Assembly: GCF_026213295.1 (NCBI RefSeq)
Contig: NC_079427.1
Location: 32,181,200 to 32,245,199 of the forward strand
DNA from: Gadus chalcogrammus
Lineage: Eukaryota; Chordata; Actinopteri; Gadiformes; Gadidae
Direction of reading: 5' to 3'
DNA length: 64,000 bases
Shown: positions 1 through 64,000 of the stretch, piece by piece
Layout of the letters: every line of letters begins with the position of its first letter
Position numbering within the stretch: position 1 is the stretch's first letter
Position numbers and translations under genes: made by a program
The notes under the pieces: model-generated
What the model was told of the DNA's origin: nothing
Database searches by the model: none
What the model saw: the letters and a program-made list of their open reading frames with translations, nothing else

Positions 1-404
1 TCCATGCAGGACTGTGTGTGTCGCCCCATACCATTTAACAGGAGACTTCTGTCCTGTTGTACAATCCAAGTGGGGACCATCTTTTATATTTCCCATGTAA
101 ACGCACTGACAGAAGCAAATGTTGCAGTTGGCAAACACTCATTGAGTGAAACAATAGGCACAGACAGCTGCCTTGCTGTAGTGAATGGAGTCCCCTCTTT
201 GATATGTAAATATCGCTTAAGGATTCAATTCCCCTCTTGGCAACTTCTTTAAAAAAAATAAAAAGGAACAAATTTGAAGTTACATTATGACAAAATTACT
301 TAAAACTGAACTCTGTATTATGTTTTTGTATTTTTTGAATGACCAGAAATAGAGGTCCACACTTGGTCGATGAAAACCGATAGTCCCCTGTTGGTAAAGT
401 AAAC

Positions 405-474
405 GTGTATGCGTGTGTGTGCATGTTTCTGTCTGTGTGGGGGGATGTTTGTGTGTGTGTGTGTGTGTGGGTGT
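405..474. repeat. TG-rich imperfect microsatellite
   Basis: Interrupted GT repeats with a short G run in the middle. A second CA tract lies at 856-889. Confidence 0.85.
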
Positions 475-855
475 TGGAACTGGGAGCCCGAGCGGAGCAG
501 GGAACCTCCAGGACCCGATACGGACGAGTGGATCTAGCAGACCTTTCCCCAGCTGTCCCGAGGGAACCGGCACACCCGGACGTCGTACGCCGACGCGGAA
601 CACAGCGCTGGAACAGCGCTTCCGAGGGGAGTGACCTCCTTCTCCAGGGACGAGATTGGCCCGGCCGGAGAGACAATCACCTGGACTCTACCGTGGCTCA
701 CAGAGTCATTAGTATTATTTTTCATTTATCCCACGTTGGGCACCAACCAACGCGGTTTCTGTTATTCCTCGAATAAACACCTCTTTTTGGCTTTGAATGG
801 ACCTGGGCATTGGGTGATTCCTGAGCAACCGAGACATTCCTGGGGCAGGGTCGCC

Positions 856-889
856 ACAACACACACCCACACACACACATACACACATA
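856..889. repeat. (CA)n microsatellite
   Basis: Imperfect CA repeat of about 34 bp. Confidence 0.85.
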
Positions 890-2914
890 CTGGGGAAAAT
901 AGTCCTCAGTGCAGCCATAACCTACATTTTCAAGTCAATGTCACAGATGTCAGCAGAGAGAACCATATAGAGCAACTGGAGAGAAACGGAAAGGGTGGTT
1001 TTAGAGAGAGTGAGTTTCTGTCTGTTTTTGTTTGAAGATTGAAGAACAGAAGCGAAGGAATGAGATGTTGCACCGTGGGTTGACGCTCCCTCCCACTCAT
1101 CTGCCCTCTGACTCGTGACAACAAACCATGTTGTGGCGTCCAGGCAATTTGTCTCACTGTGGAGATAGGTAGGCAGGTCAGCACACAGGCAGATGGATCT
1201 GCAGAGAGTGAGATGGACAGACGACAGCTTCTAGGCAGATAGACAGATATTTCGATGTTAGCCCAGTTTTTACTGGGTCAAAGCTCGGGCTTTACAATGA
1301 TGAGCGGTATCGAGCTCCATGTTAGCTTTGTTTATGGACAAAGGGTTAGAGACTGAGAACCTGGATAGGGTTGGTGGTTGAACACTTAAACCAGTGTGAG
1401 GAACACATGGCCAACCAGCTCAAATCACTCTCTGAATACAAAATGGACATCGCGCTGAAGGCCGGTGATACAAGTCTTTGTGTGTGTGTGGGGGGGGGGG
1501 GGTTGCAAAATGGCAATGTGGAACTCTGGTGCTGGATGTTGCCAGGTTTTTCCTTGACAAATGACCTACCCTCCCCGCCCTAATGAAAACAGCGACACGC
1601 AGCTGTAATCACTTCTATTTATACGAGTGGAAATCCATAAGATTTTGCTCTCACCGCGAGACGAATCAATGTTCTGTTCAGCTCTCTGGGTCACAAAAGA
1701 AGGGAGAATAAAAGGACTCCTGTCAATACTGAAGGCAGCAGCCACACTGAGAGAAAACGATTGTTGCATGAAAACATGAACCAAGAAGGAGGAATACATC
1801 GTAAAAAATTTGCAAGCTCATTACAAAGTTAAATGGTTGGTTTAAAATACGTAATGAGACAGGCGTGATAGATAGCAAGAAGATGAGGGAAAAAGATTAG
1901 ACATGGATGACAAAGTGCAGACAGGAACGAGTCGACAAGGATCAAGAGGAAGATAAGGATAAAAGCCAGAGAGGAAGAGGCCATCCGTGAGTTTTAAAGG
2001 TCAGTGGAAGGGTCCTATAGCTGTCTGCGTCAAGGCAGCTCTGGTGATTAAAGTTGAAATAATTCCATGGCGTGCAATGCATATCCTATATGTTAGAAGA
2101 GACGCCTGCCCACATAATGAACTGTGCAAAGTAGTCTGCTTAATAATACATTTGGTGGATTACTCTCGAAATTCAAACGTCCCTTACAAAAATTGTATTA
2201 GCCAAATTAATTTTCAGACTATGAATATGGCTGATGGGCTGCCGACATAGTGTATCAAACAGATGTCTATGGGTGGAGGAATTCTTCCAATATAATGTTC
2301 ATGTAAAGGCTGCACACTGTTGTCTTTCTCTTGTATGCGTGCTCTATCTTTTATCCTACAAAGAATAGTGATCTACACTTTCTCCCATAACGCAGGAGGA
2401 GCTGCATCTCTGTACCTCCGCCCAACTGCCCGCCACGGCAAACCCTGCCATACACTTCTGCTCCATGACACCCTACGTGGAGCGCAAATAGATCCTGGGG
2501 CTCGCATCTCGCAGTACATAAACGCTCCTGTGGTGCGTCACAGCCTGCGTGGTTAGCTGTTAACAGCGGGATTATAATAATGAATCAGGTCTAAATGTAC
2601 TCACATGTGGGCTAAGCCGTGTGTACAATGGCCCATTTAGGGAGGGTGGGGGAGGGGGATGTTTGATAACTCTGAAGATGATACCTGTATGGGTGATGGA
2701 CTCCACAAACTGGAGGACTGCAGAACATGTCATCGCGGACACATTACAATTTTTTATTATCAAGTTTTATTCTTGTGTTGTAAATATAAAGAGCAACAAA
2801 ATAATTTAATGAGAAAAGTTAACCCAGTGATTGTTAGTGCTTGGCACTTGGTTCTATGAACATCGTTACTGTACCAACAGCAATATATTGGTGTTTCTCC
2901 TTCTGACAAATGTA

Positions 2915-2956
2915 CTTTTGTTAGTCACTTTGGATAAACACGTCTGCTAAATGAAA
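2915..2956 (+). repeat. SINE/L2-type 3' tail remnant
   Basis: The stretch resembles the shared 3' tail of many fish tRNA-derived SINEs and their L2 partners (a GTCACTTTGGATAAA core followed by CGTCTGCTAAATG). No tRNA-like head is obvious upstream, so this is probably a truncated copy. A related tail occurs near 63,280. Confidence 0.6.
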
Positions 2957-3391
2957 ATGTCTTTATATAGAGATTTGAGGAGCACATGTTCAAGCAGGGT
3001 TGCGGGGCAACGGTTTTATTCGTGCAGCTCACGTGGAAAAGCTAAAACAAAAAGGCAAGGTGCAAAAAGGGGCCGTCTCCGGATCTGGTCCGACGGCGTC
3101 TCTATCGCTCCCGTCTGCTCCCACTCAGTCCTGTGGGGAAGTGTACTTAGTAGTACGGGTTGGTGCGTTCTCCCCCTACTGCGTCTCTCCAACTCGGCTG
3201 TCTGCCCCGTCTGGTGCGTGTCCGGTCCTTAAGGCCTCTGCCGTCTCCCTCCCCCAGGTTATCCCAATGCCTGTGATTGTCCGGGTGCGCTTGATGCGCG
3301 CTCCTGCGCAGCCGCGCTGAACGGCTTGTACCTCCCTCGTACTACCTGTCTGCGTAGAGGGCGCTGATCCCGGTGCTGGTGCGGTTCGACC

Positions 3392-3399
3392 CCCCCAGT
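3392..3399. repeat. Target-site duplication of the KDZ element (left)
   Basis: The 8-bp sequence CCCCCAGT occurs here and again at 14,086-14,093, immediately outside inverted termini. An 8-bp duplication fits the KDZ superfamily. Confidence 0.75.
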
Positions 3400-4708
3400 G
3401 AGTAGGGTCCGACTGCGTCCTGCAAGACGGGGGCGTGTATTTTGAGGAGGCGTGTCTTGTAAGGAGGGCGTGTATTTAGTCGGCCCTGATTGGTCTGATT
3501 AACGACGGCGTCTGGCGTCACACATAGCCTCGTGCAGAGCCATAATCTATTCTATTTGACATTTGCGGATCTCTTCTCTTGTCGAACCTACTCCGGAGAT
3601 GTAACGAACTGGTCAACAGCAGTTAGATAGCAGAAAGATGATTGCCTCGATTGATTTGGTAAGTGGACTGCATTATCAGTCAGAGATCGTATACTGTCAT
3701 TGTTCTTGGTGTAGTTCTACTTTAAATTTTCATGTACACTCACAGCGTAATAATGTGTCGTCAATCCAACCACAAATTGGCTGCGTTTTTGGGATGTCTC
3801 TGCTAACTTTTCCTTTATGTTGATATTGCTTAAGCTTAACAGTTGTTGCTTTTCATGTTACCTATTTAATTGTTAAGTACCGCGTTTGATGCCGTGTTGG
3901 TTTTGTCGCAATATACTCTCACTGGTTTGTATTGATTTGATTATCATCATTTCGCCGTGTTACCGATTTGAAGTTGTCATCCCATGGCTATGTGGTTAGC
4001 CGCTAACTAGTAGGAGCGGGAAAGGATCTGCACACTGCTTGCAAAGGACTTAATTAGATCAAAGATGCCTGAGGAAGATCTGTCTGTTTGTGTGAGCCAT
4101 GTTACAGCATCTATGTCACACCTGCGCTTACATTGTATACACTTGCATTTATCTATAGGGTTGGTTTAGTTAATTACACATTGGATGCCTAAGAGCTGAC
4201 TTAAACTGTAAATCTGGTTGAATTGTTTGTGCAGCAGAAATTACTTTTTGTCTTTTCAGATCCATCCAACTGTCTGCAAACATGAATCTCTGATGCAGCC
4301 AGTGCGGTTGGGAGATTCTTACGGGTGCCAAGTTTGCAGAAAATTTGGCGATTACCCAGCCATGGTTGCACATGTTCAAACACATGACAAAGCAGCCATA
4401 TCTCACAATGGTAATTGAAAGTTTAATGCATGTCACTAATGTTTTATATTATCTATGTTCTTTATGCTTTTATCAAACTCATAACATATCAATTAGCTTG
4501 TGATGTATTGAACAAGGAATACTAACAGTTAATATTTTCTAATTTACTTTTCTGTTCCTTTTTGGAAGGCTACAAAATCTATAGGTGCCAACACAACTGT
4601 GCCAACACAAGATCTCCACACTACCACTGTGTGTGCTCAACCATTACTGGCAGCAAAACTTCATGCATAAAGCACCTGCAGACCTGCCCTGGCATGAGGA
4701 CACCACCT

Positions 4709-5464
4709 CCATCTCAAGGCCTCAGCACGCCGAGCCCAATGCCAGCCACGCACCCGCCACCTCCATCTCAAGGCCTCAGCACGCCGAGCCCAATGCCAGC
4801 CACGCACCCGCCACCTCCATCTCAAGGCCTCAGCACGCCGAGCCCAATGCCAGCCACGCACCCGCCACCTCCATCTCAAGGCCTCAGCACGCCGAGCCCA
4901 ATGCCAGTCACGCACCCGCCACCTCCATCTCAAGGCCTCAGCACGCCGAGCCCAATGCCAGCCACGCACCCGCCACCTCCATCTCAAGGCCTCAGGACGC
5001 CGAGCCCAATGCCAGCCACGCAGCCGCCACCTCCATCTCAAGGCCTCAGCACGCAGAGCCCAATGCCAGCCACGCACCCGCCACCTCCATCTCAAGGCCT
5101 CAGCACGCCGAGCCCAATGCCAGCCACGCACCCGCCACCTCCATCTCAAGGCCTCAGCACGCCGAGCCCAATGCCAGTCACGCACCCGCCACCTCCATCT
5201 CAAGGCCTCAGCACGCCGAGCCCAATGCCAGCCACGCACCCGCCACCTCCATCTCAAGGCCTCAGGACGCCGAGCCCAATGCCAGCCACGCAGCCGCCAC
5301 CTCCATCTCAAGGCCTCAGCACGCAGAGCCCAATGCCAGCCACGCACCCGCCACCTCCATCTCAAGGCCTCAGCACGCCGAGACCAATGCCAGCCACGCA
5401 CCCGCCACCTCCATCTCAAGGCCTCAGCACACCGAGCCCAATGCCAGCCACGCACCCGCCACCT
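4709..5464 (+). repeat. 54-bp coding minisatellite, 14 units
   Basis: Fourteen tandem 54-bp units encode an 18-residue repeat (PPPPSQGLSTPSPMPATH) within exon 3 of the KDZ gene. Because 54 is divisible by three, other frames also stay open, which yields long spurious ORFs. Variant units (MPVTH, GLRT with ATQ, STQS) recur in the same order, showing a five-unit (270-bp) higher-order duplication. Confidence 0.95.
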
Positions 5465-6863
5465 CCATCCAAAATAAAACGTGTGCCGAGGACCAATTGT
5501 TGCTTTTGCAACTTAGTTCTGAACAAGAAGAACATCAAACTGCACATAAGAAGGCGGCACTCCTCTAGGGCACCTGACATAAATCAGGAAAGGCATCTTG
5601 CCTCTGTGTGTGTGGACCACCTGAAAGGAATTTTTGTGGTAAGGAGAAGCTTCACTGGACCAGCGAACCCAGTCCATGTACAAAGATGCACATGGGGAGT
5701 GGAGCATCGTGTGGTCTGTGAATTGGAGGAGTGCAAAAGGGCGTTGCAGTTTGCAGCGAGAAGTGGGATTGCAGGTTTCCAGTGCGTCCATTTAAAATCA
5801 CGTCACGTACTGCCCAGTGTCAAAGTCCAACGACACGGTTCTGGAGGAAAATGTGCTAAATGACATGGTGGGGAAAAAATGGTTTTCCTCCAGCACGAAG
5901 AGAACCTGTCTGGAGAGACAAGCTGTAAAATGTCTTAAATATTAATGGTCCATTGTCAGTGACTGCATGCTATTTTAGTGTGGAATCTTTTCTGATGTTT
6001 CAGATGTAGCCACATTCCACAGAGTGTGGTGTCTGTGGTAATCTGTACAGATACCAGGAATGGAGTGAGGGGCTCCACAACTTCAACGACCACGTTATTC
6101 TGTCGCTCCATCTCTGCATCTTGCTGCGGCAGTCTTTACAAGTGAGTTTTGTCGTTTGTAAACCAACAATGTATATCTAGGGATTAATTGTATTCCAAGA
6201 TGTTGGTTAATATTGTCATAACTGTGATTGTCACACAAACCTTTTCCTTGTCTGTCAGGCTGATTGTTAGATTTTGCTATTTGTCTCCATCACAGTGGCT
6301 GATACATACACCCACTGGACATCTTAATCCTGTGTGTGACCCCAAATGTCATGTCACACAATGTTTTTTTCAATGTTTCAGAATCACACTGCGGTTGGCA
6401 GGCAGCTGGACATTTTGGAGGCAACCCACCAAACCAAGTATGCCAGCCACGACTCCATTTTACACGGCTATTTACACTTCGAAGCCCTGTCATCCCACGA
6501 TCACAACTTTTCATGTGTAAATTGTGGGGACCACCCAGCTGTCGTTGTGATGGACTTACACAAGAAGGGTGTTTTCAAAATGGCAGGTATGTGTTGGTTT
6601 TCTACTTCACGCAATGTAAATTCCCAATTCTGTTCTTTTTATGAGAAAGGGATGTGTTCCAGTGAGTGACATCAAAGATCCACCACCCGATTTTAATGGA
6701 CGTGTCAACATAGAAGATTTCTGGAGTTCGGGCAGTGAGGAAATTGTCTGCCGTGGCTTTTTGAAAAGTAAGCCAGGAGTGTGCAATTCCATTTATTTCC
6801 AACTGTTGAACGTTAATATGTCAGTTATTGAGTAAAGGCATGCATTCACTTTAATGTCCTCAA

Positions 6864-8184
6864 CAGGGTCGGACTGGGAACGATTTTCGGCCCTGGCATT
6901 TTTCCATCTACACCGGCCCCTTATGGACCGACCGACCGACCGACCCCCCCCCCCCTTTAGCGCAAATGAGCCGAACCAACTTCAGCGAACCTACTTAAGA
7001 AAGACCTGTGAGCCGAAGTCAACATGTCGCGGTGGGCACAATTAAAAACCAAACGGCCTACCTTGACGCTGTCTTGATCGCGGGGCTTCTTGCAAGTTGC
7101 AATTATTCCACATTAATCCACACGGTTTAACATAGGCCTACCCGGACAGTCCTGCTAGCAAGCAATGGATTATGTTTGCGTTAAGGAAGTAAAGTGGAAA
7201 CGGGTCTATCAAAAACTTGTCTATAGGAAGTCGAGACCATTCACGCACTTCATTACCACTAGTGGTCAGTCGATGGCGACTGTGCACCGCAAATAACAGC
7301 GTTAGCCACTTACTTATGAATAGACTTGGAGGGGCGAGCCCTCCCGGAAGCCATAGAGAATGCATTGAGAGCTCTGTTTTGTGAAGTAAACGCATTTAAC
7401 ATGGGAGTCAATGGGAGAGGTCTGGGGCGATTTTCATTTCGCCCCTGGAGCCCAATGACCAAAATACTATGACTAGGCTATACATGTTTTCGCCGGTTGT
7501 AGCAGCAGGGACGTCGGGGCACTAGCAGCAACGGTTGAAGCACTGGCCACAGCAAACAAGCGATCTATTTTAAAACATCCAGACGCCTTAGCTTGTAGAG
7601 ATTTCTGCCTTTTGTCCCGAATCTTCTCCGCTCCCCCTTTCTTCTTTTTGCCAACTCTTTCCATGATTTTTAGCCCATCCACAGAAATAAAATATAAGCG
7701 AAGCAACATCCGCAGCATCCATGGACCGTTAACGTTCGCTGTTAGATGTATAATCCCATCGTGCACCGCAACATATTTTTGCAAAATATTCGAACATAAA
7801 CTCGCCAAATATAAGAAGAAAATCGTAGTTTAGTTTAAAGAAAGCATTTTAGTTTTATTTTAATTTAGTTTGTTGCAATGATTGTACAGTTTGAAGAAAC
7901 AGGATTTTACAGTTTGAAGAAATAGAAAATTATACCATATACCAACCGTCACATAGATGTGCATGACAAGGAAGCGCTATATATACTGGATGCACCATTG
8001 CAACAATTTGACGTTAGGTTCTTTCTTGGGCTCTTTGAGTTATCCGTATTGTCAGGTAAGTAAGGCGGTCGTATAATCAGTATTGGGGCCGGTATGATTG
8101 AAGGAGGGCCGGCCCTCGCACGCCGAAATGTGGACCGGCCCTTCTGGCAAATGCCCGGTATCACAGATTACCAGTCCGAGCCTG
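6864..8184. mobile_element. Non-autonomous hAT element, 1.32 kb
   Basis: Starts CAGGGTCGGACTGGGAA and ends with the inverted TTACCAGTCCGAGCCTG. The 8-bp duplication GTCCTCAA is perfect at 6856-6863 and 8185-8192. GC-rich CCGGCCC motifs follow each end. No transposase domain is visible inside. It sits in a KDZ intron only 12 bp before the acceptor AG of the next exon. Confidence 0.9.
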
Positions 8185-9575
8185 GTCCTCAATTAGGCAA
8201 CAGTAACAATCCATGCGGTGTAAAGCCATCATATTTGAACTGGGCCCCATGGATTGGTCCACGAACAAGGGCCAGTGATGTTGTGCTGAACACAGAGTAC
8301 ACAAAAGTGAAGCCGACAAAGCCTACCGACCAAGCAACCCTAGATTTGGCAGAGGATCACTTGGTGGACCAATTGATGAAATTGAAGGTGATTCCTCCGT
8401 TCATGTGATCTTAAGATCTACAGTACACTATATACACACATGTATGCCTTGTGTGTTTTGGATATCTATCAATTTAACTTGATGAAGTTACTTGTCCACA
8501 CATATCAGAATGGAGAAGAGGGCAGCGGAAACTCATCCTCATGTCAATTACTGGCCTTTTTCCGGCTGCTGACTTGTGGAATTTGGTGAAGGGCTGTGGC
8601 TTGGATGCGACCGGATCAAAAATGGACCTCCTGCTCCGCCTGAGGGAGGAGATGAAGACACGGAGCACGTATGATAAAGTATTTGAAAAGGTTTGGGGAG
8701 CATCTGGTAAGTTGCACTTACTTTTAGAGAAAAAGGGTTATTTATAATGTGTGTAGTTGTACATTATTATGCTATTCCACTGCTATAACACTGACCTTTT
8801 CTGTAACGTATTTGCCAGGTGGTTGGGCGGTCATCATGTGCCCCTGTGGAATTGTGAACGCAGTTAAATTCAACCTCCGAGCCGAAAGTCCACGGGACTA
8901 TGCAGACATGCTCCTTTCCTTCAGGCACTTCCCCAATGTTGTATGATTTTGCCAGGGGGCTTGTGGCACACACAAACCTAAGGGAACCTGGAGACCTTCC
9001 ATTCCAACCGAACGAAGGGAGAGTAGCCGCAGCGACCCCTGATAATATCTCCGCTGCCAAGAAAGGGGAGATAAAGATCAATTTCCCTTGGCTGATCCAG
9101 CAGAAGGTCCCCGCTGATGCTGGTGGTCATCCGGCCACTGGTTGCGCAGAGCACTACGCGTTATACGACACGTTCCACCAGCAGAACACCAAGGATGACC
9201 GGGACGCCCTGCGCCTCATCAAGCTGGTGCCTGAGCTGTGTGGCTGGGTCAATTCGCAGGTGGCAGAGCAGCTGTTTGCGGACATGAAAAAGAACAACTA
9301 TTTCATGAATATGCTCTCGCCAACAAGCCATGTCTTTCTGATGCGCAACAGCTTACATCACAGAAACGAACAGCTAAACCAGAAGGCCCTGCTGAATTTT
9401 ACCAAGCTTTCCTACGGAACAGTAGCAGTGGATGCGACTGGGAAAGCTTTTCTGGGTGTTTATGTTGATCATACTACATTACACTTAGTTGATGGTTTTA
9501 TCCAAAGGGACCTGTGAAATCTTTCCGACCTGCTTATTCAACTGCATTGTGTAATGTGTGTGTTTTTGCCCCCAG

Positions 9576-10013
9576 CTGGTAAAGATATGTCCGCACCCGC
9601 ATCGCCACCTGCATGGGCTGCTCCAGCGCCTGCATCGCCGCCTCCAGCGCCCGCTCCAGCGCCTGCATCGCCGCCTCCAGCGCCCGCTCAAGCGCCTGCA
9701 TCGCCACCTCCAGCGCCCGCTCCAGTGCCTGCATCGCCGCCTCAAGCGCCCGCTCCAGCGCCCGCATCAGCGCCCGCTCCAGCGCCACCCTGTGCTGACC
9801 ATTGCTACGCCATCCCTGGTAAATCCCCAGTCTCATAATCGCAGAACATGTATTACATAATTGTGTGTGATCTTTGACAAGTGTTCATGTCTCTTGTCAC
9901 AGCTTGTGGGCCACACTGTGCTGCCGAGACCAATTTGACAACTATCAGGCCCTGCAGACGAGACTGGACACAAGGAGGACATCATCCTGTCCAAGAGGAA
10001 TTGGTACAAGGAT
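9576..10013 (+). pseudogene. KDZ gene linker exons with Ala/Pro minisatellite
   Basis: Exon 9576-9818 follows in phase from exon 9 (split Gly/Ala codon) and encodes a low-complexity Ala-Pro-Ser segment built on a roughly 33-bp repeat (PASPPPAPAPA). Exon 9903-10013 ends with a SKRNWYKD segment that joins in frame to the next exon (MNYVLDERRPS). Upstream of that the frame changes inside the exon, so it is probably broken. It likely bridges the transposase core and the peptidase region in one transcript. Confidence 0.5.
9598..9790 (+). repeat. Roughly 33-bp coding minisatellite (Ala/Pro)
   Basis: Tandem GCGCCTGCATCGCCGCC-type units in a coding exon. This is the second coding minisatellite of the same element. 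Confidence 0.8.
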
Positions 10014-10095
10014 GTATAGTTTGCTGAATGTTCAGTTTGTTTCACAGAAAACGCAGTGAAAGCATTGTTTCTACTCTGCTTTTTGTCAATTTTAG

Positions 10096-12587
10096 ATGAA
10101 CTACGTCCTGGATGAGCGTCGTCCCAGCAACGAGCTGCTAGTTAAAGACGGGCCAACCTGTTTAATACGGGAAAATGTTTTAACGCTTGGCAAAAACAAG
10201 CACATGGACTCTATGGTGGGTGACATATTGGTGTAAAAGTTACAGACTGACTAGCTGCCTGTAAGCAGGGTTTCTACGCGTCCTGGAAAACCTGGACATT
10301 TAGAGATTTGTTTTCCAGTCCTGGAAAATGGTTTTTGAAAAAGAGTGGGAACCCTGCTGTAAGTATTTCTTTTTTAAAGGTACAACATCTCTGGCCCGCC
10401 GAGTGTCATTGTACTTGTAAATGAAAATTAAAGCTTTCTATGGTGATTAACTTGTCTATTCTAGGTGGGAAACGCTTGTTTGCACTTGGTCAAGGAGATG
10501 GCCGAACATCAAGTATGTACTGTTCTTTCTCTTTGTGTATACTTTGTGTAACTTGGCTATTTTGTGTGTAGCGTAACAGTAAGGAAGTACCACGGCTTCT
10601 CTGTCTGTAGGGAAAAGATGTATTTCTTCTTGACCTCCACATCCCCCCAACATGGCTCCAATCGCCAAATTCAGATCATCTGCGCAGCTTTCCAGTAAGA
10701 ACCCACAGACATAGATCAAAGTTTACGCTGTTACTTTCGATTTCAAAATGAAAACTCTATCTCCGACTTTAAGGTTGACATCACCACCATGGATGCAGTG
10801 ATTGTCCCACTGTGGACACTAGGGCATTTTCTGCTTAGTGTAAGTAGTGGTTGCATTCAGACTTTATCAACACTATGCAGCTGTTACTGAGGGGAGGGAT
10901 TAGCAATTTCTTCAATTGTTACTGTATTTGAAATATGTAATGCATTAAAACAACTCAATAATAAGCCTCTGATTTAGGTAATGAAGCCTCGCCAAAAGAG
11001 GCTGATTTTCCTCGATTCATTTTATGCACTGCGGGAAGAAGGCTTTGGTCACAAGGCATATAGGAACATTCTCAGGTTACAATATGATGTGTCCTTTGGG
11101 CAGTCACATTCCCCTGACTTGCCTAGTTTATTTCAATTCATTTTGTAAGGTGGTCATGTATTGCTGACCTGCTTACATTAATTCAACTACTATGGCAGTC
11201 ACGTTCTCTTGCCTTGCCAATGTTAAAGCAGCTACCACTGTATGCAGTCACGTTCCCCTGACTTGCCAAAGTTAAAGTCGTTACTAGGCAATCACGTTCC
11301 CCTGATTTGCCTAGTTTATTTCAATTAATTTTGTAAGGTGGTCATGTATCCCTGACCTGCTTACATTAATTCAACTAATATGGTAGTCACGTTCTCTTGA
11401 CTTGCCAATGTTAAAGCAGCTACCACTGTATGCAGTCACGTTCCCCTGACTTGCCTAGTTTCCCACAGCTCATTTTGGAAGGTGGTCATGTTCCCCTGAC
11501 TTGCCAAAGTTAAAGTTGTTACTAGGCAATCACGTTCCCCTGATTTGCCTAGTTTCCTTTTATGTTTTGCATCTTTCTCACTTTGCTGTCTAACCTGACA
11601 ACTGTACAATGCTTGTCATCAAATTTGTATTAGGGTTGTTGCGCAACAATTGATGCCTGGCACCTGGGCCGAGGAGACTGGCTTGGACATTGAGGTAATA
11701 ATTGCTGAGATAACAAGCACATCAGGAAAATGTGTGTAGGGCTATGACTGTTCATCTTACAACCTGTTTTATGGCACAGGGTGTTCCACAACAACTAATA
11801 TGGCATCGACTGTGGAGTCTTTATGGTCATGGTGAGTTACCATGCTCCATTCATTTGCTTTATCATACCTTTTTTAACACACGGCATTTTATTTTCTAAT
11901 GTTATAATGGCTGAATTTTTTTCTAAGATGACTATAAACTAGTCTTAACTGCCTAAGCATGCCAATTGCTGGTAAAATCACACCCTGCCTATGATCACAA
12001 CCCAACATTATTACATTCTATGTTCTTCAGTACTCCTGGTACATTACCATGGACGCGCACTTCGATTTCAACGTTGTAAGTACTATCTGTGTGCTAGCGT
12101 CAGTATTTAGAAGCAGCATCATTATGGTTATGTGGTAAACTTCATTTTAATGTTCCTCTTCAGTTGGATATGCCTCATCTCAGGAGGTGGTGGTGCAAGC
12201 TCCTTTTGGACAACTACGGGATTGAAGGGTATGGATCTTAACCTACAAATGCAAAATAAATACATTTTTCATGTTGGCTTGGCAACCCAGTGTGTGTGTG
12301 TGTGTGTGTGTGGTGTGTGTTTTTTTTTCTTTGTCTTTCTTTCTGTCTTTCTTTCCCTTTCTTTCTACTGCAGATGTGGCAAAAGATTCTGTCATTTCAC
12401 CCAAGAAGGACACCAGATGGTGAATGGACTCCTGGCACCGGTGTTCCGGGTAACACGGAAGCGGAAGGTTTTGACCAAGGTAAGAAGTTATGTTTCTTAT
12501 ATACACCTATTGCTGTAATATTACTTTATATACACATCTTTTGCAGCTATTACAGCTGGACCTCATCTCTCCGACAAGTGTAGGACG
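10096..12587 (+). pseudogene. Ulp1-like (C48) cysteine peptidase exons of the KDZ element
   Basis: Exons 10096-10215, 10465-10512, 10611-10694, 10774-10839, 10978-11075, 11634-11694, 11780-11831, 12031-12075, 12164-12228, 12374-12479 and a last one from 12547. Together they read as a Ulp1/SENP-type fold: catalytic His in LWTLGHFLLS, Asp in LIFLDSFY, then Gln in VPQQ and Cys in IDCGVFMVM. The Gln and Cys segments lie in different frames within exon 11780-11831, so this copy is frameshifted at the active site. Animal and fungal KDZ elements are known to carry Ulp1 domains; here it follows the transposase core on the same strand and may be the C-terminal part of the same protein. Confidence 0.7.
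11080..11560. repeat. Tandem repeat in an intron of the KDZ element
   Basis: Repeated CAGTCACGTTCCCCTGA and CTTGCCAAAGTTAAAG-type blocks in irregular, compound order, about 150-bp higher-order period with shorter sub-units. Lies between peptidase exons 10978-11075 and 11634-11694. Confidence 0.8.
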
Positions 12588-12687
12588 TGTGTGTTGTACA
12601 TGTCTGTATCAGTATGTTAATGTTTTACGCTGTGTGTGTTGAGTGAATGTGTCTGAGCGAGTGTAAATTTGTGTACCAGCATATTAA

Positions 12688-12692
<5 letters not shown>

Positions 12693-12774
<82 letters not shown>
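12693..12774. repeat. (TG)n microsatellite
   Basis: About 41 perfect TG units. A shorter TG tract lies at about 12,290-12,320 inside a KDZ intron. Confidence 0.95.
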
Positions 12775-12775
<1 letters not shown>

Positions 12776-12978
12776 CACCTACACCTTTCAAAAAACGCTG
12801 GCCTGACGACCAGGAGGATATAAATGACTAAAAAGTAATCATTCCTGTTTATAATCTATATTTCTCAATAAAAAGAGGTTTAAAAAAAAAAAAGAGTAAA
12901 AAGTGTCTCCCTCTCTCTCTCTGGGCCCCCGAAATATTGTAGAAGGGGCCCCTGCGAGATGTTTGGCTGCGCCCCCCC

Positions 12979-13085
<107 letters not shown>

Positions 13086-13910
13086 CTGCTCTGCCTCTGG
13101 GTCCCAATTCTGGGGGCCCTCTTCTCCGTCCCCTTAATTTTGTACTTATTTTTTGTGTTAACTTATACCTGCCAATGCCTCTTGTGTTTCCCATTTTTAA
13201 TAATAATTTTATCCCTTAATGTTATTGCACATATTTTGTATTTACTTTTTTATTTACTTTAAATGCTTTGTGTAATGACCTTCCCTTTCTCTATAATAAA
13301 AAAATGTAGCCTACCCTTATGGCTTGAGTCATGTTTCCCTTACTAAGAATTCCCTATCGTATGCATAAGTATTGTCTGTAAACAATACAAGTGGAATAGG
13401 GGCGAAAATGTACAATTCTAAGGCTTGTATCCTTTAAGTAACTTTACTTTGTACCTCTGTAAAGCCAAGTATATGCATTTGACATCATAGTTATCAGTAA
13501 ATGCAAATTCGGTTTCTCTTCATTACTCTTTGTTCAGCCTGACATTTTCAGAGTAAATTCCAATCAATATTTTTGTGAATATTAAGAGCCAGAATTTAAA
13601 TGACACCGCCCATGAGCAAAATATTACACTAACTTTTTAACTCCACTGTTACAGTAAATTGACTCCCTCCCGTAGCCTACAAACACCAGGCAATATCTGG
13701 ACTTACAGAAGTTAACTGAAATATTGAAACCCCATTTTGTGTACCTGGTGTGGCAGGCTGTGTAGCTGTATGGCAAAGATAATTACTTTTGTAGGTTTTG
13801 ACAAAAACGGAACAGCTTCGTAACAGAAGAGTTAACGATGTTGTTGCTCAACAAGACAACTGCTCCCGTCTCTGTGCTACGTTGGAAAATTACTCCCCGA
13901 TCTCAGTAGG

Positions 13911-13984
13911 AAATCACAATCCTACGTATTACGTCATCACGCTGAGAGGAAATCACAATCCTACGTATTACGTCATCACGCTGA
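13911..13984. repeat. Tandem duplication near the right KDZ terminus
   Basis: A unit of about 36 bp (GAAATCACAATCCTACG and onward) is present twice in tandem, just inside the right inverted terminus. Subterminal repeats of this kind can be transposase-binding sites; that role is inferred. Confidence 0.7.
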
Positions 13985-14085
13985 GATTGGTCAGTCGTAT
14001 AGGCGTGTATTTCACACGAGGGGCATGTCTTTGTACACGGGGCGTGTCTTGGCAGGAGGACGCAGGACGCAGTCGGACCCTATTG

Positions 14086-14093
14086 CCCCCAGT
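14086..14093. repeat. Target-site duplication of the KDZ element (right)
   Basis: CCCCCAGT, identical to 3392-3399. Confidence 0.75.
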
Positions 14094-16736
<2,643 letters not shown>

Positions 16737-17426
16737 CACTGCAAAAAAGGCCCTTCTGGAAATAAGCTTAATATTCCTAAATCTAGCCTAATGATCTTAA
16801 ACATTTACTAAGTTAGAATTCTTAAAACTAGCAAAAAGGTCCAGCCACTGGAAAATCATAATGTGCCTTAAAACTAGATAAAAAGGCTAGAATTTGAGCA
16901 AACTGAGCTTACTTCAAGCAATGCAATCATATTTATTTAAGACAGTAACTTAAAATGAGAAAATTAGTCTCTTATTAGCTCACTATTAGAAATGATATCT
17001 TGAAATAAGATGAATAATTAGCAAAAACATTCAACACATCTAGAAATAAGCAAAATTATCTTGTACTGAGCAAAACAATCTCCCAATGGGCTAAGAACAA
17101 TTGACTAGGTTAGAATTCTATACACTGCAAATTTCCCTGAACTTGCCAAGATTTAAAAACATATATCAAGTTATTCATCTTCTTTTAAGATTTATTATCT
17201 ATTTATCAGTTCTGAATTGGTTGTATAATCTTAAAAAGTAACTAATATATTTCTTCCATGACTCAACTAGTCAGAATATCTTAAATTTAGTCAATTTACT
17301 CTTAAAAGAAGATAAAATCCATTTCCCATATTTTCCCCCTGCCACACCCAACTTGTTTCTAGATCCAGTGATAAAGACTTGCTTGATATAAGAGTGACAG
17401 CATTTTTTTTTAAGAAAAATACAACT

Positions 17427-17432
17427 TTTATT
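17427..17432 (-). promoter_or_regulatory. Polyadenylation signal of the CACTA-like transposase
   Basis: AATAAA on the minus strand about 290 bp beyond the stop codon. Confidence 0.45.
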
Positions 17433-17722
17433 CAAAAGTAATAGACCCAACAAAGGGATTGATCCCCAACAGGTTCAAACAAAGGAATCTCCATTGAAAC
17501 AAAATGTGACTACATGAGTAGGCTAACAGGGTAACAGAGTTAAATGACACCTCATATTTTGTTGCCACTTGGCAAGTAATGAAATTATTATTTTTTCTTC
17601 AAAAGTAAGAACAACCCGAAAGGGATGGATTTCCACTCCTCAAACGTTTTTTGAAAAATAATCAAAAATAAAAAAAATCTGTACCAAGTAACAATTATTA
17701 CATAATGATAGATATAATGACC

Positions 17723-20700
17723 TCATGAAGTGCTAGGGCCATTTCGGTCAGCAATTATGTCACTTAGATTATATTTTATTGGGACAAACACACTTCCTTT
17801 GAAAGAAACAGAGAAATATGAGGTATGATCAATGAGGTCATGCACTAGTTCCGTTGCTTGGGCAAGAGCGGGAATTGTCACTTTGTAGGCACAGAAATCT
17901 TTGTCAAAGGTTAAGGTTTCATATGGTATAGTTTCAAAAGCACTAAAAAAGGAATTTACCATAAAAATGCCTTTCACCAATCCAAACACAGGCAAATGAT
18001 CATCCACGTGAGTGATAATCAAAGACTTCCCACTTATGTATTTATTTCCATTAAGGATGAGCCATTTAACTGATACAACATTCTCTGAAATCTCCATGCC
18101 CAAAAAGTCTCTAAATTTAGCTTGAATGTACTGTAGATTTGCAACCTCGGAAATAGGCCCTAATTCTCTCTCATTTGCAAAAATAGGATGCTCACAGCCA
18201 ATTTCATTCTGACAACACTCAAGGAACTGATTATGTTTAGCTAGTGACTTACAAACATTTTTAAAATTCAATTTTGAAGCCCACTGCTTAAAATAACTGT
18301 GCTTTGCTTCAAATCGCATGCACATGCATCTTATCAAAGGACCAAGGGATTTGATTTGACTGGGTAGATGCAACATGTAATGCTGCTTAGGTATTACATT
18401 ACTCTCAGGGAAAAGGTGTTTGAATTGATTCAAATGTTTTTCGATCATAATTTTGAGCTGTGATATTGTTTGTAAAGAAATTACTGGAGCAAGTACTATC
18501 TGTACTATTTCAATCAATGTATTAATAAATGTAACATACTCATTGTCCACATCTCCCCAAAGAAAAGGTAGTATTTTTATAAGTATTAACATCTGCCCAC
18601 ATGTTTGCTTCAATTTGTTGTCATTAGAAGTTAAAGTGGTCACACTGATAGGGCAAGGCTTATCACGTACATCAAGAGGTGAATAAGGAAAATTCTGAAG
18701 AGCCGAATTGAATGCATCTAATTCTATGTCTCCTGACAAAATACGTTTTTTTAACACAAGCTTAATTTCCTTCGGTGCGACACCTTCAAAGATTACGTGC
18801 ATTATATCCTGAGGAGTTTGTTGGATTATATCAAATGCAGGAAAATCAATAAGTCTGCTCCTTCTGTTTATTCCATAAGTGGTTTTGAGGTTGGCCTGTA
18901 AATTATCTGTGCTGGCTTTATCTATTTCAAAACATTGCCTAATGTGCTTCGCATGAGTTCTTTGGACAAACTCATTCTCATCAAAACTTGTTTGCATATC
19001 TTCAAAAGTACATTCGCAGTGCCTGCACTTGCGATACGCAAAACCAACCCCTTCTTTAAACCCAGCAAGCTCATGTTGGGCAAGTGTGTCTCCACACAAA
19101 GCTATCACAGCACCATATAAGTCCATATCACCGTTTTTTGTTTCAATTTTAACACCATTATAGAGTAAATCCATGTCTTTCAGAATTCTTTGTAAAACCG
19201 CATCAACACCCCACTTCTTCACATATTCAGCTTTTGCAATAGCCAGGAGTCGTATTGCTGCTAATTTAGACCTAAATTTGGGATCAATATTACCTAAGCT
19301 GTAATAAACCATTAACAATTTGTTTGCTCTAGTGTAAGAACCCAGGGGATTGCATATTTCGATCTCATCTGTATACAGAATTAATTGCAATGCGTTGGGC
19401 TTCCTAGAATACAATGGATGGTTTCTGAACATATCCCCATCAACAAAGTCATACAAGTATCCCTCTCGGCTTCTTGGTGGTACAGTATTAAACATGGTAA
19501 AGATTCGCGAATCAGAAAGAAGTTGCTTAAGGCTTTCAATTAGTGGCACATAGTAAAAACCTCTTTTTCGTATGGCCATAACTCTTGAACTGCCCTTTTT
19601 GACCCGACAAATTGTCTGAGAGACAACGACTTCTTCTGGACTCACTGGACTGAAATGTTCTGAAACAGCTCTTTCCAGTCCATTTGTAGTAGTGGAGAAG
19701 GGATCAATGAAATTATCAAATGTAGCCAGTGCTGCATCTTGAAGCTGAGATGTCCCGGTGTGTTCTTCAAATACTTCTCTCATTTTATTCCTCAATGTTT
19801 CCAGAAGAGTGGCTTGATATTGCTGTACCCCTGTGATGATGTTGTTGACAGTCCTCTGTGAAGTTTTAAGTTTAAGTTGTTACAAGGGATTGCCATTATG
19901 TTTAGCATATCCAATAAACTATTGTAGAGTGGAACACTGGAAATGCTTACCTGTGACAGGTGGCATTGTTCACGAACACTTATGGCAAAAGCTGCTGCAG
20001 ATCTGGCAATGTCAGGCCCGGTGACAGATGTTGGAGCTGCAGCTTCTCCCTGATAAATCACACAAATACAACTTAGGCTATGCTATTGGCCATTTGTAGT
20101 TCCAAATAGGACTTTAAATTTAAATCCCACTTAGCAAGTCAATTTTAAATCATTTATTGAAAGTGTAAACTGATAGCTTATATTAGCTGCTTAGAGCTTC
20201 GATCCTATAGAGCTCGTAAGTCGCCATTGCTCATGGGACCCATGAGACCGAAAACAATGAATGGGAGTCAATGGAGAGAAAGTAATTATTTTCTGATCCC
20301 AGTCTTTATATGCCCCGGATTACACATATGTTGTTTGTGGATTTAAATGATAATTTTTCATGCAAAGAAAACTATAATTTAGCGGGATCTGTTTGCGAGT
20401 GGTGGTGACGTCTATCATACGTGTCGAGAGAAGCGGGAGTTGTAGTCCACAAAGCGCCCCACACAAAAACTAACCGTATCAAACTCCTACCCGCTAAATT
20501 ATAGTTTTCTTTGCATGAAAAATTATCATTTAAATCCACAAACATGTGTAAACGTGGGCATATAAAGACTGGGATCAGAAAATAATTACTTTCTCTCCAT
20601 TCTCTTCATTTTTTTCGGTCTCATAGGTCCCATGAGCAATGGCGACTTACGAGCTCTATAGAGTTTTTAAATGAAATTCAAATTCGTAATTCTAACAACT

Positions 20701-21155
20701 TCTACACGTCACATTCCCCCAGCACATAGACAAGATAGCAGAACTAGGCTCAACTGCAAACTTACTGCATTGCTTGATTGGGCCTCAGGCATCTCTGGTG
20801 GGTCCTGCGTTCCAAGTTCGAGAAGGTCAGGTGATGATTCCATGGAGCTGTCCATGGAAGGAGTCATAGAATTGCCAAATATCGATACGCCGAAGTTTTC
20901 TAATAAAGGTGGTGCGGATGTGGGTGTCGTTCTCCATTGACATGGTGGACATCCAGACGTTACATACAGGGGATGCGTTCGTTTCAGGTGACGATAAAAT
21001 GAGTTAAAAACTCTGAACTCTTGCTCACAGCCATCAATCCCACAGAAAACCCAAAATTCTGCATTACGACCATGTGTGACATTGATGTGGCTAAGAAGAT
21101 TCTTCAATCTAAAAGCCACAAAAATGATACAGATCATGCAGCGCCACACCGACAT
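17723..21155 (-). CDS. CACTA/EnSpm-like transposase, 873 aa, three exons
   Basis: Exons (minus strand): 21155-20766, 20049-19951 and 19855-17723, all joined in phase 0 at GT-AG sites, with no internal stop; total 2,622 nt. Exon 1 starts MSVWRCMICIIF and carries C2H2-like zinc-finger segments (CGIDGCEQEFRVFNSFYRH). Exon 3 resembles the conserved core of CACTA-type transposases: YTDEIEICNPLGSYT, later CGDTLAQHELAGFKEG, CRHCEC, and DIMHVIFEGVAPKEIK, then FEAKHSYFK. Similar uncharacterised proteins are abundant in fish. The DDE residues cannot be fixed without a model. AATAAA lies downstream on this strand at 17,427-17,432. Intron 1 contains a palindromic MITE. It probably drives movement of the element; the superfamily name is less certain than transposase identity. 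Confidence 0.7.
20205..20661. mobile_element. Palindromic MITE in transposase intron 1
   Basis: Starts CTATAGAGCTCGTAAG and ends with its inverse; arms of roughly 180 bp are near-perfect inverted repeats (for example TTTCTTTGCATGAAAA on both sides). No coding capacity. A duplication could not be set because the ends are themselves palindromic. Confidence 0.85.
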
Positions 21156-21993
21156 GTCTTCTGACGAGGTTGATCTGTGATTTTGGCGGTTCTAGGGTTT
21201 CACTGCTGGGCTACCCTGCTTCCTGTTTGGCCTTCCTCCCGATCTCCCGATTGGTTAACCGTCAAAGCAATTGTGTAAAAAAACCATGTATATTATTACA
21301 TATAAGACAACGTAGAATTCACAAACAATCCTCAAGATTCTCTGAAAAAAAAAATATATATATATATATTTTAAATCTTCTGCGCCGACTGTCCGTCACA
21401 TCTGAATGACGTCAGTGAGGTGAACAAACTCGGCGCCAAAACGGGACTGACGCAGTAAGGAAAAGTTATCGACGACGACGAGTCAATTTCAACTGAACGC
21501 AATTTTAACGTTAGTATTATGCTGCTTTGTCGTGCAAAATTGTTTTAGGACTATGTTGTTTCACTGAGGATATGTTTCCACATTCACATTCATTTGGTAA
21601 CAGCCAGCTACAATTTAAAAAAATTCTGTCTAGCTAGCCATCCACATAGCTGATGTGTTAATCATTAACCAGTGGTGGACAGTAACGAAGAACAAGCCAT
21701 TCGTTACTGTACTTGAATAACTATTATATTTAACCTAGAAACACCCTGTCAATCTTGAACGGTTACGTTATACGTTAAAATTATTATTCGATTTGGAAAT
21801 ATGATTGGTATATATCCGGCGTTTGTCCCCGTTTATATGGCTAGAGGCAAGGGGCCTTCTACATAGTTGTTCCAATGTCCATACTATCCGTACTTGTAGC
21901 CTAAGTTTGAATGCGAATGCCGTTCCGATTCAAATCGGGCGAAAATAAGTACCGAAAGGACCCGGATGATGTACTCAAAACCATAGACATCAA

Positions 21994-22098
21994 GCTGTGT
22001 TCGAAATCTCGTTCCCTATTCCCTATATAGTGCACTATATAATGTACACTATATAGGGAATAGGGAACGAGTGTATAGGGGACGATTTCGAACACAGC
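21994..22098. mobile_element. 105-bp palindromic MITE
   Basis: GCTGTGTTCGAAATC at the left end, inverse at the right; the centre is a near-perfect hairpin around TTCCCTATTCCCTATAT. Confidence 0.85.
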
Positions 22099-22471
22099 TA
22101 TATATGATAGACGGAGCATCGAATGCTACCGCCTACTGGCACTGACGAGACGCGGGGCTGCCATCTTGGAGTGGTCATCCGCTCCACTCTGTAATCCATT
22201 TGGCTGGAGCAATGAACTGTCAGCGCATTTAATTAATCATACCTCACTGAATACCACTGATTTTCATGCGTTTTTTTGTCATACGTGTAGCTATGATAAA
22301 GGCCACATGGTTTGGCGTGTTTTATTATTCAATACCAATTATACCAATAGTACGGTAATGTTAAATCTTACTTGTGAAAAGTAATCCCCCCGATTCCTAT
22401 TATGGATTTTGACTTTTGAGGGTTGTTTTATTTTAGCTCATGTACCAAACATACTTTTTCTGTGGCTGTCT

Positions 22472-22586
<115 letters not shown>

Positions 22587-23027
22587 AACATTTCTTTACA
22601 TCTATGTGACTTTTCTAAAACATATTTTCAACCTCACTATATCATCTGAAGGATCTGCATTTTCTAGTTTCAAATGATATTAGTATCAAATAGGGTAAAA
22701 TATTTTTTACCTTAAATGATTTGACAGTGTTTAAAGGACATAGCAGGACATTGGAACTATATTACACCAAATTACTTTTACTATTTGATACTTAAGTTAA
22801 TTTGAAGCAGGTACTTTTATACTTTTACTGAAGTCGACGTTTCAAGGGAGTATTTCCACTTTTACTGTAGTAATATTTTGCACATGTCTCAACTTTTACT
22901 CAAGTACGTGGTCTGAGTACTTTGTCCACCACTGTAGGTAACTAACCCAGACAAGCTTTTCTGAACTTGATTCTGTTTTTGGGACAGGGATATTCAGAGC
23001 TGGAGAACTACGGCGCAGCTGTCGAGC

Positions 23028-26000
23028 ATGGATGACTTGGATGTCACAACACTGTCTGTGTTACAAGGTAAAATGTATTTGGTTTATATAAAGTATTAGT
23101 GGGTGCATGCTAATCTAACTGTGTAGGCTAGATAAGAGTAAACGAGTCCATGAGTGCGGGCTCTGTTGGCATCGTGGAGGAACGTGCATCTTATTTGCAG
23201 AGATAGCAAACTTAGCTAGCCTACTTTGTGTAGTACTGGGGATGATTAGTTGCATCCGTTATCTACGACTTGCATCAAAAGTAGCTAGTCCACCTGGCTG
23301 TCAGTCAAAAAATAGTACCACTCGGTAACGTACCGGAGATCAAAATAATAAGCTGACAGATTTTGCGTTCTAGCAAAAATGTACCCATATCAGCTTCTGA
23401 GCAATATTTTCTGTAGGTTTCATTATATTATCTGTGTGTCACAATCAACAGCTTTCTCAGCAATGGGGTTCAAAACTCAAATTGCAGAGAACTCTTGCAT
23501 GCAGTAGAGTAGGGCCAGTCAAATTTGAAATACTTAAGCATGTTTGCTTGCCTGTTCCTTCTAGGTAGGGGTCTGTAGTGCATCTAGTAGGCCACGGTAG
23601 TGCCCTAAAGGATTTATTTTAAAAGCCTATGTTATCTAGATGGGATATAAACTTGTAATGAAACATGTCCCACCCTAGCATATGCCATAGAGAGCAGTTT
23701 GCAATGTATTTTTATTGTATCAAATACAATGGTTTTCATGGAAAGTAGACATGGTGCTCTAATAGGGAGTGGATCCCAAAATAATGTTAATGTTAAAGGG
23801 AGAGTTTGGTGTAAATTCATCCATAGCCCTGTTGGTGAAGGTCACATTTGGCTGTCCAGAGTCAAATTAGTTAGTAACCATCATCCAGGTCAACCTAATG
23901 GATCATCATTATGGCATTTAATGAGTAATAGGAATTTTTGACAGTTGCTGTTAAAATGAGGGTGCATTGAAAAAAAGGAAATCATGGTTTGATAGTGAAG
24001 CTGATTATGTTTCCTCTTCCTGTATTTTTAAAGCTGCTGATGTTGATGAAGGGGTTTTAAAAACCCTCTCTCGGGAGGATCTTTTGGATCTTCTTCCTGG
24101 ACCACAGAACTTTCTGCGAAGAAAGAAGTTGTGGGATCACATTCATCCAAAGGTAAATGTCCACATATGTGGCTAAAGAGAACCTGGCTGTTCAAGGTCT
24201 GTAGGATAATTGGCAAAACTAAAAGAGGATAAACAGTTATTACTGGCAAAGTGTAGATTGTTTTTCTGGCAAAGGGTTTTTCTGACACCACACTGTAACC
24301 CTTAATAGCAAATTTGATTTAATTGCAGGAACAGAGTGAGAATGCAGTGAGAGAAGCCATTGATCAGCCATCCATGTTGCCAAGCCAGCCATCCACACAT
24401 GCCATGTTACCAAGCCTGCCAAGCCAGTCATCCACAAGTGCCATGTGGCCAAGCCCGCCACGGACCTCCACCCCCAAAAGCCATCACCAGAAAACCGTAA
24501 AAATGCCGGACCCTCCTGAGTATGTGGTATACACCGATTCAGAACTTGACTTGGTTCGGAGCCAGTATTTTGAACTGCTACGCAGTGGGAAAGGGTCACA
24601 GTGCAAGATGTCTAAAGACCTATTTTGCAGACTGATAAGGAACACTGTAACCAGCATGGTGGCTATCCTCCGTGCCAGTAGTTCGTGTCATGAACAGATG
24701 TACCCTTCAAAAAGGGAAATTCAGGCAGTGGCTGAGAAGATTGTTGATTATTACCCTATGCTGCAAGACTCATCAAACACGCCTTATGTAAGTGCCTTTT
24801 CTATTTCAAATAATGTAGTGGGTTAGGCTGTGGAGTAATGACTCAAACATTTCTTTCCTACAGCTGACTGTGTACTCTAAAATGTATAAGCGTATCCAAA
24901 ACATCAAGTCCCCAAGAAAAAGGCAAGGACGAATGCCACAACGGGGGGTACCTAAGAAGAGGTCTCTCCTTGAGTCAAGTCTTGAAGATGACAGTGATGC
25001 TTCAACCAATTTGTCGGTTGCTTCAACAGTAATTCTGCCGGACAGCGATGATAACGATGCTGAGCTAAGCCAAGGTATGCCAATGGAGAAGTAAATGAGT
25101 GCTAAAATATTCCACCACAATACGATTTTGTTTGTAAAGACCCGTTATCATGAACCCATTTTAACTTTTTTTAAAGCCTTTCTAGGGGCATGAATAAATG
25201 TCCTTGTATTTGACCTTTTCTTTGGTGTTGTATGTTAAGACCAGGACAGCCGCAAAACACAAGCAAGGCACTATCAGACATTGCAGACCATGTACAGCAA
25301 ACCTAAGTCTAAGCCAAATGGAAGTGATGTTGCTCAGATTTTGGACTTGGAGTTCGAGGCCAGACGGGCCTTTATTGATTCTGATGCAACAAAGGAAGAA
25401 GACAAGGCAGCCAAGATTATGGATGCATATCCATGTTTTAGAGATCCCCGACATGTAAGTAATTTTGCACCTTCTAACATTTGAAGCAGACACTTCTGCC
25501 GTCTTCATGTCTGACAATTCTGGCGCAAAATGAACAAACCTAGGGTGTGTTAGTACATCAATATGAGTTCGAACGATTGCAGGGATTTGTTTTGACGGCA
25601 TCTGAATGTAATTTGCCTTCAGCGTATGCCGCTAATTACCTCTGTGGGGGCAGCGGGTAAAGTAAAAAGAAATCGCTATTTCTATACAATTAACAAGAAA
25701 TAGCGATTTAGTTTGTTTTTACCCAGTGTCCCCACAGCTAGAATTAGGAGGTAATTAGCGGTATTTTAGTTAAATCCAGATGCCATAAAAACAAATCCCT
25801 GCAATTGTTCAAACTCGTAATGATATACCAACAAACCCTAGGTGAATTTTGCGCTGGAATTGTCCTTTAGCTGTTTTCCATTGATCACAGCACAGACACC
25901 AAGTTTGTATATTTGCTGTATGCCGAATTTTGTCTTGTAGGCAGTTGACGAGCTTGGGCGTATCCTTGGTGGCGCCAACAGTAAATACATTGACGATACC

Positions 26001-26946
26001 AAGAAAAGATGGCAGACCTTCTGTACCAATGTCCAATTCTATGGTCTGTGGAAGAAGGTCCTAAAACCCCCCATTCCTGTGGATATGGCTGGAGGTATGT
26101 TCTGTATTATAATCTGCATTGTAATCTATCAAATCATGTGCAGAATATGTGCATAGTGTATCTGACATATGGACTGGAAACCGGTCTATTCCATGCTGTT
26201 CTCTTTATGTGGTAACAGTTGGACCAAGGGGTCATGCCCGGTCTCTACAGATTCATCTGTTCCCATATAAAGTGAATGGAAAGAGGAGGCAAACGACATT
26301 TTGCCGTTCATGTATGCTGTTTACTGAAGTAACTTTTATGTGATAAATTTGCTATGTCGAATGTTAAAGTTCTATGAAGTAGAGTATTATTGTAAGGTTC
26401 AATGCATAATGAGTTTTCTCTTGTTCTGACATTGCTTCCACCCAGCGGATTTCACCATTGCCCTTCTGAAGGCATTACCATCCCTCTTCCCATCACCAAC
26501 ACCACCACCAAAACGTCTCGGAGGAGCCAGTGAAGCATTAATTCATGTCCTTGAGGTGAGAACTAGGTTGTGTAGTGTCCACATTGTTTTTACTCTATTA
26601 TGCTCCACATCCTGACTTTTTTCACATTTGGTCAATCTGTAGGAAAATGAGGATCCCAACAAGTACCTTGAGAAACGCCAACTGTCCTCCCCAGTCCTTC
26701 TATACGACGGCAGTACCTGCATTCTCGCAATTGGCAACTCCCCTGTGAGTACCCTGGAAGATGTCTTCAATGGTATGCTTTCATTGATGGCCTACTACTA
26801 CACCCTTCACTTGACCTATCCGAAGTTTGTTTCCACACTTGTCTGTAATTCAGACTGAGGTGCTTCATGATGCAATTCATGATCGGGATGCCACAACGGC
26901 GTACAAGAAGGCTATGAATGAATGGAAGTCGTTTGTTAAGAATTAG
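23028..26946 (+). CDS. SAM-domain-like accessory protein of the CACTA element, 500 aa, nine exons
   Basis: Exons: 23028-23067, 24034-24152, 24329-24787, 24864-25074, 25240-25454, 25941-26094, 26446-26555, 26643-26744 and 26854-26946. All junctions are GT-AG, phases agree, and the sum is 1,503 nt with a terminal TAG, so the frame is intact. Exon 2 encodes a SAM-like helical segment (LKTLSREDLLDLLPGPQNFLRRKKLW); a Ser/Pro-rich linker, an acidic tract (exon 4) and conserved segments TKKRWQTFCTNV and VLLYDGSTCILAIGNSP follow. Fish proteins annotated 'sterile alpha motif domain-containing protein 3-like' look similar. It is divergent from the transposase and inside the same element, so a transposition cofactor is plausible; that role is inferred. 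The last intron looks like former coding sequence. Confidence 0.65.
25513..25864. mobile_element. Palindromic MITE in intron 5 of the SAM-like gene
   Basis: Ends GACAATTCTGGCGCAAA and its inverse; long inverted arms meet near 25,680 (AAATCGCTATTTCT and its complement). Confidence 0.85.
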
Positions 26947-27193
26947 ATCAAGCCATGCTTAAATTTCTCCTGTAATATCCAAATACAGAAAAACATTGGT
27001 TGTTCATAAAAATGTTGCTTCTGCAAAAATATTTGTTCCCTTTGTAACCTTCAGTTTGAACAGGTTAAAATAATTTCACGGGGGGGGTTAACGTTTGTTT
27101 GCAGTTTCTTTTTATGCAATATCCTGCTCTTGATTGCACATTGCTAGCATTTATTATGCGTGTGCTGAATTTATTCACAGGAAAGTATTTAAA

Positions 27194-27952
27194 GGTCCCA
27201 TGACATGCCATCAGGTGTGGTGGGATTAGCCGTTACAGATGGAAAGCCAACCCCGACAGAAAACGACCTAATTCACTCACGTATCAACTTCATTACGCCG
27301 TAAAAAACGCTGTAAAATGTAGAAAAACTGTTTTTTACGCCGTCATGCGCAAAAAATGCGCCGCTTTTTACGCCGCAATGAAGTCCTTTAAGAGCGTGCG
27401 TAAAATACGGCGTCTCTAGTATGCTAATAATCTCTGCCCTTCTTTTCTCTCAGCCAATGCATTTGTAGTGTTTGCGCCCAATCGCTGATCAAGACTAGCA
27501 GACCAAATGCATTGGCTGAGAGAGCCGTTTAGAGGGCGGTTTGATGCTCTAAACTGCGTTTTTTACGCATGCTCTTGAAGGACTTCATTGCGGCGTAAAT
27601 TACAGCGCATCTTTTGCGCTTGACTGCGTAAAAAACACTGTTATTTTTTACGTTTTTTTTACGGCGTAATGAAGGTGATACGTGACGGCATGAGGTCGAT
27701 TTCTGTCGGGGTTGGCTTGCCATAGTTACAAGCCGTTTTGGAAATCAGCACCTTATGACATCACACGGGTGGGCGTGTCCACCAGATGTGTGCTGGATAG
27801 ATCAGTCTACCAGCCTACCTAGTGGACTGTAGCAAACGTTGGACATCTATCCTTCTAGGTGGACACACCCACCTGTGTTGTCATAAGGGGCAGATTTCCA
27901 AAACGGCTTGTAACGGCTAATCACACCACACCGGTTGGCATGTCATGGGACC
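27194..27952. mobile_element. MITE with GGTCCCATGACATGCC termini
   Basis: Inverted termini GGTCCCATGACATGCC; GTGTGGTG and GATTAGCCGTTACA motifs follow on both sides. It is interrupted by another palindrome at 27,238-27,724. Confidence 0.8.
27238..27724. mobile_element. Palindromic MITE nested in another MITE
   Basis: Inverted ends ATGG(A/C)AAGCCAACCCC and a 6-bp duplication GTTACA (27,232-27,237 and 27,725-27,730). The arms carry repeated ACGCCGTAAAAA-type motifs. Confidence 0.75.
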
Positions 27953-28455
27953 TGTAAAAAAAAATTATATCTTTATGCAATATTATTTAGAGAAGTCCAC
28001 TACAATTCATCTAAATTATACCAATTAATCTAAATTATATATTGTATACCATTCTATGAGCCAAAATGTTGCTGGCTTATTTGATATTTGTACATTTGTT
28101 TCATTTGTATATTTGGCATATTTGTTGGGTCCAGTTGAACTTCCCTGTGGAAGCTAAGTGACTCATTGAAAATCTTTTACACATTGACTGACTTTTATTT
28201 CAATGCAATTCACATTGGCGAGAAATTAAAGCAATAACCTATGTACTGTTAATCCTGGTTTGTGGTGCCTTATTACACAGCACAACATTTACATTTTAGT
28301 TGGTACACACTGGTTTTCCCCTATGATGTTACTTGAATGAATTTATTGGTCTGCTTTTTGGCACATGCTCTCTTCCTGGATAACTGCCTTTATTTTAAGA
28401 TCAGGAAACTTGTTTCCAGTAACTACTATACTAATTGTGTTGACAATGTAAGACT

Positions 28456-29100
28456 GATTTCAAGTACTTCTATCTAGAATTTAACATCTGTGAACTTGTT
28501 TTCAGGCCATAAACACTATCCAGAGACTGGTTATAAGTATTTTTATCTAGAATTTAGCATATGTGAACTTAATATTAGACCAAGGATACTAATCAGAGAC
28601 TGGTTATAAGTATAATTATCTAGAATTTAGAATCTGTGAACTTATTATTAGACCAAGGATACTAATCAGAGACTGGTTATAAGTATAATTATCTAGAATT
28701 GAGCATCTGTGAACTTATTCTTAGACCAAGGATACTAATCAGAGACTGGTTATAAGTATAATTATCTAGAATTTAGCATTTGTGAACTTAATATTAGACC
28801 AAGGATACTAGACAGAGACTGGTTATAAGTATAATTATCTAGAATTTAGCATTTGTGAACTTAATATTAGACCAAGGATACTAGACAGAGACTGGTTATA
28901 AGTATAATTATCTAGAATTTAGCATTTGTGAACTTAATATTAGACCAAGGATACTAGACAGAGACTGGTTATAAGTATAATTATCTAGAATTTAGCATTT
29001 GTGAACTTAATATTAGACCAATGATACTAGACAGAGACTGGTTATAAGTATAATTATCTAGAATTTAGCATCTGTGAACTTATTATTAGACCAAGAACAC
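28456..29100. repeat. 73-bp tandem array at the CACTA right subterminus
   Basis: Eight units of 73 bp begin at 28529, 28602, 28675, 28748, 28821, 28894, 28967 and 29040, with a diverged unit upstream. Each contains GGTTATAAGTATAATT and ATCTAGAATTTAGC. The array ends about 160 bp before the element end. CACTA transposases bind subterminal repeats; that these are such sites is inferred. Confidence 0.85.
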
Positions 29101-29376
29101 TTACCAGAGTCTGCTTAATTCTAGTCTAGAGGCAGCTTATTTTAAGACAACTTGTCAAGAAAAGTTATCTTGCTGCATGGACAGATAATTTCACTACTTT
29201 TAAGCCATTTTCTGATAGATTTGAGTGTTTATATCTTAAAATTTGACCACGCTTTTTTGCAGTGTAGCCACTGGTAAATCATAATGTGCCTTTAAACTAC
29301 ACAAGAAGGATAGAATTTGAGCAATTGAGATATTGAGTCTCTTAATTAGACTTGACTATTCGAATTTCTATCTTGA

Positions 29377-32300
29377 CAACACAGTCTCACTCCAAGAACG
29401 TCAAATACCGACGCTTGGCAAAGGCAGTTTAGCGTCGGTGACTGACGGGAAAGCATGAAGGTATTATTGTAGCAAAAGTCTTTAGCACCTGTAACTGCAG
29501 AAGTTGAATGCGTACACTAAAGTCACAGTACATTTGAAGTCGTATGTATTTATTTTGCATGTGTACTCTAAAGTCAGAAATGTGTAACAGTACATTTGAA
29601 GTTGTAAATATTTTTTTCTACCATTGTAAACACAAAATAGGGTCTACGAGTACGCAAATCTGTGTTACAGGTGCACAAATCCTTTTGCTACAATCATTGC
29701 AGCGCAGTTGGTGCAAAACACATTTGCACACCCGTGTTTCATAATCTGAGAACATGCCCAAAATGTGTGCATTCGCAAACCCAAATTTGAACTAATGCAT
29801 CAGAAGTTGCACATCTGTGAAAACAAATAACACAAATAAAAATGATAAAGAACGCTATGTTGATTCAGCATTTTAATGAGCGACCACAAGTCCCTCGTTA
29901 CAACTTCTCAAATCTGCTCCTGCAAGTCTCAGCTGTGGGTTTTTTGGCAGGTAGTTTTGCAACATGTCTAGGTGGTAAATGTGTAGCAAAAGTATTCATA
30001 TCCTTAGATGCCAGAGCGTCCGTGGGCAGGACAAAATAGTTCCGCCCATAATTTCCTAATCCAATGAAAGTCGCCGGCAGGGATGCATTTCTCAGATTAC
30101 ACTGGGACCCACCGCGTGCCAGCCATGGACCTATAAAGATCGCAGCATACTCTGCGCAGGATACATTCCTTTCTGGAGAAGTGAAGAGGGCGTCCCACTG
30201 AACGGAGGTGGGTATCCTACATGTTATGTTAAATGAAATGACTTAGTTCAAGTGAATTGCCCCCAAAGTATTGCATGAACATGCCACAAATGTCCTTCAA
30301 TGTGTTTTAATGGTCGCCATAACATAAGTTCAGAAATGTCTTGGATACTGCAACGCCTGTGTGAAGTTGCCCTAAAAAAGATTGAAAAAATAGTTTGAAT
30401 CCCCTTCCCCATCGCCCAAATGATGTTTTAAGCGCTGGTTTGAACCGGTAAAATTACAATTTGCTACGCGATCACCAGATAGATAGGCTAGTGGTAGTCA
30501 TGCTTGTCCATTGAGCACATTTGCGGCATGTTAATGCAATACTTACTTACTACATACTTAATAATATACCAGCCTTTTCGAGATAGGTATGCTAAATTGT
30601 TTACACACATTTCCCGGGGTCCCGAGAACGACATATCCGAGATTGTGTGTGGGGATCCCAGTTAGGCCCCAGAATAAGGTATTCAAATTTCAGTGCGGTA
30701 GGACCTTCCTATCTCAAAAACTGCTTTTCCACCACATTCTCAACCACTGGGTCTTGCAGGCAACACTTCTGAGGGGCTCTGTCCAAATAACAGTCCATTT
30801 GGGAAAAGCTTTTTTCTCTAAGGGAGAGAACTCCAAATCTCGGATATGTCGTTCTCTGGACCCCGGGAAATGTGTGTAAACATTTTAGCATCCCTAGCTA
30901 TCTCGAAAAGGCCGGGGAAGGGGAGTGGGAAGGGGCGTGGCCTCCAACAGTAAAGTAAATGCACATTAAACAGAGGTTAGTTTCTAGTCCCCATTTTTTG
31001 TGGGATGGAGGTGTATATTTGTGGCTTAATGTGTGTAGACACAGCTGGCCCGTAGCCACGTTTTTGAAGTTCGGGGTCAAAAGGAGCCGGCGGCACGCCG
31101 CTTATGAGATAACAAAAAGTTAATATGCATTTCTCTCATAATTTTGTCATGATTAAAGTGAGGCCTGATTCTCAGATATGCATGTTGGGTGTAGGTCTGT
31201 GAAGAACTTCAGGCCAAAATCTTGCAAGCGAGCCGCTGGGTGAGGTGCAACGAGATGGAGCACCTGCTGAGTCATTTCTCGTAGGGCTGGAGCCCCCAAG
31301 TTGATAATGATATATGTCCTTTTAGACACCCTTTGATATAAAAGAGATCCCAGGTCTATAGCTTACTTGTCCCAGGTCTATAGCTTACATTAACGGACAA
31401 CAATGTCCGTTAATGTCCTTCACCTATTGCATCACTTCCTTTTTGATCATTGTAGTATATGATAGTATTATATGATAGTATATGTGGTGGTGGTATATGA
31501 TACCACCACCAAATAGGAAGCACACTCAAGAGGACGAATGACCTCTCACACATATTTAATTAATTGTTTAAAATAACACTGCCTCGTTAAATCAATGAGC
31601 TTGGTGTTTTGCTTTCAAGAATAGGTTATAGGCTGCAAAATCGGTCCATGCCCGTCTCTCAGAGTGACGTAACAAGCCACCAGACATTGGAATATCTATC
31701 TATTTTCTAACCAGCGGACCCTAGTTTACGACAAAAACAACACAATTGACGGCAGCTCCTTTGCCGCCCTTAACCAACGTGGCTTGGAGCCATGTAAGGA
31801 ACAGAGGGGGCTGGCAAGGCAACCACGAGTCACGTGACGTGGACGCCCATTTAAAAGAAAAGACCAAAAAACGTTGGCATGTCACATGTTTAAAGCCGTT
31901 ATTGTATTTAATTAATTAAATATTAATAGATCTGTATCTGACCATTGACCATCAACTCGGGAATTCTATGAATGAAATTCATATTGACATATGGCACTAT
32001 ATCCCTATACTCCCATCTTGAATTTAATCGACCATTCTCGTTGCTTAGAGGAAGACTGGTGGTATCCGTATATAATACATATATAAATAAATAGGCCTAT
32101 ATGTATTTATTTATTACACATCTCTTCACAATGCTGTGGAACGCTCCGTTCACTTGCATGGGCCATCCCAACTTCCAGCCGTGAATTATCTTTTCCTTCA
32201 GGGCTTAAAGTTTTTTTTAAAGTTAAAGTGATTTAAACGGCATGCGAGCTGCTGGTTTCAGCGTCCATAGCAACCATCATAGCAACCATGTCATTATAAT

Positions 32301-32727
32301 TATGTGGAGACCTGAAATATCTTTCTTCATAACTACCAAACCAAACATCCTTCACATTCACCGATCGAAGATTATGAAAGTAAAATGCATATTTCTCGCT
32401 AAAAATGTTTAGGTAAAGACTTTTAATGGCGTAACTATGCTAAAATATCATATATTCCACCCAGAATAAAAAGTATGTCCGCCATTTTCACAGAAAGAAA
32501 TATCCTAAAAACCATCCAATAGGAAAGATGCTCAGCGTCTATTAGAGACGTAGTCGGGTTAATACAGGAGTAAATGGGCTGCTGGAGCACCCCCTTTCCG
32601 TCTGCAGAAGAAGCCGACCTTTCCCGTCACCGACCGACGGCAAAGGGTACCTTTCCCGTCAGCCACTGACGCTAAAGTGCCTTTGCCAACCCTGGGTATT
32701 TGACATTCTCGGAGTGAGACTGTGTTG
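29377..32727. mobile_element. Unclassified 3.35 kb DNA transposon with 7-bp duplication
   Basis: Left end CAACACAGTCTCACTCC, right end its inverse; inverted similarity extends about 90 bp, including AAATACC, TTGGCAAAGGCA, TTTAGCGTC and CTGACGGGAAAG. ATCTTGA flanks both ends (29,370-29,376 and 32,728-32,734). No transposase frame was recognised. A possible short exon lies at about 30,060-30,210 after a TATAAA-like motif, ending at GGAGGTGGG. A seven-base duplication is uncommon; Dada and P-like elements are possibilities, unproven. Confidence 0.75.
30573..30911. repeat. Inverted repeat inside the 3.35 kb transposon
   Basis: CCTTTTCGAGATAG at the left edge and its complement at the right; arms of about 75 bp include CATTTCCCGGGGTCC and AACGACATATCCGAGAT. 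Probably a nested MITE. Confidence 0.75.
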
Positions 32728-32870
32728 ATCTTGAAGTAAGATTATTAACTAGCAAAAGGTCTCTTAAAATAAGAATTTTATTCTCTTTAGCTGACTTTAA
32801 GAATTAATACCTTGAAGTTATTTTAATAATTAACCAAAAAAGTTCAAAACAAGACACAATATCTTAAAGG

Positions 32871-33831
32871 TCCAATGGCATGCTACTGTCTCCTGCCGTA
32901 GCCCCGCTGCCGAGGCAGCGACAAGGATCCACCGCCCTGCAATGGTGGTGCCTTGGCAGCGGGCAGCGCTGAGGCACCAACGCCTCGCATATTATACAAA
33001 GATATCTATATCATATATTACATATTATCATGTCCAAAAGCTGTGTGCGCCTCCAGACGATAGTATGAATCTCAAACGACTGCGTCAGGTTCTCTGACGT
33101 CTCTGGTTCTTCCACTTCCACATCAATCTGAAGTAGACTGAACCATGACATGGAGGAGAAGAGAATTGTTGACCACGATTGTGCCGGAGCCCTGCTGCCC
33201 GCTGCCGAGGCACCACCGTCTCGGAAGCGGGCAGTGCCGAGGCGGTGGTGCATCGCGACAGCGGGCAGCAGGCAGCAGGCAGCAGGCAGCGGGACTCCTG
33301 CGGGAGACAATCGCGGGCAACAATCCCTTTCTCCTCCATGTCGCAGTTCATGTACTTCAGGGAGTCAAAGCCAAAGTTCCTTTCCACCAATTCCTTCTCC
33401 ACCATGGCTGAGATAACCCCCACTACGAGTCTCGTTGTGGAAATACCAGACACGTCAGAGAACCCGACGTGTTATGCGCCATAACACCCACAGCAGAACG
33501 GTTATCCAAACAACAAAGAACTGTACAACAGTCGTAGCTCATTGTCTCATTGGCGGGCCAAATTCTCTAGGCGGGCAAAGCAGAGAAGGGGAGGGGACGT
33601 CCCTGTATGACGACATATGGGGAAGAATTCCAAATCGGCTTTTCTGAGCTTTGTTTTTTCAATGGCAGAGCAGGATACCTAGTGCTTGTTTTACACCTAA
33701 CGCCATTTATAGCTACTGTGGGACCATAGGCAGGCTAGGGGAACTCATATATTTATCTTAGAAATCCTGATAAAGGGAAATTGTCATGCTTTGAATAATT
33801 GTCACCTTTATATAGCTCGATTTTATTATTC
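32871..33831. mobile_element. GC-rich MITE remnant (AAAGGTCC terminus)
   Basis: Begins AAAGGTCCAATGGCATGC and ends near TTGTCACCTTTA. The interior stretch with GGCAGAGCAGGATACC, GCCATTTATAGC and GGGACCATAGGCAGGC resembles a very common fish MITE. The GC-rich middle has imperfect inverted arms (33,135-33,195 versus 33,285-33,350) and CTGCCGAGGCA-type motifs. Several overlapping frames here are artefacts. Confidence 0.55.
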
Positions 33832-34528
33832 CAGTGTAACAAACATATTCTGATGCACAAAGACTGCCTTTTATGAGTTTGGGCCCCTGCTCTTCTTATA
33901 TTTTCATGTCCATGAATATAGGCCAACTAATGCATGGTAGAGAACAGAGAGAGTCCAACAGAGGATGCAGTGGAGAACGTAGAGCAACCAACGGAGGTTG
34001 CAATGGTGGTGTAAAATGTAACGTGACTAACGTAGGATGCAACGGTGGAGAACAGAGAGCAACCCTCTCCTGATTTTGTCATCCCAGAGCATTTTGGTGC
34101 TCCGTCAAATGTTATAAAATTCATTTAGTGGGCAACACAGAACAGTCTAATACCTTTTTCCAAATAAGTCAAACTGTATTGTCATGTTTGTATTGTCATC
34201 TTTTCTATAATGACAATTAATGAATTATTTTTTATAAATTGTCATTTCTTAAGATTCTTCAATTAAGAAGTTGTGCAAGTGGTCTCAAAGGAACATAATC
34301 GTGTTCCTTTGCTGGGATAATTTGCAAAAGATGTCCGTTCCATGTAACTAGTTAAATTGAGCTGAAATTAGCTTAATAAATCTTATTATGAAAAAATAAT
34401 TCTTATGTGAAAAATGCTTGGCAAGATTCTTCTTTTTAGTTTTCTATTGTTAGCCTATCAGTGGAACGTAGGGTGCTCATGAATGTGAAATGACTGAGTT
34501 TCTGATTCCAGTTTTTCCAGCTTTTCAG

Positions 34529-34667
<139 letters not shown>

Positions 34668-35052
34668 CAGATATGTCTTGGCTCTACAGGTCATCAGCAG
34701 TGTCCCATCTACATTGGGCCAGGGTCCATTAGCATGCGATGGATCCTCTTTGCGTGTGGAGGAACTCCGGAGACTCCCACCAGGGGAAGCAGTACAACAA
34801 AGGGAAAATGATAAAGTCACAACACATTGTGCCTTGATGTGGATTGTATGAACGAGGGAGGGAGCCTGCTGCAGCAGTATGGTGGGGGAGGTGGGTTGTG
34901 GTGGTGGTGGGTTGAATGATGCAGAGCCATCTCTGCCACACCGTTTTCCAATGAAAAAATCACTTGAGCTCCTGGCACCTTTGCAGAAAATTTTATTCTT
35001 CCCTCCTTTTTTCCGCTCTCTCTAGAATCACCCCATTATTTTACTCACAGAA

Positions 35053-35053
<1 letters not shown>

Positions 35054-35097
<44 letters not shown>
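35054..35097. repeat. (CA)22 microsatellite
   Basis: Pure CA tract of about 44 bp. Confidence 0.95.
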
Positions 35098-35100
<3 letters not shown>

Positions 35101-36425
35101 CAGAGGCACGTATCAACCCACAGCCGAGCACTCCTGCCCACGGTGTACTCTGCTTGCCTTTCTCCTTGAGGACCTTGTGTGTGTGCACCATCAATTTTGG
35201 ATGTGCTGGCGTCCATTCTGCCATAAGCCTGTTACCTTCCCATTAGACCCAGTGAGGAAGCATCATCTGACATGACAACTGCTGTACCCACAGAGCTCCC
35301 CTTTATTGACACCTTTAAAGATGGGCAGCTGGATTTTTGTCACCCTTTTTTGATAAGACCAACGTCAAATTGAAGCCTGCAGACCCTCCTGATCACGCAA
35401 TCTCACATCCTGTTCCGCTACAGGAGTCAGGCATGATCTCTAGCCACCTACATTGATTTTAGAGACAGACAGAATCCCTCAGCCAATCAGCGTGACAAAA
35501 CATGCAACGCCATCCTGGTGTGGTGTTTAGAAGGGCAAAAACATATTTTCCGCCAAGAAACTCCTCTAGTGCACAATCTTGTTATGCAAGAACTTATGGC
35601 TGTTTTTACTCAACCTATGTTAATGTTACCGCCACTGCTTTGCGAGACGCCGTTACGCCGTTACAGCGGCATTACAGGCTGCTGGCGGCAGCCTGTAATG
35701 TACGTCATCCACTAGGACGTAGGTCCCTGATAGGCCCCGAATACATTGTAATCTCAGGAAATCGACGATAGCAGCCAGAGGTCTGGACTGAACCATGTAG
35801 AGAAACAGAATGTCAGGTGATTAGGATGGTCTCCAGGCTAGTCATGCTCTGCTAGAGATTGTCTGAGAGTGTAGGATGGTTGAAGGCGAAGCCATCAATG
35901 TCTACCTTGCTGACATCTGCCTTCATCTTGTAAGCTCTGGGCAAGCTCCTGGTCCCTCTCTCCTCACCACTCCCAAAACATGCTGATCTTCAACCTCTCC
36001 TTCAGAAGGAATATAGTACACTTTGAATAGCTTTTTTAACAAGCCATGGCAGTGCAAACTAGGCTTTGGAGGTATCAAGGTATTACTTTAGTAGGCCAGG
36101 GCTTCTACAATTCCCAAAGATGTGATTTTCAATAACAATAACAATCAATTATATATTTTTTTGATTGTTGATATGTATTTTGGCCAAGTTTTGAAGAAGG
36201 ATGTATTATTAAATAGTCTCAAATAAAGTCTCAAACATTGCATTGTTGAGACTTAAATTGGCTTGTTTGCCAACATTAGGGGTTGGCCTGGCTAGGCTGA
36301 GTTCCCTCTCGTTCAACAAGTTGCCAAGACAGAAACTGAAAGTAGAATGCATTGCAGCATAGCAATGCTGTGGTGGTGTATTACATCAAATCTCAATAGC
36401 AATTTGTGTAGTTTGATATTATTCT

Positions 36426-36429
<4 letters not shown>

Positions 36430-36476
<47 letters not shown>
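36430..36476. repeat. (TA)n microsatellite
   Basis: About 47 bp of TA repeat. Confidence 0.95.
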
Positions 36477-36484
<8 letters not shown>

Positions 36485-36728
36485 ATATTAGATCGGATAA
36501 GATCAGGTTTCAACAGGCATTCACACTCCAGATTTACAGCGAGGTGTCCAGTACGAGTCCTGTATGTCTAGCGGTGTAAAACTATCCAGAAGATGGTTAA
36601 GCAGCAACACTGCTCTCTATAGAGCCATCATTTGGTTATTACCCTGACCTAAATAATAGCCCAAAACTAAATAAAATCGGATACGTCTCACGTTTTAAAT
36701 TTTCCCCAATGGCTATAAAAATCTCTAA

Positions 36729-37056
36729 CCCGGGGATTCCACCGGACGCGTTACGGCAACGTTACGGCTGCGGCACGTCTTTGCCGCGACTTTGCCCTGC
36801 TTGCATTTCCACCGGGCGCGTTACGGCAGCGCAACGCTGCCTTGCGAGCCAGCCGTATTTACGCGAGATCACGAGATCCCGCGATAATCCTAAACCTAAT
36901 GTACTCACCTTCCACTCCCAAAACTACTGCAATTAAATGCCAGGCTTTGTGAAAATGGTCTCATTGATTAGAATGGAACCTATCTGCTGCGGTGACCGCG
37001 GCCAAGACGTGCCGCTACCGTAACGTTGCCGTAACGCGTCCGGTGGAATCCCCGGG
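36729..37056. mobile_element. Harbinger-type MITE, 328 bp, TAA duplication
   Basis: Ends CCCGGGGATTCCACCGG and its inverse; inverted similarity continues through GCGTTACGGCAACGTTACGG. The trinucleotide TAA flanks both sides (36,726-36,728 and 37,057-37,059), the usual PIF/Harbinger duplication. No coding capacity. Confidence 0.85.
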
Positions 37057-37059
37057 TAA

Positions 37060-37860
37060 GTGTGCATCAATAACTGCAACAGTACCTGCTACCCATCATT
37101 CCTGTTCAGCCTGATGTCATCGGCTCCTCCCTCTATGGAATAAGGGCTCTCAGTTCCTCTCTATTCATTATTCGATAGGTCATAAGTATTTGAAGACTTG
37201 TCTTCTACTACCAGCAGCCCAGTTGTTGTTTTTCTACACAAATAGACTCATTTACAGACAAACTGTCAGAAAGGTATGGAGGTATGAAAAATAGATGGCA
37301 CCGGCCCAAGCCTACTACATACTGTCACGGAACTGTTTATCTCATGGATTCGACAAGGCAACCCAGAGCACTTCTACCAGGAGATAGAGGTATCTATCGG
37401 ACTGGCATATGGTTTACAAAACTCAGATACAATTCAATTTCATCCTCCCCTTTGGCCATCCCCAAGGGGAGGTTCTGAGAAGGAAATATCCCACAACACA
37501 TTTTGTCTGCTTTATAAAATCTTCTTCCTTGGCTCAGTTTATTGTCATGTGTGTAAAGTCCTGCATCCTGTTCTTGTTCACTGCTCTGTTTGGGTATTGT
37601 GAGAATACAGTGTCTCACAAAACGTCTGTGATCGAAAAGTCTAATGTATTTCTAAGATTATTTATTTTTAGTTATAGAACAATAGAAAAATAGCAGGCCT
37701 GAGATTTACTCTACAATCAGGGCACATATCTGAACGGTGCTCTGCCCCCAGTCTATTAGTTTAACATACATCGAGCACTGAGTTGAAGATGTCTCCAAAA
37801 AACCTTCAACATTCAGACAGTCAGACATTTTCATTGACCTGCTTTGACAATTGAGCAAGT
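37060..37860. other. Non-coding spacer
   Basis: Nothing recognisable beyond short chance frames. Confidence 0.6.
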
Positions 37861-38339
37861 AGTTACCATATTTTCTGCACTATAAGGTGCACCGGAGTAT
37901 AAGCCGCAGCAGCTAAATTGAATGATGTGTACATAGATAAGCCGCACTGGACTATAAGCCGCGGGTGTTTTAATATTTAATTACCATACGCAAGGTTTCG
38001 TGCACAGAGGGGATTGTCTGGAAAGAGATGGCTGCTTGAGGAAGCTCCCATTTATTAACATTTCAACAAACAAGTTGCATATTTGCATAACGTATTCAAG
38101 TGTTACCATTTAGTGCAATAGTAGCTACAGAACATATACTGTGCTGTGTAAACGGTACTGTATCACATAGCGTATCAGACACACAAACTTTTCAACTTTC
38201 AAATTTAAACAGTGCGCTCCGAGCGCACATACCGGCAATGATCTACACAGCAGTGGTTTTCAATCAGTGGTCCTTGAAGGAGTGCATAGGTGTTCCCCAG
38301 CAAAATTAGTTACCGTAATAGCGTCAAACATTTAACCAC

Positions 38340-38343
38340 TTAA
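38340..38343. repeat. TTAA target site (left)
   Basis: TTAA immediately before the inverted terminus AGGCATACTGTAAGATT. The matching TTAA is at 51,963-51,966. Confidence 0.65.
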
Positions 38344-40142
38344 AGGCATACTGTAAGATTTCCAGTGATATGCACTTTTTAATATGTTGTTGAAATTGGT
38401 TTTTACATCCTGACATCAATAAATAACTTATGGGCAATGAAAAAGAAGCGAAACAAAAACGAATTCTGTATCGGCTATAAACCTGTTAGAATGCTTACCA
38501 ATCGGAGACATTGTACCCGAATCTAAAGAACCAATCACAAGCCTGCGCGTTCTCTCCCCTCTGTGTACGAGCCTGAGCCGGCCTGAGCGCGTTCACGGAG
38601 GGCAAAGAAAGCGTTGTTGTCATATAGTAGTTCATGACAGTGGACTAGACCTAGTGAGCCTACAACGTCAACACGATGGAAGACAAACAGAAGTTACCAC
38701 TGCCGCCGTTACTTGCCCCGGTTCATCCTTTTAAAAAGGCAAGAAAAAGAAAGATGAAAAGGCAGCAACAAAAAAAAATTTGGAGAGAGCTCGAGGAAAA
38801 ACGAGGATAAATATTGGATTCGCTTTTCAGCGATGGCGAAAGCTGAGGGAGTGGTATGGCCTGAAAAGTGACGCAATGGTTGCCGTTTTTCTCTTGGACA
38901 GGTAAGCTTTCGTCTTGTTTCCTGTTTATTTTATATTTGTGTTCAGAAGAAGTCTATTTTTGTGTTCAGGGAATAGTCTGCTCGCCCCGCTAGACTGTCT
39001 GCTTCAGTTGACTGAAGGCTCCGACTCAGCTGTTAGCTACAGAGCTACTGTTTAGCTAACACAACTCAAGACTCGCACACTGTACAGACCGTAAATGTAA
39101 TCAGCCAATATGTTTAAAAAGAACTCCATCTACAATGTTCCTTTCTAACTATATTATTTTTCTAATGTTATGTGGTCGTCAGCTTCTGAATGTGTCATTT
39201 CGTTTAGGCTTTTCACAAATGTGTTGATGCAGGGTCTGTTTTTCTTTTTTTAATTATTTTTATTTTATAGTTTTGACAAGGCTAATTCCTCGACACCATT
39301 GAAACACGGATCAATGAGACCACCTCCTCCTCCTCCGCCTTTGTCAAGCATTCACACCGAGTCGGTCTTTGACCGGTGAGTAAAGGCTACAATGCTACAT
39401 TAGTGTTTTCTATGATGGGCAATACATAGGGTTATACAATGCGTCATAAATGATATAGGCACAAAATATATGCGCAGACCTTGGGTCAGTTAGTGTTTAC
39501 TCTGTGTGTATGGGGGAAAAGAGAAGCTTCTTATATACCGCTCAGGAAAAAATTATGCGACCAGTCTGGATTTTTCTGAATGATCTCTACATTACTTATT
39601 GAAAATGCTCTAAATGACAATATTTTTATCGTGAATTTGGAAGAAATGTTGTCAGTAGTTTATAGTAATAGTATAAAACCAAAATGTTCATTCTACTCAA
39701 ACAAAAATAGAACAAGAGACACTGGACATGTGGAGTGGTCTCTTCATTTTTTCCAGAGCTGTGTAGTGTATGAATTTCAGTGTACAAACTCAGACATTGT
39801 AATGCATTGTGATACTTTACAGCTTTTAACTCAATCTCCCCTCCCTCCCCATTTACTCTCTCTTCACTTATTCTTTGTATTCCAGTCCAAAAGTCTATGA
39901 TATGTCAATTATACAGTTCAATGTACCATTGTACCACTAACTAAATAAAAATACAGATTGAAGATACTTGCCAAGCCTTAAACTTATATTTCAACAAATG
40001 TATCTCTCTGACGAGACAGCTCTTGAAGAATTGGATGCAAGGTATGATACATGTACTAATAAAAAAAAATCTTATTTCTTGTATTATATCTCCAAAAATG
40101 ATTTAGAAGTCAAATCTTGTCCCTGCACCTCTGTGTCATGTT

Positions 40143-41313
40143 CAATAGGCTCTGTGCACAACTCTAGAAGCGAACTTCCGGTGTCGCCGGGTGTCGGCAT
40201 ACTAGTTTCCGGTCTACTTCCCGTATCAGTTACCACGGCAACTATAAATAGTAAAAAGATGGAAAACCCAACCAAACAACGGAAATTTAATGTTAGAAGA
40301 CTTCACAAGCTTCAACGGAATGAAGGCGGATCAAACCAACACTGCTGTGTACCGTTGTGCTCAGCTTCCAGCCGGTAACACGGGCTGGTGTGTGGGAGGC
40401 TGGGAGCGAAGAGAGAGACCGGCGAGTCCCGTGCCTTGCTCCGACCCCGAAGAGCCTGAGCTACCCGTTCCGATGGTCTTAGACCATGAGTACAGTGCTA
40501 CTAGTACAGTGTGTGTTGACCGTGAGCACTACAGTGCTATACAAAAAGAGACATTTGTGGAGTTTGAGGCAATGTGAAGCTGGTGTGTTTGTGTCTGTGT
40601 GCGGCTCGTGTGCTTGCACTGTGTTGGGGCCGTGGTGGGCGCTCTCGGCTGGAGCTTTCTGCGTGTTGTGGTGGCTGACGAGGAAAGTGCGCTTGTGTGT
40701 ACATTTGTGCTGTTTTTTTAATTATACATGTTTGTATTGATTATTTGATTAAACATATGACCTCAGCTAAATCCCCCCACGGACACTGTTATAAAAGAAA
40801 CAGGCGTATAACGGTTTGTTTATAACGGTTGGTTTATCGCTAGCTTTAACATACACTCAAGCTGTGAGGCTTCTCTGATTTCTTCATGGACCTGTGGCAC
40901 AATGCTCTGATAATCACCTCCGATGTTCCCTTATCTTTGCTAGACACTAAAAAAATGGACACACGTTGGTACAGTTAGTACTACAACGGACAGTTAAGTG
41001 TTTTAAATACAGAAAAAAAATGTTGTCGCTAAAAAATGTTCACTAAAAAGCCGGTAGTCTGTCACCTACCCTCAAAGTTACGCAAATAACTCGAAATATA
41101 GAGCTTAAATCCTTTTTCCCGCTTGCTTGTAGGGGCAAGGGAACTAGCACCAACAATGCGGTTAACAACGTTAACATTTATTGTCGGTAGGTCTTGGAGA
41201 CATCTAGAAAAGCCAGACATGTTCACGCTATGGACTGGGTCAGTAAGTAGACCGGAAACTAGAATGCCGACACCGTCAGTTGACTTCCGGGTTCTAGTGC
41301 ACAGAGCCTATTG
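40143..41313. mobile_element. THAP-domain transposon fragment with about 75-bp inverted termini
   Basis: Begins CAATAGGCTCTGTGCAC, with the exact inverse at the right end. Inverted similarity goes on through TAGAA, ACTTCCGG, GTGTCGGCAT and TTTCCGGTCTACTT. No clean duplication was found: flanks GTCATGTT and TTGTTGTT share 5 of 8 positions. It lies in an intron of the transposase pseudogene, 37 bp before the Harbinger doublet. Confidence 0.75.
40259..40378 (+). pseudogene. THAP-like N-terminal fragment
   Basis: Begins MENPTKQRKFNVRRLHK and includes QHCCVPLCSASSR, which resembles the C-x(2-4)-C start of a THAP zinc-binding DNA-binding domain; the frame then stops. A TATAAATA motif sits just before the start. 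A second short frame at 40,474-40,577 may be a downstream exon. THAP domains occur in P- and Kolobok-type transposases. Confidence 0.4.
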
Positions 41314-41924
41314 TTGTTGTTTTCGTTTCTATTTATTTAGTATGTCATCCCTGAGCCCTGTACCACAAAGCTCGCTTAGAGGGTTAGCGAGGTATGTTGA
41401 GCTCCAAGCCTGGGTTAGTTGTACCACGAAAGTCGATCTCTTTTAGCGTCGCTGTATCACCATGGTGACTTATGCTCGCAACCAAAACTGTGCCCTATAC
41501 CACGAAGCTCGCTGAACATACCCAGGCTTTCTTGGGAAAACCTGGCTCGACAGAGCCGCAACTCGCAATCAGAGTTAAATGGTACCACGAAGCTCACTTT
41601 AGATTCAATTAGTTGAACCAGGTTTTCCGCTTTTGGTTCAGTGCGCGTTCACGTGAAAGGGGCGTTTTTTGCGTCATTTTTCTCACCTTTACGATAGATC
41701 AAGCTGTCTATATGCGTATAAGTGAAAATATTCTGCATATTGTCTGTAAAATAACTATGCCAAATGCAGAATTGTTCGCCATTAATCCAAATAGAATGAT
41801 GATGATTTAAAAATGCATAAGCAACGTCCATCCTGCCTTATTCTATCATTTAGGGAATTCACTTTAAATACACCCTATGTAAGAAATGTATCGCATGTTT
41901 TCAACCGCCGAGAGGTAGCGGCTG

Positions 41925-41977
41925 TAGCGTAGTGGATTAGTATAAGACCCGAACGCCAGCGACCGGGGTTCAAATTC
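41925..41977 (+). other. tRNA-like unit with A and B boxes inside the Harbinger element
   Basis: TAGCGTAGTGGATTAG matches an A box and GGTTCAAATTC a B box, about 42 bp apart. A converging unit on the minus strand has B box GGTTCGACTCC at 42,154-42,164. Both are duplicated in the outer copy. These look like SINE-type or tRNA-derived sequences rather than functional tRNA genes. Confidence 0.4.
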
Positions 41978-42153
41978 GCCGGTCTATCATCATGTATTTT
42001 ACCCCCATAGATGTGGTGCCAGCACGGCCTTTAAAATATGGGTTCAAGTTCGAAATAAGCACAAAAATATAATTCCATAAGCTTTAGTGAATAAGCATTC
42101 CATATGCATGATAATTGGGACTTTTTAAGCTTCACATAAATACGCGTCACTTG

Positions 42154-42210
42154 GGAGTCGAACCCCCCGCGCAGATATTCAAGACTGACGCGCTACCTCC
42201 ACTCTAGCAC
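42154..42210 (-). other. Second tRNA-like unit, convergent with the first
   Basis: A perfect consensus B box (GGTTCGACTCC) lies downstream, on the minus strand, of an imperfect A box (TGCTAGAGTGG, 9 of 11). Confidence 0.4.
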
Positions 42211-45200
42211 TCTGTCACGGAGACACAATGCGCAACAGTAAGCATTGTCTACATAAGGTCCAAAAGGACGATCAAATAACGAACACCCTCTTATGAGAAT
42301 CTGTATCTCTCATGAAGAACCCCAATTTCGTTGTTTGCACAATGACAATAAAGTCTGAAATCTGAATATCGTCAGACAATGCCAGGGAATCGGTTCTGTC
42401 CCGTAAAACCCTCTGTCTCCGGAGAGACGCCTGTACGAGAAGTGCGCAGAGGTCCACGGGAACACCCAGAAATGGTGACGCCATTGTCAGAGGAGGGGTT
42501 AGGAAGCTGCGCACGCCGATTTAAGTAGCCGATCTCCGGCTAGACTAAGCCGAAAAACTGCTCCCGACCAGGTTTGGTTGCGAGCATAAGTCACCATGGT
42601 GATACAGCGACGCTAAAAGAGATCGACTTTCGTGGTACAACTAACCCAGGCTTGGAGCTCAGCATACCTCGCTAACCCTCTAAGCGAGCTTCGTGGTACA
42701 GGGCCCTGGTCGGGAGCAGTTTTTCGGCTTAGTCTAGCCGGAGATCGGCTACTTAAATCGGCGTGCGCAGCTTCCTAGCCCCTCCTCTGACAATGGCGTC
42801 ACAATTTATGGGTGTTCCCGTGGACCTCGGCGCACTTCTCGTACAGGCGTCCCTCCGGAGACAGAGGGTTTTACGGGACAGAACCGATCCCTTGGCATTG
42901 TCTGACGATATTCAGATTTCAGACTTTATTTTCATTATGCAAACAACAAAATTGGGGTTCTTCATGAGAGATACAGATTCTCATCAGAGGGTGTTCGTTA
43001 TTTGATCGTCCTTTTGGACCTTATGTAGACAATGCTTACTGTTGCGCATTGAGTCTCCGTGACAGAGTGCTAGAGTGGAGGTAGCGCGTCAGTCTTGAAT
43101 TTCTGGGGGGTTCGACTCCCAAGTGACGCGAATTTATGTGAAGCTTAAAAAGTCCCAATTCTCAGGCATATGGAATACTTATTCACTAAAACGTATGGAA
43201 TTATATTTTTGTGCTTATTTCGAACTTGAACCCATATTTTCAAGGCCGTGCTGGCACCACATCTATGGGGGTAAAATGCATGATGATAGACCGGCGTATT
43301 TGAACCCCGGTCGCTGGCGTTCGGGTCTTATACATATCCACTACGCTACAGCCGCTACCTCTCAGCGGTTGAAAACATGCAATACATTTCTTACATAGGG
43401 TGTATTTAAAGTGAATTCCCTAAATGATAGAATAAGGCAGGATGGACGTTGCTTATGCATTTTTAAATCATCATCATTCTATTTGGATTAATGGCGAACA
43501 ATTCTGCATTTGGCATAGTTATTCTATAGACAATATGCAGAATCTTTTCACTTATACGCATATAGACTGCTTGATCTATCGTAAAGGTGAGAAAAATGAC
43601 GCAAAAACGCCCCTTTCACGTGAACGCGCACTGAACCTAAAGCGGAAAACCTGGTTCAACTAATTGAATCTAAAGTGAGCTTCGTGGTACCATTTAACTC
43701 TGATTGCGAGTTGCGGCTCTGTCGAGCCAGGTTTTCCTAAGAAAGCCTGGGTATGTTCAGCGAGCTTCGTGGTATAGGGCTCTGGACCTGACCGCTGATG
43801 TTGATGCTGATGCGTATAACGACATTCAAAATGCTACGTACGTTGCTGCAGATTTTTATTAATTTTTTACTTTTGAGTTTTAGGAAAAAACATTTTGATT
43901 ATTTTAATTATTATCCATGACTTTATTCTTTTTTCCCCAGTATTGACTGGGAGGATGACATTTGGTTTCCTGATAAGGACACAGAGTCTGTGTCATCATT
44001 CGAAGAAGATGACACCAGGGAAGTCGATTCAGATGATGACAGTGACGATGCAAATTATAGGCCTTGTATTTGTGTGAGGTAGGTTCCGTAACTTTTGGCT
44101 ATACCTACAGTCAAAATATTGTGTTTTGATTGTGATTTCACACTGCTATTTGTATTACAATAGGACTGGCGGTGCTCTCAAGAGTCAGATATGCTTAGAC
44201 GCACTTCCAACAGTCAGCATGGAGGACACTGTTCATGACGATCAAGACAACACCTCAGATCCAAGTGCCTCGGACATGACTACATTTCCAGAGTCAATAA
44301 AAGTCATTGTTGTGGATGACATAATAGGCCAATATGCATCCATTGCATATCATGAAAGTCTGAAGCAGCTTGCCCATTATCTCCTGCTCCCTATTAACAT
44401 GTGTCCTGCTAAGGACCCACAAACAAAGGTAGAGTGCCGGGCACCTGGACCTTTTGAATGCACTGTCAAGTCCAGGGGAACAGCTGCTGTTGTTGAGTCT
44501 TTATTTGGTGTCTACTTTTTCACTTGCATTACTTATTTTTCATGTGTGTTATCAAAAATTGTGTATAATGTTATATGATTTTTCTCTCCTCTTCTTTTTC
44601 TCAGATGTGTCCTTACGGCCACACTGTGTGGAAATGGGCATCCCAGCCAACATTAAAATACGGAATGCTGGTTGGAGATTTCATGTTGGCCACCAATATC
44701 CTCTTGTCAGGCAACAACTTCGCCAAAATATCTCTGCTTTTCAAGTTCATGAGAATGGGGATGGTGGACACTTCATCCTTCTTCAGGATTCAGGACTCGT
44801 ACTGTGTGGACACTGTGAAGGAGTTCTGGAGTGAGCAGAGAGCCTCAATCATCAGTCAGCTTCAGTCAAAAGGGCCTGTTGTGGCACTGGGTGAGTTTGA
44901 CACCAGACAAACTATACAACTTAAAGTTCAATTCTTTGTTTCCAGAATATTGCATTAGTATAGCAGATGCATGATGACCCAAAACAGTACAACAGAAAAC
45001 TAAGTAAAGTGCACACAGAAAGCAGTATGATGAGGTCTTAAATTACATTTAACAAAATGTGTATACAATGTAAGTATATTTTTAACTGTGTTACTCTATT
45101 GATTTTGAACAGATGCCAGGCTACTTGTTTGTTTTTATCATCTGTGTGAAATGCAGTATTAACCCTTTTAGCTGTCTTTTCAAAAAATATAATTTCTCTT

Positions 45201-45699
45201 TAAAGGCGATGGGCGCATGGATAGCCCAGGATTCTGTGCACAGTATTGCACGTATTCTGTCATGGAAAACGAATCCAAACAGATCATCTGCATGGTTAAC
45301 ATTGACAAACGTGTGATCATGGAGAAGGAGGGCTTCATGCAAGCGTTTGACACACTCCGCCAAGACCTCAGCATAGCTGAAATCTGCACAGATGCTCACT
45401 CAAATATCCGCCCTCTTTAGTAGGTGTATTTTTGTTAGGGGGTGTAAAGAGAAAATGATAACCTATGATACTGTATTAAAGCAAAGAGTTTTATTTAATA
45501 ACAAGAGTTTCTCCGGAGGATCACTTTCTGCTGCTCATGGAAGGCAGACAGTCAAGAGACGAGTGATAGTTTACTGTAAGGAGCATCACATATTGATGTC
45601 ACATTTGCAGCACAGGGGTTAGATACATACATTTGATTTACAATAGTTTGCATACAGGAAGTTTACAGGGTGGCTGAATGAATCACCTGGGGACTGTCT

Positions 45700-48505
45700 G
45701 GCCAGACAATAAGGGGTACTTATTGCCTCCACTTACTTGGAGGCAGCCCGCAGAACTGGACGCGGTGGTGGCCTAGCTGTCATCCACAAACAGGACCTGG
45801 AGTTGTCCCCCATGGTGCTGCCTACAACTTCCTCCTTTGAATGTCTTGCATTCACATGCAAGCCCCCCCATCCCATGACTGTTCTACTCATATACAGGCC
45901 CCCTAAACCCAACTCTGCTTTCATCCCGGAAATGTCTGATCTCCTCACAACACTCTGTACTACCTCTGCCAATACCATCATTCTGGGTGATTTAAATATT
46001 CATGTTGACACCCCCTCATGCCAGCCCGCTGCTGATTTTCTTCAGCTGCTAGACTCCCTCAACCTACAACAACATGTTGATGCCCCCACACACTCCAGAG
46101 GACACACAATTGACCTGGTCATTTCAAACTCCGCCCCCATCAGCAACCTACAGGTCTATGATCTTGGCGTCTCGGATCACAGAGTTGTGTCAATGGAGCT
46201 CCCTTTTCCTTCCTCCCACACCAAACCAAAGCGGCAGATCCACTTCAGGAATGTGAAAAATATCAACATGGATGCCCTGGCCCTGGACCTTCAACATCTC
46301 TCCTCTGGCTCAACTGACTCCCTCTCTGTTGCTGACTCAGTGGACTTATACAACCAGTCCCTGAGCAGTCTCCTGGATCTCCACGCCCCCTTAACATCGA
46401 GGTCAGTCTCCTTCTCGCGCTCCGCACCCTGGTACACCAGTGAACTACGTACAATGAAGGCTGCTGGGCGTGTCCTTGAGCGGCGACTCAAGGCCTCTGG
46501 TCTGACCGTTCACAAACAGGCATACAGGGAACACAGGAGGGCATATGCTGAAGCCCTGAATAATGCACGGTCCAGGTTCTATTCCGCAATAATCAACAAT
46601 AGCCCTGGTAACTCCAAACAGCTCTTTTCAACTGTCCATCACCTTCTCAAACCCCCTTTACCATCCCAATCTGATGTCACCACGGAGAGGTGCAACATGC
46701 ACATCAACTTTTTTAAACAAAAAGTGAATAACATCCGCTCACAGCTCTCCACCACTACTGCCCTGCCCCTTCCAACTGCTGACCCACCGATTGACTCTGT
46801 CCAGACCCTCTGCTCCTTCTCCAGCATCACAAAGGAAGAGGTGGAGGACGTCATCAGGAAAATGAAGCCATCCACCTGTGCACTAGACCCCTTCCCTACA
46901 GCTCTGCTGAAGGCCAACATCTCTGCTGTCTCTCCACTCATCACCAATATCATTAACCACTCCCTCCTGGCCGGCCATATCCCATCTGCATTAAAAACTG
47001 CTGTCATCAGACCAACATTAAAAAAACCTACCCTTGATCCAGAAGTCCTCTCCAACTACAGGCCCATCTCAAATCTCCCATTTCTGTCAAAAGTTCTGGA
47101 AAAAACTGTTGCAGCACAACTCCAGGATCACCTCATACAACATCAATTGTTTGAAAAATTCCAGTCTGGTTTCCGCTATGGCCACAGTACAGAAACAGCC
47201 TTGGTCAGGGTCACAAATGACCTCCTGATGGCAGCAGACACCGGCTCCCCATCTCTCCTCATCCTCCTGGACTTAACAGCTGCTTTTGATACGGTCAACC
47301 ACAATATTCTCCTTCACCGCCTGCAATACCATTGGACTATCAGGAAATGTAAAGAACTGGTTCACCTCGTACCTCACTGACAGAACTGAGCACGTTGCCC
47401 TGGGCAAAGCAAAATCACACACCAACAACGTCACCTGCGGTGTCCCCCAGGGCTCGGTGTTGGGCCCCACACTGTTCTCACTGTACATGCTCCCCCTGGG
47501 TAGTGTCATTAGCAGGCATGGCTTGTCTTACCACTGCTATGCTGATGATACACAGCTCTACATCAGGACAACCCCCACTTCTTCTGCCCCTCTGCCAACA
47601 TCCACACTGACCACCTGCCTGGAGGAGATAGAGGCGTGGATGAAGCTCAACTTCCTACAACTTAACAGCCATAAAACGGAAGCCATCCTTATTGGCACGC
47701 CACATCAGCTCCGCTCCCCCACCATCACCAATATCACCTTCTCTGGCAAAAACATCCCCCTTTCCACATCCGTCACCAACCTCGGTGTTAAAATGGACCC
47801 ACAACTTAATTTTGACACCCACATCAAACACCTCTGTAAGACAGCTTTATACCACCTCAGGAACATTGCCAAACTCCGCCAATCACTCACCCTGGCTGAT
47901 GCAGAGAAGCTCGTCCATGCCTTTGTCTCCTTTAGGTTGGACTACTGCAATGCACTCCTCATTGGGATCCCTGGCAAGAGCATCCAGAGGCTCCAATACA
48001 TTCAAAACAGTGCTGCCAGGGTCCTGATGAGGGTGCGCAAGCATGACCACATCACCCCCATCCTGAAATCACTGCACTGGCTCCCTGTCTCACTCAGAAT
48101 TGAGTACAAGGTCTCCCTCCTCACCCACCAGTGCCTTCACAGACTTGCCCCCCTCTACCTTCAGGAACTCCTCACCCCCCCGACAAACTCACGTACACTC
48201 CGTTCAGGATCCACTCACACCCTCCAAACCCGACATACGAAGCTGTGCACCATGGGTGATCGGGCCTTTTCTGCTGCTGCCCCTAGACTATGGAACGCCC
48301 TCCCTGACCACCTGAGGGCTCCACAGACTACAGCTCTTTTTAAACGGAACCTCAAAACCCATCTCTTTAAAAGATCATTTAGCTAAACTTTCTTTGAGGT
48401 TCCCCCTTTTTTTGATAGTTTTTTCGTATTTTTTTCTCTGAAGCACTTTGAGATTCTTGAATATAAAGTGCATTATAAATAAAATGTATTATTATTATTA
48501 CTTAA
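45700..48505 (+). mobile_element. L2/Maui-type LINE, 5'-truncated
   Basis: The ORF2 region is followed by an L2-style 3' end (AGCACTTTGAGATTC, then AAGTGCATTATAAATAA and an ATT repeat). Inserted in an intron of the transposase pseudogene between exons ending 45,423 and starting 48,700. The 5' boundary is not visible, and I cannot classify 45,424-45,700. Confidence 0.85.
45737..48386 (+). pseudogene. LINE ORF2: endonuclease and reverse transcriptase, one frameshift
   Basis: The first frame (45,737-47,380) holds an apurinic-type endonuclease C-terminal half ([28 protein letters not shown]) and the start of reverse transcriptase ([49 protein letters not shown]). The second frame (47,286-48,386) continues with [17 protein letters not shown], the catalytic YADD motif (CYADDTQLY) and the L2-type C-terminus ending [12 protein letters not shown]. 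The frames switch near 47,325, so one small indel breaks the protein. The N-terminal endonuclease portion is missing, consistent with 5' truncation. Confidence 0.9.
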
Positions 48506-50082
48506 AGCATGATCTGTGTCTTAGTTTGCTTGTTCAAACGTATAGTGAAGCTGTGAGATTATTTATCATTACAGGGGTAATTGTACAAATCTTTATTTAT
48601 GCATGCACTCTCAGACCACATTCATCACTTATAATTTTCTATGTTTGGAAATTGATTTTCACATTGCCTATATATTCTATGACTTCTTTTGTCCTACAGA
48701 CAAAGGGATATATAAAGACAGTGGGGTGAAAGACACCCTGGACATGTGGCATGGGTCAAAAAGCTTGGGAAAGAAAATTCATGCAGTAAGTTTATGATTC
48801 CTCTTTTGATAGATAAAGCTTATTTTTAATCGGCTAGACTCCACTGTATTTTCATACACCAAGTTGACATCCTACCATTATTTTGTTTTGTGTGTGAAGG
48901 CCGGACAGCAAAGACAGTGTACCATTCTACAGACCTGGAACAGGGACATCTGTAACCACTTTTGGTACTGTTGCAAGACTTCAGATAATTATGAAGACTT
49001 CTTTGTAAGTGTTATGGTATAATATTTATCTGGGTCTGACCCTTTTGTTGAATAGTTTTTGCGCAAGCTTGGTTTGATTTCTTACTGACGTCATTACTCA
49101 TTGATACATTTTTCCTTAGGATATGTGGGCTGGGGTCCTTCACCACGTCACCACCAAAGTAATTTTCCTTTTTTTATTCAAACAATATAAAAACAAAAGG
49201 ACTCTGCATTTTTAATTACTCCTGGGGAAAAAATATAAATAAAAACGATGTACATTATATAAAAAACGTTCACACAGATACAAATAAACTGAAGCCTTTA
49301 TATTGTCCGTGTGGATCTGGAAAGCGGTCTCTTATCTTCCACACACAGCAACTGGGTAGGACCACTCTGTTCCCTGCTCCCAGTGCCCCATATTGCCACA
49401 CAACAAACTGTCGGTATGCAGCATAGCGAAATTGTTTCTTGCTTTCCCCTGGGTCTGGAAGGTCACCCAAAGCCCGCACATCGTTCCAGATTCTGATTGC
49501 AAGGCGCAGGTGCCCCTCTTGCAGAATGTATGCCTCGATGTGGGGCAGCATTGCTATACATGAGTGAGGTTGTTGCCCACAGCACTTGCGCTCCACGTCC
49601 GTCGGCATTTCCCTGCAGTTGTGGCAGATGCACCAGGTGGGTTTATCTCTCACTTGAGGGCCTGATGGAGGAGGATCTGTGGATGACATGGTGAGCAGGT
49701 CGAACATGAGGCTGGGGTCGCGTGTCAGGCAGTGCTGGAGCAAATGATGCGACATTTGCAGATCCAGACTTTGAATTCTTGCCTGTAAAGTAATACATGA
49801 TGAAGATTAGTTATTGAATACAGTTTTTTATTTTCCTCCAATAGGTAGGCTAGTGTGTGTTCATGGTACATGGCATCTCAGTATACAAAGTTGCTGGTAA
49901 GGTTTATGTCTCAGATACAGTACCTGCTCATCTGCTATCCTTAGAGCTTGCAGGTTCTCCACTCGCAGTACATCATCCTGCCCCAGGTTTACTGCAGCCC
50001 CGCGTCTCCTGCTTCTTCCCGCTCGTCCAGTGCCTCTTGCTCCCCGTCTTCCACCTCTACTTCCTCTGCCCCTAATGGCCTG

Positions 50083-51402
50083 GGGTCTCATTTATAACCG
50101 TTGCGTACGCACAAAACGGGGCTGAAAGTTGCGTACGTGACTTTTCACGCCAAGGTTGTGATCTATAAAAAACCAACTTGACGGGAAAATGTGCGCAGCC
50201 CTAAGCAAACTCTGACCCATGCGTACGCATGATTTGGAGGAAAAGGAGAACTGGCGACACAGACGGTGTGGTGGTGAACTGAAGTCAGACCGAAGAATTG
50301 CAGAGTGAGAAGAACGATTATGTTTTATCATCGCCCTTCATCAATTTAATTTCAACCCGTATCATGTGTTAATTTAAGTCCACTGCGTTATTTCTCAGTT
50401 ATAACTCCAGAAATATCTCCTTAGAATAGAAATAAAAAGAAATTCTCTATATTTAATCCCGTCACTCCATACTGTCCACTGACGGCGCGACTGCATGGAA
50501 TAAAGCATCTGTCCAACATGTGTCAATAACATAATATTTTTATGTGACACTGTAAACACATGATCAAATGTCAATTAAATCCCAAGTGTGAAAAACCAAG
50601 CCACACTCATCACAATCGTTGTCCGTTATGCTTTTCATGACAAATCAGGCATTAAAAAGGGGTTATGTTGAAGAACATTTTACGTGGGTAATTACAAACG
50701 GATTATCCAAGGCGTTCTCGTCAGTCTTATTACCGTAACCCTATAAATACAGAGGTGAGCGCCGTGGTAATGCTGCACCATATGGCACTTCTGGCGGACC
50801 ATGCAGGATTCGGAGGGAGAGGGTATTTAGGGACCATAACGATTTATTGGTAGGCTACATAAAAATATGTAACTCTATGTCAGACCACTTCTTTTTTAAT
50901 TCTGGGACTGTGCGCTCCGTGCTACTGACAGAGTTCACTGCTGCAGCAACATGTTGCCACTCACTCTGCTTTTTGTTGTTGGCGATTCCAATCCCGTGAC
51001 CGCCGAACAAAACTACCTTTCGGGCCTCCATCTCACCCACAAGTGTCTCCACTTCAACCTCCGTGAAATATCGCTTTTTTGATTTTCTCAGTACTTCTGC
51101 CATTGTTTCCAACAAGACATAATACCGGCATCTGAGTCTGTTTTATATGCAGATCGCATTCATGAGGTCATTTGCATTGACCATTTATGGTTAAAAAGGG
51201 GCGTGTAGAGGGCGGAACGTGAAGCTGATTCAGCTGCGCACAATTATAGTCAGTATGTGATTTATAAAGCAAAGATTGCGTACAGGTGTGCGTACGCAGT
51301 GTTTTATAAATCAGAATATTTTTTGGCGCACGCAAAACTTGGCTTCTGGGCGTACGCACATTTTTAGTAACGATCCCACGCACAGTATTATAAATGAGAC
51401 CC
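50083..51402 (-). mobile_element. Harbinger element with Myb-like frame, CTG duplication
   Basis: Ends GGGTCTCATTTATAA and inverse; CTG flanks both sides (50,080-50,082 and 51,403-51,405). The termini contain several GCGTACGCA-type motifs. Inserted in exon 2 of the ballast-domain gene. Confidence 0.85.
50855..51115 (-). pseudogene. Myb/SANT-like DNA-binding protein fragment of Harbinger
   Basis: An 86-aa frame with KKRYFTEVEVETLVGEMEARK, then SEWQHVAAAVNSV and VPELKKKWSDIE. This matches the Myb-like second protein of PIF/Harbinger elements, which works with the nuclease in DNA binding and nuclear import. Only the N-terminal domain is present, and no nuclease is visible within this element. 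Confidence 0.65.
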
Positions 51403-51962
51403 CTGCTCTCTTGCAGACAGTCGACCTCGGGCCCGTCCCCTCTGAACCGACGACGTGTTTGGCTCGGGACTGTAGTCTGTGTCAGAGCCCAAAAAACTCT
51501 CATCTTGTGAACTCTGACAAGCAAAACAATGAATGATAAATAAAGTGTAATATACTACACAAAATATGTGTGTAAGTAAACTGTGAACTTTTTCTTTACT
51601 GTTACCAGTCAATCTGTGCTTATGAGCTAGCCTGACGGCTGTGAGTACTACTACTAACAGTAACAGTAGGCCTCATCATGTTTGTTTTAAACATTTAGCA
51701 TTATAATATTAGGTGTGTTCTTACCGGTGAATGAGACATCCTAGTTTGTAGAGAAACGCAGCCGACCGTTAGCTCAGCTCTCGCTCAATGAGGCAGCGGC
51801 AGCGTAGCTACCTGGTTGCCAAGTAGCAGCAGCGCTCGTGCACGGCTCTGTGTCGAGGGGTGGGGGCAGGGAGTCCTGAAGGGTGGGGGAGGAGTTAAAC
51901 GGAACTCCGAAGAGAAGCTAATTTCGAATCATGCTAGCTCTCTCAAATCGTACAGTATAGCT

Positions 51963-51966
51963 TTAA
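51963..51966. repeat. TTAA target site (right)
   Basis: TTAA directly after the right terminus; pairs with 38,340-38,343. Confidence 0.65.
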
Positions 51967-52286
51967 CATTGGCTATTTTAGAAAAACCTTGAAAAAGTGT
52001 GAACATCTTTGAACATTTATCTACGTTGTAGCCTACAGTAGTATCATAACAAAAAACAAAGCTTACAGCGCTTGATGAGGCAATATCAATGGCTAAATTA
52101 AATGTGTTTTTTTAAAAGTGCAAAATAAAGTGCCTGTAACACGACAATAAGCGCGTAAGCCTAAAGTTGCAGCAACGAGGCTGCTTAAAATATACGGTAA
52201 TCAGCCTACCAGAAAAGTCATTAATCCTCGTCTTCATCTTGTAGGCTAAGGTGCAGTACACGGCTGTAACCAGAAAAGTCAAGTCA

Positions 52287-53674
52287 TTAATCCTCATCTC
52301 CGTCTTCTTCCTGCGTACTAAAACCACCAAAGTCCTCATCTTCAGTGTCGGAAACGAACAGGCTCAGGGTGGCTTCGTCAGCCGCTCTCCTCTCTCCTTC
52401 GTTGTCGCTGTCAAAACCAACGAACTCCTCTTCGTCACTGTCGGAATCGAACAGCCTCTGAAGGGCCTCAGCTGTGGCGGCGTCCTCCTCTTCATCACGC
52501 AGCAGTCCAGCCTTTCGTAACCCGTTAATGATCGTGGATGTTTTGACACTCCTCCACGCCATCAGGACCCTCTCGCAAACTTGAGCGAAAGTTGCTTTTC
52601 GCATGCGACCAGTTTTGGTGAATGATTTATCGCCGCTAGTCATCCACGCCTCCCACTGACCGCGTAGTGCCACTTTGAACGCACGATTGACACTGATGTT
52701 GAGTGGCTGCAGATCCTTCGTTGTGCCCCCAGGAATCACAGCTGGAATCGAGTTTGTGCTCTTGATGGCTGCTTTCACATTATCCGTTATATGGGCCCTC
52801 ATGCTGTCCAAAACGAGCAAAGCTTTTTTTTGGCAAAAGAATACTCCAGGGCGCTTGACGTAGCACTCATTCAGCCACTCCTTCATCACGCTTTCCATCA
52901 TCCACCCTTTCTTGTTGACTTTAAAGGAGATGCCATTCGGGATCTTTTCTTTTGGCATTGTAATCCGCTTAAAAAAAAACATTGGCGGAAGCTTTAATCC
53001 AGATGCTGTGCAGCCAAGTACACAAGTGAAATTCGTTCTCTCGTGGCCAGTGGTTCTCAACGTGATGGACGATTCACCTTTCTTGTTAACAGTCCTAGTG
53101 AGAGGCAGGTCAAACGTCAAAGGCACTTCATCCATATTTATGATCTGGTCCGGTCCGATGGAATATTCCTCTATCTTTCTTTGTGTGAATTTGCAGAAGT
53201 TTGTTACTTTTTCCTTGTAGTCGGGAGGGAGTTGCTGACACACAGTCGTCCGCGCCCTGATGGATAGTCCCTTTCGTCTCATAAATCTGAAACACCAGGA
53301 TGGTCCACCTCTGAAATTTTCAATTTTCATTTCAGTGGCGACTGTTTTAGCTTTCAGTCGGAGGGCACGGTTGAAACACCTCTGCCGTCTGCTCTCTGTG
53401 TGTTCACCCAATCTTCAAGAAAGTCTTCAAGTTCGGGCTATCTGCTTTTATTACCTCTGAAAGCTTTTTTTGACTTCTTGCATTGAGACAGTTCTTCCCG
53501 CTGGCGTTTCCAACGTCTCAGCATTGACTCATTGATGCCAAGGCCACGTGCAGCAGCTCTATTTCCTTCTTTTACAGCCAGATTGACTTCCTTTAACTTA
53601 AAAGCTGCATCATATGCATTTCTACGTTTGTTTTCCATAATGAGGGTTTGTGCATGAAAACTTCCGTTGCACAA
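52287..53674 (-). pseudogene. Pogo/Tigger-like transposase
   Basis: The N-terminal part (53,674-53,438) encodes a helix-turn-helix region (NAYDAAFKLKEVNLAVKEG, INESMLRRWKRQ) and stops at a TAG where the family normally has Trp. The main frame (53,411-52,287, 374 aa) begins out of frame, then gives a CENP-B-type helix-turn-helix (GGPSWCFRFMRRKGLSIRART) and the DDE_1 core: IINMDEVPLTFDLP, ALLVLDSMRAHIT and KDLQPLNISVNRAFK. The third acidic catalytic residue, normally Asp in LQPLD, is Asn here (codon at 52,698-52,700). An acidic C-terminal tail follows (DSDSDEEEF). Nonsense, frameshift and active-site change make it inactive. Confidence 0.85.
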
Positions 53675-53999
53675 ACTGTTTTGCTTTCGTAATATTTGTC
53701 TTGCTCTCTTTCTCGTTCTGTCTTTCGTAGCCTACCACTCTCGGTTCCACTTTTACTTTTGCGCGCTACCTGAGGCTTTTCCGGCCTCCAGCGTTTCCTG
53801 CTGGAGCCCGCCACTTAAAGGTGGGGGGGCGCGGACCGGTCATAGAGCCCATAGAGTTAAAGTTGGTGGACTGTAACCTGTAAAATCCATAGATTTAGGA
53901 GGTCCCCTAGTGGCCGTTAGCTGTAAAAATCCATAGATTAGCCTCACCCTCGAAAAATGGGGGAAAAGGCGCGGTTTATAGTCCGAAAATTACGGTACT

Positions 54000-56501
54000 C
54001 TCCTTTGTCTTTTTCGAGGTTCTTTTGACTTTACCCATTGATATGTTATATATTTTAACGTTGGTTGTTATGTAAATGAAGAAGACTCCATTTTAAACCA
54101 TTTTAGATCGTAACATTATCGCAGCAAGAGGACTGTCCAAATTTGCTTCCCAAGGCTCTAACAATCAATAGCCCATCAGCCCAATAGCCCACCTGTATCT
54201 TGTCAGATTAGTAATAACAACAAATTACATGGTGATATTAAAATAATCTCCAGTCAGCTTTTAGCACTGATTTAAAGGAACTGTAAATCGTTATCTTGGC
54301 CAATTCCCTTTCCATTTTGGCCGTTAGCACTCCCCACCTCTTGACCAAAACATCAGCAGTGGCTGTCAGAATGTATGGTGTCTTGAATGCAGGGCCCTTA
54401 ATGTAGGACCCTATGGAATCTATGCTATAGGTTTTATAATTTGACAATTACATGATTCCAGATTATTCTGTTGTCACAAACTATAGGGCCATATCTTTGC
54501 TTCCATCAGTCTGTAGCTGGCCTTGTCAAAAAGTACACTTGCCATTGGGCCTAACAACTTTTCTTGGGGAAAACCTGAACCAGGCTCTCATTCAGATCAT
54601 ACTACTAAGTGTTGTCCAAGGCTTAATGCTTCCTAAGTGCTATCTCTCTTCTACACTATTAATGTTGAAATGTATCCATCATAGCACAAAAATAGAGATA
54701 AAGAAAATTGAAGTACAGCATATTTCTTTAATTTGTCTTTCCTTTTAGAAGCACATGGGACTACAGCGCTGTCTCTCCAGGGGGAAGTTGCAGAAAACTG
54801 CAGGCTAGAGTCTCCATGAGGCGTCAACACAAGGCTGTTTGTCTGCATGGGATTTTCCAAGTAAAACCTACAGGCCAATATAATGCCCCCATCCTCTATT
54901 CTACATCAACAGATTCCCTTTTTACAGTGGCAAAACATTGTAACTGCAGCCATTTAAGACTGGCATCTGACATTTAACAAAAACAAGGAAAAGCTGCTTC
55001 ATTAAGTCTTTTTGGTTAATTCACCTTTATTAGTATAGCATGTTGCATTATAGTCAGGCAATGGATACTTCACACTATTCAATACTGTTGCTTTTCATTA
55101 TGTTTAAATGTTCCGTTAAAAACTGCCCGCTATAGATTGGAGCCAAATACAATCCCAAGCACAATCCAATAGGCTTGGGTAGACTGATCTGGCAGTGTGT
55201 TGGCAGCTGGCTTCTTAGTTGTCCATGCAGAGGCTGAGATCCCTAAGTGGATTTGAAGCATTGATACACAACACAAATCACAATCAGTAATTTGAAACAC
55301 GTAGCTTTCGGAAAGAAGTTGTCAAGACCTTACATACAGTGGATGGGTTGCAACCTTGCACTTTCAAATCCCATACACACCGATTCCCCGTCTGTATCCA
55401 AAGCCATCAATGCTTATGAATAATTTTAGAAGGGGTATCTCAGAGCGTTTAAACTGCCCACAGTTCACAAATGCATAAAAACGGCAGAGAAATAGAGATC
55501 CCGCAAAGAAAGACAGCAATGTGCTTCGATTATGGTCACTTTTAAGTTATGCAGATACTATGGATGCATGTTCTCTGGCGCATCAGTTGAGCTGTGGGTA
55601 GAATATAAAAAAGAAAGTCAACAATGCGTGCGTACCTTTTTTAGAATAGGTTGGATAAAGTACATTGAAGGTCAGACTACTTTATCTGTGTACCACGGAC
55701 GACCGTTGACGCTGTGGGTTCTACATAACTAATGGCTGTCTCATTGGAGGTGCTTTGAATTGAAGCACCACAATCCCAACGCAAACACTCGCGTTATGTT
55801 CTAGGTGTCATTATTGACATCAATTCTTAAAACAACTTCACGCAGCATTAACCAGTGACCATGTGTGTGTGCGTGTGTGTAGAGCTGCGCCCCGTGATTA
55901 TTTTGAGGCGGCACAGGGTGTTGTCGCAGCTAAATGTAACCAATAAAGTAACTTGTAATCTAACTTACTTTTAAAATCAAGTAATCAGTAAAGTAACTAA
56001 GTTACTATTTTAAGGAGTAACTAGTAATCAGTAATCAGATTACTTTTTCAAGGTAACTGTGGCAAGACTGATCATCATATCTGCATCACTCATAAAAGAG
56101 TCTTAAGAAACAAGACGGGTTAAATACAGTAGCTGATTTGCCTTTTGTTTGTATGCATTAATGCATGTGTGTATTCATACGCCAGTGTGTGTATGTGTGT
56201 CTGTCTCGATGTATGTGTGTGTGTGTGAATAGGTGCACATATTAAAGCAGTGGAGTGTGTAATTGGTGAAGCGGCTTCATTAGAAAATCATTTGTAAGCA
56301 AGCCTTGTGCCTGTGCTATTTCCATGGGGGACTCCCTCTTTCCGCCTATTTTTCCTCCCTCTAGTTACCACTCACAGTGCTGCTTTCATTTACCATTGAA
56401 AATATCGTGGCTAGCTACCGTACGAGTAATGGTGTCAAGGTTTGAGCTGCAGGTGAACAGAAATGCAGAGATAAACAAGCACAATCGTACAAGTATTAAT
56501 C
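54000..56501. other. Non-coding spacer with hAT remnant
   Basis: No supported gene. At about 55,910-56,095 AAAGTAACTTGTAATC and GTAATCAGATTACTTTTTC motifs mark an old hAT-type terminus of the kind abundant in fish. TG/GT repeats occur at about 55,860 and 56,180-56,230. Confidence 0.55.
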
Positions 56502-56506
56502 CAATC
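56502..56506. repeat. LTR-element target-site duplication (left)
   Basis: CAATC, repeated at 60,334-60,338. Confidence 0.9.
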
Positions 56507-56763
56507 TGTTACGCCCGGGCTCGAGGGAAGTAACATGAAGTCGACAAACAAGGATTAAATATATGAAAAACCGGGTTTATTGTTACAAAAGGTTAAACAG
56601 ACTGGTGAATGAGGACCATGCTGCTGGCCTTGGCTAGAGACCGAGTGAGTGAAGCCTCCCAGGCTTTTAAGGCAACAACAGGTGCCAGGTAACGAGGAGA
56701 AGGAGGGGCTGAAGGAGGAGATTCTGGAGTACTGCAAAACATAGAGCAGATCTGCACATAACA
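56507..56763 (-). repeat. 3' LTR (257 bp)
   Basis: TGTTACGCCCGGG to GCACATAACA on the plus strand; TG...CA ends. Matches 60,077-60,333. Confidence 0.95.
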
Positions 56764-56774
56764 CCCCCCCCCTT
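56764..56774 (-). other. Polypurine tract
   Basis: On the minus strand AAGGGGGGGGG directly abuts the 3' LTR, the usual position of a plus-strand primer. Confidence 0.8.
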
Positions 56775-56871
56775 AAAACGGTTGCTCTAGGCAACCGCCA
56801 AGTTACACAAATCAAAATAACAAAATAAATGAAAAGCTATATCACATTAGCTTATGACACTCATGACCTTG

Positions 56872-56964
56872 ACAGGGCATCCGCGAGCACATTGTCCCTT
56901 CCACGGATGTGCTTTATTTCCGGGTTAGAGCCCTGCAGGAACAAACTCCATCGCATCAGATATG
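56872..56964 (-). pseudogene. RNase H C-terminal remnant
   Basis: Minus-strand frame with RWSLFLQGSNPEIKHIRG and RDNVLADALSR, the usual end of gypsy RNase H. It follows directly after the integrase tail, so the intervening reverse transcriptase and most of RNase H are gone. Confidence 0.75.
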
Positions 56965-56982
56965 GATATTATATGGACCGCA

Positions 56983-57716
56983 TCATCGAGCTTGTAAAGC
57001 AGACCCTGGAAGTGGCAGCAGCAACCCCTTGTCACCAGGAGAGAACGCCCGATGCTTTGCCCTTTGGTCATACCACCCCTTCATCCGTCCTTGGGCTTCC
57101 CCCAAGTTCTGCCTCGCCAGCTCACATGCCTTGTTCAGCTTTGACCGAAAATGGCAAACAAAGCCTAGCAAATTTGTGGAGGGGAACTGGTTTGCCAACC
57201 ATCTTTCAAAAGGTTCATAGGGCCCCTCACAGTATGACCGAACACCAGTTCAGCTTGACTAAAGCCAAGGGACCCTTGAGTGACCTCTCTAGCTGCAAAG
57301 AGGAGCAAAGGGGTTCCCTCATCCCAATCTCTCTCAAACTCCTTACAGTAGCCTCGTAACATGGACTTTAGGGTCTGATGGAACCGCTCAAGGGCTCCTT
57401 GAGACTCTGGATGACAAGCAGATGAAGTCTGGTGCTCAATAGACAACTGCTGGAGAACCTGCGAGAACACACGGGACATAAAATTCGAACCCTGGTCGGT
57501 CTGGATAACTCTCGGCAGGCCAAACACTGCAAAGAACTTAATAAGGGCCTTGGAAATGGCTGAAGCGGTGATCCTACGTAGAGGGATAGCTTCAGGAAAC
57601 CGGGTAGCTGTACACATGATTGTCAACAAGTACATGTAACCTGACTTGGTACGAGGAAGGGGACCAACACAATCGATCAAGATACGCTCAAAAGGCTCTC
57701 CTATGGCAGGGATAGG
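56983..57716 (-). pseudogene. Gmr1-like integrase, partial
   Basis: Core domain with catalytic residues visible: Asp in IDCVGPLPRTKSG, Asp in VIQTDQGSNF, Glu in HPESQGALERFHQ. The tail continues in another frame (56,983-57,198) with GRMKGWYDQRAKHRAFSPGD and a GPY-like end. A frame change lies near 57,170-57,200. The N-terminal HHCC zinc domain is mostly missing: only a short KPNQKIP piece is left, fused to the protease frame, and a TAA separates it from the core. Confidence 0.8.
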
Positions 57717-57728
57717 AAGTAAGGGAGC

Positions 57729-59428
57729 TTAAGGAATCTTCTGGTTGGGCTTCTGAAGATCATCTGGGCGTTTTGACACTACAGGAAAAGGGACAACCTC
57801 AGGAGCCGTAAGCACCCTACCACCGGCTAGGTCATTCAAGATGAAGGACACCCCTTTAATGGGAAGGCTTGAACACACAGCTACAGCTACTTCCCCAGAG
57901 ACAAGACCAGTTTCAAGGGTAAGTTTATGCATAGGCAGAGACAGATATCCCCCCCCAAACCCTTGGACGAGGGCACTGGAACCCAACTTGGACTGGTCAG
58001 TAAACGGTAGGAGGTCCTGTAGAATCAAAGACTGAAAAGCTCCACTATCTCTCCAAATCTTAATCGGTTGCTTGGTTGAAGGATCAGTGACAAGAGAAAC
58101 ACCACCATCCATAAGGAAAGACGAAGAACCAGGCAGCTCACTCTTTTGAGCGGGTTGGTCCATGTCTTGGATGACAGCACAATTTTTCACCGTTTTTAGT
58201 AAGGCAACAGGCTTATAAGACTCATGTTTCTTACTCAAGACAGGGCAGTCGGCAATGAAGTGACCACTGTTCTTGCAATAGAAACAAGTCTTCTCTAACG
58301 GAGTACTCACAGTAGCCGATCTTCTAGCGAAAGTTGTAGAAACGGTGGGAGGAGGTTCTGAGCAGGTGGAGGAAGTGGTTGGAAACCGAGGTCTACTAAA
58401 ACCAGTCCTTCCCCTTCGCTCACCTTGGTCGCTATCAAAGTTTACCTTAAGCGTCAACACAAACTTGTCTGCTAGAACAGCAGCCTCATCAAGAGTGGAC
58501 ACTTCTTGTTGATTGAGATAAGTACACACAGCAACAGGCAGACAATTTTTTAAAGTCCTCCAGCAGAACTAAGTCTTAAGATCCTCCTTAGTTTCCGCCT
58601 TCTGTGACTTGCACCAAGAACTAAAACTGATCTCCTTTTCTCTTGCAAACTCAACATAAGTTTGTTCATCCAGCTTACTGAGGCCTCTAAAACGCTGGCG
58701 GTACGCCTCAGGAACGAGCTCATAAGTTCTTAGAATGGCGCCTTTAACTTTTCATATTCCTTGACATCCTCAATGTTTAAAGAAGCGTAAGCGTCTTGTG
58801 CTTTTCCCACCAAAACGCTTTGCAAAAGCGATGTCAAGGCATGTATTGGCCAGTCTGAAACAGTAGCCACTCGTTCAAAATGAGCGAAGTACCGCTCAAC
58901 ATTTTTCTCAGCGAATGGAGGTACTAGTCTGATGTTTCTCGCTACGTTAAACTGAGCCGAGGCAGAACTGGATGAGCTCAAAGCAGCATGCTTAAATTCA
59001 AGCTCTTTCAAGAAACGCTCATGTTCTAGGTGCATTTGTCTTTCCTCTAGGTGCATTTGTCTTTCCTTAAGGATACGCTCTTTTTCTTTATCCTCTAGTT
59101 CTAATTCTCGAAACGCCAACTCCTTCAACCTGAACTCCAGCACAGCATCTGACATTTGAGGAAGAACAAGTTGATGCTGGTATGCTGGTAGAGCCGACGT
59201 CCTCAGGACGCCTCCTTCTGCTAGGCTTGCCTTAAGTGCTTCTCTTAAACTATCTTTAAGACGTTTATCACCACTGGCAATCTCAATGTCATAATGACTG
59301 GCAAGACTAAGGAGCTGTTCTTTAGTGAGCTGATCAAGCAACTCCTCCGAGGGTGCACTAATAAAGTCATAGAAAGCCGCAATACTAGATAACTTCAATA
59401 ACCAAGCATAAATAACAAAACACACCAA
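57729..59428 (-). pseudogene. Gag (SCAN-like) and protease region of the LTR element
   Basis: Frame 59,428-58,730 has an N-terminal coiled region with a direct duplication (RQMHLEERQMHLE) and the start of a SCAN-like capsid segment (YFAHFERVATVSDWP, SLLQSVLVGKAQDAY). After frame breaks between 58,730 and 58,530, frame 58,529-57,729 adds a CX2CX4HX4C zinc knuckle (CFYCKNSGHFIADC, residues 82-95) and a retropepsin-like motif (IWRDSGAFQSLIL). Vertebrate SCAN domains are thought to derive from Gmr1-like gag. At least one frameshift separates the parts. Confidence 0.75.
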
Positions 59429-60060
59429 TCATTTTTACCCAAGGTTACAACTTACATCAGTACGCCCAGCACACACCTCATCCAACACTACAGCTGACAA
59501 ATCCACAAGCTATAGAAAACAAAGCTAAGACCCTGGACACGTTACCACAACTGTGCCCATAAAGCAGTCACTAAAGCAACTTTACAAATCAATCACTGCT
59601 GAGCACAGTGAGCAAGCCTCCGAGTGCAAATGATCATCTAAGCAAGCCCCCTGGTATCTGCCTAACTTTAAACTAACCCTAATGGTCTTCTGAGGCGTGC
59701 CGGGCTCGAGGCTTCTTTAAAACAAAACTCAGTTAACCTCAGCCATGTGATCAAGGCCCTGAAATGCTCGCCCCCACCAGAGAACACGTCTCCACCCAGG
59801 ATTACCTCGAAAATAAAGAAGGCAAAATACAAATAGTGTACCGATGGAAGGACAGATTGCTCTGCCCAGCTGGTACACTCCCTAACTAACCAGGGGGGGA
59901 TCACTCACAACTTAAAATCATAGCAATCAGATTCAAAACTCACCATGAAAAGAAGCTGCTCATAGCCACACTGCCAAACACCACCAAAACATACCAAGTT
60001 ACTCTGTCTAGGGGAAAATAAGAAATAACTAACTCTGCAAAACTGATCCAGATTGTTCTC

Positions 60061-60073
60061 GGACGAGCCCCCA
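60061..60073 (-). other. Primer-binding site, tRNA-Pro type
   Basis: On the minus strand TGGGGGCTCGTCC starts 3 nt after the 5' LTR; this equals the classic proline-tRNA primer site. Confidence 0.85.
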
Positions 60074-60076
60074 ATA

Positions 60077-60333
60077 TGTTACAACCCGGCTCGAGGGAAG
60101 TAACTTGAAGTCGACAAACAAGGATTAAATATACGAAAAACCGGGTTGATTGTTACAAAAGGTTAAACAGACTGGTGAATGAGGACCATGCTGCTGGCCT
60201 TGGCTAGAGACCGAGTGAGTGAAGCCTCCCAGGCTTTTAAGGCAACAACAGGTGCCAGGTAACGAGGAGAAGGAGGGGCTGAAGGAGGAGCTTCGGGAGT
60301 ACTGCAAAACATGGAGCAGATCTGCACATAACA
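60077..60333 (-). repeat. 5' LTR (257 bp)
   Basis: TGTTACAACCCGG to GCACATAACA on the plus strand; same length as the 3' LTR. Confidence 0.95.
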
Positions 60334-60338
60334 CAATC
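60334..60338. repeat. LTR-element target-site duplication (right)
   Basis: CAATC, identical to 56,502-56,506. Confidence 0.9.
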
Positions 60339-61392
60339 CAACTGAAAAACAGACAACAGGCAGCAGAAAACAAAGCAGCAGAAGTAACACAACCAAACGG
60401 AACAGACAAACAGAGGCAGGAACTTGGGAACGCAGATTACCCAACAAACTTAATGACAAATCAACATAGGGGACACACATTTGACCAATGACAACAAAGG
60501 GAAAATAAGTAGTTAAAGTCATGCTATCATGCTTTTTTAGGGTTAATAATTACATTTGGGGGTACTACTAGAATGGTGTTACATGTCTGTATGTTAGAAA
60601 TACCCCTTATTATTCTCACAATGTACCAATTTTAGCATCTTTAAAAAACGGTCTGTTTGGTATCTTGTCGTCTTAAGGCCCCCCTCCCGAGTAGCACAGT
60701 CTGCTTTGCACGGGAGTCTGCAAATTCATACCCCTGAGAAGCTGTAAACATTGTGGACTTCAGCACCGTCTGACGCCACACTGTTACAGAAGTAAAGTTT
60801 GAGCGCAAAACGAGCCGTTTCCCACACTTGTTGAGGGGCATTCTCTGTTGGCGTGAATCCCCTGGCTCGGAGTCTGATTTTTCTAATTTAGCCAACGTAA
60901 AACATGCATACATCATATAACACTCTAAAGCAAAGGGAATGTAGAAAAATCATGATATCACCCCTTTTTTAGGGTTAGGGCTGCGCTTGTGTGATGCTGA
61001 TCCATGTGTGACTGAATATACGGCTGGATGGATGGATGCATGAAGTTGTTAGAGGTTAGGTGATTGCTTTGATACAATTCCTTGATGAAAGCCCTCTTTG
61101 TAACTGCAATGTGATGTCCATCAGCAAAACATTTGATCTCTACTGTCCCCTGGCATTGTTGAGGTGGACTCTTGGACACCATAGAAAACACCTTCATGAA
61201 ACCATGCAGTGCACATATGGCACACTGCTGAACATTTTTGACCAATGGTTTTCTCTGTCTTTCACTTTCTCTAACCACAACTGGCATTTAGAGAGCATAG
61301 GTAAAATAGTCATGCAAAACAAAAACAATTGACGAATGAAGAATATCCATTGAGGGAATTTATAAACATACCTAATGCAATTATATATATGC

Positions 61393-61459
<67 letters not shown>

Positions 61460-63077
61460 AACAAGCGAGAGAATAAACTGGGGAAAGAAGAACAACAGCA
61501 AAAGCATTCAAGTTGAAATGCTGGCAATAAATAGATTCAATTATCTATATATATATATATATATAATGGTATATATTATAAAAAATGCATTTTACATAAT
61601 AGCTTTCATTTTAAATTTCTTACTCTGACTGATATGGTTGATTTACAGGTTGATCAGGGCTCAAATAATGTAACTTAAATTGAGGTTTAATCATTGAAAA
61701 TTCTGAGCCATATAATGGCTGCCAATAAAAATGGCAATTATTATCATTCAACTAATTACTTTACCTTTAGCCATTTCTCCTCTGCTGTCATTTGACACTG
61801 TACTCCGATTGATCCCCCCCTCACAGTCCCCTTATTAGCAAGCCACGTTTTCAGCAGTACTGTGTTAAAGACTGGGGAACGTAGAGAAAGAAAAACCAAC
61901 CCAAAAAAGTCTTTGTCTCTTTTTGTTTGATTTTCCCTTTTACCAGCGTCGTGGTGTGTTCTCTCTCCTCTCTATCATTTCTTTGACCCCTTCAGCACCT
62001 TTCCCAGCTGGTGCTTATAATCAGCTGTTGTTAGATTTTTTCTCATAGATCTACAATCTACTCTATTTTTTTTGCTTCCTAGTTTGAGGAAGTGTGTACT
62101 TTAAAGTCGATCTGTGCTCGAAAGATAAAGCCCTCTGATGAAATTGCCATGCAAAGCTGAGTGCTGAGCCCCCATCCCATCCAGTAACCGTCAGAGTCCC
62201 ACAACGCGGCCTTATCTCCGAGCCATTAGCGTTTTTTTGGAAAAAGACAGAATTTTTTAGATCAAATCAGGGGAATGACAAGAAAGGGTTTTTGAACGGA
62301 GTGACTTAGCTCGTGGAGTTTCAGGATTTAGAAATGTAACAATAATGGTCAGAGTATACTGGAGTTTGAATGTGTTTCAAAAGTTCATGTTTGATGAAAG
62401 GCGATAGGAACAGACATGACATTGTCGGATCCCAGCATGAGATGTCTTACAGCGGGCAACACTTCATCAGAGTCGGACAGAGGCCTCAGATCCCGGGGGA
62501 AAGGGGATGTCACGTCTCGCTTGTTGTACCATACGCAATCTTTCATCATTCAAAATGGGAAAATGACAAAGCTTCAACCTGGCCGCCAGTTGACCTATGG
62601 AAACGACCACTAAAGGAGCCAATCCTTTCCTTCAAACCTCTTCTGCACACAATCCAGATTGTTGAAATAAAAGTAACAGTGTCGGACATGGTTAGAGACA
62701 AACTCCCTGTTCGACGCTACGACAGCCATGGTTATCCCTTTAACAGCGTGTGTGTCAACTCCCACATTTGTGAGGCTACAGAGACAGGTGGGTGATGTGA
62801 AGAGCATGCATGTGTATTAATGATACATTTTCAGGGTGAGAGTGGACTGTGAACAGATGGACAGGGAAGTGGAGTGGACACAGACAGTCTGACCCTACAG
62901 CTCAGACAAGCCCCAAGCTATAAACACATAAACATGCATTTTGGACAGCTTCAACCGTCCACCCGGATGCAGCATAACCAACTCCATTGAAAGGCCAAAA
63001 GGAACTCTGGGCATAGCAGCCTTGTAATGGTGGCTGGTTAACTGGCTGGTTAAGGCCTCACCTGCATTCATGTATTG
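60339..63077. other. Non-coding spacer
   Basis: No supported gene. The 60,520-60,985 segment has weak inverted similarity at its ends (ATGCTATCATGCTTTTTTAGGG versus ATGATATCACCCCTTTTTTAGGG, read on opposite or same strands in part) and may be a decayed MITE. TA microsatellites lie at about 61,385-61,565. The 141-aa frame at 62,370-62,795 shows no domain I recognise. Confidence 0.5.
61398..61455. repeat. (TA)n microsatellite
   Basis: About 58 bp of TA repeat; a shorter tract follows at 61,544-61,565. Confidence 0.95.
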
Positions 63078-63312
63078 GCAGCAGTAGCTCAGGAGGTAGA
63101 GCGGGTTCATTGGTAGCCGCAAGGTTGCTAGTTAGATCCTCGGCTCCTCCTAGCTGACTGTCGATGTGTCCCTGAGCGAGACACCTCACCCTAACTGCTC
63201 CTGACGACCTGGCTCTCGCCCTGCGTGGTTGACTCTGCCGTCGGTGTGTGAATGGGGGACTGAATGATTCAGTCAGTCGATTTGGATAAAAGCGTCAGCA
63301 AAATCCCCTAAA
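63078..63312 (+). mobile_element. tRNA-derived SINE
   Basis: tRNA-like head with A box (GTAGCTCAGGAGGTAGAG) and a degenerate B box (GGTTGCTAGTTAGATCC), a body with TCCCTGAGCGAGACACC, and a tail TTTGGATAAAAGCGTCAGC, the L2-like 3' end seen in many fish SINEs. Confidence 0.8.
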
Positions 63313-63409
63313 AGTGAATTGAAAAATGTATCTGTCATTTCAAGCAATCTTGCCCAATGGTTCAATTACTTTGTATTGCATCCATGATCTAAATCAGATC
63401 CACGCCCCC

Positions 63410-63540
63410 TGGGCATTATAGTGTAGTGGCTAGAGTCCAGTTAGATGTCCTGCTGAGGTGATACTGAGTTCGATCCCCCTTGTCTGCCACCTGCCTGTAG
63501 TCAGCCTAGAGCCTGGGGCTGGACATCTACCTCCTCCTTA
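63410..63540 (+). repeat. Possible second tRNA-like SINE head
   Basis: TAGTGTAGTGGCTAGAG resembles an A box and GAGTTCGATCCCC a B box about 45 bp downstream. No tail was recognised. Confidence 0.4.
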
Positions 63541-64000
63541 ATCACTAGTTTCGGAGTTCAGTGGAGATGGTTCAGACGGCAGGGGCGTTGGTTTATCACT
63601 AATGAACAATCGAGTAAATACTTCCTATTTTTCTGTGTTATTATGTTAAAATTCTGTATGTAACCGGATCGATAAATATCAGAGTCAATAGAAATAAACT
63701 GATAAACAACAATTCACATAATCAGGTAATGCAACTGGGCACAATTGAGAAAACAGTGGGCGTGTTGTGGATTAACTGAGATATATAACACTTAGACTAA
63801 TTCAAGAGAGAGAGAGAGTAAAATGAAAACGAGGGGTCCGGAGCAAGAATTGACAAAAGACTTTATCGTGCAGAAAACGACAACAGCCTGAGTGGGTCTA
63901 TAGAGTCACTGATTGAACATCAATTCCAGCTTCTCTTTATACACACAAACTGAGCGGCTTCTCCTTGAAGTGTCTGCCTCCATTCAGTCATAAATTCATC
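63541..64000. other. Non-coding end of window
   Basis: Nothing recognised apart from a short AG run at about 63,806-63,819. Confidence 0.6.

Follow-up and report, generated by a model that had tools for sequence, protein, structure and literature searches.

The locus analysed here lies in a 64,000-nucleotide stretch of Gadus chalcogrammus contig NC_079427.1 (the window). It raises the question of why the ballast domain of the immune receptor P2X7 is coded beside a transposase, and whether it belongs to the transposon. The TTAA-flanked element found there (38340-51966, 13.6 kb) is very probably a dead copy of a fish DNA transposon of the Kolobok superfamily, probably of the Kol0 type, with the mechanism proposed below.

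Limits and ends of the element

The element lies between two TTAA target sites read directly from the sequence (38340-38343 and 51963-51966), and comparison of its ends gives terminal inverted repeats at 38344-38361 (+) and 51945-51962 (-), both starting with 5'-AG. The left end reads TTAA+AGGCATACTGTAAGATTT (38340-38361, +) and the right end TTAA+AGCTATACTGTACGATTT (51945-51966, -), with 15 of 18 bases matching past the TTAA, end dinucleotides AG ... CT, and an inverted match that dies out past about 22 bp, TTAA included. Taken alone, this match is only suggestive; when the best TTAA-bounded pair was taken from each of 60 surrogates randomised from the window, one surrogate also reached 15/18. 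The analytic chance that an equally good pair lies outside both start codons and no more than 1 kb from them is about 3e-5, and near-matches to both ends were found again as close pairs at other sites of the genome, in support of the matching, TTAA-flanked ends reported in the preliminary description. A second copy of 12.4 kb, located about 270 kb away and 99.6% alike outside a fold-back repeat, was rejected as an independent insertion: it has the same flanks and is a segmental duplicate; the flanks of the window insertion were met again only there.

The two convergent genes

(i) Transposase. The ten exons of this gene span 38676-49158 on the forward strand, and tblastn against fish relatives gave a match for eight of them: exon 1 (38676-38901, with a frame break inside), exon 4 (43941-44078), exon 5 (44164-44509, with a weak donor site), exon 6 (44605-44890), exon 7 (45206-45419), exon 8 (48700-48785), exon 9 (48900-49004), and exon 10 (49120-49158), where similarity stops near HHVT. 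Exons 2 (39271-39375) and 3 (39957-40041, tentative) had no tblastn match and were set by splice signals and by eye. With the splice sites as placed, the frame is also broken in exon 3 and at the junction of exons 7 and 8. The catalytic signature of the relatives consists of D337, D404, DMWH or DIWH, and E549 in an RNase-H fold. Comparison with them places the first D (GDGRMDSPG) and the second (CTDAH) of the window copy in exon 7, which is six residues short, and exon 8 contains DMWH. Measured on a relative 686 residues long, similarity is lost past about position 491, so the C-terminal part of about 195 residues is missing, including the third catalytic acid (E). The earlier identification as a DDE-type transposase stands for the family, for this copy with the proviso that it is truncated and frame-broken.

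(ii) KolX. The other gene, on the reverse strand, agrees with KolX, which in Kolobok transposons of the Kol0 lineage is the second gene and codes for a cysteine ballast fold. The P2X7 ballast domain (PF20478) was detected in an open reading frame at 49270-49806 (-) with an E value of 1.2e-29, and the spliced reading gives 264 residues, in agreement with the earlier description of a convergent multi-exon gene ending in the P2X7 C-terminal domain. Exon 1 (51725-51739) carries the start codon, and exon 2 is split into a 5' portion (51403-51513, of which 51403-51405 is one copy of a target duplication) and a 3' portion placed by splicing (49924-50082) that codes for an RG-rich arm. The last exon (49270-49782), supported by both PF20478 and splicing, has a phase-0 acceptor and codes for the 170 residues with the ballast domain.

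(iii) Decay of the window copy. The tail-to-tail gap, previously put at roughly 110 bp, measures 111 bp, but it is probably not native, as it spans 0.7 kb in a fuller copy. The best reading is that an internal deletion removed the 3' ends of both genes and left the gap as its scar, with the presumed junction at 49159-49290. Three insertions lie in introns of the transposase: a repeat with its own inverted ends (approximately 40160-41310), a fold-back repeat in the same intron (41350-43785), and a LINE on the forward strand with frames for an endonuclease and a reverse transcriptase (approximately 45490-48500). A Harbinger-type insertion (50083-51402), which carries a Myb/SANT frame and has a CTG target duplication, splits KolX exon 2. 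With this split, and with the transposase C terminus and its third catalytic acid lost, the copy is dead.

Sister copies and the place of the ballast gene

Linkage was counted over the 39 best ballast matches of the 630-Mb genome. A convergent transposase lies within 12 kb in 28 of these and in the other orientation in none, while paired TTAA-containing ends enclose KolX at 10 loci, nine of which also include the transposase. Several copies with both genes between paired ends, the support that the preliminary description had asked for, are therefore present. The KolX-side flanks differ among the three insertions read (C7, C18, and C102). The genome contains several KolX subfamilies, with sister copies reaching 98% likeness, and a second subfamily likewise ends in AG ... 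CT. Ballast genes without transposase, or ends that failed to recur as pairs, had been named beforehand as evidence against the link; the ends do recur as pairs, and 11 of the 39 places have no nearby transposase match, one of them being P2X7 itself and another (C9) an element that has both its ends but is internally deleted.

These counts bear on whether the ballast gene is instead a host gene, similar to nanor, that merely lies beside one transposon copy or was caught in it. Rump et al. 2020 (PMC7016195) treat Nanor and the ballast-only proteins as products of ordinary host genes, the ballast-only genes being ancestrally linked to two markers, and by description these proteins resemble KolX in being short with the ballast domain at the end; one host use, P2X7, does exist in this genome. 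Against this stand the one-sided orientation of the 28 convergent pairs, the 10 bracketed loci, and a mussel contig with the same layout of ballast gene and convergent transposase, and we regard a host gene as very improbable. The two linked markers could themselves be the transposase, and Nanor is a domesticated KolX according to the KolX sections of Kojima and Bao 2022 (PMC9587614).

The ballast domain does travel with the transposon family, as proposed earlier; this is borne out by the linkage, the bracketed loci, the differing KolX-side flanks, and the mussel. Strong purifying selection acts on KolX between subfamilies, so that 'resident second gene' describes it better than 'cargo'. KolX-like proteins are also present in molluscs, echinoderms, and a brachiopod, and the layout common to mussel and fish could also be a product of horizontal transfer.

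Probable assignment to Kolobok

The Kolobok label is based on the TTAA, the 5'-RR ... YY-3' ends, the DxxH signature, and KolX; Pfam gave no more than a weak Mutator-like match, under its cut-off, for one transposase relative. TTAA flanks both ends of the window element, and a TTAA-containing end pattern stands on both sides of the 10 sister loci. The window element and the second subfamily share the terminal dinucleotides AG ... CT. The transposase relatives have the C/DxxH motif between the second D and E, and the window element codes for KolX with its cytoplasmic ballast fold. A THAP domain is usual, though not universal, at the N terminus of Kolobok transposases. None was matched in the scanned window reading frames (exon 1 lying outside the scan) or, at E<=0.01, in eight relatives, one of which (P0151) is named THAP-type in UniRef.

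The closest known system is the Kolobok-1_XT type, or Kol0 with KolX (Kapitonov and Jurka 2007, as cited by Kojima and Bao 2022, PMC9587614), which in the latter's account shares the TTAA, the 5'-RR ... YY-3' ends, a DDE transposase with DxxH, and a cysteine-ballast KolX as second gene. The window element differs in its multi-exon transposase, its internal deletion, and perhaps in the lack of a THAP domain, as none was detected in our scans. The opposite-strand layout is given in that account for KolobokP, not for Kol0; KolobokP likewise has a transposase on one strand and a downstream accessory gene on the other, but its accessory gene is a His-Me finger nuclease, its termini bear long direct repeats (about 450 or 660 bp), and its authors did not find it in vertebrates (PMC9587614). 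Identity with KolobokP was rejected, as the second gene is KolX and not a His-Me finger nuclease, and the compared ends are inverted and match over about 22 bp. The Xenopus XKol elements also have TTAA, 5'-AG ends, and lengths of 6.8 to 13.9 kb (PMC6004289, Table 5), with one subfamily carrying AGTGATACTGACAGTA at one end; they differ in that most of their transposases retain THAP, and the main text of that paper does not bring up P2X.

TTAA is also the target of piggyBac, a few families of which have KolX-like proteins (the KolX account in PMC9587614), and one transposase relative (P0069) is named PiggyBac-derived in UniRef, so the element might be a piggyBac with such a protein. We judge this extremely improbable, as the 5'-AG/CT-3' ends follow the published Kolobok rule, the relatives have the D, D, DxxH, E signature in an RNase-H fold, and the cysteines are retained here, whereas the piggyBac KolX-like proteins are described as without most of them (PMC9587614). 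No piggyBac family appears among the Pfam matches of the window reading frames (E<=0.1) or of the eight relatives (E<=0.01).

KolX and the proposed origin of P2X7

In their treatment of KolX, Kojima and Bao 2022 (PMC9587614) equate it with the ballast fold and derive P2X7 from a fusion with it, so the origin of the P2X7 domain from a transposon is not new. The preliminary description had proposed that the domain travels with the transposon family, which our linkage data support, and that this could explain how P2X7 came by it; both points were already published. In P2X7 as in KolX, a phase-0 intron precedes the C-terminal exon that codes for the cysteine ballast domain; they differ in that P2X7 carries a channel and KolX the RG-rich arm in its stead. 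The genome contains a genuine P2X7 gene (L050), and the phase-0 introns before its exon 13 and before the last exon of this genome's KolX lie at a comparable position. This common boundary, possibly a new observation, is what would be expected if a terminal exon had been captured whole. Phase 0 is common among introns. The 5' part of exon 13 is, moreover, highly variable (Rump et al. 2020, PMC7016195), and for both reasons the exon match counts as moderate evidence.

KolX has 29-32% identity to solved P2X7, and the window KolX has V and D where the GDP site of rat P2X7 has R574 and K583. In the KolX tree the P2X7 pair sits on a long branch (1.57) and is nested in no KolX clade; the tree is unrooted, and with P2X7 outside the KolX clades it gives no direction. 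Such a tree leaves room for the opposite route, in which the transposon took KolX from P2X7 as a passenger. That route seems very improbable to us, given the KolX-like proteins of molluscs, echinoderms, and a brachiopod, with the gene beside a transposase in the mussel, and given the limits of P2X7 itself: Rump et al. 2020 (PMC7016195) report the typical receptor from bony vertebrates, without finding it in agnathans or chondrichthyans, and saw no ballast linked to a P2X beyond the vertebrates.

Proposed mechanism and implications

In a working element, the transposase would cleave at the AG ends and integrate at TTAA, while KolX, expressed from its own promoter at the opposite end of the element, would act as an accessory transposition protein. 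Its RG-rich arm may bind nucleic acid, and its ballast, presumably stabilised by zinc, may hold the transposase complex, a guanine nucleotide, or a host partner. We consider KolX reasonably likely to be a cofactor of this kind. Following Kojima and Bao 2022, the terminal exon of an ancient KolX would have joined a P2X4-like gene to become exon 13 of P2X7. Our joint reading goes further, and we hold it tentatively, a little short of an even chance: a P2X4-like gene took the whole Kol0 terminal exon, with its acceptor and phase-0 intron, and became P2X7; the Kolobok transposase needs KolX as an RG-armed partner, and the two genes have been kept convergent since before the split of molluscs and vertebrates; and the P2X7 ballast retains a KolX property, either guanine-nucleotide or partner binding.

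P2X7 is investigated as a drug target, and the purpose of its ballast domain is obscure. Our literature search found no paper on KolX besides Kojima and Bao 2022 (PMC9587614), and the transposon descent of the ballast, set out in short sections of that paper, may be little known to P2X7 researchers. As this fish has a genuine P2X7, dozens of transposon-linked KolX genes, paired ends, and copies of up to 98% likeness, the exon phase, the direction of descent, and what KolX does can all be studied in one animal. At least some of the fish genes annotated as 'P2X purinoceptor 7-like' are probably transposon genes, which is likely the reason for their number.

Element ends and recurrence in the genome

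TTAA at 38340 and 51963 encloses ends that start with AG and match at 15/18 positions. Matching ends would not by themselves prove an element; random surrogates of the window had a 15/18 end pair somewhere in 1/60. As the ends lie immediately beyond both start codons, a placement with a chance of ~3e-5, and recur in the genome (630 Mb, 168 contigs), we accept them as real, and the matching inverted ends with flanking TTAA of the preliminary description are borne out.

In the genome there are 116 occurrences of the window's end pattern, versus 11 for the reversed control. The places listed include at least 7 close pairs (~0.7 or 1.6 kb) that resemble short non-autonomous derivatives; of six inspected, five had TTAA-bounded ends, with 12 to 14 of 18 positions matching. 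A second subfamily, first seen at contig C7, has ends AGCTAGGGTGGG (16/18 matching), with 317 matches versus 0 for the control. Its paired ends bracket KolX, the second gene of these transposons, at 10 loci, some of which may be assembly duplicates; nine, of 7.4 to 16.5 kb, also contain the transposase, while the tenth, at C9, spans 3.4 kb and has no transposase match. On the KolX side, where the comparison was made, homology of C7 to C18 and C102 ends at TTAA, and the flanks of all three are unlike. The expected repeated copies with both genes inside TTAA-flanked ends were thus found, as was the recurrence of the termini as pairs.

Whole-genome searches gave at least 151 matches with the KolX exon ORF (150/293 candidates scored) and at least 92 exon matches with the 686-residue transposase relative P0066 (65/1151 scored). 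When the 39 top-scoring KolX places were compared with 44 of the 92 transposase rows, a convergent transposase within 12 kb was present at 28, including the window and its segmental duplicate, none had one in another orientation, and 11 had none; uniform placement predicts ~0.2% per KolX place. One of the 11 places with no transposase match nearby is the P2X7 gene itself.

The segmental duplicate (G000:C16 32489000-32502700; L042, L043) lies ~270 kb away and covers both the element and its flanks, with 99.6% identity, shared nested repeats and an exon 7 match 18 bp longer than in the window. In a further KolX type, which is probably more numerous, an intron splits the ballast domain (C12 20290500-20294800, L062; C15 25413800-25415400, L063); the C12 copy faces a divergent 463-residue transposase frame in convergent orientation.

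Transposase gene

Ten transposase exons were placed on the plus strand, eight by tblastn matches to fish proteins and exons 2 and 3 from splice signals and reading. A protein search gave 218 relatives, and the 120 listed are nearly all from fish, with some from lancelets, acorn worms and molluscs. The P0066 model is an RNase-H DDE transposase (pLDDT 75.8), with fold matches to ISCth4 transposase (E 1e-5), retroviral integrase cores and P-element transposase (E 1.3e-3), all at low whole-chain TM-scores. Over 27 aligned rows, D337 is invariant and D404 and E549 almost so. The window copy shows no similarity past P0066 residue 491 and so lacks E549; exon 1 has a frame break, and the splice sites chosen here imply two more, one in exon 3 and one where exon 7 joins exon 8. 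The multi-exon DDE-type gene proposed earlier is present, but with E549 missing and the frame broken this copy, judged by its sequence, cannot be active.

A large fold-back repeat lies inside a transposase intron (41350-43785; arms of 141 to 512 bp, 96-99% complementarity). A LINE at 45713-48386 has endonuclease and reverse transcriptase frames, a frame break near 47380 and an ATT-repeat tail. Immediately outside the element, 52287-53414 holds a Tc1/pogo-like transposase frame (DDE_1, Tc5 DNA-binding domain).

KolX gene

The window KolX shares 98% identity with protein P0001, from a 2.4-kb contig, across 120 columns. With ~45% of the query aligned, identity is 92% for Boreogadus saida and 90% for Gadus morhua proteins. 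An element at 50083-51402, labeled Harbinger-type from its CTG target duplication and a Myb/SANT frame at 50855-51142, sits within the coding exon of KolX; P0033 and P0212, both from Boreogadus, continue past this point without the insertion.

The KolX stop (from 49270) and the final transposase codon (49158) are separated by 111 bp, in line with the reported spacing of roughly 110 bp, but this probably does not characterize the family: the stops are ~0.7 kb apart in the fuller C7 copy and ~1.8 kb apart in a mussel contig. The KolX C terminus is SLFVSV in the window, LTWRL in the C7 copy and IPxRV in most aligned relatives. We read the gap as one internal deletion removing the 3' ends of both genes, a feature also present in the segmental duplicate.

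Between subfamilies, the last KolX exon has pS of 0.69-0.80 (synonymous sites saturated) and pN of 0.20-0.41, with computable ratios of 0.09 to 0.30; near-identical copies give 0.15 to 0.70. These are rough estimates from 10 of 30 fetched loci, picked for absence of stops and biased to intact copies. The layout, the recurrence and the decay of the window copy are observed; that KolX is needed is suggested by its retention and by selection. The transposase would act on the AG ends and TTAA, and we lean towards KolX being its putative nucleic-acid-binding partner in the transposition complex.

Distribution beyond this genome

Among genome contigs, the one confirmed relative is in L001 (NZ_CAHJWD020000427.1), a Bathymodiolus thiotrophic symbiont assembly contig carrying a Kolobok-like transposon with introns. 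As its KolX groups with that of Mytilus (support 99/98), we take this bacterial record to contain host mussel DNA. KolX and the transposase, which keeps the conserved C-terminal RSTAELENFQN, lie convergently on opposite strands, so the layout is common to mollusc and fish, through descent or horizontal transfer. In a goby, both proteins carry consecutive locus tags on contigs of equal size. Protein P0005 of Nothobranchius, which carries the name Gypsy integrase-like, has an integrase-type domain (PF17921) together with a KolX ballast and may represent a gene-model fusion.

Relation to P2X7

That the ballast domain travels with a transposon is supported by the recurrence, and neither this nor the link to P2X7 is new: Kojima and Bao 2022 (PMC9587614) report the ballast fold in KolX of Kol0 Kolobok transposons, the origin of P2X7 from a P2X4-like gene fused with KolX, and Nanor as a likely domesticated KolX. 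Literature searches on KolX, and on P2X7, ballast and transposon together, returned nothing else, and one on Kolobok and P2X returned that paper and a review. In the text examined, neither the intron-phase comparison nor the mussel-fish convergence was seen. Rump et al. 2020 (PMC7016195) describe ballast genes, in species from sponge to urchin, with linkage to two markers that could themselves be the Kolobok transposase; a ballast protein of ticks or mites described there, with a 'TAHP' (THAP?) domain, could be a Kolobok product.

The genome's own P2X7 lies near C6:25.0988-25.1000 Mb, and its joined C-terminal exons align to mouse P2X7 294-592 (E 3e-58). The junction of exons 12 and 13 is in phase 0, and exon 13, at 154 residues, has its invariant W at 43; human exon 13 has 170 residues and a variable 5' part, according to Rump et al. 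The last KolX exon also follows a phase-0 intron, with 170 residues and W at 50 in the window and 173 residues and W at 54 at C7. Visual inspection of the 92 database KolX proteins showed 12 in which similarity begins at the same point, behind intron-like sequence that terminates in Q (10) or K (2), the residues expected from an in-frame CAG or AAG acceptor. This agreement fits, short of proof, a capture of the terminal KolX exon.
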